64,000 nucleotides of DNA from Oceaniferula marina (GTDB lineage: Bacteria > Verrucomicrobiota > Verrucomicrobiia > Verrucomicrobiales > Akkermansiaceae). Below, one piece after another: positions 1 to 64,000 of this stretch. The notes under the pieces were generated by a model. That model did not search any database. It saw only the letters and a program-made list of their open reading frames with translations, and was not told the DNA's origin. Both the position numbers and the translations under genes were made by a program. Location of the stretch: assembly GCF_013391475.1 (NCBI RefSeq), contig NZ_JACBAZ010000002.1:550706-614705 (forward strand), given 5' to 3'. Each line of letters begins with the position of its first letter. Position 1 is the stretch's first letter.

Positions 1-2285
1 AGCTTGCCGATACGAATGTCACCCTCGCTGAAGATACGATGATGGGATCGAGTGTGCTGACGCTTGGCGGCACCGATGTGGATGCCGGAGACAGCCTGAC
101 ATACGCTCTGGTTTCTGGAAGTGGTTTTGCCGTCAACAGCAACACCGGTGAGATCACCACCACCGCAGAGCTCGATTATGAAGCCTCCATGCAACATGTG
201 CTCACTCTGAGTGTGACCGATGCCGGTGGCCTAAGTGACACCGCGACGGTGACGGTTGATGTGAGTAATGTGAACGAAGCACCCGAGCTTACCGATGCCA
301 ACGTTAGCCTCGCTGAAGATGCGGTGATTGGATCGAGTGTGCTGACGCTTGGCGGCACCGATGTGGATGCCGGAGACAGCCTGACATACGCTCTGGTTTC
401 TGGAAGTGGTTTTGCCGTCAACAGCAACACCGGTGAGATCACCACCACCGCAGAGCTCGATTATGAAGCCTCCATGCAACATGTGCTCACTCTGAGTGTG
501 ACCGATGCCGGTGGCCTAAGTGACACCGCGACGGTGACGGTTGATGTGAGTAATGTGAACGAAGCACCCGAGCTTACCGATGCCAACGTTAGCCTTGCTG
601 AAGATGTGATGATTGGATCGAGTGTGCTGACGCTTGGCGGCACCGATGTGGATGCCGGAGACAGCCTGACATACGCTCTGGTTTCTGGAAGTGGTTTTGC
701 CGTCAACAGTAACACCGGTGAAATGACCACGACGGCTGGGCTTGATTATGAAGCCTCCACGCAACATGTGCTCACTCTGAGTGTGACCGATGCCGGTGGC
801 TTAAGTGACACCGCGACGGTGACGGTTGACGTGAGCAACGTGAACGAAGCACCCGAGCTTACCGATGCCAACGTTAGCCTCGCTGAAGATGCGGTGATTG
901 GATCGAGTGTGCTGACCCTTGCCGGTTCCGATCCTGATGCCGGGGATTCGTTGAGTTACGCGATTACAAGCGGCAGTGGCTTTGCGATCAATAGCACCAC
1001 CGGTGAGATCACCACCACCGCAGAGCTCGATTACGAGACGGAGACGCAACATGCGTTAACGGTCAGCGTCACGGACCTTGGAGGCCTGAATGATATCGCG
1101 ACGGTGACGATCAATATTGCTGATGTCATTGAGATGCCAGAGATAGCCACAGGGGCAGCATCGAATCTGGCAATGGAGTCGGCAGATGTTGCTTATACCT
1201 TGAATGATGATGGCGGTGAGTCGACAAGTGTGACGCTCTATTACGGTGAGACGGACGGCGGAACGAGTGCCGCTGCCTGGACGGGTAGTCTCTCTCTCGG
1301 TAGCCAAACCGAGGGGGGGTATATGGCGAACCTTACTGGCTTGGTCGAGAACACGATGTACTATTATGCCGTAAGCGCCTCCAATAGTGCGGGCGAGGCC
1401 TGGGGCGGAAGCGGAAGTTTCACCACACTTGCCGACACCTCACCGAAGCTGGTTCGTACGACGGTGAACAACGTCAGCAGTAGCAATTGGACAACGGTTG
1501 ATCTTGGGAAGAACTACACATCTGCTGTGATTGTTGCCACGCCGATCTATCCGGATAGTAACCGGCCACCGGTTGTGACTCGGATCAAGAACGTCAGTGG
1601 GAGTAGCTTTGATTTGAAGCTCGACCGTTGTGATGGCTTGACCTCGGAGGTGAATCTGGATGTTTCGATCATCGCTGTGGAAGAGGGGGTTTACACGCAA
1701 GCTCTTGATGGTGTGACGATGGAAGCCGTGAAGTTTACCTCGACGGTGACGGCACGAAAGAACAATTGGAATGCCGAAGCCCAAAGCTTCCAGAATAGTT
1801 ATACCTCTCCTGTTGTGGTTGGTCAGGTGATGAGTGCCAATGACTCCCATTGGTCGGTTTTCTGGAGCATGGGAGGGAGCCGGACAACACCGGTCAATGC
1901 CGGTAGTTTAAGTTTGGGCAAACATGTCGGTGAAGATAGCAATACGACCCGGGCTGATGAGACGATCGGTTATATTGTGATTGAGTCCGGAACTGGCACC
2001 ATCAATGGCATCGCCTATGAAGCAGGTCTGGGTAGCGACATTGTGGAAGGTGTTGGTGAAACGTCTACCGGGTGGAGCTACAGCCTGAGTGGTCATTTAA
2101 GCACTACAACTGCAGTTGCGCTGAGCCAATCGGCGATGGACGGCAATGATGGCAGCTGGGCGGTTCTGTATGGGAACTCAGCATTCGGCCCGACATCGTT
2201 GACGACTGCTGTTGATGAGGATGTGATCGGAGACAGTGAGCGGAACCATGGAACCGAGCAGATTGGTTATATTGTGTTTGAATAA
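1..2285 (+). CDS. Cadherin-repeat surface/adhesion protein, 3' part (5' end outside window)
   Basis: The reading frame is already open at base 3, so the N-terminus lies upstream. Four cadherin-like repeats of 95 residues (285 bp; units begin at 3, 288, 573 and 858) carry typical Ca-binding motifs (NEAPELTD, DVDAGDSL, LDYEA, TDAGGLSDT). They are followed by an Fn3-like beta-sandwich (about nt 1135-1430), then two related C-terminal beta-rich segments, each ending in an IGYIV(I/F)E motif. Units 1 and 2 are identical over at least 230 bp, so the array is recently homogenised. The fourth unit has diverged. No LPXTG, PEP-CTERM or Por-type sorting tail is visible. By family this is a secreted or cell-surface adhesin that uses calcium between repeats; its ligand is unknown. 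Confidence 0.85.
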   Translation, partial: LADTNVTLAEDTMMGSSVLTLGGTDVDAGDSLTYALVSGSGFAVNSNTGEITTTAELDYEASMQHVLTLSVTDAGGLSDTATVTVDVSNVNEAPELTDANVSLAEDAVIGSSVLTLGGTDVDAGDSLTYALVSGSGFAVNSNTGEITTTAELDYEASMQHVLTLSVTDAGGLSDTATVTVDVSNVNEAPELTDANVSLAEDVMIGSSVLTLGGTDVDAGDSLTYALVSGSGFAVNSNTGEMTTTAGLDYEASTQHVLTLSVTDAGGLSDTATVTVDVSNVNEAPELTDANVSLAEDAVIGSSVLTLAGSDPDAGDSLSYAITSGSGFAINSTTGEITTTAELDYETETQHALTVSVTDLGGLNDIATVTINIADVIEMPEIATGAASNLAMESADVAYTLNDDGGESTSVTLYYGETDGGTSAAAWTGSLSLGSQTEGGYMANLTGLVENTMYYYAVSASNSAGEAWGGSGSFTTLADTSPKLVRTTVNNVSSSNWTTVDLGKNYTSAVIVATPIYPDSNRPPVVTRIKNVSGSSFDLKLDRCDGLTSEVNLDVSIIAVEEGVYTQALDGVTMEAVKFTSTVTARKNNWNAEAQSFQNSYTSPVVVGQVMSANDSHWSVFWSMGGSRTTPVNAGSLSLGKHVGEDSNTTRADETIGYIVIESGTGTINGIAYEAGLGSDIVEGVGETSTGWSYSLSGHLSTTTAVALSQSAMDGNDGSWAVLYGNSAFGPTSLTTAVDEDVIGDSERNHGTEQIGYIVFE
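3..1142 (+). repeat. Tandem 285-bp in-frame repeats (4 units)
   Basis: Units begin at 3, 288, 573 and 858 with the same CTT(G/A)CCGAT(A/G) start. Units 1-3 are almost identical at the nucleotide level, and unit 4 keeps only its first ~60 bp and scattered motifs. The period is a multiple of three, so recombination between units changes the number of cadherin domains without a frameshift. More units probably lie upstream of the window. Confidence 0.95.
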
Positions 2286-2342
2286 TTCGACAAGGAGCCT
2301 TTGTCTTACCCCTTGCCTCTTGTGTTTTTTCACAGAGGCAGC

Positions 2343-2545
2343 AGGGCGAATAGACTAGGAACTAACAGCCTGCGGTGCTGAAAAGATTCACATGATTGAA
2401 GAGGATTTACAGGATTTTTATAGAGGGTAGCGATAGGTTTTGGACAAACCTTGATCTTTGAAAATTAAAAATCCTGACCATCCTGTCAGCGCCGCAGGTA
2501 TCACCGAGATAATCTCCCTGATGTAGGAGTCCTGACGGAGGCAGG
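2343..2545 (+). repeat. Intergenic palindromic repeat family 2, copy 1
   Basis: About 200 bp, running from GCAGGGCGAATA to GGCAGGAT. Similar copies lie near 4261-4466 and 51003-51192. Each has outer arms AACAGCCTGCGG and CCGCAGG plus internal AGGATTTACA/AATCCTG-like segments that can pair. In this copy the left arm is degraded (GGTGCTGAAAAGATT instead of GGCGCTGACAGGATT). The repeat ends directly against the next gene and supplies the GGAGG-like sequence at 2537-2541. It fills most of the gap between the two genes. Confidence 0.85.
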
Positions 2546-3409
2546 ATGTTTTTTTCTCGCCTCGTGGCGGGATTGATTTATCAATGCTCTATGCAGATGA
2601 AAACCTTGATAGCTTGTTTTTTGTGTATCGTGGGAGGGTTCATGATTGGACGTGTGATTCCCTCGAGTGGGGGAGATGCTTCTGCGCCGTCATCTCAAGA
2701 AGGATTGGATGAGGTGCGGGTTGGGCATCGGACAGCGTCAACAGCAAATGGGGCGGGCGCCAACCGGCGGACCCGGTCGGCCGCTGATGCCGCGGTGTTG
2801 GATCTGGATTCCGGCCTTGCTGACCCTGATCGTGATGGACGACTGGTGGTTGTGCCGGCATCCTTGCTAGGGACACTCAGCCAGGCCGCCGGAAAGCGTT
2901 CGATGGATCAGGATTTGTTTAGCCAGGATGGTGCACTGGAGGCTTATTTACAGATCACAGACCGGGAAAAAAAATACGTGCAGCAAGCATGGCGCTCGGT
3001 GCAAAAGGAGATGCGGCAATATGAAAGCAATGCCGCCCAAGCGGAAGATCTCGATGATGGTTCTGTCAAAATTACGGTGCCTGACATGAGTTTGGCGATG
3101 AAAGGCTTCGGAGATGAGTTTTCGGACACCGTGAAAAATGCACTTGGTGAGAACCGGGCAGATGCCTTTTTGCAGATGAAACAAGTGGGGCGTTTGCTAA
3201 CAGCTGTGGAAGGTGAGCAGGTGTATAAAGTAAAAGTGGAATCTGTCGGCGATGGCCGCTGGCGATACCATATGGCTTATGAAAGCCCTGGCGGTCGTCG
3301 GGTCTGGGTGGGTGAGCGTGTACCGGATGCCATCCGCCATTTGACGGATGCGGCTAATATTGACCCCGATATGAACCCTGAGGAGTCCGGCGGGGTGAGC
3401 GAGGAGTAA
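2546..3409 (+). CDS. Secreted or membrane-anchored protein of unknown function
   Basis: I do not recognise this family. The protein has a hydrophobic N-terminal segment (MKTLIACFLCIVGGFMIG) that acts as signal peptide or anchor. A low-complexity, probably disordered stretch follows (SSGGDASAPSS onwards), then a soluble domain of about 200 residues with mixed helix and strand. No cysteines occur in the mature region. The start is uncertain. ATG 2546 has a good GGAGG, but that sequence belongs to a repeat; ATG 2591 or 2597 gives a more normal signal peptide. The stop codon abuts a palindromic element that begins at 3409. Neighbours give no functional hint. Confidence 0.7.
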   Translation: MFFSRLVAGLIYQCSMQMKTLIACFLCIVGGFMIGRVIPSSGGDASAPSSQEGLDEVRVGHRTASTANGAGANRRTRSAADAAVLDLDSGLADPDRDGRLVVVPASLLGTLSQAAGKRSMDQDLFSQDGALEAYLQITDREKKYVQQAWRSVQKEMRQYESNAAQAEDLDDGSVKITVPDMSLAMKGFGDEFSDTVKNALGENRADAFLQMKQVGRLLTAVEGEQVYKVKVESVGDGRWRYHMAYESPGGRRVWVGERVPDAIRHLTDAANIDPDMNPEESGGVSEE

Positions 3410-3611
3410 TACCACTCCACAAAACAGACGAGACGATTGATCGTTGTTGAGGTATGTGGAAAAGCACTGCGTGATCCATGAGAGTTCCGGATGAATGACT
3501 CCTTTGGCTTTGTTTCTCCTTAGTCATGGTGCCCGCACCATTGCTTCGTCGCGCCTTACCAAAGAGCTCATTCATCTCGGCTATCGTCCCGTCTGTTTAC
3601 GACTTGGTATA
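3409..3611 (+). repeat. Palindromic intergenic element, family 1, variant C
   Basis: Termini are ATACCA (3409-3414) and TGGTAT (3605-3610). Nested inverted arms pair along the element: AAACAGACG-GACGAT (3422-3437) with ATCGTC..CGTCTGTTT (3583-3598), and GATGAATGA..CCTTTGG (3490-3507) with CCAAAG..TCATTCATC (3559-3576). The apex is ATGGTG-CCCG-CACCAT (3526-3541), followed by GCTTCGTCGCGCC. The element starts on the last base of the upstream stop codon. Its stem sequences differ from variants A and B but the layout is the same. Confidence 0.8.
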
Positions 3612-3644
3612 AGACCTGTCCGGCGTTGGTGTTTTTTGTGATGA

Positions 3645-4229
3645 TTACCAGAGTTCAGGCTGTTCCAGAGCTTGGACGCATTTGATTTTTTCAGCACTCG
3701 TAGGAACCATATCTGAGTCGAAGATCAAGGCCTGCCAACCGTTCGGGTATTCAAGTTCATACGGGGGGAGGTATGGTGCCGCCAAATCTTCTTGGAAGCC
3801 GAACCGTCCGTAATAATTGGGGTCACCATAGACGATGAGCGAACCGATCCCTCGTTGCTTCAGCATGTCGATCCCATGATGCACAAGTGCTGAACCGATT
3901 CCCTTTTTGTGTTGTCCAGGAATGACGGCCAGAGGAGCCAGAATATAGCCGAGGAGTTGGTGCTTGTTGTTGGACCAAACCGGGCTGAAGGCAACATGCC
4001 CGACCGGGAGGTGGTCGAGTTTGGCAACAAGGTGGATTGTTTCAGGGATGGTGGGTTCATGCAGCAGGTCGCATGCAAGTCCTGCAACAAGCTCGTTTTC
4101 ACTGCTGTCAAATGCTTGCAGATGGATTCGGCGTACCTGAGCCTCGTCTGATATTTTTGCTTCTCTGATGATCATGTTTCGCACGGTTGGGGTGTTTGCC
4201 TCAAGAGGGCGAGTGTGCTCAGTGCTCAT
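3645..4229 (-). CDS. GNAT-family N-acetyltransferase (YhbS-like)
   Basis: The fold motifs of a Gcn5-related acetyltransferase are present: an N-terminal MIIREAKISDEAQVRRI strand-helix, a central strand with LGYILAPLAVIPGQ, and the acetyl-CoA pyrophosphate loop GQHKKGIGSAL (residues about 106-115). This is followed by VYGDPNYYGRFGF, typical of the YhbS-like subgroup. It should transfer acetyl from acetyl-CoA to an amine; the substrate cannot be told from sequence. Start ATG 4229 has a GGACGG upstream. An internal ATG at 4175 would start exactly at the conserved domain. Cytosolic and apparently monocistronic, flanked by repeats on both sides. Confidence 0.85.
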   Translation of the reverse strand: MSTEHTRPLEANTPTVRNMIIREAKISDEAQVRRIHLQAFDSSENELVAGLACDLLHEPTIPETIHLVAKLDHLPVGHVAFSPVWSNNKHQLLGYILAPLAVIPGQHKKGIGSALVHHGIDMLKQRGIGSLIVYGDPNYYGRFGFQEDLAAPYLPPYELEYPNGWQALIFDSDMVPTSAEKIKCVQALEQPELW

Positions 4230-4260
4230 CTGTCCGTCCAGAAGAAAATCGGAACCCGAA

Positions 4261-4466
4261 AGGCAGGGCGAATACGCTAGAGTCTAACAGCCTGCGGCGC
4301 TGACAGGATTTACATGATTGAAGAGGATTTAGAGGATTTTTTTAGAAGTAAGTGATAGGTTTTAGGAAAACCTTGATCTTTGAAAATGAAAATTCTGACC
4401 ATCCTGTCAGCGCCGCAGGCAGCACCGAGGTCATCTCCCTAATGGAGGAGCGCTGACCCGAAAGGC
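4261..4466 (-). repeat. Intergenic palindromic repeat family 2, copy 2
   Basis: This is the best preserved copy. The arm CCTGCGGCGCTGACAGGAT (4291-4309) pairs perfectly with ATCCTGTCAGCGCCGCAGG (4401-4419). The centre holds AGAGGATTT repeats and a GGTTTTAGGAAAACC mini-hairpin. The direct sequence CCCGAAAGGCAGG occurs at both ends (around 4255 and 4457). The repeat lies between the starts and stops of convergent or tandem minus-strand genes. Strand is nominal because the element is palindromic. Confidence 0.85.
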
Positions 4467-4508
4467 AGGATAGGAAATCTGGACCGGCTGAATCAACGTG
4501 CGTGCCGA

Positions 4509-7500
4509 TTATTTAAGTGTCCGGATATAGGCGAGTAGGTTGGCAACACTTTGTTCGTCCATGTTGTCGATCAATCCCTTGGGCATAACGGAACGTCCGT
4601 TGACAAAGCCTTGGGATCGGATGTCGCTCGCGGAAATAAATGCCGAGCTGCCTCCCATAAATCGAAGGGTTGATCCTCGTTCATCTTTCTTTTCCAGATA
4701 CCCTTCGAGAGTGGAGCCATCTTTTTTGGTTACTCGATAGAGCGTGTAGTTGCCTTCCATGGCAGCGTCCGGATCGAGAATGGCGGTGAGAAGAGCTTCA
4801 TTATCACGGTGGGCGGAGCCATCCAGTGCCGGAGCAAAGCCTGCTCCTTCGTCGCCAACGGCGTGACAGCTCAGGCAGAGGGCCGTGAACAAGGGTTTGC
4901 CCATGACCGGGTCTCCACCTTTTTTATCTGCGATGGTGATAAAGCGTTTAAGGGTTTCCTGTTGTTGGGCTTTTTCTTGTTTTGCTTTTACCTGCATGTC
5001 TGCCAGCAGAGATTTGGCTTGTTTGTTTTTGCGGTGGCTCTGATGGATGCGCTCGGCCTGGCTCAGGGTGAAGTCGCTTTCCTTGAGCTGTTTCTGGCTG
5101 AGTAGTTGGAGTAGGATGCCGCCACCCTGAGGGCTGGCGGACAGGGTGCTGACGAGATCGCTTTTTTCAGCAGGGTTGATTGAGCTCAGTAGATCACTTG
5201 TGACTCGAGTAGCAAATTTACTGTCTTGTTTGGCCAAACTGGCTAGGGCGAGTTTTTTGAGCCCGAAAGAAGTGCTTTTATCTTTCAGTAAGTCAGCTAA
5301 CAAATCTTTGTTTTTGCCTCCGGTGTGCTCCATTGCTTGGAGGCACAGCCTTTTCATGGCATCACTCGATGCGGGGTTTTTGAAAATGGCGATGATGGCA
5401 TCGTGTTGATTCGGTATCTTGAGTCGGCCGACAGCTTCAAGACCTCGCTGTTGGTCCTTGGAATCTTGTTGTTCAAGTAAGTGGTTGGTTGACTTCTGTA
5501 GGATGCGTGACAGCTCCGGTGACTGCACCTGGTTTTGGTGTTTGAGCGCGAGTTTAATCGTATGCTGCGCATGTTTGGGATCCTCAAAGACAGGGGTAAG
5601 AGCTTTGAACACGGCTGGACTCGAGAGTAGCTGGCTAACAGCAATGAAGGTGGAGTCGTCGAGCTTTTCTATCTTGGCTTGTTGCCAGATGCGAAGGAGT
5701 TGAATCTCCCTTTCTTTTTCAGGAAGTGCCTGGCTTGCCCACAGCAGATGACTGACAGGTTGGGTTTTGGCTTTTTCTGTTCCCAGATACTGTTGGAGCT
5801 CTGACGGGTATTTTTCCAAAGCCATGCGGGCGAGGTAACGTTCGAAGCTACGTTCGTAGGATCCTCCCAGTTTCAGGCCGGGGAGCTCTGGTCGGCAGGC
5901 TGCAACGAGGAGATGGATGCTGTTGGCATCGGCCTGGTTGATCTCAGACAAGGTTCGAAGCGCTTGTGACCGGACCATGACGTTGTCGTCGTGGATATGG
6001 TTTGAGAGCAAAGCTGCGACTTCACCCGCTTTGAGTGAAAAGCTGGCGAGTGAGCGAACTGCCTCTCTGCGCAGGTCTCCATCGTCCTCTTTGAGTAAGT
6101 TGCTGATCAGGGTGGAGTCATAATGAGCAATGCCTTCCAGGGACCATAGTGCGTGAATGCGAGTAGTGACGTCCCGATTCCTATCGGCTGCCATGGCGAC
6201 GAGAGCAGGCGCAGCTTGCGTGACTTTTCGATCGCTGATTTGGTGCCACGCGGCTCGCTTTTCCCATAGTGAGTCAGACAGCAAGTGGTTCACGAGTTGG
6301 GTATCGGACACTTTATACATGTTAGGCACTTCGCGGGCTTTTTGGCTGACGTGGCGAATGCGCCAGATACGGCCATGTTTTTTATCTCGGTCGGGGTGCG
6401 TGGTAGGAAGTTCGTTGTGGGAAATGATTTTGTTATACCAGTCCGCAATGTAGAGGCAGCCGTCGGGACCAAACTCGATATTGACGGGGCGAAACCAATC
6501 ATCATCCGATGTCAGCAGGTCGGGTAGATGTTTCGCCGTGATGGTTCCATCCGGGTTGCGAGCGATCCTGACGGCATTGATTTTACTGGTGATCGGGTTG
6601 GCCAGGAAGGCAACATCCTTCCATGCCGGTGGGAATGACCCTGAGCTGTCATCGGCGAAAGCTGCTCCGGAGATGCCGGTGCCGCCGACCCGGAATGAAT
6701 GAGGAGCTGGCATCCATGGTTGATAGGGGCGGATGCGGTCGTTGCCGATTCCTCTGAAGCCAGTGCCGGGCTCCATGGGGACAATCGACCAGCCCATGTC
6801 ATTGGCCTCGGTGCCATACCACTGACCGTTGTTGCGCAGTGTGAACCCCCAGATGTTTTGGAGTCCGGAACTGACGAGTTCGAGTTGTTCACCATCGAGT
6901 GAGTAGCGTGCGATTTTGCAGTAATCGATGCGGGTCTTTTGGCCGCTGCGCACTGCGGTGACTTCCCCTTTGTTCAGAGCGCCGTGGGAGAAGTGGATCC
7001 AGTTTCCCGGGCCCCGCACCAGCAAGTGAGCCATGGTGTGGGTATCGGTAAACCCGAATCCTGTTAGGATGGGGGTGCGTTTGTCAGCCTTGCCGTCGTT
7101 GTTGGTATCACTGAGGGCGAAGAGTTCGGACCCTTGGGCGACAAAGGCACCATTTTTATGGGGAAGGATACTTTGAGGAATGGCCAGTCCGTCAGCCCAA
7201 ACATCCACTTTGGCTTCTTGTTTTGAGCCGTAAAGGTTCGAGAGGATCAGGATTTTGTCCTTCCCTTTGGTTTTCCCTTGATAGAGATCGAGGATTCTTT
7301 TGAATTCGGGTACTTTTTGTTGTTCCTCGGGGTGCTCCATGAGTTTGAGCAATTTGTTCCATGGGATATCCGCAACAGGGTCCAGTGGATACATTTCGGC
7401 GGTCTGCGTCCAGAGTCGGCCAGCATCGTCGAATGTCAGGTCGATGGGGTTGATGATGCCGTCCTTTTCACTGGCGACGAGTTCGATGATGAATCCTTCC

Positions 7501-7628
7501 GGGAGTTTGAAGCCGGCGAGTTCTTCTTCCGGGCTGAGCACTCCAGTTCGGCTCGACCCGGTTTTTTTGGCTAAAAGAAAAGGGCTGGCAGCGATTGTTG
7601 CGGCGAGGATGATGCTGGTATTTTTCAT
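4509..7628 (-). CDS. PVC-type haem-binding dehydrogenase with beta-propeller, HEAT repeats and C-terminal cytochrome c domain
   Basis: Signal peptide MKNTSIILAATIAASPFLLA, then a propeller dehydrogenase domain (about residues 30-420) with the family hallmarks PEGFIIELVASE, HGALNKGE and WFRPVNIEFGPDGCLYIADWY. An alpha-helical HEAT-like region (about 440-880) follows. The C-terminus is a class I cytochrome c domain with haem motif CLSCH (about residue 918) and a distal Met in SVMPKGL. By family it is an exported sugar or polyol dehydrogenase passing electrons to its own haem, but the substrate is unproven. ATG 7628 is preferred over GTG 7649 because it starts the signal peptide. It is the last gene of the minus-strand operon from 12140, 68 bp after the DUF1080 gene. 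Confidence 0.9.
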   Translation of the reverse strand: MKNTSIILAATIAASPFLLAKKTGSSRTGVLSPEEELAGFKLPEGFIIELVASEKDGIINPIDLTFDDAGRLWTQTAEMYPLDPVADIPWNKLLKLMEHPEEQQKVPEFKRILDLYQGKTKGKDKILILSNLYGSKQEAKVDVWADGLAIPQSILPHKNGAFVAQGSELFALSDTNNDGKADKRTPILTGFGFTDTHTMAHLLVRGPGNWIHFSHGALNKGEVTAVRSGQKTRIDYCKIARYSLDGEQLELVSSGLQNIWGFTLRNNGQWYGTEANDMGWSIVPMEPGTGFRGIGNDRIRPYQPWMPAPHSFRVGGTGISGAAFADDSSGSFPPAWKDVAFLANPITSKINAVRIARNPDGTITAKHLPDLLTSDDDWFRPVNIEFGPDGCLYIADWYNKIISHNELPTTHPDRDKKHGRIWRIRHVSQKAREVPNMYKVSDTQLVNHLLSDSLWEKRAAWHQISDRKVTQAAPALVAMAADRNRDVTTRIHALWSLEGIAHYDSTLISNLLKEDDGDLRREAVRSLASFSLKAGEVAALLSNHIHDDNVMVRSQALRTLSEINQADANSIHLLVAACRPELPGLKLGGSYERSFERYLARMALEKYPSELQQYLGTEKAKTQPVSHLLWASQALPEKEREIQLLRIWQQAKIEKLDDSTFIAVSQLLSSPAVFKALTPVFEDPKHAQHTIKLALKHQNQVQSPELSRILQKSTNHLLEQQDSKDQQRGLEAVGRLKIPNQHDAIIAIFKNPASSDAMKRLCLQAMEHTGGKNKDLLADLLKDKSTSFGLKKLALASLAKQDSKFATRVTSDLLSSINPAEKSDLVSTLSASPQGGGILLQLLSQKQLKESDFTLSQAERIHQSHRKNKQAKSLLADMQVKAKQEKAQQQETLKRFITIADKKGGDPVMGKPLFTALCLSCHAVGDEGAGFAPALDGSAHRDNEALLTAILDPDAAMEGNYTLYRVTKKDGSTLEGYLEKKDERGSTLRFMGGSSAFISASDIRSQGFVNGRSVMPKGLIDNMDEQSVANLLAYIRTLK

Positions 7629-7696
7629 AGGCTCTGGAGAGTTGACCACGGATCACACTGAAAACTCGGAAGGTTTTAGTGTGTCTCGTAGATGAA

Positions 7697-8326
7697 TTAT
7701 AGTTCTTTGATGGTGACGTTTTTGAACTCGATTTTGGCGTTGCCACCACTATGTAATTGGATGCCGATGATTCCCTTGGCTGGTATGTTAGTGTCGAGTT
7801 CAGTGAATTCATTCACCTTGACGCCATTGATGAAGAGTTCGTGACGGTTGCCAATGCAGCGGATGGTGTAGCTGTTCCAAGCATCTTCCTTGAGGGTTTT
7901 GAAGAGTTCTTCGGTATTGCCTTTGACGAGGGCTTTATTTCTCCGGTGTTCGTCGTAGATGTCTCCCCAGTAGCCTTTGCCAATGTCCGCCTGGTAACCG
8001 ATGATTTTTCCATTTTTAATCTGGGACCGGTACTGAATGCCGCTGTTGATCAGACCGGTTTTGTGATCTCCGCTCAGGCGGAATTCGCATTTGAATTCGA
8101 AGTCGCCATATTCTTTGGTGGTGCATAGGTAGGTATTGCCTTTGACCTTGTTCTTACCATCTCCGCTTGTGATCACTCCGTCGACAACGGACCAACGTTT
8201 GGCATTTTGGGTTTTGCAGGTTTTCCACCCGTTCAGGGACTTGCCATCGAAAAGGGAGACGGAATTCGGGGTCGCTTCGGCAAATAGCGGAGAGACTAAC
8301 AGAGTGAGGATTAGCAGAGGTTTCAT
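7697..8326 (-). CDS. Secreted DUF1080 protein (3-keto-disaccharide hydrolase family)
   Basis: Signal peptide MKPLLILTLLVSPLFAEA, then a concanavalin-like beta-jelly-roll domain beginning SVSLFDGKSLNGWK and containing EYGDFEFKCEFRLS, NSGIQYRSQ, WNSYTIRCIGNRHELFINGVKV and GIIGIQLHSGG, all typical of DUF1080. Characterised family members cleave 3-keto-glycosides in the periplasm. The length (209 aa) fits a single domain. It sits 12 bp after a Dabb gene and directly before the haem dehydrogenase. That suggests a pair that oxidises a glycoside at C3 and then cleaves it; this link is inference. Confidence 0.9.
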   Translation of the reverse strand: MKPLLILTLLVSPLFAEATPNSVSLFDGKSLNGWKTCKTQNAKRWSVVDGVITSGDGKNKVKGNTYLCTTKEYGDFEFKCEFRLSGDHKTGLINSGIQYRSQIKNGKIIGYQADIGKGYWGDIYDEHRRNKALVKGNTEELFKTLKEDAWNSYTIRCIGNRHELFINGVKVNEFTELDTNIPAKGIIGIQLHSGGNAKIEFKNVTIKEL

Positions 8327-8338
8327 GTATATGTGATT

Positions 8339-8635
8339 TTAGAGGTTGAAGTCGAAAACGACGAGACGTTCCAGCTTGGGTTGGATGAGATCGACCACTT
8401 TAAGGTGGTCTGGATGTGGTAGATAGGCGTCACGGGCTTCGGGGGAATCGAAGGTCATGATGAATCCGTGAGTGAAACCATCATTGAGCCCCTCGTCGGA
8501 TTGATAGGGGCCGTGTTCGACACTTTGCAGGCCGGGGATTTTGTTTTGAAGATCCACGAGCGCTTCGAAACAGGCGTAGATTTGCTCCTGGGTGATATCA
8601 GCTTTGAATTGGAATACTCCGAAATGTCTGGTCAT
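8339..8635 (-). CDS. Dabb-family (stress-responsive A/B barrel) protein
   Basis: A small ferredoxin-like alpha/beta protein. It starts MTRHFGVFQFKADITQEQI and contains PGLQSVEHGPYQSDEGLNDGF, FIMTFDSPEARDAYLPHPDH and VVFDFNL, the full Dabb consensus, including the H-P-x-H segment. ATG 8635 fits the domain; the frame is open to 8671 but adds only a Thr/Asn-rich leader. Relatives include olivetolic acid cyclase and many small dimeric proteins beside sugar-catabolism genes in Planctomycetes and Verrucomicrobia. The role here is unknown. It is cytosolic (no signal peptide), in contrast to its exported neighbours. Confidence 0.85.
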   Translation of the reverse strand: MTRHFGVFQFKADITQEQIYACFEALVDLQNKIPGLQSVEHGPYQSDEGLNDGFTHGFIMTFDSPEARDAYLPHPDHLKVVDLIQPKLERLVVFDFNL

Positions 8636-8731
8636 GGTTAGGTTGTGGTTCGGGTTGGTTGTTGTGTTCAATTACGTTGAAGTCATACGGTGGTTTATCC
8701 CCAAGGGTTTATTCGATATCCACATGCATGT

Positions 8732-10021
8732 TCACTGTTGAATGAAGGCGAATACGCCCTTTTTATTGCTAATGGCTATGTCGACTTTTCCGTCTCCATT
8801 GAGGTCACCTGCGCTGATTTGGCGCCCGACGCCGGAATCATCATCGATGAGGTAGGGAACGAGTTCCGTCTTGCCATCCGGGTGGCGGGTGGTTCGGAAC
8901 CAGTAGAGTACGGCGGGGTCTTCGGCCCCCGGATCTTTCCCATTGTGGGCGTAGTAGCATTTCCCGGTGACGATGTCCCGGATTCCATCGCCATCGATGT
9001 CGGCACTTGCCATGGCGTGCGGTTGGGAAAAACAGACTCCGTAGGGGTTGCCATCAAGCTTGTCTGTCATGACGGTATGGGCTTTGAAGTGGATTTTTCC
9101 ACCGTGTTTGATTTGTTCATACCATGCGAGGCCATACCGGTGGGCGTTCAATGCGGTGACCACGTCATTGAGGCCGTCACCATTGATGTCGAAGCAATAC
9201 ATTTGGGCTCCTCCTTGTTGGGGAGCGAAGGGGTATGGGTGATGCTTCCATGGTGATTGACGATCCCAATCTTTCGGTTGTTCCCACCATCCGGATTTTT
9301 CCAAGATGTCTGTGAGGCCGTCTTGATTGATATCACCAACGCCCAGACCGTGGGTGTATTTGTGAAATTGGCGTGGTTGCTTTGAACTAACAGGGAGGAC
9401 TTTCCATGCTTGTTTGGATGCGTCCGTATTTTTGTCGCTCGGAATAGCCAGCGTTATTTGACCGTGACTGAATGCGAGTAGTTCCGGCCGCTTGTCTCCA
9501 ATGACATCGACAAGTTGCGGGGATTCATTGCAGATGTTTTTTTGCCCCGGATGGTGTGGACAGGATGCTTTTTGATTGTCAGCCGGGAGTGGTTTTTTTC
9601 CAGGGTTTATGGCCCACTGGCTGTCTTCTCCGGGAAGTCCGACGTTGATGAGATCCATCCATTTGTCTTCGGTGAGGTGGAGAGGGAAATTAAAAAAGTG
9701 TCGGGAGTAGCCAGAGAGGCCGGGGCCTTGGATGGGTGGATAGATTACGGGAGCGTAAGCATGGCTTTGTTTGAATTCGGGTCCCTGCCACCAGAGGGGG
9801 CCGGCAATGATATCCATATGCCCGTCGGCATTGAGGTCGCCGATGGCAGCTCCTTCACTGACGTATTTGTCGAGAAGGGTGAGCTTGGTGAATTTGACCT
9901 CAGTAAGTGGTGGGAATTTTGGAGTGCCATGGGCCGGAGCAAGCAGAGAGAGCGAGGTTGAGGCAACGGCCAGAGCTTTGCCTAGAGTGCTTGGTGAAAT
10001 GTTGGTGAGTGATCGGAACAT
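8732..10021 (-). CDS. Secreted FG-GAP/VCBS beta-propeller protein
   Basis: N-terminal signal peptide ending around LLAPAHG. At least five Ca-binding blade motifs of the D-x-N/D-x-D-G type follow (GDLNADGHMDIIAG, GDINQDGLTDILEKSG, DINGDGLNDVVTA, DIDGDGIRDIVTG, GDLNGDGKVDIAIS), spread over the whole chain as in seven-bladed integrin-like propellers. No enzymatic domain is apparent. Such proteins are common next to PVC-type dehydrogenases and may bind carbohydrate or act as lyases; the sequence does not decide. It lies 27 bp after the Tm-1-like gene. Confidence 0.85.
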   Translation of the reverse strand: MFRSLTNISPSTLGKALAVASTSLSLLAPAHGTPKFPPLTEVKFTKLTLLDKYVSEGAAIGDLNADGHMDIIAGPLWWQGPEFKQSHAYAPVIYPPIQGPGLSGYSRHFFNFPLHLTEDKWMDLINVGLPGEDSQWAINPGKKPLPADNQKASCPHHPGQKNICNESPQLVDVIGDKRPELLAFSHGQITLAIPSDKNTDASKQAWKVLPVSSKQPRQFHKYTHGLGVGDINQDGLTDILEKSGWWEQPKDWDRQSPWKHHPYPFAPQQGGAQMYCFDINGDGLNDVVTALNAHRYGLAWYEQIKHGGKIHFKAHTVMTDKLDGNPYGVCFSQPHAMASADIDGDGIRDIVTGKCYYAHNGKDPGAEDPAVLYWFRTTRHPDGKTELVPYLIDDDSGVGRQISAGDLNGDGKVDIAISNKKGVFAFIQQ

Positions 10022-10048
10022 GGTGATGTGACGGGGGGGGAGTTTAAC

Positions 10049-11263
10049 TCAGGCTTTAGACTGAGTATTTTGTATCAGCTTCAATAAAGTCTGAGCGGCG
10101 GCTTCGGCAAAAGCCGGACTATTGATTTCCTCGTCCATGAAAGTGACCGGAACCTTGGCGTGTTCGGAGATGGCAGAGAACAGTGCTTTGTCGGCGTCGG
10201 GGTCATGAAAATCTTTTCCCTCAGCATTGATCACGCTGAGAGCTTTGCGTGGAATCAGAATCTGGGTAGGTGCAGGGTTGGCGTTGGCTTTCTGCGCGAG
10301 GATGCGGCCGATTTTGGCATTTTCTTCGGCAGATGTGCGCATCAGGGTCACCTGTGGATTGTGGATGTAGAATTGGCGGTCGGCGTATTGTCCAGGCACA
10401 GAATCCCGTTCCCCGAAATTGGCCATATCAACACAGCCCGGCGCGATCACGGCGGGTACTTGCGCCTTGCTCATGGCATCCATGCGCTCCGGTCCCGCAG
10501 ATAGGGTGGCTCCCACAACTTCATCGGCCCATTCGGTGGTGGTGAGATCGAGCACGCCGCTGACCATGCCACTTTCGATCAGCGATTCCATCGTGCGTCC
10601 TCCGGTCCCGGTAGCCGCAAATACGAGCACTTCGTATCCAGCTTCTTCGAGGATGGGTTTGGCGTGGTTGATGCATTCGGTTGTGTTACCAAACATGCTG
10701 GCAACGATCAGAGGTTTTTCGCTGTCATTGTTTTGTTTGGTTTCCACCATGCCGCAGATGGCTCCCGCGGCCCTGGAAAACATCATTTTGGAAATTCGGT
10801 TCAGCCCGGCGACGTCGACGATGCTCGGCATCATGACGATGTCCTTGGTCCCGACGTAGTGGGCGGTGTTACCGCTCGCCAGAGTGGAGACCATGAGTTT
10901 GGGGAAGCCGATCGGTAGGGCACGCATCGCTGCGGTGGCTAGCGCAGTTCCTCCGCCACCACCGAGTGAGATGATGCCATCGATTTTGCCTTCGCTGACA
11001 AGCTTGGATACAAGAACTGGTGCGGCCTTGGACATCGCAACCATGCAAGCGCCCCGATCTTGTTGATCGATTAGTGCTTGGAGGTCCAGCCCTGCAGCCT
11101 CGGCGATTTCGTAGCGGCTGATATCCGGGGTGATCTGTGGGGTGCCGCCCGTTCCGAGATCGATCAACAACACCTTGTGACCTCGGGTATGAATTTCTTC
11201 AGCGAGGAAGGTGTGTTCTTTTCCTTTCGAATCGAGGGTGCCGATGACTGCGATGGTGGCCAT
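10049..11263 (-). CDS. Tm-1-like ATP-binding domain protein (UPF0261)
   Basis: Full-length member of the UPF0261/Tm-1 N-terminal family: MATIAVIGTLDSKGKEHTFLAEEI at the start, IISLGGGGGTALATAAMRALPIG, PKLMVSTLASGNTAHYVGTKDI, MFGNTTECINHAKPILE and GGRTMESLIESG. In the plant resistance protein Tm-1 this ATP-binding half is fused to a TIM barrel. Here the TIM barrel is the separate gene 7 bp upstream. The two products probably act together on a small cytosolic metabolite. The bacterial function is not established. Confidence 0.9.
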   Translation of the reverse strand: MATIAVIGTLDSKGKEHTFLAEEIHTRGHKVLLIDLGTGGTPQITPDISRYEIAEAAGLDLQALIDQQDRGACMVAMSKAAPVLVSKLVSEGKIDGIISLGGGGGTALATAAMRALPIGFPKLMVSTLASGNTAHYVGTKDIVMMPSIVDVAGLNRISKMMFSRAAGAICGMVETKQNNDSEKPLIVASMFGNTTECINHAKPILEEAGYEVLVFAATGTGGRTMESLIESGMVSGVLDLTTTEWADEVVGATLSAGPERMDAMSKAQVPAVIAPGCVDMANFGERDSVPGQYADRQFYIHNPQVTLMRTSAEENAKIGRILAQKANANPAPTQILIPRKALSVINAEGKDFHDPDADKALFSAISEHAKVPVTFMDEEINSPAFAEAAAQTLLKLIQNTQSKA

Positions 11264-11270
11264 GATTTGA

Positions 11271-12140
11271 TTAAGCTTTTCGTTTGACTGGGATGGATTT
11301 GAACTGGCGGGTCAACTCGGTGAGTGGATTCTCCACAGCCATACGTTCCAGGCTGGATGCTCCTACGAATCCGACGGCATCACTGTGCTCATTGACGTAG
11401 GCGGCGTGCTCCGGTGTCAGGATGGGACCGCCGTGACTCAGCACCAGTGTGCGCGGATTCACCGAGTGGGCCGCCTCGCAGATTGATTGTGTGGCCGCTA
11501 CGGCATCGTCCATGCTGCACGTGGCATCGGTGACTCCGATGGATCCTCCGACGGTGCAGCCGACGTGGGCGATGATGACATCGGCACCGGCTTCTGCCAT
11601 ATCTTTGGCCTCCTCGGGGGTAACGACATAGGGCATGGTAAACATGCCCATTTTGTGAGCCAGAGCAATCATCTCGACTTCTTTCTGCACACCCATGCCG
11701 GTTTCTTCCAGCGTCTGGCGATAGTGGCCATCGACGATGGTATGGGTGGGGAAATTGTTGACGCCGCTGAAGCCCATGTCTTTGACCTGGCCGAGGAAGT
11801 GCCACATACGCCGGCGGGGGTCGGTTGCGTGGACTCCACAGATGACCGGGATTTCCTCGACGACCGGGAGGACTTCGAATTCGCCAATTTCCATGGCGAT
11901 GGCGTTGGCGTCGCCGTAGGACATCAAGCCGGCGGTTGACCCTGCTCCGGCCATGCGGAAGCGTCCGGAGTTGTAGATGATGATGAGGTCGGCACCGCCT
12001 TTTTCGATGAATTTGGCACTGATGCCGGTCCCGGCACCGGCGGCAATGATGGCTTCATTTTTGGAGAGCGTGTTTTGCAGTCGCTCGATCATTTCGTCGC
12101 GTGTGTAGGGGTTTCCTACTCCTGTCCATGGGTTCGGCAT
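11271..12140 (-). CDS. Phosphoenolpyruvate hydrolase-family TIM-barrel protein (Tm-1 C-terminal half homologue)
   Basis: TIM barrel with the family motifs AAGAGTGISAKFIEKGGADLIIIYNSGRFRM (split across residues 34-66), VICGVHATDP, DMGFSGVNNFPT, AGADVIIAHVGCTVGGSIG and LSHGGPILTPEH. The family name comes from distant similarity to PEP mutase/hydrolase barrels; the actual reaction is not known. It begins the operon. A 116-bp region separates its ATG from the divergent AraC gene and holds an inverted repeat at 12190-12216. Cytosolic. Confidence 0.88.
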   Translation of the reverse strand: MPNPWTGVGNPYTRDEMIERLQNTLSKNEAIIAAGAGTGISAKFIEKGGADLIIIYNSGRFRMAGAGSTAGLMSYGDANAIAMEIGEFEVLPVVEEIPVICGVHATDPRRRMWHFLGQVKDMGFSGVNNFPTHTIVDGHYRQTLEETGMGVQKEVEMIALAHKMGMFTMPYVVTPEEAKDMAEAGADVIIAHVGCTVGGSIGVTDATCSMDDAVAATQSICEAAHSVNPRTLVLSHGGPILTPEHAAYVNEHSDAVGFVGASSLERMAVENPLTELTRQFKSIPVKRKA

Positions 12141-12189
12141 ATTGAAGAATGAGAGTTGAGTTCCTATTCTTACGTCTGAAAAATGCTAT

Positions 12190-12216
12190 TGCAATCAAGA
12201 TTGAAGCACGATTGCA
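12190..12216. promoter_or_regulatory. Candidate operator in the AraC/operon divergent promoter region
   Basis: Inverted repeat TGCAATC - 13 bp - GATTGCA, extended by A/T bases on both sides. It lies in the 116-bp gap between the divergent AraC gene and the six-gene catabolic operon, about 50 bp upstream of the operon's first ATG. Position and spacing suit binding by an AraC dimer. AraC sites are more often direct repeats, so the assignment is tentative. Confidence 0.4.
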
Positions 12217-12256
12217 TATCACAGATCCACATTGATGGTGGTATAAGCAAGTAACG

Positions 12257-13177
12257 ATGACGATAGGCCGTAAAAAGAAAGCGATGGCAAACGATAAGGC
12301 ATGCGGGCTAGGAAGCCATGGATGGGACGAGGATGTTCACATCCTGGGTGAGGGGACCCGCCATGTGGTGGTGGCGGCGGATGATTCGGACTCCCGTGCC
12401 TGGTTGGCTGAAGCTCCACGCTGTCCCTTGCTTGCGCAGGATAACATCCTGCATACGGGTATGATGTGGGTGGAGTCGGGTTTGGAAGTGATTCGGACGG
12501 ATCAGTCGGGCTCGTATTTTATGGCCTGCATGGGTGGGATGGGAGAGGTGATGTTTGACGGTGGTTGGAAGCGCTTGCGTTCTGGCCAGGCCTGTTTACT
12601 GCCACCTTTTGTTATGAATGCCTTTCGGTCGGTTCCCGGGAGCCCGTGGTCATTGATCTGGGTGCGTTATTTGGAGCAGCGGGATGTTGTGCCCTTAGCG
12701 ACTTCTCATTCTCCGGTGCGTGGGGATTTTGACTATGCCCCCATGAAGGCGGCGGTCGAAGGCTTGCATGCCGAGTGTATCGGCGGTCAGGGACCGGCAT
12801 TGCTTCATTTATGGACGGAGTTGATTCACCAGTATGTGTTGCGTTTTTCCCAGCCTGAGCAGAGCGACAAGCGGCTCTGGAAATTGTGGAATGAAGTGGA
12901 AAAACATTTGGCCTACCCGTGGACGTTGGGAGAGCTTTCTGATGCCGGTCACCTCAGTGCGGAGCACTTGAGGCGCCTGTGTAAAAAGCAGCTTGGGCGG
13001 AGCCCGATGCAGCATCTGACTTTTTTGCGGATGAAACAGGCACGCCACCTGTTGAGCACGAGCGACGAAAAGATCGAAGTCATCGCCCGGGCCGTTGGAT
13101 ATGAAAGCCCGTTTACGTTTTCCAATACCTTCAAAAAGTGGGTTGGTTGGCGGCCATCTTCGCTGAGGCCGCGGTAG
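12257..13177 (+). CDS. AraC-family transcriptional regulator
   Basis: The N-terminal cupin-like ligand domain (about residues 20-190) contains GSYFMACMGGMGEVMF and LRSGQACLLPPFVMNAF. The C-terminal double helix-turn-helix (about 205-306) contains LSAEHLRRLCKKQLGRSPMQHL and EVIARAVGYESPFTFSNTFKKWVGWRPSSLR, the diagnostic AraC signature. Divergent from the catabolic operon, so probably its regulator, responding to a sugar or sugar derivative. Start ATG 12257 versus 12284 is uncertain; the first ten residues are very basic. Its stop overlaps a terminator hairpin. Confidence 0.92.
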   Translation: MTIGRKKKAMANDKACGLGSHGWDEDVHILGEGTRHVVVAADDSDSRAWLAEAPRCPLLAQDNILHTGMMWVESGLEVIRTDQSGSYFMACMGGMGEVMFDGGWKRLRSGQACLLPPFVMNAFRSVPGSPWSLIWVRYLEQRDVVPLATSHSPVRGDFDYAPMKAAVEGLHAECIGGQGPALLHLWTELIHQYVLRFSQPEQSDKRLWKLWNEVEKHLAYPWTLGELSDAGHLSAEHLRRLCKKQLGRSPMQHLTFLRMKQARHLLSTSDEKIEVIARAVGYESPFTFSNTFKKWVGWRPSSLRPR

Positions 13178-13204
13178 GGTCGCTTTGTGAACGCCCTATT
13201 TTTT
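13175..13204 (+). terminator. Intrinsic terminator after the AraC gene
   Basis: Stem TAGGGtCG (13175-13182) pairs with CGCCCTA (13192-13198), followed by six T. The hairpin begins on the AraC stop codon and its T-run runs into the 3' end of the convergent sulfatase gene. Confidence 0.6.
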
Positions 13205-14590
13205 CTCCCAGTTGAATTTGAACGTGTCGTTGGTCGTACGGGCTTTATCGAAGGTTTTTTTCACCGTGTCGATGAGTTCGGGGTGTTGTTTGGAAACATC
13301 CTTTTCTTCGCGTGGGTCCTTTTTCAAGTTGTAGAGGGCGATGGGAGCATCCTTGTTTTTTGAGGCTTTGAGTTGGATAGCTTTCCATTGTCCATCTTTA
13401 CCGAAGCGCAAGGCACGCTTGCCTCCCTGTTCCATAAACTCCCAGTAAAGATAGGCGTGCTTTTTCTGGGGTTTTCCGAGGAGTTCAGGCAGGTAGGAAA
13501 TGCCATCGAGTCCTCCTGGAGTTTCGGTGCCACTGATCTCGCAGAGGGTGGGGAAGACATCCCAGTGGGCGGAGATGTGCTCTGACTTACTGCCGGCTTT
13601 GATGGTGCCGGGCCAGCGGACGAGCAGAGGGGTGCGGATGCCTCCTTCGGAGAGGGCGCGTTTATGGCCGCGCATGCCACCGTTGGAGTTAAAGAAGTCG
13701 GGCATGTGTCCACCTTCGCGGTGGGCCCCGTTGTCAGAGGTAAACATGACCACCGTGTTGTCGTCGATGCCGAGATCCTTGATCAGGCTCATCAGACGGC
13801 CGATGTCTTCATCGAGCAGAGTCATCATGCCGGCAAACATGGCAGCCGGATTGCGGACGTTGGGGCCGGCGTAACGGCCGATCTTGTTTTCAAACTGAGG
13901 AAATTTTTTCCGGAAAGGGGCGGCGTATTTTTCCGGCACGTGCATGGCGGCGTGTGGAATGGTGATGGGCAGGTAGCAGAAAAAGGGAGCTTTTTTGTCG
14001 CTGCCTTGCTCTTTGATCCATGCGAGGCACTCGTCCATGATCAGCGTGTGGGAGTATGTTTTTCCATCGAGTGTGATCTTGGTTTTATCATCGTAAAGCC
14101 AGGTCGGGTAGTAGGTGTGGGCGTTGCGTTGGCAGTTGTAACCGTAGAAGCGGTCGAACCCCTGATTGAGAGGGTCTCCTTCAGATCCAGGGTAGCCAAG
14201 CCCCCATTTGCCAAAGGCGCCAGTGGCGTAGCCATGTTGTTTAAGTAACTTGGCGATGGTCAGGGTATCGGCGGGCAGTGGTTTTTGGCCGACAGGTTTG
14301 ACTTCCGAGTTTCCCCGGATCGGCGTGTGTCCGGTATGCAGGCCCGTCATCAGAACCGAGCGAGTCGGGGCGCAGACGGTTGAGCCGGAGTAGTGGTCAG
14401 TAAACTGCATGCCTTCAGTGGCCAGTTTATCAATGTTGGGGGTCTGAAATTTTTCCTGACCGTAGCAGGAAAAATCTCCGTAGCCGGCGTCATCAAGCAG
14501 GATGTAGATAATATTCGGTTTGTCGGCAGCGATGGCGGAGCCGAGCGCGAACAAGGCACTGCTCGCGAGTGTGAGAAGGTGGCGGGTCAT
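13196..14590 (-). CDS. Secreted sulfatase (formylglycine-dependent, family S1)
   Basis: Signal peptide ending around SAIAA. The metal site starts NIIYILLDDAGYGDF (two Asp). The sulfatase signature is CAPTR at Cys73, the residue converted to formylglycine, so a maturase elsewhere in the genome is needed. Later metal or substrate residues include MFTSDNGAH and GKWGLG. The 464-aa length is normal for S1. It hydrolyses sulfate esters, probably on exported polysaccharide; specificity is not readable. It follows the ThuA gene by 76 bp on the same strand. Confidence 0.92.
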   Translation of the reverse strand: MTRHLLTLASSALFALGSAIAADKPNIIYILLDDAGYGDFSCYGQEKFQTPNIDKLATEGMQFTDHYSGSTVCAPTRSVLMTGLHTGHTPIRGNSEVKPVGQKPLPADTLTIAKLLKQHGYATGAFGKWGLGYPGSEGDPLNQGFDRFYGYNCQRNAHTYYPTWLYDDKTKITLDGKTYSHTLIMDECLAWIKEQGSDKKAPFFCYLPITIPHAAMHVPEKYAAPFRKKFPQFENKIGRYAGPNVRNPAAMFAGMMTLLDEDIGRLMSLIKDLGIDDNTVVMFTSDNGAHREGGHMPDFFNSNGGMRGHKRALSEGGIRTPLLVRWPGTIKAGSKSEHISAHWDVFPTLCEISGTETPGGLDGISYLPELLGKPQKKHAYLYWEFMEQGGKRALRFGKDGQWKAIQLKASKNKDAPIALYNLKKDPREEKDVSKQHPELIDTVKKTFDKARTTNDTFKFNWEKK

Positions 14591-14666
14591 GAGGATGAGT
14601 GGATTGATAAAAAAGTGACTTCGGGGGACTTTCCCCGTGGCAAGTCATACGCGGGGACTTGTTGGA

Positions 14667-15686
14667 TTATTTCTTGGCTTTTTCAGGCTTTGGCATGATC
14701 GGGCTTTGCATGTCCTGGAGATCGGCGGGTTGCACCCCTTTGACGTGGCCATTCATACGGAAGGTGGTCGGTTGATAGGGGCCGACGAAGCTGATTGCGT
14801 TGTCGGGCCGGATGGCTTGTTCCAGTCCCGCGGCCCAGAAAATACCATTGACGATCATCCGGCGGTAGTTCGGGTCGAGGATGTCTTCGGACGCCCCTTG
14901 GGTTGAGTGAAACACGCGTGCCTGCTTGCCATCTTTGGCGGTGTAGTGCCGAGTCCAGGTGGATGGCATCGGTGGTTTTTTCGGGTCGGGTTTGGCATCG
15001 GGCTGCATCGATACCAGTGGCTGGCTGTTGGTGAGCACGGTGAAGCCTTCACGTGGGTTTCCAACGTATCCTCCGGCGTGGCAGAATGCGTTGTCGTTTA
15101 CTCCCCGGAGGATCGGGTGTTGTTTTTGTTCCGGGATGAGTTGGATGCGAGTCCCTTGTTTGTGGTTTTTGCCGTAGTGCCCGACCCAAGTGTTGCCGAG
15201 GATTTGATGCCCGAATCCTTTTTCGTAATCTTTGCCTGAGTATTTGAAATCGAACCGTTCGTAGGTGGACCCTTTCGGGATTTTGAATGCATGGGACGAG
15301 GTGCGAAGTCCGACGACGGGGCCGCCGCGCTCAAGGTAGTCGACGATGTGTTTCATCTGGGCATCCGGCAGGTTGAGGAAGCGGGCAAAGATGACCATGA
15401 GGTCGGCCTGTTGGAGTGCTTCCAATCCAGGAATGTTCGAGGCTCCGGCCTGGATGTTCCCCTTGTTGTCCAAACCAAAGAGCACGGTGCATTGGAATCC
15501 ATGGTGTTGGGCGAGGATGCGGGCGATCGCCGGGCAGGTCTCTTCGGATCGGTATTCGTGATCCGAGGCGACAAAGACGATGTGCTTTCCTTTTCCCGGG
15601 CCGTTGTCGCCTTGGTAGGTGATTTGCGCGGAGAGAGTGGTGCTGAGTACGGTGCTGACGGCGAGGATGTGTTTGAGAGGTTTCAT
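14667..15686 (-). CDS. Secreted ThuA-domain protein (trehalose-utilisation/GATase1-like fold)
   Basis: Signal peptide MKPLKHILAVSTVLSTTLSA, then a ThuA domain with KHIVFVASDHEYRSEETCPAIA, ADLMVIFARFLNLPDAQM, RGGPVVGLRTSSHAF, WVGHYGKNHKQGTRI and RVFHSTQGASEDILDPNYRRMIVNGIFWAAG. That is the usual ThuA set, with a His-containing C-terminal motif. Family function is uncertain; members occur in sugar-keto-acid and trehalose pathways. ATG 15686 starts the signal peptide, and the frame upstream overlaps the previous gene. It lies 15 bp after the preceding membrane protein. Confidence 0.88.
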   Translation of the reverse strand: MKPLKHILAVSTVLSTTLSAQITYQGDNGPGKGKHIVFVASDHEYRSEETCPAIARILAQHHGFQCTVLFGLDNKGNIQAGASNIPGLEALQQADLMVIFARFLNLPDAQMKHIVDYLERGGPVVGLRTSSHAFKIPKGSTYERFDFKYSGKDYEKGFGHQILGNTWVGHYGKNHKQGTRIQLIPEQKQHPILRGVNDNAFCHAGGYVGNPREGFTVLTNSQPLVSMQPDAKPDPKKPPMPSTWTRHYTAKDGKQARVFHSTQGASEDILDPNYRRMIVNGIFWAAGLEQAIRPDNAISFVGPYQPTTFRMNGHVKGVQPADLQDMQSPIMPKPEKAKK

Positions 15687-15700
15687 GGTTGTTGGGTTAT

Positions 15701-16324
15701 TCAGGTGAGCCATGCGTGGAGGCTGAAGGAAAGGATGAGGATTCCGGAGAGTGTGATGGAAATGATGAGTGAGAGAATGAGCGAGAGCCAGAACAAGGGA
15801 TTGGCCATGAGGCTCAGTGATTTGATGTTTCCTGTGAGTGTGAGAGCCTGATCTGCACCTGAGGCCAGATCTTTGATGATGCCTCCGATGAGGCGATACG
15901 TTTTCCAGCGGGTGATGCTTGCAAATTGGTGGGACATGATTTCCCGGGCTTTCTCCGGGTGGGATTCATAGACCCGGATGATGCTGTCTTTGAATGCTTC
16001 CAAATGCTGCGGGGCCTCACGGAGTTGACCGAGCATGTGGGCGTAAAAGGCCAGCAATACGGCCGGGGTGGCTGTGATTAGAGCATACACGAGGCTCAGG
16101 ATCCAGTGAGCATCCTGCAGCAACATGAGGTAAGCCAGCCCTGCGAATAGGCAGAAGAGGGAAAGCCCGAGAATCAATCGGACAAATCTGAGACTGTGCC
16201 GGGCCATGCTTGCTCCGGCAGACAGCAACAAGTTCAGGTAGGAATACAGCGGGTTGTCCTGTTCTTGGGACAACCCGCTGTTGGATGAATGTTTGCTCCT
16301 TGGCTCCTGTTCGGAGTTTGGCAT
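15701..16324 (-). CDS. Membrane protein of unknown function
   Basis: A 207-aa protein with a polar Ser/Gln-rich N-terminus, then two close hydrophobic segments (about residues 40-95, RFVRLILGLSLFCLFAGLAY and LVYALITATPAVLLAFY) and a C-terminal hydrophobic helix (about 175-203). An amphipathic charged middle part lies between them. I recognise no family. The start is 3 bp from the end of the aminopeptidase gene, and the stop is 15 bp before ThuA, so co-transcription is likely. Confidence 0.75.
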   Translation of the reverse strand: MPNSEQEPRSKHSSNSGLSQEQDNPLYSYLNLLLSAGASMARHSLRFVRLILGLSLFCLFAGLAYLMLLQDAHWILSLVYALITATPAVLLAFYAHMLGQLREAPQHLEAFKDSIIRVYESHPEKAREIMSHQFASITRWKTYRLIGGIIKDLASGADQALTLTGNIKSLSLMANPLFWLSLILSLIISITLSGILILSFSLHAWLT

Positions 16325-16327
16325 GTT

Positions 16328-17428
16328 TTAGTAATTTAATTTTGCCAGTGACTTGGGCAGGAACAAGCCATCCTTGCGGATGAGTTTGCCGTCGAAATAA
16401 ATTTCGCCGCCGCCGTAGTCTTTGCGTTGGATGGTGACCATGTCCCAGTGGACTTGGGAGCGGTTACCATTATCGGCATCTTCGTAGGCCTGCCCCGGAG
16501 TGAAGTGGAATGACCCTGCGATTTTTTCATCGAAGAGGATATCGCGCATCGGTTCTTTGATTCCGGGGTGGAATCCGAGGGCAAACTCTCCAACGTAGCG
16601 GGCACCGGGATCGGCATTGAGGATACGGTTGAGTTCTTTGTTCATCCCGGGAGATTCGGCTTTGACGATTTTGCCTTTTTCGAATTCGAGGCGGATGTTG
16701 TCGAAGGGGATCCCCTGATAAATGGTTGGGGCGTTGTGGGTGATGACGCCTTCGACGCTGTTTTTGACGGGTGCGGTGAAGACCTCGCCATCGGGGATGT
16801 TGTAGTTGCCACCGCAGACGATCGCCGGGATGTCTTTGATAGAAAAGGTGAGATCGGTGCCTTTGCCGACGATATGCACCTGGTCGGTTTTTTCCATCAG
16901 GCGCTTCAGTGCGTTCATCGCCGGTAGCATGGATTTGTAATCAGCCAGACAGACATCAAAGTAAAAGTCTTCGAAGGCTTCGGTGCTCATACCGGCTTGT
17001 TGGGCCATGGCAGGGTGGGGCCAGCGCAGGACGCACCACTTGGTTTTTTTCACCCGGTGGTCCATCACTTTACGCATCCGGCTCATGATGGTTTTCATTT
17101 TTGCTGCCGGGACATCGCTGGTTTCACAGATGTTATGAGATCCACGGATGGCGATGTAAGCGTCCATGTCCTTCATTTCGCTGAGCTGGTGTTTGGCGAT
17201 CAGGGCATACTGGTCGTCGGTGGCACCTTTGGCCAGTTCGCGTCCGATGCGGCCATTTTCCAGTTTGACGACCGGGATGGCTTTTTTTGCCCGAATTTCA
17301 CGGACAAGGCTGATGCCGAGTTCTTCGGGAACATCGAAGAGATGAAGCATCACTTTTTCCCCTTTTTTGATCGAGGTCGAGTAGCGGACAAGTTGGCGGG
17401 CGAGTTGGGCAATTCGTGGATCTTGCAT
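16328..17428 (-). CDS. M29-family aminopeptidase
   Basis: Starts [20 protein letters not shown], as is typical of thermophilic aminopeptidase T/AmpS. Contains [60 protein letters not shown] and a C-terminal [10 protein letters not shown] with the metal-binding H-x-D. It should be a cytosolic dinuclear-metal exopeptidase releasing N-terminal residues. The 366-aa length is slightly shorter than the usual ~400. It is preceded by pabB with a 70-bp gap and followed directly by a membrane protein. Confidence 0.9.
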
Positions 17429-17498
17429 ACCGTTGAAGATTTTCCACTGAGCGAGAATGTCAAGAGGATCTCGCCGCCAAGAGCTTTTGAGTAAGGCC

Positions 17499-18803
17499 TC
17501 AGGAGCAATGGTTTGCTTTCATATACTGTTCGATGGCGAGGCGAATCCCCTTTGCCTTGTCGAGCGTCTCCTGGTATTCGGCCGCAGGGTCGGAGTCGGC
17601 GACGATGCCGGCGCCGACGTGGTATTGGAGATGGTCGTTTTCCCGAACCAGCGTGCGGATCGGGATGTTAAACTGGCTTTCCCCGTTGAAGCTGACATAG
17701 CCGACGGCGCCGGTGTAGAGGCCGCGGGGAACGGGTTCCAGCTCATTGATGATTTCCATTGCCCGTTTTTTCGGAGCTCCGGTGATGCTGCCTCCGGGGA
17801 AACAGGCTTTGAGTGCCTGCCAGTGGCTGACCTCTTGTCGCAAGGTGCCGGTGACGGTGGAGACCAGATGATAGACCTGCTCGAGGGTTTCCAGCGCCAG
17901 CATTTCGGCGACGCGCACGGTGCCGAAGTCACACACTTGCCCGAGATCGTTGCGTTCGAGATCGGTGATCATGGTGAGCTCTGCATTTTCTTTTTCCGAG
18001 GCGAGCAGTTCGTTGGCATTGGCGGCATCCGTCACGGAGGTGGAACCACGGGGGCGGGTGCCTTTGATGGGGCGGGTTTCGATTGACCTTCCGCTCATGC
18101 GCAGGAAGGTTTCCGGGGAGGAGGAAAGGATTTCCCGCTTGTCGAGCTGCATCCAGCAGGCAAGGGGTGCCGGGCTACTGGTCCGGAGGTGTTGGTAAAG
18201 TGGGAATAGAGATCCACCTCGCGCGGGGGCATGGAACGACTGGGTCAGGTTAACTTGATAGATGTCACCGGCGGCGATGTATTCGTGGATGGCCCGCACC
18301 TTGGACTCGTAGTCGTGGCGGGTCATTTCAGCCTGGAAGGAACCCATCTCGGGAGATGCTGAGGTGTCTGTTGCTGGTCGTAGTTCTCGGGCAAGGTTGC
18401 CACACTGCCACCATTGCTTGCGATCGTGTTGATAGATCAACATTTCGGGGTAGATGCCAAAGCAGTAGTCCCCTTCATAATCGACCCATCCGCAGGCAGC
18501 TCCGGCAGGGAAGCCGATCGAGGGCGTGTGGCATTGGTATTGTTCAAGTGCTCGATCGAGGGCCTCCGTATCGCTGATATGTCCGCGGAGAATGTCGACG
18601 GGGCGGGCGGCAATGATGGACACCGGAGGGTGGCTGCGTGAAGGCAGGTTGCCAGCCGAATCAAAGAACAGCATTCCGGGAAGGTGTTGCAAGGCCGCAG
18701 CAACCTGTTCCGGTGACCCGATCTGGTTTTCTGGAAGATATTCCTGAAGCCGGACGGGTTGGGGTGGGGGTGCTGATGTGGCTTGTTCCGGATGTGTGGC
18801 CAT
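17499..18803 (-). CDS. pabB: Aminodeoxychorismate synthase component I
   Basis: Chorismate-binding enzyme. The C-terminal half contains [13 protein letters not shown], the PabB-type motif RPIKGTRPR with the catalytic Lys, [26 protein letters not shown] and [26 protein letters not shown] distinguishes PabB (folate pathway, with PabA glutaminase) from TrpE. The N-terminal domain (1-170) is more variable. The 434-aa length is normal. No pabA or pabC lies beside it in the window. The first codons overlap no other gene; the start at 18803 is reasonable. Confidence 0.88.
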
Positions 18804-18919
18804 CGCGGCGCTATAAAAGTTGAAATGGCGCCGGGATCAAGCGGAATGCCGAGGAATATCGACATTTTTGCTATTTGGGCAATCGACCCTGTGAGGGTAT
18901 TCTCCCATTCTCTGAGGCA

Positions 18920-20788
18920 TTATTTCGGAGCTGTCCCTCCCTTTGTCAGGGTGTCGATTTGATCCAGCAGGCGGGCGCATGTGCCTTTCATGGAAAAGAT
19001 GATGTTGGTGGCGGATTTACTGATGGTGTACTTGCTTGCCGAGTCACTGGATGCCCGGCGGGACATGGTGGCGAGGCGGCGGTACTCGTTGACCAGAGAG
19101 AGCGTTTCTTGATAGAGGTCGTCATGGGACCGGTCGACGATACGTTCCATGGCGTCAAGTTGCTCGCGGTAGTCGCTGTGTCTTTTTTTCAGTTCTGATG
19201 ATGAGGGCAGATGCTTATCGATTCCAGATGACAGGTGTTTTTGCACATTTCTGATGATTGGGCGAAGTTCGTGAGCCAGGGTGACTTCGCTGATGCGCAT
19301 TGGGCGTTTGCCACTTCCTTGGAGGAGCAGGGCGGAAGCGGAAAAGTGGTTCGGGTTGAGGCTTTTGATTTCAGTCAGGCGCTTGCGGACCGCTTTGTTG
19401 ACTGCGAGTTTGGTTACGTCGTTGGTGCGGGTAAGGCTTTGGATTGATTGAAACAGTTCGTCGGCCTTGGCAATGGACTCCGGGCTGGTTTTGACGGCTG
19501 CCTCCATCGCCTCATCGAGGTTTTTGGCTCCGTAGACCTCCCAGGACGTAAAGAAATCAGGCTCACCATAGACCAGAATCTGAGTGAGCAGTGATGCGCT
19601 TTCATGGGCGACGATGAGCCGTCCTCCGGTTTCTTGTTCACGAAGGATTTTGAGTAGTTTCCAGAAATTGCTCGGCTGTTGGAATGAACCGTTCGTCTGG
19701 AGGGATGCGCAGACGTAGACGTCTTCCCGAATGGGGCGGTTGCTGGCCGAGGCTTCGATCATGAGGGCAATGGAAGCTGCGAGTACATCCCGGTTGGACA
19801 GGGCGTAGGTGCCTTGATCGACAGTGACATCGACTTGGCTGGGTTTGAGTTGGGGGTGACGTTTGGCGATGACTTGTTTGACCACGTCGGGGATCCAGGA
19901 TGCCAATTGCTTTTGTTTACTTTCCGAATCGATTTTTTGGTAGGGGATCTTGGGTGAGATATTGATTTCGAGTGATTTGCTGTGAGCCGCACCCGGGCTG
20001 CAGCTGAGGGAAACTTTGCAGGGGCCTTGTTTGGTGTTGGTTTTATAGCGCTCGATGTTGAGTTTGGGGTCTAGGTATTTGTGTTTGGTTTCGGTTGAAA
20101 TGGCAAGGTGGCTTGCGAGTTTGGGGATGTGAAGGGAGGTTTGCTGTGTGGATTGATCTACGGTTTCTTTGGGCGGGGCGGCCTCTCCAGGGTCGGGTGT
20201 GACCACCGGGTCAGGGTCAGGGCGTGTGTTATTGTCGGCTACTGCGGGAATTGGTTTGGACGGTTGATAGGCGGAGATGGCGGGGATGACGCCATTCCAT
20301 TGCGCGCTGTCGGGTTGGGCTTCGGTGTCTGGTGTGAGGGCTTGATTGATGTCATCGAGGCATTTTGAGAGCTGGTTGGCATCGGGGCCGGCATCTTCGC
20401 TGGCGAGCCAGGTTTTGTAGAACCGAAGTTGTGAGCGGGCCTTGGCGAGGCTGGCCTGATCCGGGTGGGGCGCTTGTTTTCCTTTGCTGAGATCGATATC
20501 GATCTTACGAGCCTGTTGGTTGGTTGGATCGAGCTGGATGGCGAGTGCGAGCATCTGGGCGCTTGCCCGCTGTTGTGCCGGTGATTGGTTGTGCTCACGG
20601 CTGGCGATCAGGACCAGCTGTTTGGACATTTCTTTCATGCTGTTGACCTTGAGGGGGACTTTTTCGAGCTGAAAGAGCTCTTTTGAGAGGTCGGGTCGCA
20701 GATACTTTGCGGCGTGCCCGCTCTCGTAGAAAGCCGTGAATAGGGTGATCACGATGAGGGTCAGTGTGCGTATGGAAGAAGCGATCAT
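18920..20788 (-). CDS. Secreted protein with a degenerate Lon-like (S16) domain
   Basis: N-terminal hydrophobic signal segment (IRTLTLIVITLFTAFYESG), a helical, Lys/Gln-rich region with TPR-like character to about residue 130, and a Pro-rich linker. Around residues 235-440 a segment follows the order of a Lon proteolytic domain (KISPKIPY, SNRDVLAASIALMIEAS, NRPIREDVYVCASLQTNGSF, FWKLLKIL, GGRLIVAHESAS). The catalytic Ser motif GPSAG is absent (DVLAAS), while a Lys remains in FWKLLKIL. A helical C-terminus ends the chain. I infer a non-proteolytic S16-like fold, probably periplasmic. The assignment rests on pattern similarity only. Confidence 0.6.
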   Translation of the reverse strand: MIASSIRTLTLIVITLFTAFYESGHAAKYLRPDLSKELFQLEKVPLKVNSMKEMSKQLVLIASREHNQSPAQQRASAQMLALAIQLDPTNQQARKIDIDLSKGKQAPHPDQASLAKARSQLRFYKTWLASEDAGPDANQLSKCLDDINQALTPDTEAQPDSAQWNGVIPAISAYQPSKPIPAVADNNTRPDPDPVVTPDPGEAAPPKETVDQSTQQTSLHIPKLASHLAISTETKHKYLDPKLNIERYKTNTKQGPCKVSLSCSPGAAHSKSLEINISPKIPYQKIDSESKQKQLASWIPDVVKQVIAKRHPQLKPSQVDVTVDQGTYALSNRDVLAASIALMIEASASNRPIREDVYVCASLQTNGSFQQPSNFWKLLKILREQETGGRLIVAHESASLLTQILVYGEPDFFTSWEVYGAKNLDEAMEAAVKTSPESIAKADELFQSIQSLTRTNDVTKLAVNKAVRKRLTEIKSLNPNHFSASALLLQGSGKRPMRISEVTLAHELRPIIRNVQKHLSSGIDKHLPSSSELKKRHSDYREQLDAMERIVDRSHDDLYQETLSLVNEYRRLATMSRRASSDSASKYTISKSATNIIFSMKGTCARLLDQIDTLTKGGTAPK

Positions 20789-20926
20789 GGTATCTATTGC
20801 TATACGACGGTATTGAGCGTTCTATTTCAAGCCCTCAATTGCTCAATTCGGGGGATTCTGTGGACAATCCGCTCTCGGTCGTATTTTGTACGTGATGTAT
20901 GGGCCCGGATATGGTTTGCATCGTGC

Positions 20927-21814
20927 GTGACTTCGCCCGCAGAGCCCTTGATCCAGTACTTGCGTCAACTTGAGACGTCCGGCCAGACGCATGTGCATGT
21001 GGATGACGAAGCCAGGCAGTTGTTGCGCGCTTTTTATCGCCGTGCACAGGGAGGCCAGGCATCGGTAGCCTCACAAGCAGCAGCTGTTCCAACTGTTGTG
21101 GGCGCTGGTGGATCGGATGCTTCTACTACGCGTGCTCCGTCCGAACTTGCTGCGCCGGTGGCCTCGTCTGCAGCATTGCCGGAGATTCAAGGGGATTCTC
21201 CGGAGCAATGTTTATCTGGCTTAAAAGCCCAAGCTCAGGATTGGGCTCCGGCGAAGGCTCTCGGTGGGTTTCGTCAGACGATGGTGTTTTCGTCTGGAAA
21301 TCTGGGAGCGGATTTGATGCTGGTGGGGGAGGCTCCGGGATTTGACGAAGAACGGCTGGGTGAGCCCTTCGTCGGCATGGCAGGCCAGAAATTGGACGCC
21401 ATCTTACGAGCAATGGGAACGGACCGACAACAGGTGTATTTGTCCAATATCTTGAAATTCAGGCCCCAGATGCCGAATCAGACGGTGAACAACCGCAAAC
21501 CGACCGCCAAGGAGTTGGAGGTGTGGTTGCCATTTCTTCAGGCGGAGGTGGAGCTTGTCCGGCCGAAGGTGATCATTGCTCTCGGCGTGACGACAGCTCG
21601 TGCCTTGTTGGGCTTGGATCAGTCGGTTGAGGATATGCGTGGGGAGTTTCATACCTATCGTGGTACGCCCTTACGGGTGACGTTTCACCCGTCTTATATC
21701 CTGAATGATGAGGCGACACCCGAGAAGCGGATGTTATGGGAGGATATGCTGGCTGTGATGGAGCGCCTGGGGATGCCGATCAGTGAGAAGCAACGAGCTT
21801 ATTTTAAGCGTTAG
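20927..21814 (+). CDS. Uracil-DNA glycosylase, family 4-like
   Basis: The catalytic core has GADLMLVGEAPGFDEERLGEP (water-activating motif), FVGMAGQKLDAIL, VYLSNILKFRP, KVIIALGVTTARALLG and the DNA-insertion/His motif TFHPSYIL. It should excise uracil from DNA. The [4Fe-4S] cysteines of classic family 4 enzymes appear lost: KCRP is KFRP, the following Cys is Trp (LEVWLPFL), and the N-terminal pair is reduced to a single Cys. Start is uncertain: GTG 20927 begins the conserved part (VTSPAEPLIQYL), and a TTG at 20813 is possible. A variable Ala/Ser-rich linker precedes the core. Confidence 0.85.
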   Translation: MTSPAEPLIQYLRQLETSGQTHVHVDDEARQLLRAFYRRAQGGQASVASQAAAVPTVVGAGGSDASTTRAPSELAAPVASSAALPEIQGDSPEQCLSGLKAQAQDWAPAKALGGFRQTMVFSSGNLGADLMLVGEAPGFDEERLGEPFVGMAGQKLDAILRAMGTDRQQVYLSNILKFRPQMPNQTVNNRKPTAKELEVWLPFLQAEVELVRPKVIIALGVTTARALLGLDQSVEDMRGEFHTYRGTPLRVTFHPSYILNDEATPEKRMLWEDMLAVMERLGMPISEKQRAYFKR

Positions 21815-21827
21815 TTTTGTAAAATTG

Positions 21828-22337
21828 ATGAATACGGTCAGGGATTTAAAATTGTTAGTTGTTACGGTGGGAGGAACCATCGACAAGGTGTACTTTGACG
21901 CGAGTTCTGAGTATGAGGTCGGGGATCCGATGGTGCCTCACGTGTTTCAGGGGACGCATGTGTCATTGGATTATTCAGTGTTACCTTTGATGCGTAAAGA
22001 TAGTCTGGAGATGACAGGCGAGGATCGGCAGATGATACGGGAAACCTGTGAGCAGGCTGACGAATCTTGTATTCTTATTACGCATGGAACAGACACCATG
22101 GCGGATACGGCCGAGTATTTGATGGGGATCGAGGGGAAAACGATCGTGTTGACCGGAGCCTTGGCTCCTGCCCGCTTCCGGGAGACGGATGCCATCTACA
22201 ATCTGGGATGTGCTACCGGCGCGGTACAGTCGCTTCCTCCCGGGGTGTATGTGACCATGAACGGTCGGGTGTTTCCCGCTGGGCAGGTTCGTAAAAACCG
22301 TGCGGCGCAGTGTTTTGAGTGGGTTGAAAAGCATTAA
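21828..22337 (+). CDS. Small asparaginase-domain protein
   Basis: Only the N-terminal asparaginase domain is present (about 170 aa). It has the first catalytic Thr motif VTVGGTIDK and the second motif ITHGTDTMADTAEYL, then KTIVLTGALAPARFRETDA. Type I/II asparaginases are about 330 aa with a second domain that completes the tetramer interface. Single-domain versions are a known separate group of unknown substrate. ATG 21828 is preferred; the frame also has GTG 21783, inside the preceding gene. The 14-bp gap to the ABC ATPase gene suggests one transcript. Confidence 0.8.
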   Translation: MNTVRDLKLLVVTVGGTIDKVYFDASSEYEVGDPMVPHVFQGTHVSLDYSVLPLMRKDSLEMTGEDRQMIRETCEQADESCILITHGTDTMADTAEYLMGIEGKTIVLTGALAPARFRETDAIYNLGCATGAVQSLPPGVYVTMNGRVFPAGQVRKNRAAQCFEWVEKH

Positions 22338-22351
22338 GTTTTTAGTAAGCT

Positions 22352-23473
22352 ATGGCCTCAGTCACCTTGCATCATTTGGAAAAAACATACCCCGGGGAGG
22401 GGAAATCCAAGCAGGTGCTGGCAGTTAAAAATATTGATTTGGAGATTCGGGACGGTGAGTTCATGGTTTTGGTCGGGCCTTCCGGCTGTGCCAAGTCGAC
22501 CACGCTCCGGATGATTGCGGGCCTGGAAAGCATCACAGGCGGTGAAGTCCTGATCGACGGTCGATGTGTCAATCGGGTGGCGCCGAAAAACCGGGACATT
22601 GCCATGGTCTTTCAGAACTATGCCCTGTATCCACACATGTCCGTGTATGATAACATGGCGTTTGGCTTGAAATTGCAGAAGCTGGGCAAGAAGGAGATTC
22701 GTGCCAGAGTGGACGAAGCGGCCGAAATCCTTGGTTTGGAGTCGTTGCTTCAGCGTAAGCCCAAGGCTCTGTCAGGAGGTCAGCGTCAGCGGGTAGCTGT
22801 GGGGCGTGCCATTGTAAGAAAGCCCAAGGTGTTTTTATTTGATGAACCATTGTCGAACCTGGATGCCAAGATGCGGGTGTCGATGCGTTCCGAGATTATC
22901 CGGCTGCATGAACGTCTTGGCGCGACGATGATTTACGTGACGCATGATCAAACGGAGGCGATGACCATGGGAGACCGGATCACTGTGATGCATGAGGGAG
23001 AAATCATGCAGGTGGATACGCCCTTGAATTTGTACCACCGACCGGCCAACCGCTTTGTCGCAGGCTTTATTGGGAGCCCGCAGATGAATTTTATCCCTGG
23101 GGAAGTGCAGAGCCGTGACGGACATTTGTGGTTTATCGAGCACGGGAAGGGGGGCTTTGAGTTGGAACTGCCGCAGCCCCGCTTTGATCGGGTGGAAAAC
23201 CGCCGCGTGGTGCTCGGAATTCGTCCTGAGGACATTGCTTGGAGTGAGCGGCGAGGGATTGGAGTGAAGATCCGGAATACCGAACCCATGGGGGCGGAAA
23301 CCTACGTGCATTGTCGGAGCGAAGCCGGTGCCGAAGTGACGCTTCGGGTTGATGGCGATTGTTTGTGTGAGGTGGGTTCCAGTGCGTCCATTGACTTGGT
23401 CTCCGAGAGGATTCACTTGTTTGATGCCAATAGCGGACAATCCTTGTTAGCTGAAGAGCTGGGTAGTGCGTAA
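22352..23473 (+). CDS. ABC transporter ATP-binding protein, MalK/UgpC-type
   Basis: Walker A is GPSGCAKSTT (Ala in place of the usual third Gly), Q-loop FQNYALYPHMSVYDN, signature LSGGQRQRVAVGRAI, Walker B VFLFDEPLSNLD, and H-loop YVTHDQTEAMTMGD. It is followed by the C-terminal TOBE/OB domain (about 240-373) with RPEDI. This domain order is that of carbohydrate importers of the CUT1 class, where one ATPase may serve several permeases. No permease or binding protein lies in the window, so it is probably a shared ATPase. Cytosolic, membrane associated. Confidence 0.92.
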   Translation: MASVTLHHLEKTYPGEGKSKQVLAVKNIDLEIRDGEFMVLVGPSGCAKSTTLRMIAGLESITGGEVLIDGRCVNRVAPKNRDIAMVFQNYALYPHMSVYDNMAFGLKLQKLGKKEIRARVDEAAEILGLESLLQRKPKALSGGQRQRVAVGRAIVRKPKVFLFDEPLSNLDAKMRVSMRSEIIRLHERLGATMIYVTHDQTEAMTMGDRITVMHEGEIMQVDTPLNLYHRPANRFVAGFIGSPQMNFIPGEVQSRDGHLWFIEHGKGGFELELPQPRFDRVENRRVVLGIRPEDIAWSERRGIGVKIRNTEPMGAETYVHCRSEAGAEVTLRVDGDCLCEVGSSASIDLVSERIHLFDANSGQSLLAEELGSA

Positions 23474-23592
23474 TGGATGCGTCCGTGCTCTTGTGGATTC
23501 GTTAAGCATGGGCTGAATATCGGGCACGATGAGTGTGCGCCCTGTGACGATTCCGTGCTTGAACTCATCCTGATCTGTGGTGTCGTGGAGGC

Positions 23593-25665
23593 ATGCCAAA
23601 CAAGCACCCGTTTTTAGCTGAAGATTATCATATCCGCTGGTCTACGCTCACGCCCGAGCACGTTGAGGCCGATATCGACATGGCTCTGGAACAAGCCGAA
23701 GCCGCTCTTGACCAAATCCGTAACCTCGACGACCAGGAGGTGACGTATACCAATACCTTTATGGCGTTGGAAACGGCGACAGAAGGTTTGGATCGGGCAT
23801 GGGGACGATTGAACCATTTGGATTCAGTCAGCAATAGTGAGGAGCAGCGCCAGGCCTTGAATGCCGTGTTGCCCAAAGTGTCTGCCTTTTACTCGGCCAT
23901 TCCTCTCGACCCGGTGATTTGGTCCAAGCTCAAAGCCTTTTCCCATACCCCAGAGTGTTCTTCTCTGGATGCAACGCGCTCACGGCATGTTGAGGAAACC
24001 TGTGCCAGTTTTGTCCAGTCGGGTGCCGAGCTTCCCGATGATAAAAAGAGCCGGGTGTCCGATATCCAGGCGCGCCTCTCTGAGATTACCCAGAAATTCA
24101 GTGAGAATGTGTTGGATTCAACCAATGCCTGGGAACTCGTGATCGAAGACCCCCAGCGCTTGGCTGGGTTGCCTGATTCCGCTGTGGCGGCAGCACTGGC
24201 CGATGCTCAGTCCAAGGGGCTCGGGGATGAGGCTGAGCCCAAATGGCGTTTTACCCTCCAGTATCCTTCGATGGGACCTGTGATGGAATATGCCGCCGAT
24301 GATGAGTTGCGCAAGGAGATCTGGGAAGCCGGGAACACGGTTGGCTTTGACGGAGATTTTGATAACACCGATCTGATTTGGGAGATTTTGAAGTTGCGTC
24401 AAGAAAAGGCTGAGTTGTTAGGATTCGGCGATTTTGCAGATTTGACACTTGAGCGGAGAATGGCACGGGATGGTCATACGGCTCTCCAGTTCACAGAAAA
24501 ACTGCATGACCAAATTGAGTCCCGCTTCCGTCAGGAAATGGAATCGCTCAAGGAGTGGAAGGCGGAGCAAATCGGTGAAACTCCCGAGTTGATGCAGCCG
24601 TGGGAGGTCAGCTACTGGGCTGAAAAACGTCGTAAGGCCGAGTATGATATCGATGATGAAGCCCTGCGTCCCTACTTCCCGCTGGACCGGGTGATGGACG
24701 GTATGTTCAGCATCGTTAGCAAGCTTTACAATATCCGGATTGAAGAACGTGCAACCGGAGAAGACATTGAAACCTGGCATCCGGAGTGTTGTTTTTATGA
24801 CCTCTATGATCATCAGACAGGTGAGTTGTTAGGATCTTTTTATGCCGATTGGCATCCGCGCGAAAGTAAACGTGGTGGCGCATGGATGAACTCCTTCGAA
24901 ACCGGCTTGCCACCGATGGATGGTGAACCGCGTGAACCGCACCTTGGCTTGATGGTTGGTAATATGACCAAGCCAATCGGTGATCAGCCGGCGCTGATGA
25001 CCCACCGTGAGGTGGAAACGATTTTTCATGAATTCGGGCACCTACTGCATCATTTGTTAGGAAATGTAACGGTTAAGTCTTTAGCGGGAACCAATGTTGC
25101 CTGGGACTTCGTTGAGTTGCCGTCCCAGATCATGGAGAACTTCTGCTGGGCGCGTGGCAGTTTGGATCATTTTGCCCGTCATTATGAAACCGGCGAGCCG
25201 ATTCCTGAAGCGTTGTATCAGAAGATGCTGGCCGCTCGGAATTACATGAGTGCCACGGCATTCATGCGTCAGTTGGCGTTGGGTAAATTGGATTTGGATT
25301 TGCACATCAACCAGGGTGCCTATCAGGGGTGGGATTTGGATGAAGTGGACCGGGAAATCCTTGCAGATTATCGTGTCGCGATGGCCAGCGAGGGGCCGAC
25401 GATGGCTCGTCGATTCAACCATCTGTTTTCTTCACCCACGGGTTATGCTGCCGGGTATTATTCTTATAAATGGGCGGAGGTGTTGGATGCGGATGCCTTC
25501 ACTCGTTTTGAGAAAGAAGGCATTCTCAACCCGGAAACCGGGATGGCATTTCGCGAGTGTATTTTGAGTAAAGGAAACTCGCTGCCTGCGGATGAGCTGT
25601 ATCGTAGTTTCATGGGCAGGGATCCCGACCAGCAGGCCCTGCTTCGTCGAGCCGGACTGGCTTGA
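23593..25665 (+). CDS. M3-family oligopeptidase (oligopeptidase A-like)
   Basis: A 690-aa all-helical zinc peptidase. The zinc site is HEFGH (residues 479-483) within REVETIFHEFGHLLHHLL, with the downstream Glu in VELPSQIMENF. Other family motifs are GSFYADWHPRESKRGGAWMN, ALMTHREVETIF and SYKWAEVLDADAF. It should degrade short cytosolic peptides. The start has GGAG 4-6 bp upstream of ATG 23593 and no signal peptide. It stands 119 bp after the ABC ATPase gene. Confidence 0.94.
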   Translation: MPNKHPFLAEDYHIRWSTLTPEHVEADIDMALEQAEAALDQIRNLDDQEVTYTNTFMALETATEGLDRAWGRLNHLDSVSNSEEQRQALNAVLPKVSAFYSAIPLDPVIWSKLKAFSHTPECSSLDATRSRHVEETCASFVQSGAELPDDKKSRVSDIQARLSEITQKFSENVLDSTNAWELVIEDPQRLAGLPDSAVAAALADAQSKGLGDEAEPKWRFTLQYPSMGPVMEYAADDELRKEIWEAGNTVGFDGDFDNTDLIWEILKLRQEKAELLGFGDFADLTLERRMARDGHTALQFTEKLHDQIESRFRQEMESLKEWKAEQIGETPELMQPWEVSYWAEKRRKAEYDIDDEALRPYFPLDRVMDGMFSIVSKLYNIRIEERATGEDIETWHPECCFYDLYDHQTGELLGSFYADWHPRESKRGGAWMNSFETGLPPMDGEPREPHLGLMVGNMTKPIGDQPALMTHREVETIFHEFGHLLHHLLGNVTVKSLAGTNVAWDFVELPSQIMENFCWARGSLDHFARHYETGEPIPEALYQKMLAARNYMSATAFMRQLALGKLDLDLHINQGAYQGWDLDEVDREILADYRVAMASEGPTMARRFNHLFSSPTGYAAGYYSYKWAEVLDADAFTRFEKEGILNPETGMAFRECILSKGNSLPADELYRSFMGRDPDQQALLRRAGLA

Positions 25666-25704
25666 TCGAATGGTGCCTTGTCATTGCCGTTCCTCGTTTA
25701 ATCG

Positions 25705-26226
25705 ATGATCAAATTTTCCAAATTCAACCGACTGTTTCACCGTTGGGGGTCGATCTTGATTGCCCTGCCGGTGTTGCTGGTCATTGTGACCGGCATTCTG
25801 CTGTTGTTGAAAAAGGATTCGGATTGGATCCAGCCTCCGACGCAGACTGGATCCTCCAAGGACTTGCTTGTATCGTTTGACCAGGTGCTTGAGGTCGTGA
25901 GGTCGGTTCCTGAAGCTGAGGTTGAGAGCTGGCAGGATGTTGACCGGCTCGATGTCCGGCCAGGCAAGGGCATGCTCAAGCTGCGATCAAAGAACGGCTG
26001 GGAGGTTCAGGTGGACTCCCGCACGGGGGAGGTGTTGCAGACGGCATACCGGAGGACGGATCTCATTGAGAGCCTGCATGATGGGAGCTTTTTCCACGAC
26101 AAGGCAAAGTTGGGGCTGTTTTTGCCATCGGCCTTGGTTTTGCTTGGCTTGTGGTTGACCGGAATCTATCTGTTTTTGTTGCCTTCGCTGAATCGGCGGC
26201 GGAGGCAAAACAAGCAAAAAGGGTGA
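25705..26226 (+). CDS. PepSY-associated membrane protein
   Basis: Two transmembrane helices (about residues 12-35, SILIALPVLLVIVTGILLLL, and 138-160, LFLPSALVLLGLWLTGIYLFLL) flank a periplasmic PepSY-like domain (VLEVVRSVPEAEVESW...GWEVQVDSRTGEVLQT). The His in LFHRWG and FFHDK are typical of PepSY_TM proteins, which are often linked to iron or haem uptake or reductase systems. Basic C-terminal tail. The short length (173 aa) is a minimal version of the family. Confidence 0.85.
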   Translation: MIKFSKFNRLFHRWGSILIALPVLLVIVTGILLLLKKDSDWIQPPTQTGSSKDLLVSFDQVLEVVRSVPEAEVESWQDVDRLDVRPGKGMLKLRSKNGWEVQVDSRTGEVLQTAYRRTDLIESLHDGSFFHDKAKLGLFLPSALVLLGLWLTGIYLFLLPSLNRRRRQNKQKG

Positions 26227-26235
26227 TGTGCCCAT

Positions 26236-27279
26236 TTATGGTTTGGCTGCGGGAGCTTCGCTTTGCTCGGGCAGCATGATGGCCATTTCGCCTGAACTCC
26301 GAGTTTGTGGGGTGCTTGATTCGTTGGTGGCAAGGAGGATGGTTCCCGGCCGAATAATCTGCTGGACGCTAGTGCGGAAGGCGTGTGGGATTCGGATGCG
26401 ACCACGCATGCGGGCTACGGCATCGGTCTGAGCGTCACCTCCGGTCAGTGAGAGCACGGACCATGGGTGGATTTTTACCCCTGGCAGGTAAGGTTCGGGC
26501 GCGGACTCTCCTTCGAGCATGAGGAAAACTCCCTCGGGAGGGGCCTCGTTGGTGTCAAAGAAGAGGCCTACCGGTGACTGGCCGATGATCACGCCGTTGC
26601 GGCTGACGTAGAGGGTTTTGTCGGTATAGCTGAGTAGGCAGTTGACTGGGCCGCTCGGGCTTTTGTGGGGTTCCCAGACTATCGTGCCTGTGGGTTCCGG
26701 TTTTTCACCGGTTTTTGGCTGGGTGGCAAGCAAGATGGATGCGGGTTTCTCCGATTTGGATGGCTCGGATTTTTTCTGGGTGATCACGACGGTCGACCCG
26801 TTGGTGGTGGTGCTGTAGAGTTTTTGTGAAAATGCATATGGCAGCCGGATGCAGCCGGCGGATGCGGGATAGCCTGGGAGTTGGCCCGCGTGCATGGCAA
26901 TGCCTGTCCAAGTCAGCCGCTGCATGTACGGCATCTTGGCACCTTTGTAGATATTGGATTCGTGTTTTTTCTTCCGCTGAAGAATCGTGAACACACCCGT
27001 GGGCGTTTCTTTTCCTTCGCGGCCGGTGCTGACGGTTGAACGGGCGATTTGCACCCCGTTGCGATAGACGTAGGCCATTTGGTCATCGATACTGACCACG
27101 ACCAGCAGCGGGCCTTTGGCCGAGCGTTCAGGGTGCCATTCAAATTCCCCCGGCTTCAGAGGTGTGGGCGCTGCTGACAGGGTTGGGATCAGGCAGGCGA
27201 GGACGAAGATGCTGCCAATGCGGGTAAGGAAGGAGCGATTCACGATCCAAGGATACCTGAAAGTGGTATCAAACAGCAA
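26236..27279 (-). CDS. L,D-transpeptidase (YkuD) with a second, degenerate repeat
   Basis: Signal or anchor segment about 20-36 (RIGSIFVLACLIPTLSA). The YkuD domain (about 55-160) has TPTGVFTI, GIAMHAG (His130) and the catalytic motif SAGCIRLPY (Cys143). It should make 3-3 peptidoglycan cross-links or attach proteins to peptidoglycan. After a linker, residues about 215-320 repeat the first half of the fold (NCLLSYTDKTLYVSRNGVIIG, PPEGVFLMLEGES, DAVARMRGRIRIPHAF) but lack the Cys. The C-terminus is Pro/Ala-rich. Convergent with the PepSY gene, 9 bp apart. Confidence 0.87.
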   Translation of the reverse strand: MLFDTTFRYPWIVNRSFLTRIGSIFVLACLIPTLSAAPTPLKPGEFEWHPERSAKGPLLVVVSIDDQMAYVYRNGVQIARSTVSTGREGKETPTGVFTILQRKKKHESNIYKGAKMPYMQRLTWTGIAMHAGQLPGYPASAGCIRLPYAFSQKLYSTTTNGSTVVITQKKSEPSKSEKPASILLATQPKTGEKPEPTGTIVWEPHKSPSGPVNCLLSYTDKTLYVSRNGVIIGQSPVGLFFDTNEAPPEGVFLMLEGESAPEPYLPGVKIHPWSVLSLTGGDAQTDAVARMRGRIRIPHAFRTSVQQIIRPGTILLATNESSTPQTRSSGEMAIMLPEQSEAPAAKP

Positions 27280-27299
27280 GAATGAAGGAGCTTACTGAC

Positions 27300-28133
27300 T
27301 TAGATTGCCCGGCGTTTTCTGAAGAGCAGGCAGGCTGAGGTCAGCGCCAGAAGGTATGAGGTGCTCGGTTCCGGGATATTGACGACCTCAAAATACACGG
27401 CGTCCAAGGTAGCCAGAGCCGTTTTATTGGCGTTGTTGAAATCCTGGTAGGGGATGTCAGCTGAGAGGGTCAGGGTATAGGTGCCGGGTTCATCAAGAAC
27501 CTCGCTAAGTATCCCGGTGTCCACTGTTTCGACGCCTTCCACGCTGCGAGCATCCCGGTTTGAAATGCCCAGAGTTTGAAACTCGTTAGAGAGGCTCCAT
27601 TCCACTGCGGCTGTGTTTTGATTGCCATTGGCGATCTCGATGGTGTAATTGAGCCAAAGGTTGGCTTGTTTGACTTCTCCGATGCCGAGCTCAAAGGTGA
27701 CGGTGAAGGTGGTCAGGGATCCGGCGCGAATTTTGTCTTCGGTTTCTGGGTTTTCGAAGATTTCCGAATCAACAATATTGGTGTCGGCTCCCCCAAACGG
27801 CCCATTGGAGCTGTCGGTTGCTGGCCAACCTGGTGGACGCGTGGGTGCGCTGCTTACGTTTCCTGCTTCATAGGAAAACTGTCCATCACCGAGATCGCTG
27901 AATTGCATGGCGGATGCAGCTCCTCGGGTCAGCCCTTCATGGTTTCCATTGTACTGTATCGTTTGCTGTGAAAAAATGGGATCGGTGGATGATGTGAAGG
28001 TTTCTTCTGTGCCGTCGACATTGGTCCAAACGCTGAAGTCATCCGATATGACGGTCGCTGCATGAATGGGCATGGTTCCGAGAACCATGGCTCCCAAGGT
28101 GATGGAAGCTAGGTCTATGGATTGGGGAAACAT
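27300..28133 (-). CDS. PEP-CTERM-sorted exported protein
   Basis: N-terminal signal segment (ITLGAMVLGTMPIHAA), a beta-rich middle part of unknown function (about 30-245), and a C-terminal PEP-CTERM tail: IPEPSTSYLLALTSACLLF then RKRR. The tail means export followed by exosortase (EpsH-type) cleavage and surface anchoring or release, so the genome must encode an exosortase, though not in this window. No catalytic motif is seen. It stands downstream of accC but is separated from it by a terminator. Confidence 0.85.
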   Translation of the reverse strand: MFPQSIDLASITLGAMVLGTMPIHAATVISDDFSVWTNVDGTEETFTSSTDPIFSQQTIQYNGNHEGLTRGAASAMQFSDLGDGQFSYEAGNVSSAPTRPPGWPATDSSNGPFGGADTNIVDSEIFENPETEDKIRAGSLTTFTVTFELGIGEVKQANLWLNYTIEIANGNQNTAAVEWSLSNEFQTLGISNRDARSVEGVETVDTGILSEVLDEPGTYTLTLSADIPYQDFNNANKTALATLDAVYFEVVNIPEPSTSYLLALTSACLLFRKRRAI

Positions 28134-28173
28134 GATGATCTTTAAGAGTTGGCCTGTAAGATAGGGTGAAATG

Positions 28174-28205
28174 AAAAGAGCCGCAAGTTGTTACTTGTGG
28201 CTCTG
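28174..28205 (-). terminator. Intrinsic terminator after accC
   Basis: On the minus strand AGAGCCACAAGT and ACTTGCGGCTCT form a 12-bp stem with a short loop, followed by TTTT. Located 28 bp past the accC stop. Confidence 0.75.
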
Positions 28206-28232
28206 GGAAAGGACGGTTTGTAGGATCGAAGG

Positions 28233-29588
28233 TTAATATCCCCGCTCTTCGATGTAATCGGCGACCCATTCGATGCCGTATTCGCCATTGATGAAGTCTG
28301 GGTGGTCGATGATCTCCTGCTGGAAGGGAATCGTGGTTTTGATGCCTTCGATGGTGAACTCGGAGAGTGCCCGTTTCATGCGTTTGATGGCAATGTCCCG
28401 GGTGGCAGCCGTAACGATCAGCTTGGCAATCATGGAGTCGTAGTATGGCGGGACCGTGTAGCCTGAGTAGACATGGGTGTCGACTCGCACGCCTTTGCCT
28501 CCCGGAGTATACCAGAGTTTGATGGTGCCCGGGCTTGGGCAGAAGTTGTTGTAGGGGTCTTCTGCGTTGATCCGGCATTCGATGGAGTGGCCGCGCGGGT
28601 TTTGTTTGAGAACGTGATCGGAGATCGATTCACCGGCTGCAATCCGGACTTGCTCTTTGATGAGTTCACAACCCATGACTTCCTCGGTCACCGGGTGTTC
28701 CACCTGGATCCGGGTGTTCATTTCCATGAAATAGAAGTTTTCTGCCTTTTCATCGACGAGGTATTCGATGGTTCCTGCATTTTCGTAGCCGATGGCAGAG
28801 ATCAAGCTGACTGATGCCTCTGCCATTTGTTGGCGGAGTTCGTCGGAGATCAGAGGTGACGGGCATTCCTCGATGATTTTCTGGTTGCGGCGCTGCATCG
28901 AGCAGTCGCGCTCGCCGAGTTGGACGAAGTGACCGTGGGTGTCACCGAGGACCTGAATTTCGATATGGTGTGGGCGCAGGACCAGCTTTTCGAGGTAGCA
29001 GTCACCGTTGTTGAAGCATTGGATGGCTTCCTGGCTTGCTTGATTGTAGAGGTCGACGAAACTTTCTTCATCCATGCAGGGGCGCATTCCGCGGCCACCA
29101 CCGCCGGCGGTGGCTTTGATCATAACGGGGAAGCCGATTTCACGTGCGAGTTCCAGCCCGTGTTCGGCGGACTCGACGATGCCTTCGGATCCTGGGGTGA
29201 CTGGCACGCCATTTGCGAGGGCCGTTTCGCGGGCGGTATTTTTATCGCCCATTTTCCGAATCACTTCGGCGGATGGTCCGATGAATTTGATATTGCAGCT
29301 TTCGCAGATTTCGACAAAGCGGGCATTTTCCGAGAGGAAACCGTATCCAGGGTGAATGGCATCGGCTCCGGTTACTTCGGCAGCGGCAATGATGCGGTCC
29401 GGTTTGAGGTAGCTGTCTTTACTCGGCCCGGGGCCGATGCAGACCGCCTCGTCGGCGAGCTGGACATGCATGGAGTCGACATCTGCTTCAGAGTAGACGG
29501 CGACGGAGGCAACTCCGAGTTCGCGGCAGGCGCGGATGATGCGCAGGGCGATTTCCCCGCGGTTGGCAACCAAAACTTTGTTGAACAT
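28233..29588 (-). CDS. accC: Acetyl-CoA carboxylase, biotin carboxylase subunit
   Basis: ATP-grasp enzyme, starting MFNKVLVANRGEIALRIIRA. It shows YGFLSENARF, KIKATAGGGGRGMR-type glycine loop (MIKATAGGGGRGMR), YLEKLVLRPHHIEIQVLGD, LGERDCSMQRRNQKI, FYFMEMNTRIQVEHPVTEE and GHSIECRINAEDP. It carboxylates biotin on AccB using ATP and bicarbonate, the first step of fatty-acid synthesis. The 451-aa length is normal. ATG 29588 is preferred over 29606. It follows accB by 79 bp in the usual accBC order. Confidence 0.96.
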   Translation of the reverse strand: MFNKVLVANRGEIALRIIRACRELGVASVAVYSEADVDSMHVQLADEAVCIGPGPSKDSYLKPDRIIAAAEVTGADAIHPGYGFLSENARFVEICESCNIKFIGPSAEVIRKMGDKNTARETALANGVPVTPGSEGIVESAEHGLELAREIGFPVMIKATAGGGGRGMRPCMDEESFVDLYNQASQEAIQCFNNGDCYLEKLVLRPHHIEIQVLGDTHGHFVQLGERDCSMQRRNQKIIEECPSPLISDELRQQMAEASVSLISAIGYENAGTIEYLVDEKAENFYFMEMNTRIQVEHPVTEEVMGCELIKEQVRIAAGESISDHVLKQNPRGHSIECRINAEDPYNNFCPSPGTIKLWYTPGGKGVRVDTHVYSGYTVPPYYDSMIAKLIVTAATRDIAIKRMKRALSEFTIEGIKTTIPFQQEIIDHPDFINGEYGIEWVADYIEERGY

Positions 29589-29667
29589 GTGACTGGATGG
29601 ATTCAAATCTCAAAAGGCGCCACCCTTATGTCGGGTGCGGGTCTTTTGAAGGAAAAGAGGGGTGGTT

Positions 29668-30207
29668 TTATTGGATTTGGAAAAGAGGGTCACCGAATTG
29701 AACCGGGTCGCCGTCTTTGGCCACGATGGCCGTGATGGTTCCAGAGGTTTCCGCTTCGATCTCGTTCATGACCTTCATGGCTTCAATGATGCAGAGTGTT
29801 TGTCCGACACTGACGGTGTCGCCCACTTTGACATAAGGGGCGGCATCCGGAGAGGATGAGGAGTAGAAGGTTCCAACCATGGGCGCGGTGATGGCATTGC
29901 CGGCTGGTTCCGGGGCACTGTCGGCGGCCGGGCTTGCCGATGGAGTGGCGGCCGGGGCGGCGGGAGCCGGGGCTGCTGCAGGAATGGCAAGCACTTCACC
30001 ACCTTTTTTGAGTTTGAGGTTAACCCCTTCCTCTTCGAGGTGGAAATAAGAGAGTTCATGCTCGTTCATGAGCTCGACGATTTTGCGAATTTCTTTTAGG
30101 TCCACGGTAATGGTCTGGGTTTGAATGAGTAAGGTGGCTTCGGGCGGTTTTTGAAGCCCTTGTTGAGCCCTGATGATGTTGTTATTTCGTTTGTCAGGTT
30201 TTGCCAC
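29668..30207 (-). CDS. accB: Acetyl-CoA carboxylase, biotin carboxyl carrier protein
   Basis: The C-terminal biotinyl domain has APMVGTFYSSSSPDAAPYVKVGD and the biotin-attachment motif IIEAMKVMNEIEAE. The N-terminal helix is IRKIVELMNEHELSYFHLEEEG, and the linker is Ala/Pro-rich. Carries biotin between AccC and the carboxyltransferase. The annotated start is GTG 30207 and adds about 35 residues before the conserved VDLKEIRKIV; no ATG lies nearer, so the start is uncertain. First gene of the accBC pair, divergent from the 30443 gene. Confidence 0.93.
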   Translation of the reverse strand: MAKPDKRNNNIIRAQQGLQKPPEATLLIQTQTITVDLKEIRKIVELMNEHELSYFHLEEEGVNLKLKKGGEVLAIPAAAPAPAAPAATPSASPAADSAPEPAGNAITAPMVGTFYSSSSPDAAPYVKVGDTVSVGQTLCIIEAMKVMNEIEAETSGTITAIVAKDGDPVQFGDPLFQIQ

Positions 30208-30442
30208 AGTTTTGACGACAATTTCTTGGCGACAACTGTAGATGGGTTCCCAACATTCAGCTCACTGCATGAGCCATGCAGTGGTGCTGGTGATGCGAGG
30301 GAGCATAATGCCTGGCGATGGAGGAAGTCAAGAAGGATGGTGGTATGGCTGAGCTTGCTGTCACGATTTGTTTTGTCGTTCAGTGACATTCATCGTTTGT
30401 CAGTTTGCAGTTGGCTGTGTTTTTTGCCAGATTGGCCATCTG

Positions 30443-31498
30443 ATGATCTCGCGTAAGAAAATCCACTATGAAATCACGCCGTCGATGTGGCAGTATCTTT
30501 ACCACTTCGGGCGTTATTCCGAGATTCCCATGGTGTATGAGGATTTATTGCGGTTCACCGAGGCGATGCCCTACGAGGATCCGGACGGGAATGAAACCTT
30601 ATGGCTGACCGTGATGTATCCTCCGGAAGTGATGATGGAGCTTCGTCCCCAGTTGACCCAGATCTATGCCGCTTTGAAGGTGGGTGGAGAAGTGGCGCAC
30701 CACGAGCATTTGCTGGTCGATCGGATTGACTACGGTGAGTTTGGCAACTCCCGTCCGTTCCGCATCCGGATTACCAACCAGTATAATGACAACTCCGATT
30801 ATTTTTATGTTAAAACTGCGGATGCTTCGCGGATTTTTGGCCTTGAGCTTGAGTATTGTCTGTCGCCGAACCGAATCAATTATCTGGTTCGAGGAAACAC
30901 CCTGATTGAAGAGCATATCGTGGGGGTTCCGGGTGATGTGTTTCTTCAGGATTATTTACCGAAACCGGACCTCGACCGGGTGCGGGTGGCCAAAGAGTAT
31001 GTGAAATTTATCGAGCGTTGTTTCATCCGCTTGTTGGGCGATATGCGCTCGGTCAACTATGTGGTTCAGGTGACTCCGGATTTTGAAAAAGTGCAGTACC
31101 GGGTGAGGCCGATTGATTTCGATCAGCAAAGCTACCAAGGGAATGGGAATGTGTATTTGGCTTATCGTTTTGGCAGCAACCATGCGGTGACCCAGATGAG
31201 TTTCCGTCAGGTGAACCGGACAACCATTGCCCAGTATGCCGAGGAAGAGCGCCAGCAGATGGTTCAACGGGCGGTGCTCTCGAAACGTCGCCTGCGTGCC
31301 GTGCTCAAGGTGATGGCTCAGGAAGATATTTCACCAGAGAAAAATGTGGCGAGGTTGCGGCAGGACCTGGGAGAAATCCACCAAACGTCGACCTTTGATC
31401 CATGCAAAACCATGGGGCAGCTGACCCAGGCGCATATCCAGTACATGCTGGAAAACCCAAATTTCTCTTACCAGAAACGGCAGCGGTTCAAACCCTGA
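30443..31498 (+). CDS. Conserved cytosolic protein of unknown function
   Basis: A 351-aa soluble protein without signal peptide or membrane helix. Starting at ATG 30443 gives MISRKKIHYEITPSMWQYL; the frame extends 25 codons upstream but that part is hydrophobic and atypical. Features: an acidic-aromatic N-terminal half, RVRPIDFDQQSY in the middle (the IDFDQ sequence recalls a kinase metal-binding motif but nothing else supports a kinase), and a helical C-terminus rich in Arg/Gln. I do not recognise the family. A palindromic element starts 25 bp after the stop. Confidence 0.8.
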   Translation: MISRKKIHYEITPSMWQYLYHFGRYSEIPMVYEDLLRFTEAMPYEDPDGNETLWLTVMYPPEVMMELRPQLTQIYAALKVGGEVAHHEHLLVDRIDYGEFGNSRPFRIRITNQYNDNSDYFYVKTADASRIFGLELEYCLSPNRINYLVRGNTLIEEHIVGVPGDVFLQDYLPKPDLDRVRVAKEYVKFIERCFIRLLGDMRSVNYVVQVTPDFEKVQYRVRPIDFDQQSYQGNGNVYLAYRFGSNHAVTQMSFRQVNRTTIAQYAEEERQQMVQRAVLSKRRLRAVLKVMAQEDISPEKNVARLRQDLGEIHQTSTFDPCKTMGQLTQAHIQYMLENPNFSYQKRQRFKP

Positions 31499-31522
31499 AA
31501 CCGCGAGCTGGTTGAGCTTCTA

Positions 31523-31729
31523 ATACCATTCTCCCAGTTAAATTGGCAGAATGGTTTGAGTTTAGGATGATGAGTCAGTCAGCAAGCTGAATGGCAAAGG
31601 GACACTGAATCTTTTAGATTTTACCGTTGTTGCGCGTCGGTTGCATAGCCCGCTATGCGCCTTCCTTGCGCCTAGTTAAAATCGAAAACCTTCAGTGCCA
31701 TTCAGCCAATTTAACTGATCAAATGGTAT
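31523..31729 (+). repeat. Palindromic intergenic element, family 1, variant A, copy 1
   Basis: Termini are ATACCATT and AATGGTAT. Inside these, AGTTAAATTGGC pairs with GCCAATTTAACT, GCTGAATGGCA with TGCCATTCAGC, CACTGAA with TTCAGTG, and GATTTTA with TAAAATC. The apex is GCATAG-CCCG-CTATGC (31643-31658), followed by GCCTTCCTTGCGCC. The whole 207 bp can therefore fold into one long interrupted hairpin. It is intergenic and non-coding. Confidence 0.9.
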
Positions 31730-31755
31730 GAGCCAGGGCTGCAAAAAGGAGGCAA

Positions 31756-31789
31756 AGAAAAACCCTCCCGTGGGTGACACGGAAGGGTT
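31756..31789 (-). terminator. Intrinsic terminator after rpmE
   Basis: On the minus strand AACCCTtCCGTG pairs with CACGGgAGGGTT, followed by TTTTTC. It lies about 60 bp after the bL31 stop codon and before element copy 1. Confidence 0.8.
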
Positions 31790-31850
31790 GGGAAAAGTCG
31801 ATTGAAGCTCGTGCGGGAGTTTGTGATTCCTGACGAGCTTGTTTGCCTGA

Positions 31851-32123
31851 TTAGGCTTTGAGCTTGGGCTTGCCAGCACGGCGAACAGCACCAAAGCGCT
31901 TCTGGAACTTGTCAATACGCCCGGCGGTGTCAACAAACTGCTTCTGCCCTGTGAAGAACGGGTGGGTGTCCGAAGTGACACCTGCAGAGATGATGTAGTG
32001 ATCCACACCGTCGATTTGTTCGATCTTGTCGGACTTGGTGGTGGAGCGGGTGATGAAGCGGTGACCTGTGGTCATATCTTGGAAGACGACAGGATGGTAT
32101 TCTGGATGAATATCTGATTTCAT
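31851..32123 (-). CDS. rpmE2: Large ribosomal subunit protein bL31, type B
   Basis: Starts MKSDIHPEYHPVVFQD and has SDTHPFFTGQKQFVDTAGRIDKFQKRFG, the bL31 consensus. The zinc-binding Cys pairs of type A are absent, which is the type B (YkgM-like, zinc-independent) form. In other bacteria type B is a zinc-starvation alternate; here no type A copy is visible in the window, so it may simply be the housekeeping protein. The basic C-terminal tail KPKLKA is as expected. The gene stands alone with its own terminator, between two inverted copies of the family 1 element. Confidence 0.95.
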   Translation of the reverse strand: MKSDIHPEYHPVVFQDMTTGHRFITRSTTKSDKIEQIDGVDHYIISAGVTSDTHPFFTGQKQFVDTAGRIDKFQKRFGAVRRAGKPKLKA

Positions 32124-32169
32124 GATCTTTATTGGTTACTGCCACCACGTTTCCGACGCGGCGGGACGG

Positions 32170-32199
32170 GGAAAATGCATGATCTTGGCGATGTGTCAA
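32170..32199 (-). promoter_or_regulatory. Candidate sigma-70 promoter of rpmE
   Basis: On the minus strand a perfect -35 TTGACA (32194-32199) lies about 70 bp upstream of the rpmE ATG. The -10 position 16-17 bp downstream reads CATTTT or GCATTT, a poor match. The assignment rests mainly on the -35 box and the location. Confidence 0.4.
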
Positions 32200-32228
32200 G
32201 CGACAACCTACAGATGTCGGAGAAATTG

Positions 32229-32434
32229 TACCATTTGAGTGGTTAAATTGGCTGAATGGCACTGAAGGTTTTCGATTTTAACTAGGCGCAAGGAAGGCGC
32301 ATAGCGGGCTATGCAACCGACGCGCAACAACGGTAAAATCTAAAAGACTCAGTGCCCCCTTGGCATTCAGCTTGCTGACTGACTCATCATCCTAAACGCA
32401 AACCATTCTGCCAATTTAACTGGGAGAATAGTAT
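32229..32434 (-). repeat. Palindromic intergenic element, family 1, variant A, copy 2 (inverted)
   Basis: Reverse orientation relative to copy 1. Termini are TACCATT and AATAGTAT, with the same nested arms and the apex at 32299-32314. Near identity over 200 bp to copies 1 and 3, with a few substitutions. Together with copy 1 it brackets rpmE as an inverted pair about 500 bp apart. It fills most of the 328-bp gap between rpmE and the DUF6288 gene. Confidence 0.9.
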
Positions 32435-32451
32435 TATCCTTGATTGCAGGG

Positions 32452-35094
32452 CTATTCGACATCGATTTCCCGGATGGTTAGTGCGATTCCCTCCTCTTTA
32501 AACGGCTGGTCGAAGTCGAGTCGCAGGTAGCGGGCCATCTGGGGCTCAGCAAGCGAGATGGTTTGCTGTGCAGAAAAGGTATCCCAATGGACATCGGCCA
32601 CGGTGCGTGGCGCTGCGGTCAGTGAGTTAGACACCTTGACGGTAGCATGTTTTGGCGAGCTGGCATCGCGGGCGAAGGTGAGTAGCACGCTGGAGAGTTT
32701 GGTCTCCTGTCCGAGGTCGATGACGATGAAATGCGGGTATCCTGAGGCATCCTGACCGACATCGGTCAGCCAGCTTTGCCCCGGATCGTGGTCGATGGCG
32801 TAGTAGGCACGGCGCAGGGCTTCCTCTGGCTGTTGGTGGCCGGAGGCTGCGAGGACTTTCCATCCGGCTTTTGCGGGGCCGAATTGGAATTCACTGATCT
32901 CCCCCGGTTTGATGCTGCCGGTTGAGTAGGATCTGGCCTTGACGGTTCCTCCGTTTGGTAGATCGAGGGCTTGTTCGTAGAGTGAGGATTCCTTGCTCGG
33001 AGGGGATCCGTCCAGGGTGTAGCGGATCGATGGGCCGGGGACTTTACACGATAGCTGCACCTTGCCATCGCGAGCGCGGCGGGCGATCACCGGGCTTGGA
33101 GGCGTGGGCAGATCGGAAACGTTGAGCCAGTTGCGTTGATTACCTCCGGTAATGAAGAGGGACTTCTCAGGGGCGGCTAATACCAGCGCGTAGGTGGCGG
33201 AGATCAAGTCATCGGTTCCCATGTAGGGAGCGCCCATATGCGGCGTGGTAAAGCGCAGTCCGTAGCCTGGTTGCCAGGCGAGGGCGAACCACCAGCCATA
33301 TGCATTCATCACCTCGTTGTAGGCTTCGGGGTTGCAGAGGTTCAGTCCGAGCAAGCCGAGCGACCCGCCGGGTTCGCCGTATGCGTGGGAGTTTCTGATC
33401 CATGGGTAACTTTGGCGCATGAAGCCGGTCATTGCTTGTTCCATGTCCTTGCGTTCTCCACGGAGATGGGCCGCCATGGCAAACAGGCCGGTGCGCGACC
33501 AGAACTCGCCTTTGTCTTTGTAGGAGGCATTGTACCCCAGTGATCCGTGCCCACCTTGCGAGGGATCGGACCACGAGTGTTCCATGTAGGGAAGCAGGGT
33601 TTCCCAGAGGCCGGAGCGGATGCCGCATTTTTCTGCCAGGGCATCGAATACCAGGGCGTGGCAGGCCGGGGCGACCAAAGCTTTTTGACCATAGGGCAAG
33701 CCGCCGATCCCGTGACCGAGGCAGGCCATTCCCCATTTACTGGTGTGGGTGCCGCTGAGCACCCAGTTGAGGATGGCTGAGCAGTATGGAAGCACGCGTG
33801 AGTCGCCAGTGGCGAGGTAGTATTCGCAGAACAGAATGCCGGCATAGGATGAGTGCCAAAAGCCGAGCCCCCCATAGTTTTCAGGTTCGGGGTATTTATT
33901 CAGAAACCAGTCGACCGCTTGTTTGACGCGTGGGGCGTGGGCAGGGTCTTTTGTCGCTAGCAGAGCGAGGGCCGCAAAGGAGGTTCGGATCGGACCTCGC
34001 CAGCTGCCGTCTTTTTGTTGGTTGGTGCAGAGATACTGGACCAGTTCCTGGTGTAGGTTCGCTTTGTCCTTGCTGTTGGTGATGGATGAAAAGTCCATCG
34101 ATTGTGTGAGTCTGCAATTTAAGGTTACCGGGCGCCCTTTGCGTAGGACCACCAGATTGACCTGTCCACGCCCGACCGGTGGTTTGCTTGACCAGGCTGC
34201 GGCAACCGCCCGGCCGAGAACTGCCTCGTGGCTGTGGTAAAACCATGCCCATCCCGGGCGGAGGTCGTTCATGGGTAAGGGCTGGCGGTTGACCCCGACG
34301 ATCATGTCACCGGCTTTCAACCCGGCTTTGGCTGCGGGGCTGTTTTCCCTGACATTCATGATGGTGAGAACCCGCTGGCGGTGCTCGGTCATGGCATCGA
34401 ATCCGAGGGACCCGGCACCGAGTTGGTCTGGGCCGTTGCCGCCGTTGGAGCGGCCGAAGAGTTTGCCGGACGGGGCACTGAACAGTCGGCTCCATGAAAT
34501 GCCGGAGACGACGAGTGGGGCGTTACCGGTGACTTTCAGGCTGATCTGAACTTTTTTGCCAATGAGCTGGGTCATTGTACTGGGGGACAGCACGACCCAG
34601 TTGCGGTGAGTTTGCAGTGCGTCAGGGCGGAGTGTTGATTTGGCGCTTCCCTTCAGGCTGGCGATCGCCCGTTTATTTCCAGGTTCATGGACGTTGAGTT
34701 CCCATGAGCTTCTGCCGTTTTTAGTGAGTCCCAGATGATCCAGGCTGAGGACACCGGTCCAGTGGCCTTTCTTTTTGGGTTCGGCTTTTTGTTCTTTTTC
34801 GGTGAGCTCTGGGATGGTGAGTTCACAGCTCAGAGTTGTTCCCGGGGTGATGGCGGTGTGGGCCAGTTTCTGTTGATACTGGTCCTGACCATGCCAAGTC
34901 AGGCAGGCCTCCTTATCCCCGTCGCTGACTTTCCATTTTTGTGGAACGGCCGGGGTGTCGGCCTTGGCATTTTTTGGTGGTGCCAGTGTGGGGTTGGGTA
35001 AGTCGAGCTCCAAGGCCTGAGCCGTTGGGGCCCACGCTGCGGCGATGGCCACAGATACGGACAAAGTCTTTTTGATCAATTCATGTGTGTGCAC
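32452..35094 (-). CDS. Large secreted DUF6288/PDZ protein with chitobiase-like and discoidin-like C-terminal domains
   Basis: Signal peptide about 8-28 (KTLSVSVAIAAAWAPTAQA). A beta-rich domain to about 190 is followed by a PDZ domain (about 215-330, VRENSPAAKAGLKAGDMIVGVNRQPL). A central alpha/alpha toroid-like region (about 345-660) carries CTNQQKDGSWRGP, YGGLGFWHSSYAG and FWSRTGLFAMAAHLRGE, matching DUF6288. A CHB_HEX-type segment (GPSIRYTLDGSPPS...VKARSY) comes next, then an F5/8C discoidin-like domain (about 755-880, FIVIDLGQETKLSSVLLTF, RYLRLDF). Probably a periplasmic or surface protein that binds or processes polysaccharide. No catalytic residue is assigned. Confidence 0.85.
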   Translation of the reverse strand: MHTHELIKKTLSVSVAIAAAWAPTAQALELDLPNPTLAPPKNAKADTPAVPQKWKVSDGDKEACLTWHGQDQYQQKLAHTAITPGTTLSCELTIPELTEKEQKAEPKKKGHWTGVLSLDHLGLTKNGRSSWELNVHEPGNKRAIASLKGSAKSTLRPDALQTHRNWVVLSPSTMTQLIGKKVQISLKVTGNAPLVVSGISWSRLFSAPSGKLFGRSNGGNGPDQLGAGSLGFDAMTEHRQRVLTIMNVRENSPAAKAGLKAGDMIVGVNRQPLPMNDLRPGWAWFYHSHEAVLGRAVAAAWSSKPPVGRGQVNLVVLRKGRPVTLNCRLTQSMDFSSITNSKDKANLHQELVQYLCTNQQKDGSWRGPIRTSFAALALLATKDPAHAPRVKQAVDWFLNKYPEPENYGGLGFWHSSYAGILFCEYYLATGDSRVLPYCSAILNWVLSGTHTSKWGMACLGHGIGGLPYGQKALVAPACHALVFDALAEKCGIRSGLWETLLPYMEHSWSDPSQGGHGSLGYNASYKDKGEFWSRTGLFAMAAHLRGERKDMEQAMTGFMRQSYPWIRNSHAYGEPGGSLGLLGLNLCNPEAYNEVMNAYGWWFALAWQPGYGLRFTTPHMGAPYMGTDDLISATYALVLAAPEKSLFITGGNQRNWLNVSDLPTPPSPVIARRARDGKVQLSCKVPGPSIRYTLDGSPPSKESSLYEQALDLPNGGTVKARSYSTGSIKPGEISEFQFGPAKAGWKVLAASGHQQPEEALRRAYYAIDHDPGQSWLTDVGQDASGYPHFIVIDLGQETKLSSVLLTFARDASSPKHATVKVSNSLTAAPRTVADVHWDTFSAQQTISLAEPQMARYLRLDFDQPFKEEGIALTIREIDVE

Positions 35095-35212
35095 GGTGAA
35101 AGGAACGTAAGCAGACTGGGCTGACTTTCACGATCTTTTCTTTCATTGCGGTTGGCTGTGCGTGCCCCGGTATGTTTCGTATCAGTTCGGGGAGAATGGG
35201 ATCAGTGGTAGA

Positions 35213-35243
35213 AAGCAAAAACCCCTGAACTTGTCAGGGGGTG
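35213..35243 (-). terminator. Intrinsic terminator after the sigma/anti-sigma genes
   Basis: On the minus strand CCCCTGA and TCAGGGG pair around CAAGT and are followed by TTTTTGCTTT. Located about 55 bp after the anti-sigma stop codon. Confidence 0.8.
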
Positions 35244-35295
35244 CTATGAGGCCCTCGCGGTGGGCGAAAAAAGTGGGCAATGAAGTGTGAGCCCG

Positions 35296-36345
35296 CTAAA
35301 AATAGCGGATGATCTCGTCTTTGCTGGTGGTTTCTTTTTTGGCAAAGAGCAGGTAGGTGTTTTCGCGGTCCCGCCAACACGTCATGTTCCATCCGGTTTT
35401 CGGGCAATGTTTGCAGTCTCCTTTGCGGATCTCATCCATCCCAGGTAAGTGCGCATCGTTGATGTGGTCGTTATTGATGACGACCAAATGCACTTTATGG
35501 CCTGAGTTTTTAACGAAACAGACCAAAGAGGCCGGCATGCTGCCTGCGATCTGAATTTTTTTACAGCCCGCGACCTTCATACCCTTCAATCCGCTGGGGA
35601 GGCGTTGGGGGGCTGGTAATTGGTGATCGGTGAGCCAGTTGTTGACGTGATGGATTTGCGGGTTGGTCACATCGAGTGAGAGCTGTGTGCTCAGAAGCAT
35701 CTGGGCTGCTTCGCGTTGGACATCATAGGATGAGAGCTTGCGTGCGTCCGTAGCCGTGTTGGCCTGGGAACCAGTCGATGGTTTGCCGAGGTCGATTTGC
35801 AGGGCGAGGAACACGCCGAAAGCCACGGCTGCAGCGAGAGGGGCGATCCGCCACCATTGGCGTCTTGTTCTTTGGTGGGGGGCTCCTTGATGGGTGAGGG
35901 GCTCCTGAGCCTCAGGCATGGGTTCGATATTCGCAACAGGGAGTTCCGGGGTTTCGGTCTGAGCGACGAGGCTGGAATGATCCTGTTTTTCCTGCATGTG
36001 CATGGCGGCCAGAATTTGGTCGCGTAGTCCGGCGGGAGGTTCGACATGGGAGAGGGCGTCACTGAGTGCGGCGTCCATCTCGGCCTCCATTGCAGGATCG
36101 TTTGGTTTTTCACCGTGCATGACCGCGAGAATGTGCATTCGGAGTTCATCAGGAATCTCGAGCTCGCAGAGAGCGGAGGCGAATGCGGAGTCGGTCGCAC
36201 GTTCGTCGGCGAGCCATTCGCCGAGTTCGCGGTCTTCGACAGCCATCTGCAGAGCTTCAGCAAAATCGGCATCTGCAGCATCCGCTCCGTCCGGGCGAAA
36301 ACTGTGCAAAATAAATTGTGCTTGTTGTTTATCCATGGCGTTCAA
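35296..36345 (-). CDS. Anti-sigma factor-like single-pass membrane protein
   Basis: A cytosolic N-terminus (1-150) with two repeated helical segments, each of the form D-E-L-R-x-x-I-L-A-x-M-H (PDELRMHILAVMHGE and PAGLRDQILAAMHMQE). One transmembrane helix follows (about residues 165-185, IAPLAAAVAFGVFLALQI), then a periplasmic domain of about 160 aa with CKHCPKTGWNMTCW. No zinc-binding ZAS motif is seen. The start overlaps the end of the sigma gene by 17 bp (or 8 bp from ATG 36336), implying translational coupling. This is the classic layout for an anti-sigma factor holding an ECF sigma at the membrane. Confidence 0.8.
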   Translation of the reverse strand: MNAMDKQQAQFILHSFRPDGADAADADFAEALQMAVEDRELGEWLADERATDSAFASALCELEIPDELRMHILAVMHGEKPNDPAMEAEMDAALSDALSHVEPPAGLRDQILAAMHMQEKQDHSSLVAQTETPELPVANIEPMPEAQEPLTHQGAPHQRTRRQWWRIAPLAAAVAFGVFLALQIDLGKPSTGSQANTATDARKLSSYDVQREAAQMLLSTQLSLDVTNPQIHHVNNWLTDHQLPAPQRLPSGLKGMKVAGCKKIQIAGSMPASLVCFVKNSGHKVHLVVINNDHINDAHLPGMDEIRKGDCKHCPKTGWNMTCWRDRENTYLLFAKKETTSKDEIIRYF

Positions 36346-36871
36346 GGGTGTCTGGATTCATCTTAATGACTTTTTGGGGAGCGCTCGACGGTTCGGTTTG
36401 CATCTTTTCGCGCAGTTGTTGTTTGCCTCTGGCGATCCGTGACATCACGGTTCCGATGGGGACATCGAGAATTTCAGCAATCTGTTTGTAGGAATGCTGT
36501 TGGAGGTAAAAGAGCGTCAGGGGAGCTCGGAAATTTTCTTCCAACTGGCTGAGCAAATGAATGGCGCGTTTGCCATCGAGGGTTCTTCCCTTGTCTTCTT
36601 CGTGGCTCGGCAGTTGGTATTCGATCTCGTCGATATCACTGTCGGTGAAGCGGGAGTTGCGGCGGCTCTGGGCAAGGTGTTCCCGGTACAAGGTTGTAAA
36701 CAGCCAGGTCTTTGCCTTGCTCCGGTCCTTGAGTTGGTGGCCTTTTTGGGCCCAGATACAGAACGTTTGCTGAACGAGGTCCGCCGCACCATCCGGATTC
36801 TTTGCCAGAGAGTAGGCAAAGCGGTAGAGCGCTTGGTAATGCGTATCAACTAATTGTTCAAATTCGGCCAT
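36329..36871 (-). CDS. ECF-type RNA polymerase sigma factor
   Basis: Region 2: FEQLVDTHYQALYRFAYSLAKNPDGAADLVQQTFCIW, then KAKTWLFTTLYREHL. Region 4: LLSQLEENFRAPLTLFYLQQHSYKQIAEILDVPIGTVMSRIARGKQQLRE. There is no region 1.1 or 3, hence group 4 (ECF). ATG 36871 starts at MAEFEQ; an upstream frame to 36913 exists. It directs transcription of an unknown regulon that probably includes its own operon. It overlaps the anti-sigma gene and follows a secreted protease gene by 70 bp. Confidence 0.93.
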   Translation of the reverse strand: MAEFEQLVDTHYQALYRFAYSLAKNPDGAADLVQQTFCIWAQKGHQLKDRSKAKTWLFTTLYREHLAQSRRNSRFTDSDIDEIEYQLPSHEEDKGRTLDGKRAIHLLSQLEENFRAPLTLFYLQQHSYKQIAEILDVPIGTVMSRIARGKQQLREKMQTEPSSAPQKVIKMNPDTLERHG

Positions 36872-36941
36872 GTTGTGGACATAGGATTCATCAACCCGGT
36901 GGTTTATTCCCAATAAATTATTCTCGCGTCATGCGTGGTGG

Positions 36942-37820
36942 TCACGACGGGTCTTTAATCAGGGCGCGAATCGATTGAACGGGCACGCAACTGCGGATCA
37001 CCATTTGCATTGGCCCCTTGGTGTCTTCTTTCTTTTTTGGTGGGTAATAAATGGTTCGGGTGCTGGCAACCATGCCCACGACATTACCTGTGGAGTCGAG
37101 GACCGGGCCACCGCTGGAGCCTTTGGCAAATTCGGCAGTCACGGCCATGCGCAGGGGTTTGTTTTTTTTCCGGCTCGGCATCAGGTAGTAGCGGGAAACC
37201 TGCCCCGCGGTGTAGGTGTAAAAATTGGAATCGGGGTGGGCGATGATGTGGATATCATTCCCCACCTCGGCATCCGGGCCCACAGGCAAGGGTTTGAAGT
37301 CTTTGCCTTCCACTCTGAAGATGGCGACATCGCTGGCTTTGTCAGCTGCGACGATCTCGGTGATGGGGGCGAAGCGGCCGTCCCGGGTGCGAATGCCGAA
37401 GCCGGCAACCGACTTCCCTTCGAAAACGTGGTAGTTGGTAACCATCAGGCCGTCCTCGCTGAGGACCCAACCGGTGGCGGCTCCGGATCCATGCCATTTG
37501 GTGCACTTCGAACATTTATAAACAGAGGCAACGGCAACCACGCTGTCGGCGCAATGGGTGTAGAGATTGTGCGGCTTGGTATTGGCGGGTTTGGGCAGTT
37601 TGAAGCTGCAGCTCTTACGGTCCAGTTGTTTGGCCAGTTCTTCCCCACTGGTGGTTTTTTTTGCATCGACGAGTTCACCTACTTTTTTGGCAAGTTCTTG
37701 TCGGATTTGCATATCGTCCACTGCCGGGACTGCCAGGCAGATGCCTATGGAGGATGCCAGGGCGCAGGTGAGGGCGCCTGCCCGGCTCATGCGTGTAAAA
37801 AATCGAGGTGTATCATTCAT
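36942..37820 (-). CDS. Secreted trypsin-like (S1C) serine protease without PDZ domain
   Basis: Signal peptide about 11-31 (GALTCALASSIGICLAVPA). The catalytic triad is visible: His131 in MVTNYHVFEG, Asp164 in KASDVAIF and Ser236 in AKGSSGGPV. A CxxC (Cys103, Cys106) just before the barrel and Cys71, Cys90 may form disulfides or bind metal. Single-domain DegP-like, with no PDZ at the C-terminus. It lies upstream of the ECF sigma/anti-sigma pair on the same strand and may be part of the same response. Whether it cleaves the anti-sigma factor is only a guess. Confidence 0.87.
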   Translation of the reverse strand: MNDTPRFFTRMSRAGALTCALASSIGICLAVPAVDDMQIRQELAKKVGELVDAKKTTSGEELAKQLDRKSCSFKLPKPANTKPHNLYTHCADSVVAVASVYKCSKCTKWHGSGAATGWVLSEDGLMVTNYHVFEGKSVAGFGIRTRDGRFAPITEIVAADKASDVAIFRVEGKDFKPLPVGPDAEVGNDIHIIAHPDSNFYTYTAGQVSRYYLMPSRKKNKPLRMAVTAEFAKGSSGGPVLDSTGNVVGMVASTRTIYYPPKKKEDTKGPMQMVIRSCVPVQSIRALIKDPS

Positions 37821-37983
37821 GCTGTGCTATCCCATGCCGTCTCGTCGTTGGGATGTAAATCATATTGTGATGCTGTTAGTGGATTCCTTGATGGATACGT
37901 CGTTCTGATGATGTTCGAAGGGGGGGTTGCCAAGTTCCGATGGATGCAGTACACAGTTGGTGGAGTCCATCGTCTATCCTTCT

Positions 37984-38307
37984 ATGCCCGCTAAAAAGAA
38001 AGCATCCAAACATCCGCTTACAGGAAAAGCACTGGTGAAGGAAGTGTGCCGCAGAATACGTGTGGCTCGCAGCTATTGGGATGCTCACAACAACCGAGCA
38101 TGCCGTGGGGAGCGAGAAAAAGCCCTCGCCTTGTATGAATCCTTGAGCCAAGAGCAGCGGGAGCAAGTTCCTCAGACGCTGCGGGTCTGGTTGCGCTATC
38201 GCAGCGAAAAATATTTTGGTGAACACCGGACCAAGCCGGGAACCCAGCGGAGGCGGAAAAAGAAAAACGGGGGAGGTTCACCACCGGGGGGGCGGGCCGG
38301 CGAGTGA
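37984..38307 (+). CDS. Small basic conserved protein of unknown function
   Basis: A 107-aa protein starting MPAKKKASKHPLTGKALVKE from ATG 37984. A central helical part (RIRVARSYWDAHNNRACRGEREKAL, LYESLSQEQREQVPQTLRVWLRYR) is flanked by Lys/Arg-rich tails (GTQRRRKKKNGGG). The charge suggests nucleic-acid or ribosome binding, but no domain is recognised. The stop overlaps a GTG in the frame of the next gene by 4 bp, so the two may be co-transcribed. Confidence 0.65.
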   Translation: MPAKKKASKHPLTGKALVKEVCRRIRVARSYWDAHNNRACRGEREKALALYESLSQEQREQVPQTLRVWLRYRSEKYFGEHRTKPGTQRRRKKKNGGGSPPGGRAGE

Positions 38308-38366
38308 ACGGCCTCGGGTGGCGTTTTTTGATTGTTATTGCCGACTGCTGCGTTTGGATAGCGGAC

Positions 38367-39413
38367 ATGAAACGGTGGAAGTTGGCAAGCGTAGTGATGT
38401 TCGGACTGATGAGCTTGGGCGTGTCCGAATGGACTCGGGCAAAAGAACAAGAAGTGCGAACATGGACGTCGACCAAAGGCTCGACGCTTGACGGCACCTT
38501 TGTCCGCTTGGTGAAGGATCAGGTCGAGATCCAACCCGAGATCGGCAAACGCTTGAAGGTGGATCTGAAACGCTTATCTCCCAAAGACAGGCAGCACGCA
38601 TTGGAGGCTCATTTTCAAACGGTGCACAGTGTGTTGGCGTACCGTGGTGCCAGAGTGGGAGGGGGACACTGGCAGGATGCACGGGTAACCGGTGATCGGC
38701 CGATGGCGATGTTTTCACTCGTCTCCGGATTCTCACTGGAGAGCAAACAGGCGCGGGCCCCACGTGGAGAAGCCGGCTTTTCCGCCGCTGATTGGCATGA
38801 AGAACTGGAGAAACTGGTGGATGCCGAACGTGACAAACCGGCTCAATGTTATCTCATGTTCGATCCGGTAGGCTTGTATAAGGCGGATGCCAAAGCGATG
38901 GCAGAGATTAATCATCAGATCAACAAGCACGAAATGTGGGCGAGAAAAGAAGGGGTGGACTTGATCATGATCGATCCGATTCGCCCCAATAAAGAGGTCA
39001 AGTATTACGAGAAAGGGATAAAAAAATCACGGGTTGGCGGCTTTACCGTGGAGGTGCCGGAAACCATTGAACATGTTCGGACGGTTGAAGATTGTCAGAA
39101 GTTGATGGACGAGTGGATCAAGAAGCATGAACGGCGGTGGAAGATGGTGCCCCTTCAGGCAATTCACCAAAAAGCGAGTCAACGAGCAGAGCTGCTCCCT
39201 TGTTTTGCTGGGCGCAATCAAGAGCTTCCCGACCAACTCTTGGATGCTGTTTTGTTTGCGAAGGTATTCAAGTTGCCGCCGCCGCTACAAGAATACAAAG
39301 CCTTCCAATCAAAAGGGAAACAGACGACCTCTGCAGACCCATTGCTTCAGCTGAGCGATGACCAGTTGTCCGCATTGAGCCGTATCATTGACGATGAGGT
39401 CAACGGCCCATGA
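38367..39413 (+). CDS. Secreted SHD1-domain protein of unknown function
   Basis: Signal peptide MKRWKLASVVMFGLMSLGVS. The SHD1-like domain is VRTWTSTKGSTLDGTFVRLVKDQVEI...VDLKRLSPKDRQHAL (about residues 28-75). SHD1 domains are frequent in PVC secreted proteins and form a small SH3-like fold. The rest (about 80-348) is alpha/beta with CYLMFDP and GVDLIMIDPIRPN, and is not recognised. ATG 38367 is preferred because it starts a signal peptide; a GTG at 38304 overlaps the previous gene. Downstream hairpin at 39475-39499. Confidence 0.8.
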   Translation: MKRWKLASVVMFGLMSLGVSEWTRAKEQEVRTWTSTKGSTLDGTFVRLVKDQVEIQPEIGKRLKVDLKRLSPKDRQHALEAHFQTVHSVLAYRGARVGGGHWQDARVTGDRPMAMFSLVSGFSLESKQARAPRGEAGFSAADWHEELEKLVDAERDKPAQCYLMFDPVGLYKADAKAMAEINHQINKHEMWARKEGVDLIMIDPIRPNKEVKYYEKGIKKSRVGGFTVEVPETIEHVRTVEDCQKLMDEWIKKHERRWKMVPLQAIHQKASQRAELLPCFAGRNQELPDQLLDAVLFAKVFKLPPPLQEYKAFQSKGKQTTSADPLLQLSDDQLSALSRIIDDEVNGP

Positions 39414-39474
39414 TCAGGGGAGAGGTTCGTGAAGGTAGGATGGAGAGGTCAAGCGCTGGCGAATCGGGCTGCCC

Positions 39475-39499
39475 CCCGCAGGCTCCGGGAGCCTGCGGG
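39475..39499. terminator. Perfect hairpin between convergent genes (possible terminator)
   Basis: CCCGCAGGCTC and GAGCCTGCGGG form an 11-bp perfect stem with a 3-nt CGG loop. No clear T-run follows on either strand. Its place between two convergent stop codons suggests termination in both directions, but this is tentative. Confidence 0.4.
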
Positions 39500-39514
39500 A
39501 CCAGATGATGCTTT

Positions 39515-40873
39515 TTAAACAAACTCCGCCGGAGGCTTGAAGCCATCGCGGTATTCACGTTTGAGTAAGCGCTTGTTCGGTGCGTCGTCTTTGAAACGGC
39601 ACGCCTTGGAGTCCCAGACGAGTTCCCGGTTCGGGTAGCGGGTTGCCTTGGTGGCAAGCAGTCCGGCTTCGGTGACGCCGGTTCCGATTTCAAGACGTCC
39701 GAGGAGTTCATTTTTGGCGCCGAAGCAGTTGTCGACCCACTCGTTCCAGTGCTTGCGTGGTGCAACCTTTGGCATCGGGAAGTCTTTGACGCGTTTGCCA
39801 TTCTGGAAGATTTGGAGGTCGCCATTGGCTCCGAGAACCAAGGTGCCGTTTTCGCAGACAAAGATGGTGCGGTTGGTTCCAAATCGTGACCCTAACGGGA
39901 TGCCGGTTTCGGCATTCGACGGGTGGATGTCGTTGTCGTTGTAATGGATGATGAAGTGGTCACCCTTGGTGAAGGCCGTTTTGTTATAGGTGATCCTGGA
40001 CTGGTTGTATGCCGAGTGGCCGATAGCCGTCGCTGGTTTGGGGGTGTCGGTTTGGACCGCAATCGGGCCTTCCAGGTCGAGTGCCAGATAGATGACATCG
40101 AGGAGGTGACAGCACCAGTCGGTCAATTGGCCTCCGCCAAACTCCCAGTAGGTCCGCCATTTTTTGTCGGCCAGGATGTTGTTGAATGGGACGTCGCCGG
40201 TGTAGCAGTGTTTCCAGAGATCCCATTTGATGTGAGACGGCACGGGCTGTCCGTCAGGGTATTTCTCCAGCCATGGTCCGTTGAAGTAGGTGTTTTTAGC
40301 AACTTTTCCAGTCCATGCCCATGCGGAAGTAACTTTGCCGAGAGCTCCTGAGCGGATGATGGCGATGGCTTGGTTACGCCCTGCTTTTTCAGACCGCTGG
40401 TTACCCATCTGGGTTGCCAGTCCGGGTTTGGCCGCGATGGCTTTTCTGAGCATGCGGACTTCGTCGAGCTGGTGAACGACGGGTTTTTGCAGGTAGAGGT
40501 GTTTATCCTGGGCGAGGGCGTGCAGTGCCATCACCGCGTGGGTGTGATCCGGAGTACAGACGAGGACGGCGTCGTAATCATCCATGTCTTTTTCGTAGGC
40601 TACCCGGCAATCGTTGTAGGTTTTAGCCTTGGGGAAGCCTTTGGCAACTTTGTCGAGGGTGCGTTGATTGACATCGCAGAGTCCGGCAATTTCCACCTTC
40701 GGGTGTTTGACCAAGGCATTGCGGTCCATGCCGCCGATGCCTCCGACACCGACCTGTAGGATGCGCAGTTTGCTGTTTTTGTTTGCCGAGGCTCCGAGTG
40801 AAGGAGTTAAACCACTGGCTGCTGCCAGTCCCATTGTGGCGAGAAATTTCCGCCTGTGTACATTGCGATCCAT
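39515..40873 (-). CDS. Tat-exported Gfo/Idh/MocA-family oxidoreductase
   Basis: Twin-arginine signal RRKFLATMGLAAASGLTPSL, then a Rossmann NAD(P) domain (RILQVGVGGIGGMDRNAL, VEIAGLCDV, DAVLVCTPDHTHAVMALHAL, KHLYLQKPVVHQLDEVRML). The C-terminal alpha/beta domain has WEFGGGQLTDWCCHLLDVIYLAL. The EKP Lys of the family is in YLQKP. Exported members such as glycosidases of GH109 type or bound-NAD sugar oxidoreductases carry tightly bound cofactor. Probably a sugar C-oxidation or glycoside-cleavage step. It follows the sulfatase and DUF1566 genes on the same strand. Confidence 0.92.
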   Translation of the reverse strand: MDRNVHRRKFLATMGLAAASGLTPSLGASANKNSKLRILQVGVGGIGGMDRNALVKHPKVEIAGLCDVNQRTLDKVAKGFPKAKTYNDCRVAYEKDMDDYDAVLVCTPDHTHAVMALHALAQDKHLYLQKPVVHQLDEVRMLRKAIAAKPGLATQMGNQRSEKAGRNQAIAIIRSGALGKVTSAWAWTGKVAKNTYFNGPWLEKYPDGQPVPSHIKWDLWKHCYTGDVPFNNILADKKWRTYWEFGGGQLTDWCCHLLDVIYLALDLEGPIAVQTDTPKPATAIGHSAYNQSRITYNKTAFTKGDHFIIHYNDNDIHPSNAETGIPLGSRFGTNRTIFVCENGTLVLGANGDLQIFQNGKRVKDFPMPKVAPRKHWNEWVDNCFGAKNELLGRLEIGTGVTEAGLLATKATRYPNRELVWDSKACRFKDDAPNKRLLKREYRDGFKPPAEFV

Positions 40874-40932
40874 AGTAGTAAGGATACGTCACCCGGAGTG
40901 GTATTTTTCTTTCACTTTTACGCCAGAACTTA

Positions 40933-42615
40933 TCATTTTTCGTCTTTAGGTGCTTTGTCTTCCTTTGCGTTGGTCCGACCTCTGCCAGTTGGTGCTGACG
41001 ACCATTCTTTTTCTGACAGCATGCCGTCGTTGTTTTGATCGATGAGATCGAAGCGTCGCGGAGGGCCGGTAAATTCTTTGCGTGAAACTGAACCATCGTT
41101 GTTGCTGTCCATGCTGGCGATACGATGGCCGGGGCCTTGAGGGCTTGAGTTTCCTTGTCTGCGGCCGGGGCGTTTTCTTACAGGTTCGGCTTTGGGGTCA
41201 TAATCCGGGTTTATTTGTGGAAGCTGTGCTTTGATGCGACTGAGGTATTGTTGCATACGTTGCTGTAACTCCCGGGCTTTGTCAGGGTGGCTTGTAGAGA
41301 GGTCGGATTGTTCGCCGATGTCTTTGCCCAAATGGTAAATGCTGATTTGTCCCGATTCGGTCGATTTGCCTGTTGCGTCCGCTTCGTAGTATTTGATGAT
41401 TTTGAAATCGCCCAGGATCATGGCGGATTGAGGTGATTGGGACGGGCCTCGACCGTAGTGCGGGAAGTGAAAGATCAATTCCTGATGCTTTCGCTGAAAG
41501 CTGGAGCGATCTGCCTGGCCAAAGAGCAAGGGGGTCAGGCTGGTGCCTTCGATTCCTTCGGGCAGAGTGGAAGTCAGTCCTGCCAGTTGGCAAATGGTTG
41601 GGAACAAGTCGTAGCCGATCACATTGGCGTTGCAAAAGCTATTGGCTTTGATGTTGGGTCCTTGGATGATCATGGGTGAGCGGATGCCTCCTTCCAGCAG
41701 GGAGCCTTTGCCTCCGGCCAATGGAGTGGGGGTTCCCCGGTGCTGACCTTTGCCGCTGCCTCCATTGTCCGACATAAAAATGACATAGGTGTGCTGGCGG
41801 ATGCCGAGTTTATTTAAGGCATCGAGGATCATGCCGACCCCGGTATCGAAATCTTTGGTCATCGCAGCGAACAAGGGGTCCGAGTGATATTGTCCTTTTT
41901 CTTTTTTTTCGAATTCGGCGATGCTTGAGGGTAGCGCCTTGCTTTCGGAATGCACGGCGTAGTGGGCCAGATGAAGATAGAAGGGGCGTTTGGCTGCCGC
42001 CTGTTTTTCCATAAATTGGGTCGCCCGCTCCGTGATGCCAAAAATGTCCTTTGGGTTGGGGGCCTCGTTGTTAGCGGGGCCCTGATTGCCGGTTGCTCCA
42101 TCGTGAACGGTAAAGCCATGTTGCCCCGGCCCTCCTCCGTTCAGGTGCCATTTGCCAAAATGGGCGGACACATAACCTCTGGTTTGGAGAACTTCAGCGA
42201 TGGTCTGCTCCTGTTCGCTGAACTCGCTGACATGGTTGGGTTGGATGAGCTTCTGCCATGGTTGAGCAGCCCTGTTGCCCCGTCCCGGCGTTGTCATATG
42301 CAGTTGTGCGGGTGATTTACCGGTGATCAAAGATGCCCGGCTGGGAGTGCACATGGGGGCTGGTGCATAGGCGTGTGAGAAACGCATGCCCTCGGCTGCC
42401 AGTTTTTCCAAGTGGGGTGTCTGGTAGTAGTCGCTTTTGGATGCCTGGATGGCCGGGTGAGCCATGAAGGATGTGCCATTCCAGGCCATGTCGTCTGCCA
42501 GGATAAAAACAAAGTTGGGTTTTTCCGTTTGCTGATCACTCGCTTGAGTGACCGGCAGCCAACTCATCGCCATGAGTAAGCAGCTTGTAAGTGTCAGGGT
42601 GTGAAATGGGTTCAT
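40933..42615 (-). CDS. Secreted sulfatase with C-terminal EF-hand pair
   Basis: Signal peptide to about VTQA. Metal site NFVFILADDMAWNG. The formylglycine motif is CTPSR at Cys89. Further S1 motifs are GKWHLNGGG, MSDNGGSGKG and GGIRSPMI. The C-terminal ~60 residues add two EF-hand loops (DSNNDGSVSRKEF, DQNNDGMLSEKEW) and a Gly/Arg tail, unusual for a sulfatase. It removes sulfate from a polysaccharide or glycoside; the substrate is unknown. The ATG overlaps the previous stop (ATGA, 4 bp), so it is translationally coupled to the DUF1566 gene. Confidence 0.93.
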   Translation of the reverse strand: MNPFHTLTLTSCLLMAMSWLPVTQASDQQTEKPNFVFILADDMAWNGTSFMAHPAIQASKSDYYQTPHLEKLAAEGMRFSHAYAPAPMCTPSRASLITGKSPAQLHMTTPGRGNRAAQPWQKLIQPNHVSEFSEQEQTIAEVLQTRGYVSAHFGKWHLNGGGPGQHGFTVHDGATGNQGPANNEAPNPKDIFGITERATQFMEKQAAAKRPFYLHLAHYAVHSESKALPSSIAEFEKKEKGQYHSDPLFAAMTKDFDTGVGMILDALNKLGIRQHTYVIFMSDNGGSGKGQHRGTPTPLAGGKGSLLEGGIRSPMIIQGPNIKANSFCNANVIGYDLFPTICQLAGLTSTLPEGIEGTSLTPLLFGQADRSSFQRKHQELIFHFPHYGRGPSQSPQSAMILGDFKIIKYYEADATGKSTESGQISIYHLGKDIGEQSDLSTSHPDKARELQQRMQQYLSRIKAQLPQINPDYDPKAEPVRKRPGRRQGNSSPQGPGHRIASMDSNNDGSVSRKEFTGPPRRFDLIDQNNDGMLSEKEWSSAPTGRGRTNAKEDKAPKDEK

Positions 42616-44075
42616 TGTGAGGATCTCCTTCCGGTAGGTGGGCCTGTTGGGGCTTCGCTCGGGCTGATGAAACCATCCCCGTCGAGGTCAAAATGACCGA
42701 AGCGGTTGCGGGGACCGTCAAATTCATCCGGTGAGACCTTGCCGTCGCTATTCTTATCCAGGCGGCGAATAAAGTCGGCACCTGAGCGAGCCGGTGCTTG
42801 TTTCGGGCGGCTCGTTCTTTTTTCGAGTGCGGGGCCGCTTGTCTCCACTTCAGCTGCGCCGCCGCGGACACACAGGACGTGATTGTTGATGCGGATGACG
42901 TCACCCTGGGGGCCTCGACCTTTGGGGAATTCTGCGGGGTCGCCAGATTTGGGGTCGCTTCGCTGACTGCCTGCACCGTGGACATCCATGAGCTCGTATG
43001 CGCCTTGCCGGTTTTTCATCCAGCCAAGCGATTCGCCAAAGGCAATGTAGTCGGCGGTATTCGCTCTGCGTGGACTGATGTGACTTGAACCGGACCAGAG
43101 AAAGGGATAATTCGCTTTGCCTCCTTCGTCTTTGATCACACTGAGTTGGAATAGTGGATGAATCGCTGGTGATTTACTGGTTTTTGGGGATCGGGTGTAA
43201 TCCACGATGCTTTGAAGTTCCTTGATGTTAGGAAGTCGCCAATCCGTTTTTCCTGCATAGGTTAGATTTTCAGACCATGCCAGTGCTTCTTGCCAATTCA
43301 GTTTACCGTCCTTGTTTCTTCCTGCTTTCAGTGCTCCGCTGTCGACGGCCATCCAGGTCAAGCCGCTTGCCTTGTCGGTGATCGTGCCGTCTTTATTATC
43401 GATGAATTTATTTTGGCCATAGGCTGGGTTGCCGCGCACCAGGAGAAAGCTGTAGCGGGCGACGCCTCGTCTTGATCGGTCGGCGGGGTATCCTTTGATG
43501 CGGCCATCGGCAAAGTTCACTCCGAACATAGTTCGTGCACCACGCATGGTGGTGCTGACATACAAGGTTTGGGTTCCGTATTGGGAGTCGATGATCCGTT
43601 CGCCCTTGGCGGGGGTTCCATATTGGAAATCGAATACCTCGGCATTGATAAAGGGTTTCAAGTGTTGGGTGTCACGGCCCATCGGGTCCGGGTCGGTTCC
43701 GGAAAATAAAATCAGTGAATACAGCTCCTTGATGGTGGGGATTCTCCAGTCGCTGTGGCCACCGGTGCGGCATTGCCTGGCGGCGTCGGCCGCTTCTTTG
43801 AGGCTTAACTTTTTTCCGGGGGATTGGATCCACATCAAACCGGTGACAAGATCGGAAACCGTTCCGTCCCCGTTGTCGCGATAGCTTGGCTGATTGCCCC
43901 GGTAACTGGCATCCTGGCCGAAATAATCATCGCCTGACTGAGGGGCACGGATTTCTTTTTGATCATCATAAAACCGGATTTGTCCGGTATCCACGATGGG
44001 GTAACTGAGTTTTTCTGCAGTTGCCGCCCCTGAAAGCAAGGCTGTGAGACAGGCCATGATGGTTCGTGTTCTCAT
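42612..44075 (-). CDS. Secreted DUF1566-repeat protein with C-terminal EF-hand pair
   Basis: Signal segment about 8-21 (MACLTALLSGAATA). Two DUF1566 (FGE-related, carbohydrate or lectin-like) modules: GDGTVSDLVTGLMWIQ...GGHSDWRIPTIKELYSLI and KDGTITDKASGLTWMAVD...TDWRLPNIKELQSIV, each ending in a Trp-Arg-(I/L)-Pro box. The C-terminus has EF-hands DKNSDGKVSPDEF and DLDGDGFISPSEA, close to the tail of the next protein. Probably surface or periplasmic and calcium binding. The start is within MRTRTIMACL (44075 or 44057). First gene of the minus-strand set 44075-39515. Confidence 0.85.
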   Translation of the reverse strand: MRTRTIMACLTALLSGAATAEKLSYPIVDTGQIRFYDDQKEIRAPQSGDDYFGQDASYRGNQPSYRDNGDGTVSDLVTGLMWIQSPGKKLSLKEAADAARQCRTGGHSDWRIPTIKELYSLILFSGTDPDPMGRDTQHLKPFINAEVFDFQYGTPAKGERIIDSQYGTQTLYVSTTMRGARTMFGVNFADGRIKGYPADRSRRGVARYSFLLVRGNPAYGQNKFIDNKDGTITDKASGLTWMAVDSGALKAGRNKDGKLNWQEALAWSENLTYAGKTDWRLPNIKELQSIVDYTRSPKTSKSPAIHPLFQLSVIKDEGGKANYPFLWSGSSHISPRRANTADYIAFGESLGWMKNRQGAYELMDVHGAGSQRSDPKSGDPAEFPKGRGPQGDVIRINNHVLCVRGGAAEVETSGPALEKRTSRPKQAPARSGADFIRRLDKNSDGKVSPDEFDGPRNRFGHFDLDGDGFISPSEAPTGPPTGRRSSQ

Positions 44076-44149
44076 TCTTACCATACAGGAACTAACGAGA
44101 TCTCGATCAAAAAGTTGCGCTTAAAATGATTCAGAGGCTGGGTTGTATT

Positions 44150-45694
44150 CTACGGTGGAAATGACAGCAGGCGGTAAAAACTGCGTCCGCCGGGCGGCAC
44201 GGCAGCGTCCGTCCATGTGGAGGTGGTGGATTCTGCGGTGAATGTGTGGATGTCTTGCCAGGAATCGTTTGGGGTCAGGGTGCTGGAGCGCTGCAGGGTG
44301 TAGCTGACTTCCGGGATGAGGCGGGTGAAATTCAGCTTGGCTTCACTTGGTGAAGAGGTTGAGTGGCTGACCTCGACGGTGCTTTGGGGGTCGCCTCGTA
44401 GCTGCCAGGCAAGTGAGAAATTGGAGCTGCCGGAACTGCTGGAGACCCGCAGGCTGTAGTTTGTGTTCGGCGCTAGCTGTGTGTTCCAGAGGTGTTCAAC
44501 GTTGTCTAGGGAGCTGTCGCTGGTCTGGATGACGGTGTCAGACTCATCGAGTAATTCGAGCCGGAGGTTGTCGAGGGTCTGGTGGCTATAGCTTTGGAAT
44601 AGCGGACTGTAGCTGACATCGCATTGCCAGATGAGGGCGGCCGAAAGGGAAAACTGTCTGGCATACCCAGGCGTGGTGAAGCGGTAGGTTCGCGACCGGG
44701 TGGTGCGCACGCTGCTGCGGGACCAGCCCCGGGATGAGACGCTCCCCGGAGAGGACTCCTGCATTTCAAGGATCCGGTAGCTATGGAAGATATTGAGCTC
44801 TCCGGCTCCAAAGGTGGAATCAAGCGGTTGGCTGCTTGTCTGGCTCCACCCGGGAAATGGGTGTTTGCACGCTCCGGCCAGCAGGCAGGCTTTGATGGTA
44901 TCCTGGTGGCTGGCATCGGTATTGCCGGACGAGGATCCGAGGGCGTGTAAGATGGTCGCTGCGGATGCCACAGATCCGGTGGCCCAGCTTGTAGCCGTTT
45001 CAGGGGAGACGATATCCGGCTTTTGTCTTCCAGCTCCCGGATAATTGGCGGCTGTCAATCCATGCGAGTGGCCGCCATCGCTGCGTCCAACGGCTATCGC
45101 ATGATACGCGCTGCCAAAGATCGGGGGGATGGCGGCGTTGCTGCCATTGTTCAGTCCGACGACATGCACACCACCGGATGATTGGGAGTAGAAATCGAAG
45201 CGGGCGATGATTTCGTTGAACAGCGCTTCCTGCTCAGGGTCGGCCGTTCCGATGTAGGCGTGACAGGTGACCGCGGCGGTGCTGCTTCCCACCGTGCCGT
45301 TGAGATTGAGGAACTGGTTGATGAAGTCATCCGTGCTGCGGATACCGACGGGATGGGTGCTGCCGGCATTGCTCAACAGGCTGGTGCCGCGACCAAAAAA
45401 ATTGCGGGCCACGGTGGTGGCGTGACTGGAAACTCCGTTGTCTGTATCGCTGATATTGGTGATGTTGATGTCGCTGAGAGCCGCGTTGTTGAGGTCCGGC
45501 ATGTAACGGGTGCTGCCCGAGGCGTAAGCTTCCACCATTTCAAGTTGGACACTGCTGCCATCGGGCACCTTGGAGCCCGCGTAGATACCGAGTAGGTCCC
45601 AGCCGATCTCGCTCCGCCAATCGGCGCGGGTCGTCATCAGCTGCAAAAGACTGCAACCAGTGATCAGAGTAAAAATGCGGAGCCAAGCAGGCAT
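44150..45694 (-). CDS. Secreted subtilisin-like protein with altered catalytic motifs
   Basis: ATG 45694 gives signal peptide WLRIFTLITGCSLLQLM. The S8 core shows H91 in SSHATTVARNF and S236 in ATSWATGSVASAA, where the usual GTS is ATS. The Asp motif VAVIDTG is replaced by LEMVEAY, so the Asp may be Glu55. Oxyanion Asn may be in GLNNGSN. The C-terminus has a carbohydrate-binding-like beta domain (LRVSSSSGSSNFSLAW) and a PVC-type tail (YTLQRSSTLTPNDSWQDI). Whether it is an active protease is doubtful. The frame upstream of 45694 overlaps pheT and is not used. Confidence 0.75.
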   Translation of the reverse strand: MPAWLRIFTLITGCSLLQLMTTRADWRSEIGWDLLGIYAGSKVPDGSSVQLEMVEAYASGSTRYMPDLNNAALSDINITNISDTDNGVSSHATTVARNFFGRGTSLLSNAGSTHPVGIRSTDDFINQFLNLNGTVGSSTAAVTCHAYIGTADPEQEALFNEIIARFDFYSQSSGGVHVVGLNNGSNAAIPPIFGSAYHAIAVGRSDGGHSHGLTAANYPGAGRQKPDIVSPETATSWATGSVASAATILHALGSSSGNTDASHQDTIKACLLAGACKHPFPGWSQTSSQPLDSTFGAGELNIFHSYRILEMQESSPGSVSSRGWSRSSVRTTRSRTYRFTTPGYARQFSLSAALIWQCDVSYSPLFQSYSHQTLDNLRLELLDESDTVIQTSDSSLDNVEHLWNTQLAPNTNYSLRVSSSSGSSNFSLAWQLRGDPQSTVEVSHSTSSPSEAKLNFTRLIPEVSYTLQRSSTLTPNDSWQDIHTFTAESTTSTWTDAAVPPGGRSFYRLLSFPP

Positions 45695-45848
45695 GCCGGA
45701 GTATAATCGAAATCCTGTCAGGCGTCGAATAATTCGCGAATCGATAAAAATGGCTGTAAAAACATGGCAAATTATGCTCAAACCCCCGCGCGGTGCAGTC
45801 CTAAGTGGCTGGAAACCGGTAACTTTCAACTGACCAATCCCAAAAATC

Positions 45849-48254
45849 ATGAACGTTTCTCTCAACTGGCTTAAAGATCACCTGGACCTTGCGGATTTTT
45901 CTCTCCAGCAAATTGACGATTTGTTGACCTTTGCCGGGGTTGAGGTCGAGGGAATCGAACAAAAGGGAGTGCCGTCCGACCGTATTGTGGTGGCCCAAGT
46001 CAAATCAGCCGAACAGCACCCGAATGCCGACCGATTGAAAGTCTGTATGGTGGATGCCGGTGAAGGCGAATTGCGTCAGATCGTTTGTGGTGCCCAGAAT
46101 TACAAGGTCGGTGACAAGGTGCCATGTGCCTTGCCTGGATCGGATCTTGGTGGTGGCTTTGTGATTAAAGAGGGTAAGTTGCGCGGAGTGGAATCCAAGG
46201 GCATGCTTTGCGCCGCGGGTGAAATCGGCCTGACGGACGTAGAGGACGGCTTGATGATTTTGCCCGAGGATGCCGAGATCGGCGTTCCGCTGCAGCAGAT
46301 GTTTGATACCGACACCATCATCGAGGTGGAAGTCACCCCGAATCGCCCGGACTTGTTGTCCCACACCGGGATGGCACGCGAACTGGCTGCCCTCGCTGGG
46401 ATTGAGCGGACCTTGCCGGATAGGGGCGAGTTGGCCGAAACGGTAAGCTGTGAGGAAGTGGTTCGCATTTCGGCTCCTGATGCCTGTCCGTATTACACCG
46501 CCGTCAAGATTTCCGGAGTCAGCGTGAAAGAGTCCCCGGCGTGGTTGAAGACCAAGCTGGAAGCGATTGGTTTGCGCCCGATCAATAATGTGGTGGATGT
46601 CACCAACTACGTGTTGCATGAGCTTGGGCACCCATTGCACGCATTTGATGGTTCCAAGGTGAGTGTGCCACTCGATATCCGGATGGCTGGGGAGGGGGAG
46701 ACATTCAAGGCGCTCGATGAGGAGACCTACACCTTGAAAAATGAGGATGTGGTGATTTCCGACGGATCCGGAACGGTGCTTGCCTTGGGCGGCATCATGG
46801 GCGGCTACGACAGCGGCGTGACCGAATCCACGACGGACGTGATTCTGGAATCCGCTTATTTCACACCGTCAGGGATTCGTAGAACGTCGCGTCGTCTGGC
46901 CCTTAGCTCAGATTCTTCTTATCGCTTTGAGCGGGGAAGCGATCCTCAGGCAGCTCTGAAGGCTTCAGCGTTCGCCGCGAAACTGATTACCGAGATTGCC
47001 GGTGGAACCATTGAACATGAAACCTGTGTCGCCGGTGAGGCTCCGGTGTTGACCTCCAAGGTGGAGCTCGATGCCGCTAAGCTCGATCAGCTCATGGGGG
47101 GCTCCATCTCTCTTGAGGGGGCCGAAGACATCCTCGTTCGTCTTGGACTGAGCAAGGCGGATTGTGGTGCTTGGCAAATCCCCAGCTTCCGTCTGGATTT
47201 GAGCCGTCACATTGATTTGGTTGAGGAAATTGCCAGGGTGCATGGACTTGACCGGGTGCCTTCACGTTTTACCGGGACTTACGTGCATGCCAGCGAAGTG
47301 GATGCCGCATATGATTACCAGATGGAGTTACGCCGTAAGTTGGCTGCGCTCGGGTTCCATGAAACTCAGACGATCAAGCTGATTGCCGACCATTCCACGG
47401 ATTCGACGGTAGCCCAGATGGATAGCGCCTTGCCGCTGCGTCCGCTTCAGGATGGAGATGTGATTCGGGTGGCTTTGCCATTGAGCGAGGATCACGCCGT
47501 GATGCGCCCATCGCTGACACCAGGTTTGGTGGCAACGGCCGCGCGGAACATCCGCCAAGGAGTGAAATCGTTGCTCTATTTTGAAATTGGCCGCCAGTTC
47601 CGGAACGCGGGAGGCGGGAAAGCAAAGGATTTGGAGGCTGACTCGCTTGCTTTGTTGCTCGGAGGTGATGCCCGCCCTGCTTCCTGGTCACATCAACCGG
47701 ATACCTTGGACGCATTCGATCTGAAGGCCGTTGTCTGCGCTTTGTTGCCGGGTCACGAAATCCAACTTAACCCGCGTAAGCGCGAAGGTTTTATTCTTGC
47801 TGCCGATATCCTTTGCGAGGGCAAGCCGATTGGCGCTTTTGCCCAGTTGACGCCTGCGAAGTGCCGTGATCTGGGGAGTGGCAAGCCGATCTACCTTGCC
47901 GAGCTCGATGTTAAAAAATGTCAGCAACTGAGCTGCGGAACCGCACAGGTGGATGATTTGCCCCAGTTCCCTGGTTCGAGTCGCGATGCCGCGATGGAGG
48001 CTCCGGTGACGCTGGCCAATGCCGAGATTGAAAAAGCGATCAAGAAGCATAATGAAATGCTGCTCGCATCGTATGCCTGTTTCGATGTTTTCACCGATCC
48101 GAGTGGTGAGAAGCTCGCAGCAGATAAAAAATCCATTGCCTACAGCTTCCATTATCGCTCACCTGAGCGCACGATGAAGTCCAAAGAGGTGGATACCGCA
48201 CACCAGAAATTGCTCGACCATTTGGCAAAAGCCCTGCCCGTTAGCTTCCGATAG
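45849..48254 (+). CDS. pheT: Phenylalanine-tRNA ligase beta subunit
   Basis: Full 801-aa bacterial-type beta subunit. The N-terminal tRNA-binding OB domain has VAQVKSAEQHPNADRLKVCMVD. The B3/B4 editing region has EVTPNRPDLLSHTGMARELAAL and RPINNVVDVTNYVLHELGHPLHAFD. The B5 and core regions have GGIMGG, RFERGSDP and IDLVEEIARVHGLDRVP, and the C-terminal FDX-ACB domain has VFTDPSGEKLAADKKSIAYSFHYRSPERT. With PheS it charges tRNA-Phe. pheS is not adjacent, which is unusual because pheST normally form an operon. Confidence 0.97.
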   Translation: MNVSLNWLKDHLDLADFSLQQIDDLLTFAGVEVEGIEQKGVPSDRIVVAQVKSAEQHPNADRLKVCMVDAGEGELRQIVCGAQNYKVGDKVPCALPGSDLGGGFVIKEGKLRGVESKGMLCAAGEIGLTDVEDGLMILPEDAEIGVPLQQMFDTDTIIEVEVTPNRPDLLSHTGMARELAALAGIERTLPDRGELAETVSCEEVVRISAPDACPYYTAVKISGVSVKESPAWLKTKLEAIGLRPINNVVDVTNYVLHELGHPLHAFDGSKVSVPLDIRMAGEGETFKALDEETYTLKNEDVVISDGSGTVLALGGIMGGYDSGVTESTTDVILESAYFTPSGIRRTSRRLALSSDSSYRFERGSDPQAALKASAFAAKLITEIAGGTIEHETCVAGEAPVLTSKVELDAAKLDQLMGGSISLEGAEDILVRLGLSKADCGAWQIPSFRLDLSRHIDLVEEIARVHGLDRVPSRFTGTYVHASEVDAAYDYQMELRRKLAALGFHETQTIKLIADHSTDSTVAQMDSALPLRPLQDGDVIRVALPLSEDHAVMRPSLTPGLVATAARNIRQGVKSLLYFEIGRQFRNAGGGKAKDLEADSLALLLGGDARPASWSHQPDTLDAFDLKAVVCALLPGHEIQLNPRKREGFILAADILCEGKPIGAFAQLTPAKCRDLGSGKPIYLAELDVKKCQQLSCGTAQVDDLPQFPGSSRDAAMEAPVTLANAEIEKAIKKHNEMLLASYACFDVFTDPSGEKLAADKKSIAYSFHYRSPERTMKSKEVDTAHQKLLDHLAKALPVSFR

Positions 48255-48403
48255 GTGAGTTCGGATTGCGAATAAAGTATATTTTTTATAAAAAATGGCC
48301 AATAGTGCCAGAATATACGCGTTGAATTGTGTCGTAAATGCGTTGTTTTTCGTGCTTTGAGGCCAAAATGGGCCGCGAAAGGCTATTTTTTACAGAAAAA
48401 GTC

Positions 48404-48431
48404 TTGCCATTATAAAAAAGGTGTCTAATCT
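48404..48431 (+). promoter_or_regulatory. Sigma-70-like promoter of candidate small RNA
   Basis: TTGCCA (48404-48409), 16-bp spacer, TAATCT (48426-48431). It lies 150 bp downstream of pheT in an A/T-rich stretch with no gene on this strand. The expected transcript starts near 48438 and ends at the terminator at 48632. Confidence 0.55.
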
Positions 48432-48437
48432 GAATTT

Positions 48438-48632
48438 CAACGAGAGGGACATCCCCAAAGGTTCCAATCGTTTGCGAGGGTTTCCTCATCATCCCTTCCC
48501 AACCCATGATGAGTGAGGTCTCGCAAATCCCCTTTTGACAGACACCCACCCACTCCCCAACTATTCCCCCAAACACCCCCCCCTAAAAACGCTCCGCTCT
48601 TCTATCCCCTCCGAAGAAGCGGAGCTTTTTTT
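48438..48632 (+). ncRNA. Candidate structured small RNA (about 195 nt)
   Basis: Bounded by a promoter-like pair at 48404-48431 and an intrinsic terminator at 48591-48632. Internally, TTTGCGAG (48471-48478) pairs with CTCGCAAA (48520-48527), and CTCATCAT (48485-48492) with ATGATGAG (48506-48513), giving a long interrupted hairpin. Next comes a C-rich unstructured stretch (48541-48585) and the terminator stem. No significant reading frame is present; the only ATG opens a 10-codon peptide. I do not recognise a known RNA family, and the paired ends expected of 6S RNA are missing. Confidence 0.5.
48591..48632 (+). terminator. Strong intrinsic terminator
   Basis: GCTCCGCT (48591-48598) pairs with AGCGGAGC (48618-48625), with adjacent TCTT/AAGA extension, followed by seven T. 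It terminates plus-strand transcription from the candidate small RNA or from pheT, 340 bp upstream. Confidence 0.85.
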
Positions 48633-48669
48633 GTCTCTTTCTTCAGGAAATCAGGAAGCGGGATGGCTT

Positions 48670-48707
48670 ATACCATTCTCCCGGCAGCCCCACCACTCAA
48701 ATGGTAT
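48670..48707 (+). repeat. Miniature remnant of the family 1 element
   Basis: Only the two ends of the element remain: ATACCATTCTCCC (left end) joined through about 8 bp to CCACTCAAATGGTAT (right end). It sits immediately before a full copy at 48709, separated by a single base. It looks like an internal deletion or excision product. Confidence 0.8.
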
Positions 48708-48708
48708 T

Positions 48709-48916
48709 ATACCATTCTCCCAGTTAAATTGGCAGAATGGTTTGCGTTTAGGATGATGAGTCAGTCAGCAAGCTGAATGACAAGGGGGGCACTGAATCTT
48801 TTAGATTTTACCGTTGTTGCGCGTCGGTTGCATAGCCCGCTATGCGCCTTCCTTGCGCCTAGTTAAAATCGAAAACCTTCAGTGCCATTCAGCCAATTTA
48901 ACCACTCAAATGGTAT
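48709..48916 (+). repeat. Palindromic intergenic element, family 1, variant A, copy 3
   Basis: Termini ATACCATT and AATGGTAT, with the same internal arms and apex (48830-48845) as copies 1 and 2. Its right end touches the fur stop codon (48916-48918), so it lies exactly at the 3' end of fur. Confidence 0.9.
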
Positions 48917-49350
48917 TACTTCTGCTCTGAGCATGTTGGGCAGGTGCCGAAGAACTCAAGTTCGTGGTAGAGGTTTTTGTAGCCGGTGGTGAACTGGATT
49001 TCTTTTTCGAGTTCGTGAACAGGACAGGGGGCGTTGATGGGTTCGATCGAACCGCACTCGGTGCAAATCAGGTAGTCGCGGTGCTGATTGGGTAGAAGCA
49101 GGGCGAAATAAGCGGCTCGTTCATGGAGTCCGAGTCGACGGAGGATGCCCTTGTCGGCCAGCCGTTGGAGGAGGCGGAATACGGTGGCCTTATCACATTG
49201 GTTGGCGAGGCGGGGTGACTCGGTGAGTTCGGCGAGGGTCATCGGCCGATCACTTTCGAGCAAGGTGCGGAGAAGTTCTTCGAGGGCCTTGGTTCTGCGC
49301 AGCCCTTCGGAACGGCAGTGGTCGATGAGTTGATTGAGATTGTTGGGCAT
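48916..49350 (-). CDS. Fur-family metal-responsive repressor
   Basis: N-terminal winged helix (LTESPRLANQCDKATVFRLLQRLADKGILRRLG), then a dimerisation domain with metal ligands: CTEC (structural zinc pair), APCPVHE and a C-terminal CPTC pair (FFGTCPTCSEQK). The 144-aa length is normal. Fur, Zur and PerR cannot be told apart with certainty; H-x-x-x-C-x-x-C spacing resembles Zur/Fur. It probably represses metal-uptake genes. It follows ruvB by 26 bp on the same strand, and its stop codon touches a palindromic element. Confidence 0.9.
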   Translation of the reverse strand: MPNNLNQLIDHCRSEGLRRTKALEELLRTLLESDRPMTLAELTESPRLANQCDKATVFRLLQRLADKGILRRLGLHERAAYFALLLPNQHRDYLICTECGSIEPINAPCPVHELEKEIQFTTGYKNLYHELEFFGTCPTCSEQK

Positions 49351-49376
49351 ATCGGGGCAGAAAAAAATGTGGAGGA

Positions 49377-50393
49377 TCAGAGCAGGCCGGGTTGGTCGGT
49401 TTCCGGAATGGCTCCTAGCTTTTGGTAAGCGGCGGGTAGGGCGACGCGACCGCGGGGTGTGCGCTTCAAGAACCCTTGCATGATGAGGAAGGGTTCGTGA
49501 ACCTCTTCGAGTGTGGATGCGTCCTCTCCGAGGGCGACAGCCAGATTGGATAGCCCGACCGGGCCACCACGGAATTTGTAAATCACGGACTCGAGAATGC
49601 GTTTGTCCATCTCATCGAGCCCATCGTTATCGATCTCGATCATGGTCAGGGCGGCGTGGGCGGTTTGGGCCGTGATGACGCCATCGGCTTTGACCTGGGC
49701 GTAGTCGCGGGTCCAGCGAAGCAGGTTGTTGGCGATACGGGGAGTGCCGCGCGAGCGGTCGGCAATTTCATCGGCCCCGTCGTCCTGGATGTCCACTTTG
49801 AGGAGTTGGGCGGAGCGTTTGATGATGGTGGCCAGCTCTTTTTGGCTGTAGTAGTCGAGTCGGTTGACCAAGCCGAAGCGTGAGCGGAGTGGTGAGGTTA
49901 GCATACCCGCCCGGGTGGTGGCGCCTACGAGGGTGAATTTGGGTAAATTGAGCTGAATGGTTCGGGCGGCGGGTCCGGAATCGATGATGATATCGAGCCG
50001 GTAGTCCTCCATAGCGGGGTAGAGGTATTCCTCGATCGCCGGGTGGAGGCGGTGGATTTCATCGATGAAGAGAATATCACCTTTTTGGATATTGGTCAGG
50101 ATGCCTGCCAGGTCGCCGGCTTTTTCGATTTGCGGGCCGGAGGTGGTGTGTAGATTGGTTCCGGTCGCGTTGGAAATAATGTTGGCCAGGGTGGTTTTTC
50201 CGAGCCCGGGAGGGCCGGAAAGTAGGATGTGTTCGAGCACATCGTCCCGCATGGCGGCGGCCTTGACCATGAGCATCAAGCGATCGGTGACCTTTTCCTG
50301 ACCGTGGAATTCCTCAAAACCTGGCGGGCGCAAGGAGAGTTCAAAGCTTTTGTCCGGTTCGTTGTTTGTTTGCTGGTAAAAGGATTCGGACAT
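49377..50393 (-). CDS. ruvB: Holliday junction branch migration DNA helicase
   Basis: AAA+ ATPase with [18 protein letters not shown], Walker [14 protein letters not shown], Walker [14 protein letters not shown], sensor 1 [22 protein letters not shown], sensor 2 [19 protein letters not shown], and a C-terminal winged helix with [20 protein letters not shown]. 338 aa, full length. Works with RuvA and RuvC; neither is in the window. It lies in a minus-strand run ACT protein - ruvB - fur. Confidence 0.97.
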
Positions 50394-50452
50394 GCGTGTT
50401 GGCAGGAGCGTGGTTGTAAAAAGGTGGGAGTGTCTGGTGTGGTAATGCGCGG

Positions 50453-50911
50453 CTAGCGGATCAAATCCTCCTCGTAATAGACCTTGAACCCGGCCCTTGC
50501 CAGAACAGAGGCTCCAAATTGGGTGTCTTCCAGGTGCATGGCCATCAGTGAGGCTCCCTTGGGATGAGGCATCAAGGAGTAGGCGAAATCAAGGTTTGTT
50601 TCTGCCGATCGCAGAACGTCGAGCACCTGGGCCAGATCCCGGCCGGCTTCCTTGAGCTCGATCACGACCAGCTCGGAGGTGGTGTGCGGGATGCCTTTTT
50701 CGCGGAAAATCGTGATTGTGGCATCGGAATCGGACACCACGATCCGCGCCATAGCTGCATCACGGGAGTCCTGGACACTCAGCCCGATGACTTCGATGTT
50801 GGCCGATCTCAACAAGCGAACCAAGCTGCTCAGCGCTCCGGCGCGATTTTTGAGCATGACTGAGAACTGGATGGGATGTGTTCCTTCGGGTTTGATCTCG
50901 ATGTTGGGCAT
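50453..50911 (-). CDS. Tandem ACT-domain protein
   Basis: A 152-aa protein beginning [34 protein letters not shown], a typical ACT domain (about residues 14-80). A second ACT-like half follows ([37 protein letters not shown]). ACT pairs bind amino acids and regulate metabolic enzymes; no enzyme domain is attached. The ligand is unknown. The gap to ruvB is about 60 bp. I cannot tell whether it acts as a free regulatory subunit. Confidence 0.85.
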
Positions 50912-51002
50912 ATGACTCGGGGGATTGAATCATGGATTCCGGTTGATGGTAACCCGAAAATCGAAAATTTAGGCCGGGGTGGAACGGTAATCCGGGGTCG
51001 GG

Positions 51003-51192
51003 GCAGGGCGAATACATTAGAGCTAACAGCCTGCGGCGCTGACATGATTTACAGGGTTGAAGAGGATATACAGGATTTTTTTAGAAGGTAGCGATAGGGT
51101 TTGGGCAACCTTGATCTTTGAGAATTAAAAGTCCTGGCCTTCCTGTCAGCGCCGCAGGCATCACTGAGAGCATCTCCCTCATGTAGGAGCCC
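51003..51192 (+). repeat. Intergenic palindromic repeat family 2, copy 3
   Basis: Starts GCAGGGCGAATACATTAG and contains AGCCTGCGGCGCTGACAT and TCCTGTCAGCGCCGCAGGC arms with AGGATTT-type internal sequence. Similar to the copies at 2343 and 4261. The remaining ~170 bp of this gap holds nothing recognisable. Confidence 0.85.
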
Positions 51193-51273
51193 TGGGGGTC
51201 GGGGGGCATTGGTGAGCAGATAAAATTAGGGTTGCGGGGAGAAGGGATTAGGTTAGTTTGACGGCACCCTACG

Positions 51274-52392
51274 ATGATGAAAAATGCTATTGTTTATGCC
51301 GCTTGGCGCAGCGTGCTTGTGGCGCTGTGTGCGTTGATCTTTACCTGTGTGCCTGTTACCGCGGAGTTTCGAACCTTGGTGAACAAGGAAGGAAAAAAGA
51401 TACGGACCGAATTGATTTCGAAACAGGATGGCAAGGTGACCTTTCGTTTGCGCTCCGGAGCGAGAAAGACCTATACGGTGGATATTTCCAGCTTGAGTAA
51501 GGCGGACCAGGAGTTTTTGCAAGATTGGCAGCCTGATGGAGGAGGTGAAGTCGGGGGAGATGATGCAGGAGATGACGACTCCGGAGCGGATGATGTGGAT
51601 GATGGTGTGAGCGATGGCCCCAAATCGCTGTATCCGAAAACCAAGCAGGAGATTCGTTCGACGGTTCGTGAAATTCTTAAGACCAAAGATCGTAGTGGCG
51701 AGTTCAGGGAGGAGCAAAAGGCGACCAATATGCTGAATGTTTACCGCTATTTGTGTGGTGTTCCTCACAAGGTGAAGATGGACTCCAAGTTAAATGGTCA
51801 TTGTGAAGAGGCCGCGATGGCCTGTTTGAAAAAAGGAGGCTTGTCTCACGATCTCGGGCATTACACGAACAAGTGTAATTTATCGTCGATGGGTGATGTT
51901 GAAGCCTCGGTGGCGCAATACATCAATGATGCGGGGGCGAATAACCGCGAACGGCGCGGTCATCGTCGGTGGTGTTTGAATCCGCCAATGGACAAGACGG
52001 GGTTTGGCAGCGGAGGTAGCCAGTATTCCGCAATGTGGGCCATGGATGGAGCGGGGGACGGATCCCGGGTGAAGACCTGGTCGTATCCCGGAGCAGGCTA
52101 TTTTCCGAAAGAGTATATGCATGGAACCGCCTGGTCATTTTACATGAAGGGCAAGGTTCCTCCGAAAGACAAAATTGAGATCAGCATTTTCAAATTGCGG
52201 AAGAGTCCGGAGAAAAAAATATCATCCAACGCCGAGGTTGAGGGTAGGGATATTGGGGTGAAGTATGTGTTTGCCTATGGCAATACCATCAACTTTGAAC
52301 CCAAGGACTTTGAGGCTGGAGACCGTGGTGTCTATTGGGTGAGGATCACGGGTGGAGGCTTGCGTGAGGGATACGTGGTGGAGTTCTTTTAA
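51274..52392 (+). CDS. Secreted SHD1-CAP domain protein
   Basis: Signal peptide to about VTA (residue 30). SHD1 domain (EFRTLVNKEGKKIRTELISKQDGKVTFRLRSGARKTYTVDISSLSKADQEFL split over residues 31-85). An acidic Gly/Asp/Glu linker (about 90-115) follows, then a CAP/SCP-like domain: NMLNVYRYLCGVPHKVKMDSKLNGHCEEAAMAC, GLSHDLG, RRGHRRWCLNPPMDKTGFG and YSAMWAMD. CAP proteins bind lipids or act as proteases or ligands; the role in PVC bacteria is unknown. The C-terminal ~90 residues form an extra beta domain. ATG 51274 or 51277. An element begins 12 bp after the stop. Confidence 0.85.
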   Translation: MMKNAIVYAAWRSVLVALCALIFTCVPVTAEFRTLVNKEGKKIRTELISKQDGKVTFRLRSGARKTYTVDISSLSKADQEFLQDWQPDGGGEVGGDDAGDDDSGADDVDDGVSDGPKSLYPKTKQEIRSTVREILKTKDRSGEFREEQKATNMLNVYRYLCGVPHKVKMDSKLNGHCEEAAMACLKKGGLSHDLGHYTNKCNLSSMGDVEASVAQYINDAGANNRERRGHRRWCLNPPMDKTGFGSGGSQYSAMWAMDGAGDGSRVKTWSYPGAGYFPKEYMHGTAWSFYMKGKVPPKDKIEISIFKLRKSPEKKISSNAEVEGRDIGVKYVFAYGNTINFEPKDFEAGDRGVYWVRITGGGLREGYVVEFF

Positions 52393-52403
52393 GGGCACAC
52401 CTC

Positions 52404-52621
52404 AAACCATTCTCCCGGTTATTTTATCGGAATGGACAAAGAGTTAAGAGCTAGATCTGGAAGCTGGTCAGCGTAGCTGATGGGAATGAAAAGCGGCATT
52501 TCTTTGGCTGGATTTCGGCGTTTTTCCTCAGTCATGGTGCCCGCACCAGTCCTTCGTCATTCCTTGATAAAAAACAAAATCAGCTCGAAAATACTACCAG
52601 TTACTTTTCCTCATTGGTATT
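52404..52621 (+). repeat. Palindromic intergenic element, family 1, variant B
   Basis: Left end ACCATTCTCCCGG, right end TTGGTATTA. The apex is TGGTG-CCCG-CACCA (52535-52548), followed by GTCCTTCGTC and preceded by CCTCAGTC. The middle pairs less perfectly (GCTGGATTT with AAAATCAGC). It shares apex flanks with variant C and outer ends with variant A, so it links the two. Confidence 0.75.
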
Positions 52622-52875
52622 AAGTCGGAATCTCTCGTATCGGTACCAGTCTGAAGAAATCAGATGGCCAAGCCGTATGGTCTATCCGTTGGTCAATGAG
52701 TGTGGAAAGTTGGAGCATCTGTATACTGAGGTTGTGCGTGATGTGATGTAGAAATTGCGTTGGGATTGGGAGAGGAAAATGAGAAGAGGAGAATGAATCT
52801 GCGTGAGCGATCATGCGAATGCATATTGCGATCTTCTTCACTTGATCTCGATGATTCTCTGTGTTTGAATGCAGT
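52622..52875 (+). other. Intergenic stretch, possible decayed coding remnant
   Basis: The 254 bp between the element and the next gene carry no intact gene. Plus frame 3 is open from about 52624 to a TAG near 52750 and reads like protein (SYRYQSEEIRWPSRMVYP, then LVNECGKLEHLYTEVVRDVM). It lacks a start and may be the end of a gene disrupted by the palindromic element. The family is not recognised. The remainder holds nothing identifiable. Confidence 0.3.
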
Positions 52876-53181
52876 ATGAATGCAAGCGATTTGGCGTATG
52901 CTGCAGCACGTGGGGGGACCCCTCCGACCGGTGTGTCGGAGGAGGTAAAAGCATTATGGTTGGCTCGTTCCGGGAGATGGAATGCAGCACACGACTTATG
53001 CCAGGATGTAGATACCCCGGAAGCTGCCTGGGTGCATGCGCATTTGCACCGGGTGAAGGGTGATCTGGATAATGCCGGATACTGGTATGACCGGGCAGGA
53101 AAAACCCAGCCGGACGGTCAAGCCGGGCTGGGTGAAGAGTGGATGGAGATCACTGAGGCTTTGTTGGATCGCCAGTCCTGA
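52876..53181 (+). CDS. Small TPR-like conserved protein of unknown function
   Basis: 101 aa from ATG 52876. It contains VSEEVKALWLARSGRWNAAHDLC, WVHAHLHRVKGDLDNAGYWYDRAG and EEWMEITEALL, matching a widespread small cytosolic protein family in proteobacteria and others with one or two TPR-like helical hairpins. The function of the family is not established. Monocistronic; it ends 3 bp before the convergent gene stop. Confidence 0.8.
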   Translation: MNASDLAYAAARGGTPPTGVSEEVKALWLARSGRWNAAHDLCQDVDTPEAAWVHAHLHRVKGDLDNAGYWYDRAGKTQPDGQAGLGEEWMEITEALLDRQS

Positions 53182-53184
53182 GCA

Positions 53185-53946
53185 TTACGGTTTCAGGACT
53201 TTGGCAAATGCTTTCCAGACCTCGATGGTTTCCTCGATGAGCTTTTCGTGTTCGCGGTCGCTGATTTTGCCATCTTTTTTGGCAGTGTCTTCTTTTTTCT
53301 CCAGGCTGTCGAGGTGGCGGCGTAAGGTGGCTGCCTGGCCTTTGCTGGCTGTTTTGCTATCGACGGCGAAGCGGTAGAGTTCCTCCATATGAACCTGGCG
53401 TTCATTGACCTTGGGGGTGAGGATGTCGGGGTTGACCTTGCTTTCACGGGCTTCGGCGATGCGTTTGCCGAGGGCGCGTTGTTTGGCTGCGATGGTGGCG
53501 GCGTCTTCGGCATTCAGGGTGCCGTCTTCACCTTGTAGCTCCTTGGCTTGTTCTCCGATGGCGAGCAGTTCATCGACGGCATCTCGGCCAAGTTGTTCAC
53601 TGATCCGGTCTTCAACCAGGTTATGACGAATCATCGAGTAGACTTTAACGTGCCCTTGGCGCAATTCGTGGTTTTTCTGGTCGTAATATCCCGCTCCTCC
53701 GATGGTGAGGCGTTTGTGGGCTGCAATTTTATCACGGATGACGCCGAGTTCGGCCAGATCGAATCCACGGTCATGTGCTCTGGCACCTGGCTTGCCCTTG
53801 CCGCCATGGCCTTTTCCTCCTTTGTTCCCTTTACCATTACGTTGTGCTTCGGCATCGCTGATGCCGAGTGTGAAACAGGAAAGGGCGATACCGGTGGCGA
53901 GGGCGAGTGTATTGCCGTTACGAATGTTGTATGTGTTGTTTTTCAT
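53185..53946 (-). CDS. Secreted EF-hand-like protein of unknown function
   Basis: Signal peptide (NTLALATGIALSCFTLGISDAEA) from ATG 53946. A Gly/Lys-rich patch follows (GKGNKGGKGHGGKGKPG), then a helical domain. Two EF-hand-like loops can be read (GEDGTLNAEDAATIAAKQ and KKDGKISDREHEKLIEE). The frame continues 88 codons upstream, but that part crosses the bactofilin terminator and is not coding. Probably a calcium-binding exported protein. Neighbour of the bactofilin gene on the same strand but separated by a terminator. Confidence 0.7.
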   Translation of the reverse strand: MKNNTYNIRNGNTLALATGIALSCFTLGISDAEAQRNGKGNKGGKGHGGKGKPGARAHDRGFDLAELGVIRDKIAAHKRLTIGGAGYYDQKNHELRQGHVKVYSMIRHNLVEDRISEQLGRDAVDELLAIGEQAKELQGEDGTLNAEDAATIAAKQRALGKRIAEARESKVNPDILTPKVNERQVHMEELYRFAVDSKTASKGQAATLRRHLDSLEKKEDTAKKDGKISDREHEKLIEETIEVWKAFAKVLKP

Positions 53947-54027
53947 AGTTAGGTTTACTGGGTTGTGGGGATGTAAACCATCGTTTACGGCGGAAGTTGC
54001 GAAAAAAAAAGCCAGAGTGCGGGGCAC

Positions 54028-54057
54028 AAAAAAACCGAGGTCGGTAAGACCCCGGTT
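54028..54057 (-). terminator. Intrinsic terminator after the bactofilin gene
   Basis: On the minus strand AACCGGGGTC and GACCTCGGTT pair across a 5-nt loop and are followed by seven T. Located about 50 bp after the bactofilin stop. Confidence 0.85.
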
Positions 54058-54104
54058 ACTTGAACGTGCGTTGAGCGTCTGGACGCTCGTCAGATCGGCA
54101 AGCC

Positions 54105-54425
54105 TTAGCCTCCGATTTCTGTTCGGCCTGACAGGACAGCGCCTTCCTCCATGCTGAGCATTTTGGTTTTGATATCGCCGTCGAGTTTGGAATTGGTTTT
54201 CAGCTCGCATCGCTCGGAAGTGATGGTGCCTTTGACTTTACCGAAAAGTTTGACTTCCCCCGCTTGGACGTCGCCGTCGACTTGGGCATTTTCACCAATG
54301 GTTACTTTGCCTTTGTCAGAAATGATTTCGCCTTCGATTTTCCCATCAATGACCATGTCATTGGTAAACTTGATAGAACCTTTGATTTCGATTCCATTCG
54401 CAAGAACATTGGTTGCATTCGCCAT
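54105..54425 (-). CDS. Bactofilin (polymer-forming cytoskeletal protein)
   Basis: 106 aa, starting MANATNVLANGIEIKGSIKF at ATG 54425. The bactofilin beta-helix has short regular turns with Gly and hydrophobic positions (DMVIDGKIEGEI, GKVTIGENAQVDGDVQAGEVKLFGK, VKGTITSERCELKTNSKLDGDI). It polymerises into filaments that position cell-envelope enzymes. The open frame runs further upstream (to 54761) but there reads through the preceding gene and is not used. It lies between envelope protease-like genes and PBP genes, fitting an envelope role. Confidence 0.92.
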   Translation of the reverse strand: MANATNVLANGIEIKGSIKFTNDMVIDGKIEGEIISDKGKVTIGENAQVDGDVQAGEVKLFGKVKGTITSERCELKTNSKLDGDIKTKMLSMEEGAVLSGRTEIGG

Positions 54426-54514
54426 AACGGAGGGGACTTTGCACGACTGGCTAAGGATGGCAATCAAACAATTCAAAAATTTGCCGTGCGTGGGAACGGA
54501 GTGGCCGCGTAAAT

Positions 54515-55729
54515 CTATTCCTCCAGTGGGATGGCGCGTGGAGGGCGTGGCGAGTAGCGGCGAGGGTAGCCGGACCGGCCGCTGCCTCGGGCTTGATTTG
54601 GGGTCTGGCGTGCCGTGTAGTTCCGGGTGGGTTGGCTCGCCTTGGTTTTGAGCAGCTCGCTGATGGTGTGGGCAGGGATGATGAAGGTTTTGATCCGGCT
54701 TCCGCGGGCGATGATGATGCCGACGGTTTGGCCGTCGAGGTTGACCACGGGACCGCCGCATTCGTTGGTGTAGTCGTCCCGTGGGTCTCCGGGCGTTTCA
54801 TTGTATTGGATTTTCATGTCCGATTGGATGACACTGGGGAACCCGTGCCGGATCCGGTTGGGGGCGGCGCCCATTTGTTGCATTTCATTCAGGCGTTGGC
54901 GGGGGAAGCGACTGGGGTCGAGTTCGCTTGGGCGCGAGCCGAGGACGACCTTGGTGCTGGCTTTTTGTTTTCCCCGGAGGTAGTCGACTTGAATCCTGGT
55001 TCCCGGTTCGAGGCGCTGCAGGGTGTTGCGGATTTCGGTGGCTCCTTTGAATCGCTCTTTATCGATGGAGGTAATGATATCTCCCTGACGGAGGCCGGCT
55101 CGGGAGGCCGGGGATTGTGGCTCCACGCGGTCGAGTCTGGTGCCGAGCGAGGAACTTTTTTCGCTCATCAGGACGCCGAGAAAGGCTTTGTCTGTTTCGC
55201 GCAGACTTCGTTCTTTGACACTGACCACGCCGAGGGCGAGCAGGCCGTTGCTGGCATCCGCTGCGGCCAGAAACTCACCGATGTCAGGGGTGGCGGCATG
55301 GTTGAGAGAAAGCGGGGTGAGTTTCAGGTCGGTTTTGAGGACCGCGAGGTCATATTCCGGATAAATGCCGATGAGTTCCGTCCAGTGATATTTTTCATTG
55401 GGGGCGATGACTTTGAGGCGCTTGTGGTAGTAAGCGATTTCGCTCCACTTGGTGAGAATGATGTTTTGTTTGCTTTTCGGGTCACGGACCACGGTGCCGT
55501 ATGAAATGCGCTGGTTTTTGTAGCTGAGGACAACGGTACTTTGGGAGGCCTTGCTGATGACCGGACGTGCCGCGTGGTAGAGTCGCTTGGCCTGGCCAGA
55601 GAGCGTGCGTTTTTGTTCCGCTGTCAGGCTGTCCAAGGGGTCGGGCATCTGGAGCCCTCGTTGGGCCAGAACAGGCAAGCTGAGAGTCAGGCTGAGCGAG
55701 GATAGGAAAATGAGCGTCGGGAACTTCAT
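54515..55729 (-). CDS. S1C protease-like protein with inserted PDZ and altered triad (probable pseudoprotease)
   Basis: Signal peptide MKFPTLIFLSSLSLTLSLPVLA. The first barrel is at about 55-150: the catalytic His loop reads ILTKWSEI (residues 91-98) without His, while Asp127 is kept in EYDLAVLK. A PDZ domain lies at about 183-265 (VEPQSPASRAGLRQGDIITSIDKERF), before the second barrel. The nucleophile motif near residue 324 reads NECGGPVVNLDG, Cys instead of Ser. PDZ between the two barrels is unusual; DegP-type proteins carry it at the C-terminus. Probably a periplasmic binding or scaffold protein. Just upstream of the ATG lies an octamer array. Confidence 0.8.
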   Translation of the reverse strand: MKFPTLIFLSSLSLTLSLPVLAQRGLQMPDPLDSLTAEQKRTLSGQAKRLYHAARPVISKASQSTVVLSYKNQRISYGTVVRDPKSKQNIILTKWSEIAYYHKRLKVIAPNEKYHWTELIGIYPEYDLAVLKTDLKLTPLSLNHAATPDIGEFLAAADASNGLLALGVVSVKERSLRETDKAFLGVLMSEKSSSLGTRLDRVEPQSPASRAGLRQGDIITSIDKERFKGATEIRNTLQRLEPGTRIQVDYLRGKQKASTKVVLGSRPSELDPSRFPRQRLNEMQQMGAAPNRIRHGFPSVIQSDMKIQYNETPGDPRDDYTNECGGPVVNLDGQTVGIIIARGSRIKTFIIPAHTISELLKTKASQPTRNYTARQTPNQARGSGRSGYPRRYSPRPPRAIPLEE

Positions 55730-55736
55730 GGTTTTT

Positions 55737-55880
55737 GGGAAGTCGGGAAGTCGGGAAGTTGGGAAGTTGGGAAGTCTGGAAGTCTGGAAGTCTGGAAGTC
55801 TGGAAGTCTGGAAGTTGGGAAGTTGGGAAGTCGGGAAGTCGGGAAGTCGGGAAGTCGGGAAGTCGGGAAGTCGGGAAGTT
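55737..55880. repeat. Octamer tandem array, 18 units of GGGAAGTC/T
   Basis: Eighteen units of 8 bp (GGGAAGTC with variants GGGAAGTT and TGGAAGTC) fill almost the whole 156-bp gap between two protease-like genes. The array stops 7 bp before the ATG of the downstream gene (minus strand), in its 5' untranslated region, leaving no purine-rich ribosome-binding site there. Variant units occur in blocks, suggesting expansion by slippage. Confidence 0.95.
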
Positions 55881-55885
55881 GGGGG

Positions 55886-56869
55886 TTATTGGAGGTCGCC
55901 TTTGCGGCCGATGGTGACATTGCGGGTCAGGCTGTCTTCGCCACGAGTGACTCGAATTTTGACGGTGTCACCTGGTTTGAATTGGAAAATGATGGCGCTG
56001 AGCCGCCGTTGGTTGCGGATTTCGTTGCCATTGATGCTGCGGATGATGTCTCCTCCTCTCAGGCCGGCTTTGAATGCGGGGCCTCCTTTGATGACGTTGG
56101 TGATGACGACGCCGCCGTTGCGGGAGTGCGCGGTAAAGATCCCGATAACCGGGTTGTCAGGGTCGTCTAAGCTGCTGGAGCCCAGGCGGCCCCAGGTTTC
56201 GCCGCTTTTGAGTTTGTCCCAGTCTTTACGGAAGCCATCGATACCGGAGTGGTTGTTGATTTTGTGGGAATAGCCGATCGATGAATGGATCGCAATCACC
56301 CGGCCTTGAAGGTCGAACAGCGGGCCGCCACTGTCACCGCCAATCAGAGTGCAGTCGGTATTGATAAAGCCCTGACGGTCAGTGGAAATGACACGCCCAA
56401 AGCGGACGGGTGGTGTGCGAACCGGGTCATACCCGCCGGCATGGCCGAGCGCGATCACCGGATCACCGGTTTTGAGTTTGCCTGAGTGGCCGATCGGAGC
56501 GTAGGGCCACGGTCCTTTGTCTGTAATCTGAATCATGGCCGCATCCCGGGTGTAGTTGGCACCGAGAACTTTTCCTTTCGCCTGCGAGCCGTCGGGGAAG
56601 ATGACCGTCATTTCCTCCGCTCCGCGGACCACATGGCCGGCGGTGAGGATCAGACCGTCTTTGCTGACAATGACGCCGCTGCCCGAGGCTCCGTTTTTGG
56701 CAGAGAAGACGGACACCGTGGCAGGCATGACCTTTTTACTGACCTGCTTGATGTTGGCTTGAAGCGATTTCAGGTCGGACAGGCTGAGAATGGGGTCGGG
56801 AGCTCCCCAGCCTGAAGCAGTCAAGCTGGCGATTGCGGTAAGGGTGATGGCAGAGAGACGGAAGCTCAT
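55886..56869 (-). CDS. Secreted S1C serine protease with C-terminal PDZ (DegP/HtrA-like)
   Basis: Signal peptide from ATG 56869 (MSFRLSAITLTAIASLTASGWG). The triad is intact: His79 in LTAGHVVRG, Asp109 in TRDAAMI, Ser180 in GGDSGGPLFDLQGRV. The PDZ domain is at about 240-327 (PAFKAGLRGGDIIRSINGNEIR). A periplasmic quality-control protease by family. It is the active paralogue of the next gene downstream, which has lost the triad. A frame to 56911 exists but adds a basic leader only. Confidence 0.93.
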   Translation of the reverse strand: MSFRLSAITLTAIASLTASGWGAPDPILSLSDLKSLQANIKQVSKKVMPATVSVFSAKNGASGSGVIVSKDGLILTAGHVVRGAEEMTVIFPDGSQAKGKVLGANYTRDAAMIQITDKGPWPYAPIGHSGKLKTGDPVIALGHAGGYDPVRTPPVRFGRVISTDRQGFINTDCTLIGGDSGGPLFDLQGRVIAIHSSIGYSHKINNHSGIDGFRKDWDKLKSGETWGRLGSSSLDDPDNPVIGIFTAHSRNGGVVITNVIKGGPAFKAGLRGGDIIRSINGNEIRNQRRLSAIIFQFKPGDTVKIRVTRGEDSLTRNVTIGRKGDLQ

Positions 56870-57069
56870 GGAGAGTGGAGATGATCTTTTTTTGCGGAGG
56901 AAGAATCGCACATAATCGCAATTCCGCTACTCTTTTTTCAATGCCTGGGCTGGTCGAACTGGTTTTTTTGAGGTAGGATCGTCGTTCACCCCGCCTTTGT
57001 ATTGTTACGATGGAGGTGGACCAAATACCAATCGGAAGAGACAATCACTCATCGAATTTATCAATCACC

Positions 57070-59427
57070 ATGGCAGGCCGGAAAACAAGTGCACGATCAA
57101 AAGCCGGATCGAGGGCGGGAGCCCGCAAATCGGCGAAAAAATCGGCACGGAGGCCGGCGCGGCGTGGTGCTGCGGCGAAAAAAAAGCAGGCGCCTCGAAA
57201 GAAGCGTAGTTTTACCTACACCCTGCTTTTCTGGCCATTTCGTTTGATGGCCTATTTTACGCGGAACATGCATCCCATCGTGCGTTGGCCGTTGCGTGCT
57301 GTCGGGTCGGTGGTCTTGATGGGGGTGTTTGTGGCTGCGGTGGTGGCGGCGATTTACATGCTCCGATCGGTTCCGTATGATTTGGATAAGGTTTCCCAGA
57401 TGCCTGCCCGGACTTTGGTCTATGCCCGGGATGGTAAAACTGAGCTCGGACGTTTGCATGGAGATAACCGCTATATTGTTCAATATGATCAGGTTTCTCC
57501 ACATTTTTGTGAAGCCTTGATTGCCCGTGAGGATTCCAGGTTTTACCGACATTTCGGAGTGGATGTAATCGGTCTGGTGCGGGCTACGGTGGAGAACGTC
57601 AAGCGTCGGCGACTGGCACAGGGGGGATCCACCCTGAGCATTCAACTGGCGGAAAACACGTATTTTCAACCTGAGACGAGCAGGAACAAACCGACTTGGA
57701 AACTCCTCGACCAGAAATTCATGGAGATGGCTCTGGCTGTGCGGATTGAGCTGGGGTACTCGAAGGAGGAAATTCTCGAGCACTACATGAACCGGATTTT
57801 CTGGGGTCATACAATCCGTGGGGTGGAAGCCGCCTCAAGAGCCTATTTTGAAAAGCCGGCGAGTCGCCTCAGTTTGTCGGAGGCTGCGATGTTGGCGGGT
57901 ATTATCCGGGGGCCAAACGCCTTCTCTCCTTTTCGCAATATTGAAAAGGCAACCCAGGAGCGGGATGTGACCCTGGGGAGGATGGTGTATAATGACTACA
58001 TCACTCAGGAGGAGGCGGACCGGGCGAAGGCCGAACCTCTGCGAGTGCGACCTAAAAATAGGAGGATCGTGCTCGATACTTATGTGATGGATGCCGTGAG
58101 GCGTGAGTTGGATCGTATTCTCGAGCAAGAAAACATCGAGTCCGGAGGACTGACGGTGATTACGACTGTGGACCACACGATCCAACGGGCCGCCGAGCTT
58201 TCTCTGGACCGGAAATTAACCGCCGTTGAAAACCGGGCGGGGTACCGGCACCAGACGCGTAAGCAGTGGCTACAGAAACCGGCAGGTCGCAGGGGGACCC
58301 CGAAGTATGTGCAAGGAGCCTGCGTCGTGATCGAAAATAAAACTGGGGCCGTCATTGCCGTGGTGGGAGGGCGTAGTGCGGATGAGTCAAAATATAACCG
58401 CGCCATTCAGGCGGAACGACAGATTGGTTCGATTTTCAAACCTTTCGTGTATTTAACCGCTGTGAATAACGGGATGATGCCCCAGACCTGGATCAAGGAC
58501 AGCCGGATTGTGCCAGGTGAGATCCGGGGAGCTCCGAGGTCGTGGTCTCCGGGGAACTCCGACGGCACATTCGGGTCGTATATCACAATGGAAGATGCTC
58601 TGGTGAGGTCGCGAAATACGGCATCGGTCCGGGTGGGGAATTATGCTGGAATTGAACGGGTGCAGCAGACCGCCGAGGATGTTGGGTTTATCGATGGTTT
58701 TCCGGCGACCCCTTCATCGTATCTAGGTTCTTGGGAAGCTACGCCATGGCAGGTGGCCAGCGCGTACACGGTGTTCCCGAACAATGGTGAATGGTATCGC
58801 CCTTATATTATTCAAGAGATCAGAAATTCGGATGGTGAGCGTGTCTGGCCATCCGGGAGTGATTCCGGTAAGCTGGTGGTGAGTGCAGCTCAGCGAGGTG
58901 CCTCCTGGAGTGTTGCGAAGGTGCTTCAACAGGTTGTTGAGCGAGGCACCGCCAGGGTGATTCGGAACCAGGGCTTTGCTGCACCCTGTGCCGGTAAGAC
59001 GGGAACCACGGATAGTTACAAGGATGCGTGGTTTGCCGGCTACACAAGTTCACTGACCTGTGCGGTATGGGTCGGGATGGATCGTCCTCAAACGATTATT
59101 AACCGTGGTTATGGTTCCACGCTGGCGGCTCCGATCTGGACGGATGTGATGAAGACGGCCTCGCGGCTGGGTTACCCTGCGGAACAATTTGGATTGGTCC
59201 CTTTGACCTCGGCTGAGCTTTGTCGTTGGTCATCCGGGAGATCCACTGCGGGTTGTCGCAGTCAGGGGACATCGTATATGGCTTTGGTTCCCGAGGATAT
59301 TGCGCCAGCACCAAATCATTACTGTGTCGTGCATCCGTTGAGAGCCCTTGCTCCGAACCGGGGGGGGAGACGGGCGGCACCCAGGGCTGTGCCCGTGGCA
59401 CCCAGGGCGGTCCCGATTGACGATTGA
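57070..59427 (+). CDS. Class A penicillin-binding protein (GT51 + transpeptidase)
   Basis: ATG 57070 (MAGRKT). The first ~45 residues are very basic, Lys/Arg/Ala/Ser-rich and histone-H1-like, followed by a single TM (about 82-103). GT51 domain: ALIAREDSRFYRHFG, RATVENVKRRRLAQGGSTLSIQLAENTYF, KEEILEHYMNRIFWG. The transpeptidase domain has SXXK as SIFK (Ser454), SRN in ALVRSRNTASVRVG, and KTG in PCAGKTGTTDSYKDAWFAGYT. It polymerises and cross-links peptidoglycan. Cytosolic basic tail, periplasmic enzyme domains. The next gene is a related protein 50 bp away. Confidence 0.93.
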   Translation: MAGRKTSARSKAGSRAGARKSAKKSARRPARRGAAAKKKQAPRKKRSFTYTLLFWPFRLMAYFTRNMHPIVRWPLRAVGSVVLMGVFVAAVVAAIYMLRSVPYDLDKVSQMPARTLVYARDGKTELGRLHGDNRYIVQYDQVSPHFCEALIAREDSRFYRHFGVDVIGLVRATVENVKRRRLAQGGSTLSIQLAENTYFQPETSRNKPTWKLLDQKFMEMALAVRIELGYSKEEILEHYMNRIFWGHTIRGVEAASRAYFEKPASRLSLSEAAMLAGIIRGPNAFSPFRNIEKATQERDVTLGRMVYNDYITQEEADRAKAEPLRVRPKNRRIVLDTYVMDAVRRELDRILEQENIESGGLTVITTVDHTIQRAAELSLDRKLTAVENRAGYRHQTRKQWLQKPAGRRGTPKYVQGACVVIENKTGAVIAVVGGRSADESKYNRAIQAERQIGSIFKPFVYLTAVNNGMMPQTWIKDSRIVPGEIRGAPRSWSPGNSDGTFGSYITMEDALVRSRNTASVRVGNYAGIERVQQTAEDVGFIDGFPATPSSYLGSWEATPWQVASAYTVFPNNGEWYRPYIIQEIRNSDGERVWPSGSDSGKLVVSAAQRGASWSVAKVLQQVVERGTARVIRNQGFAAPCAGKTGTTDSYKDAWFAGYTSSLTCAVWVGMDRPQTIINRGYGSTLAAPIWTDVMKTASRLGYPAEQFGLVPLTSAELCRWSSGRSTAGCRSQGTSYMALVPEDIAPAPNHYCVVHPLRALAPNRGGRRAAPRAVPVAPRAVPIDD

Positions 59428-59477
59428 CAAGCCTCGACCCGTGCAGCTGCTCGGAGTCGTGAAAAACCAAGCGATAG

Positions 59478-61124
59478 ATGATCATGAGCTGGAAACCTGC
59501 CAACAAACCATCACGCGTTCCGAGCTGGGTTCCCGGGCCGGTGCGCTGGGTAGTGAAGTGGGGGCTGGTCGCCGCTTTTCTGGCATTCTTGGTCGGCTTG
59601 TATTACCTCTATCTGGCCTCCAAATTTGACATCGAACGGGTGGCCCGGATGCCGGAGCGTTCAGTCATCCTCGATCGGACCGGACTGGAATTTGCTTATA
59701 TCCATGGTGAACGCCGCCGATTGATTACCCGGGAGGAAATTCCGGAGGTGATGGTTCAGGCGCTCAGAGCTCGTGAGGATGTACGTTTCCCCGTGCACAG
59801 TGGGATAGATGCCAAGGGCTTGGTCCGGGCGACCTTGCGCAATATCAAAGACCGTTCCTTTACCCAGGGAGCATCCACCCTGACGATGCAGCTGGCCCGT
59901 AATAGCTATGACATGCGGGCAAAATCATTGCACCGCAAGTTGCTGGAAATGGCGCTGACCTTGAGAATCGAGCATCATTACAGCAAGGATGAGATACTGA
60001 CGCATTACCTCAACCGGATTTATTTTGGTTCCGGATGCCACGGGGTGGAAGAGGCGGCGCAGACGTATTTTGGCCGACCTACCTCGGAGCTCAACACGTC
60101 CGAATGCGCCATGTTGGTTGGTATCATCCGGGGTCCTCATGTGTTTTCGCCCTTCAGGAATTGGGACGGGGCCCTGGCCCAGCGCGATGAGGTGTTCGAG
60201 CGGATGCTTGTTTGTGGTTTTTTGACGGAGCAGGAGATCGAAGCGGCCAAAGCAGAAAAAATCCGCTTGGTTCCTGAGAAGGATCGGGGCCGGGGGAGCT
60301 CGTATGTGAAGGAAAGCATCCGTCGTCATTTGCAAGTTCTGTTGGAGAAACATGACATTCGGGATGGAGGGCTGCGTATTCATACAAGTCTGGATGCCAA
60401 AACCCAGTGGAAGTATGATGCTCTGCTCAGTCGACCGATTTCTGGATTGGAGAAGGATGAGGTAGGCGATTTGCAGGCGGCTGTGGTGAAAATGGATGCG
60501 GAGACCGGAGGGGTGATGGCGATGTGTGGTGGCCGTTCATACTACCATTCTGCCTACAATCGGGCTTATCGCGCGAAGCGGGATCTGGGACCGGCCTATG
60601 AGCCGTTTCTTTCGGCCATTGCCCATGAACGAGGTAAGGTGGTGATTCCCGGGCAGGCAGTTCAAACCGGACGTCAGCTCGGAGTGCCGGAAGCGATCCG
60701 CCTGACCAAGCGTCTGGGGATCAGCGGACCGTTTCAAGAAAGCGAGGACCTCTACCGTGGGGCTGTAGCTGCCAGTCCGGTTGAGATGGCGATGGCTTCG
60801 TCCATTCTTGCAAACCATGGGAAAAAGCCTAGATTGCATTTTATCGAGCGAATCACCGATGAGCAAGGCCGCGAGTTATACCGATATGAACCGGGGGCGA
60901 GCCAGGCGATCCGCCCGGATTCCGCACGGGATGCCATGGCCGAGGTGAAGCAGGCATATGGAAAGACAGAGTGGGTTGACGTCACTGGGTCGTGTCGCGA
61001 TGCTTGGGGCGTGCGTGTGGATGCTCGCTCAGTATCGGTGATCTGGCTCGGATACGATCAACCGAAAAAAATGGGAACCCGTGAGCAGGTGAAAAAGGCG
61101 CTGTCTTCGCTGTGGGTTCGTTAG
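59478..61124 (+). CDS. Class A PBP-like glycosyltransferase with degenerate transpeptidase domain
   Basis: One TM near residues 25-45 (WGLVAAFLAFLVGLYYLYLA). The GT51 domain is intact (ALRAREDVRFPVHSG, ATLRNIKDRSFTQGASTLTMQLARNSYDM, KDEILTHYLNRIYFGSGCHGVEEAA). In the C-terminal domain SXXK is replaced by PAYE (Pro372, Glu375) and KTG by VTGS (Val502). It is therefore probably a monofunctional peptidoglycan polymerase with a non-catalytic transpeptidase fold. 548 aa, shorter than its neighbour. Start ATG 59478 or 59484. Same strand, 50 bp after the active PBP. Confidence 0.88.
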   Translation: MIMSWKPANKPSRVPSWVPGPVRWVVKWGLVAAFLAFLVGLYYLYLASKFDIERVARMPERSVILDRTGLEFAYIHGERRRLITREEIPEVMVQALRAREDVRFPVHSGIDAKGLVRATLRNIKDRSFTQGASTLTMQLARNSYDMRAKSLHRKLLEMALTLRIEHHYSKDEILTHYLNRIYFGSGCHGVEEAAQTYFGRPTSELNTSECAMLVGIIRGPHVFSPFRNWDGALAQRDEVFERMLVCGFLTEQEIEAAKAEKIRLVPEKDRGRGSSYVKESIRRHLQVLLEKHDIRDGGLRIHTSLDAKTQWKYDALLSRPISGLEKDEVGDLQAAVVKMDAETGGVMAMCGGRSYYHSAYNRAYRAKRDLGPAYEPFLSAIAHERGKVVIPGQAVQTGRQLGVPEAIRLTKRLGISGPFQESEDLYRGAVAASPVEMAMASSILANHGKKPRLHFIERITDEQGRELYRYEPGASQAIRPDSARDAMAEVKQAYGKTEWVDVTGSCRDAWGVRVDARSVSVIWLGYDQPKKMGTREQVKKALSSLWVR

Positions 61125-61138
61125 GTTTGATTTTTAGT

Positions 61139-61162
61139 AAAAACCTCAAATTTATGGTTTTT
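61139..61162 (+). terminator. Weak A/T-rich hairpin after the PBP genes
   Basis: AAAAACC (61139-61145) and GGTTTTT (61156-61162) pair with a 10-nt loop. The stem is A/T-rich, so termination strength is doubtful. Confidence 0.4.
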
Positions 61163-61175
61163 ATGAGCTTCGGTA

Positions 61176-61205
61176 TTGACCTTGTATGTTAATGGTCATT
61201 ACAAA
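61176..61205 (+). promoter_or_regulatory. Promoter-like sequence before candidate small RNA
   Basis: TTGACC (61176-61181), 18-bp spacer, TACAAA (61200-61205). No protein gene follows on this strand within the window, but a structured region and terminator do. Confidence 0.5.
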
Positions 61206-61211
61206 TAGAAC

Positions 61212-61482
61212 CCTGCAGCAGATTGGTGGTCAACTTGATCGCAACTTGATCGACATCTGCTGCGGTAAAAAAACATGAAACACATCTAAAAAAACACATA
61301 TGGACACACAATAACGGGACTTGTCGTGCTGGCAGTCGGAGTCGATTCGAAAACGGCTGCCAGCATTGCATCCAAATCGGGGGGGGAAGCCTCAGTGGTT
61401 TGGCGTTGATCCTTCGATGACGTAAGTAAGCGTGAATCCCTTTGTTCAGCGGCGGTGGCACGGGGCCTTCGCCGCTTTTTTA
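61212..61482 (+). ncRNA. Candidate small RNA (about 270 nt)
   Basis: Follows a promoter-like pair at 61176-61205. GCAGCAGAT pairs with ATCTGCTGC (about 61215-61263), enclosing two AACTTGATCG repeats. GCTGGCAG (about 61329-61337) pairs with CTGCCAGC (about 61355-61362). A terminator AGCGGCG (61448-61454) with CGCCGCT (61470-61476) is followed by six T. No convincing reading frame: a 28-codon ORF from 61192 overlaps the first stem. The terminator touches the convergent DUF420 gene. Unknown family. Confidence 0.45.
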
Positions 61483-62025
61483 ATAGTATGGCCTCAGCAT
61501 CAGATAACAAACCGGGCCGGTAATGGCGACATAGAGCCAAAGGGGGAAGACCCAGCGGGCCATTTTTCGATGGCGTTCAAAGTGGTGGCTTACACCCAGT
61601 GACAGGGTGATCAGGATGAACGGCAGGCTGACCGCCGCCAGCAGGATGTGGCTGGCCAGAATGATCAGATAAAGGGTTTTAACGGCCCCTTCTCCCCCGT
61701 GGCGGACCTCACCGTGGGTGCTGTGATAGGTTACATAACTGACGAGAAAGAGGGTGGAAAATAGAACAGCAGCACCGATGAAACGTTTGTGCCCGGCGAT
61801 GTTTTTCTTTTTGATAGCAAGGACGGCGAGCACTAGACAGATCGCAACCAGCGAGTTCAGAATGGCGTGTAGTGCCGGGAGAAACGAGAAATCGACATCG
61901 ACCTTGAACTTGTATCGCCCCATGGCGGAAATGACCACAAAGATGAGAATGCTCACAGTCCACGAAGCTCGGGTCAGGATTTTGAGCTGTCTGGGATTGG
62001 GCTCTTGTGAGAGGTAATCTTGCAT
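61480..62025 (-). CDS. DUF420 membrane protein (cytochrome oxidase assembly-linked)
   Basis: 181 aa with five hydrophobic helices. Conserved His residues fit DUF420 and the related CtaM (oxidase assembly) family: LPALHAILN, AGHKRFIG, ASHILLAA, FERHRKMARW. It probably helps mature the haem-copper oxidase; this rests on the family and its place behind ctaB and SCO genes. Inner membrane. It ends on the T-run of a plus-strand terminator. Confidence 0.88.
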   Translation of the reverse strand: MQDYLSQEPNPRQLKILTRASWTVSILIFVVISAMGRYKFKVDVDFSFLPALHAILNSLVAICLVLAVLAIKKKNIAGHKRFIGAAVLFSTLFLVSYVTYHSTHGEVRHGGEGAVKTLYLIILASHILLAAVSLPFILITLSLGVSHHFERHRKMARWVFPLWLYVAITGPVCYLMLRPYY

Positions 62026-62077
62026 GACGCTATCTAGGGTCGGTGGGCAAAGCTTGATGACAGGTTGGAAACTTCCC

Positions 62078-62752
62078 CTACTTTTTATCGAGCTCTTTGC
62101 GGATCATATCGTGTAGGACTTTTTCGGTTTCCTGGTAAACGGCATCACCCTGTTGGCGGGCGCTGTAGAGGTCGCGGCGGCCGACCATTCCCATGTTGCG
62201 GTCGTAGACGGCGATGGACATGTTGTGGGCGAGTTCTCCCTTGGTGGCGGCTTCATCCGGGTCTTCGCGTCGTTGGATCGGGTCGTATTTCATTTCATCG
62301 ACCATGTAGGATTTCAGTGCCGCGGGGTCACCGGTGAGGAACCACCAGTTCGAGGTATCCGCGCCCAGGCTTTCTGCGTAGGTTTTCATTTTCTCCGGGC
62401 TGTCTTCCTCGGGGTTGACGGTGATGCAGACAAGTTGGAACCCGGGCTCGCCTTTGAAGGTCTCGTAGACTTGCTTCAGCCCCTGGGAGTTGCGTTTGGC
62501 GCACATCGGGCAGGTGGCATAGAACTGGGCAAAGGCCCAAACCTTGCCTTTGAGATCGGAAAGTTTGACTTCCTTGCCATCTTGATTGGTGAGCGTGAGG
62601 TCCTTGCTGAGAACAATGCCGGGTTCACTCGGGGGGAGTTGCAGTGAGGGTTTCACCTGCTGATTTCGCAGGTAAAAAGTGGTGGCCAGAATGAGGGCGG
62701 AGGCCGCAGCTACACTGAGGTAGATCAGGGTGATTTTTCCTTTGTCTGTCAT
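62078..62752 (-). CDS. SCO1/SenC-family copper chaperone-like protein
   Basis: A TM anchor at about 10-27 (IYLSVAAASALILATTFYL), then a thioredoxin-like domain: VKLSDLKGKVWAFAQFYATCPMC (C81, C84) and the conserved His in ELAHNMSIAVYDR (His176). Classic SCO proteins have CxxxC; here the motif is CPMC (CxxC), closer to thioredoxin or TlpA. It should deliver copper to, or reduce, the CuA site of cytochrome oxidase. The frame upstream to 62821 is not used; ATG 62752 begins the anchor. Confidence 0.88.
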   Translation of the reverse strand: MTDKGKITLIYLSVAAASALILATTFYLRNQQVKPSLQLPPSEPGIVLSKDLTLTNQDGKEVKLSDLKGKVWAFAQFYATCPMCAKRNSQGLKQVYETFKGEPGFQLVCITVNPEEDSPEKMKTYAESLGADTSNWWFLTGDPAALKSYMVDEMKYDPIQRREDPDEAATKGELAHNMSIAVYDRNMGMVGRRDLYSARQQGDAVYQETEKVLHDMIRKELDKK

Positions 62753-62872
62753 GGGGTGGAAAGTGAATTTTAAGAAAATGAGGGTGGGGTCAGAGGATGC
62801 GGTAGGGAGGATTGACCCCAATCCTCCGCGGTTTTGTTCATTCCTGTGTTGTCAGTCTTAATCGATGGCTGA

Positions 62873-63646
62873 TTAATCGACGTGTCCAGTGCGGGTTTCG
62901 CTGAGAACGTAGTCGGTATGCTTGAGCAGTTTGGCTTTTTGATTTTCTACCGCATTGACATAAAACCGGGCTTCTTCGTTATCTTTGAGCGACGGGTCTG
63001 CGGCGACTTTTTGTTTGGCCATTTCCTGGGCCTGATAAATTTCCTTGAAGTCGTAGCGTTGGCGGAGGTGCATTTTACGATCGATCAAGGCGATCTCGGA
63101 TGGAAATTTCCATTTTCCACCTGCTTCGCCTTCTTTCCGCTCAATGACGAGGCCGAGCCGTAGTTGGTCTTTGATATACCCTCGCTGTTTGCCGGTGTCA
63201 CCGGTGGTTAGAAACCAGCAGCGGTCGTCATCGATACCGAGCGATTTCATGGCTGCCATTAACTCTTCTGCTTCGACCCCTTGATCGGCCCCTTCAATTG
63301 ACAAAAACACAAAGCGGACTTGATCGTTGTCGCTGTAGTGCTGCCAGAGCTCTTTCATCATCGCCAAGGCATGTTGGTTTTCATCGAGCTGGCTGACGCA
63401 GATCGGGGCGGCGAACCAGACCTTGCCTTCGAGCTCGGACAGGCTGACGAGTTGGTTATGTTGATTTTTGGCGGCCAGGTTTTTGGAAATTTTGGCAACG
63501 ATGGGAGGTCGTTTGGGGTCTTGGCTTTGTTCGTGTTTGCGGTAGGCGTAGAGCACGAATCCGGCACCAATGATCATGATGGCGACCAGAATGAAGGCGG
63601 TGCGCCGGAGTTCGGCCGGATTACGTTCTGCGGGTTCTAGATCCAT
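62873..63646 (-). CDS. SCO-like paralogue with lost copper ligands
   Basis: One TM (about 17-34, FILVAIMIIGAGFVLYAY), then a thioredoxin fold paralleling the next gene (SLSELEGKVWFAAPICVSQLDENQ). Only one Cys (Cys83) is left of the CxxC, and the SCO His is replaced (KFPSEIALIDR). It cannot bind copper in the usual way. It may be a partner or regulator of the active SCO. It lies between ctaB and the active SCO gene on the same strand. Confidence 0.8.
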   Translation of the reverse strand: MDLEPAERNPAELRRTAFILVAIMIIGAGFVLYAYRKHEQSQDPKRPPIVAKISKNLAAKNQHNQLVSLSELEGKVWFAAPICVSQLDENQHALAMMKELWQHYSDNDQVRFVFLSIEGADQGVEAEELMAAMKSLGIDDDRCWFLTTGDTGKQRGYIKDQLRLGLVIERKEGEAGGKWKFPSEIALIDRKMHLRQRYDFKEIYQAQEMAKQKVAADPSLKDNEEARFYVNAVENQKAKLLKHTDYVLSETRTGHVD

Positions 63647-63695
63647 GGTTCAGATTCCGTTGAGCTGGTTTCATTGGGTGGGGAAGCGCGGGAAA

Positions 63696-64000
63696 TTAGC
63701 GCACGTTCCAGCCGATAGCAAGTAATCCGAGTGACAGCGGCAGGTAGAGCAGGGTGTAGAAAAAGAGTTTTCGTGCCGATGGTTTATCCGCGTCGGATTT
63801 AAACACCCAGCAGAGCCAGAGCATGACCAAACCTGCGGCGGCTCCGCCAAAACTCCAGATGACGTTGGCATAGCCGAGAGCTTGGGCCAGAGGAGCCAGC
63901 CCGATGAGTAGCAGGGTAAAACCGGTGGCGATGATGGCGGTTTTTTTGCCGGAAGCGTCACCATTGCTCCACATGGCGTAGCCAGCGTCTTCATATTCTT
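63696..64000 (-). CDS. ctaB: Protoheme IX farnesyltransferase (haem O synthase), C-terminal part
   Basis: The frame is open across the window edge (EYEDAGYAMWSNGDASGKKTA, matching the last cytosolic loop of CtaB/CyoE) and ends at 63696. Three or four transmembrane segments are visible (GFTLLLIGLAPLAQAL, NVIWSFGGAAAGLVMLWLCW, LFFYTLLYLPLSLGLLAIGW). It adds farnesyl to haem B to make haem O for the terminal oxidase. The N-terminal half and active-site Asp motifs lie outside the window. It heads the run ctaB - SCO-like - SCO - DUF420, all minus strand. Confidence 0.85.
   Translation of the reverse strand, partial: EYEDAGYAMWSNGDASGKKTAIIATGFTLLLIGLAPLAQALGYANVIWSFGGAAAGLVMLWLCWVFKSDADKPSARKLFFYTLLYLPLSLGLLAIGWNVR

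Follow-up and report, generated by a model that had tools for sequence, protein, structure and literature searches.

A candidate stand-alone noncoding transcription unit between pheT and a Fur-family gene of Oceaniferula marina

The window, by which we mean the whole 64,000-nucleotide stretch of DNA analysed here, contains a 661-bp gap between two convergent genes, pheT (plus strand) and a Fur-family gene (minus strand). We tentatively read the candidate in this gap as a stand-alone noncoding transcription unit, an orphan peculiar to the species or strain, and give this reading somewhat less than an even chance. It is slightly favoured over a long pheT 3′ UTR with tandem terminators, and both are elements of ordinary kinds. 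The original prediction had described a self-contained unit; this remains plausible in that a promoter, a rod helix and a terminator of its own follow the probable terminator of pheT, while the promoter named at that time is not the best one.

Transcription of the unit, its start and any activity in trans are what we infer from the order of these signals. Transcripts of pheT would stop largely at a first terminator, T1 (48345-48391), and a promoter lying on the T-run of T1 (48389-48416) would initiate transcription near 48423-48427, giving an RNA of about 205-210 nt. The 5′ part of this RNA would be shielded by a rod helix (48441-48537); the RNA would then continue through a G-free, C-rich single strand to a second terminator, T2, ending at 48632, and the two-way T2 would also halt transcription coming from the Fur-family gene. 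If there is any action in trans, it would proceed without Hfq or ProQ, by pairing of the C-rich strand with a few G-rich targets, which would more likely be parts of coding sequence than Shine-Dalgarno sites; equally, the C-rich stretch may do no more than load Rho or aid termination in cis.

Locus and neighbouring genes

The source assembly is a 5.07-Mb draft of 88 contigs, 97% complete, with the window inside contig C2; 2.46 of the 5.07 Mb were read, piece by piece. Judged by PheT, its relatives belong to the Akkermansiaceae, and Rubritalea is also near. The upstream gene pheT (45849-48254, plus strand) matches TIGR00472 with 703.7 bits against a cut-off of 402.65, and the convergent neighbour (48916-49350, minus strand), which is followed by ruvB, matches PF01475 with 49.6 bits against a cut-off of 23.1, an assignment at family level only, as all NCBIfam equivalogs stayed under their cut-offs. 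A simple codon-usage gene finder called no gene within the gap, in keeping with the initial claim that the unit has no coding capacity and with a stand-alone noncoding unit.

Most of the gap past T2 is occupied by a dispersed repeat of about 215 bp (48702-48920) with the inverted ends TACCATT...AATGGTA, which, judged by its sequence, looks like a MITE. There are 29 matches listed in the same genome, the long ones 94-98% identical, and two other genomes contain weaker relatives; a 40-bp remnant that shares the ends of the repeat adjoins at 48668-48709. In three genomes of the same genus (L063, L065 and L066), a tmRNA gene (tag ADSNELALAA) lies directly 3′ of the Fur-family gene, and the window differs from them in having no tmRNA gene at that place.

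Promoters and terminators

T1 (48345-48391, plus strand) is an imperfect hairpin followed by TATTTTTT (tail 48384-48391), combining -13.6 kcal/mol with a U-run, and none of 300 dinucleotide shuffles reached -13 with a comparable tail. It is probably the terminator of pheT itself, and it is rivalled by a longer fold spanning the entire 3′ UTR. The promoter that had been proposed for the unit, TTGCCA-16-TAATCT (48404-48431, plus strand), is present, yet its 8/12 match is at chance level, since 43% of 150-nt coding pieces and 63% of upstream regions score at least 8/12. The best sigma-70-like promoter is TTTACA-16-TATAAA (48389-48416, plus strand), with a predicted start at about 48423-48427. Its score of 10/12 is a consensus match only; scores this high have a frequency of 3.1% among upstream regions, 0.2% among coding pieces and 5.2% among shuffles, so that both this promoter and T1 do better than shuffled sequence, the former with about 5% of shuffles against it. 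Its -35 box is overlapped by the T-run of T1, and a 10/12 promoter in this position makes plausible a separate unit (about 48424-48632, some 205-210 nt).

T2 (48586-48632, plus strand) consists of a hairpin at 48591-48625 and seven T at 48626-48632, with -19.4 kcal/mol and a z-score of -5.1; in a separate comparison, none of 300 shuffles matched it. A strong intrinsic terminator with seven T, as had been predicted, is therefore found at 48591-48632, and the stable G+C-rich hairpin directly before a T-run is present in both directions: the minus strand is also terminator-like (GTTTTT, -20.3 kcal/mol, z -3.4). Because T2 works two ways on paper, it could serve both pheT and the Fur-family gene with no sRNA involved.

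This leads to the main alternative, to which we give a little over one chance in three: no separate gene exists, and what lies between the convergent genes is a long 3′ UTR of pheT carrying tandem terminators. T1 would then be leaky, T2 together with the C-rich, G-free segment (as a rut-like Rho-loading site) would form the main two-way barrier, and the rod would be a 3′-UTR structure that halts exonucleases, or incidental. The gene order, the two terminators and the terminator-like character of T2 on both strands are those of known tandem or two-way terminator 3′ UTRs between convergent genes; what sets the candidate apart is that its terminators enclose a promoter-like site and a rod helix that is not a terminator. 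The alternative depends on T1 being leaky, accounts for neither the 10/12 promoter nor the rod, and implies a 3′ UTR of 378 nt, which would be long. A separate unit would be expected to show just this succession of terminator, promoter, rod, C-rich strand and terminator, and termination does not require a rod.

The rod helix

The minimum-energy fold contains a three-part rod helix (48441-48537, plus strand), formed by 48441-48448/48530-48537, 48470-48483/48515-48528 and 48485-48492/48506-48513 and capped by a 13-nt pyrimidine-rich loop. Both pairings of the two-part helix described in the original prediction recur in this fold, namely TTTGCGAG/CTCGCAAA (48471-48478 / 48520-48527) and CTCATCAT/ATGATGAG (48485-48492 / 48506-48513), and the hairpin 48470-48537 has a z-score of -5.1; like T2, it is much more stable than shuffled sequence. 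The longer rod 48438-48540, which includes the 8-bp outer helix 48441-48448 / 48530-48537, reaches -3.2, and the entire predicted transcript (fold of 48438-48636) -5.7. These values, together with that of T2, argue for a stand-alone unit. Against this, a 70-nt window with z < -4.5 is found in 45 of the 117 convergent intergenic regions of the 2.46 Mb, as such gaps hold terminators and repeats. Folded structure by itself proves little in this genome, and the frequency of strong folds in such gaps fits a pheT 3′ UTR with tandem terminators.

The C-rich stretch

The unpaired C-rich stretch, predicted at about 45 nt, is found at 48542-48590 (plus strand) as 49 unstructured nucleotides without G, 28 of them C (57%), and is the sole G-free run of at least 30 nt on the plus strand of the window. 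In 2.46 Mb of the genome there are 17 comparable C-rich places, this one included, and the remaining ones are mostly short tandem repeats. Over the 78-nt window from 48538 the C/G ratio is 10.25, and among about 122,900 windows 21 reach this value.

Among the terminators, a single close parallel was seen elsewhere in the genome, at about 3450-3560 of locus L166 (minus strand), after a gene labelled amtB-like by eye from its end, where a 71-nt G-free, C-rich run precedes a strong terminator; CCCCCCCCTAAAAA is common to this run and to the stretch in the window. Of 125 terminators whose 3′ leader spans at least 30 nt, these two are the extremes. A general enrichment of C before terminators was considered and rejected: in 0.86 Mb the leaders had 28.6% C and 16.6% G, but in 2.46 Mb 26.0% C and 19.3% G, near the intergenic background of 26.1% C and 20.6% G, so that only the two sites stand out. 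Descent of the stretch from the C-rich octamer repeats of the genome was likewise rejected as unproven, as alignment with six units was no better than that of shuffles (p 0.13 or more).

With C exceeding G, an unstructured leader segment and Rho encoded in the genome, the stretch looks like a Rho-loading or termination feature, and a rut-like, termination-aiding role would be its simplest reading in cis. Rut segments share these properties, being C-rich and G-poor, lacking structure and lying upstream of the point at which transcription ends; the likeness of the candidate to them is one of sequence, and it differs in the strong intrinsic terminator that follows immediately. The recurrence of a G-free, C-rich run with a shared motif before a terminator, the extreme rank of both sites, the C/G ratio and the presence of Rho all speak for the tandem-terminator 3′ UTR. 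Matches to the Rho RNA-binding domain occur at two distinct places (C4 92230 and 341224), in long open frames of 742 and 491 aa, which suggests that there may be two Rho proteins.

On the minus strand, the stretch contains a canonical four-run G-quadruplex motif (48545-48583), which could be a functional element that opens when the C-rich strand is transcribed. In Neisseria, such opening by transcription has been put forward for the quadruplex at pilE and the sRNA that goes with it. As 42 such motifs occur in 864 kb, many of them within tandem repeats, and no variable gene cassette was seen nearby, we regard this as the least probable of all the readings.

Tandem repeats of 7-8-mers are numerous between genes in the 2.46 Mb read (e.g., C2 130445-130593 and 134753-134816), and several that are G-free and C-rich (CTCCCAT, ACTTCCCA) stop 0-11 nt from a start codon. 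Within the window, 18.4 copies of GGGAAGTC (94% match) lie at 55737-55883 between two minus-strand genes, with the sense strand C-rich, and the second of these genes (54515-55729) starts 8 nt after this array.

Conservation

The search for relatives found none: BLASTN of the gap against 260 Akkermansiaceae genomes gave short chance matches only, and a covariance model, built from a single sequence, recovered itself (138.8 bits) and no other member in the genomes of the genus (14), the family (254) or the order (387). On its own genome and on the individual loci scanned the model also found only itself, and the element is single-copy. Rfam gave nothing at gathering scores or at a relaxed E-value, with 6S, SRP, tmRNA, riboswitches and known sRNAs included, and phage records held no match to the candidate. 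In the loci of relatives that were examined, those of the same genus included, pheT and the Fur-family gene are never side by side. Lack of conservation in relatives had been named as half of what would refute the prediction, and by these sequence searches that half is the case; it counts against a stand-alone unit, whose transcript is a prediction from sequence.

Even the closest relatives by PheT share only about 80% identity. The genomes compared are thus distant ones, and an sRNA that evolves fast could escape such a search. Given also the single-sequence model, the missing homologues are weak evidence against function; they remove any covariation support, so that covariation gives no evidence either way. 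A further possibility is that the region is random lineage-specific intergenic sequence beside a spreading repeat, with T2 as its sole function. The empty searches and the adjoining mobile-looking repeat would suit such an origin, but rod helix and promoter both exceed shuffles, and we consider it very unlikely.

Shine-Dalgarno pairing and known sRNAs

According to the original prediction, the C-rich strand could act in trans by pairing with purine-rich Shine-Dalgarno regions. Exposed C-rich segments do act so in two RNAs that work without Hfq, sX13 of Xanthomonas and IsrR of staphylococci (PMC3771888, PMC9410917). In the present genome this mechanism fails on several sides. Shine-Dalgarno-like motifs (GGAG, GAGG or AGGA) stand at -19 to -4 of 7.5% of 1,082 ATG starts; two control positions give 7.3% and 9.9%, so there is no enrichment, and G is depleted before starts to about 15%; Akkermansia, moreover, is listed among the bacteria in which such sites are scarce (PMC10783764). 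Over 1,527 genes, the predicted duplex with the C-rich strand is weaker at initiation regions (mean -8.4 kcal/mol) than in gene interiors (-12.5 kcal/mol). Neither Hfq (PF17209) nor ProQ (PF04352) was detected in the 97%-complete assembly, where controls were positive, which also places the candidate outside the Hfq- or ProQ-dependent sRNA class. A general anti-Shine-Dalgarno role is thus unsupported, and with conservation lacking and no E. coli-type Fur box above chance (best 11/19, reached by 48% of shuffles), we hold an sRNA that blocks these regions to be very unlikely. The C-rich stretch may have individual G-rich targets, a few in number.

Like the candidate, sX13 is a structured RNA with C-rich unpaired segments; it acts without Hfq, is conserved in its group, and pairs through three C-rich hairpin loops with G-rich motifs near ribosome-binding sites (PMC3771888). 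The candidate, in contrast, has a single long C-rich strand plus a loop, lacks relatives in the searches made and has a host poor in Shine-Dalgarno sites. IsrR also has C-rich single-stranded regions, is Hfq-independent and is repressed by Fur via Fur boxes (PMC9410917); the candidate has a Fur-family gene as its neighbour, but no such box of the E. coli type above chance. It shares with both RNAs the exposed C-rich segment and the intrinsic terminator, while genome-wide G-rich or Shine-Dalgarno targets at translation-initiation regions, and conservation or covariation in relatives, were not found.

A young, species-specific, Hfq-independent sRNA, whose C-rich strand would pair with G-rich coding sequence or titrate a C-binding protein such as Rho instead of blocking ribosome-binding sites, is in our view unlikely; its host barely uses Shine-Dalgarno sites. 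No described sRNA from Verrucomicrobia turned up in the literature search. If transcribed, the stand-alone unit would be a concrete and easily tested sRNA candidate; at present it is an unconserved prediction. For bacteria in which Shine-Dalgarno sites are scarce, the usual rule that a C-rich sRNA pairs with such sites is not transferable without a test. Among the 1,082 ATG starts themselves, position -3 is A in 42%, -1 is C in 44% and +4 is A in 55%, which gives a Kozak-like ACC-ATG-A pattern.
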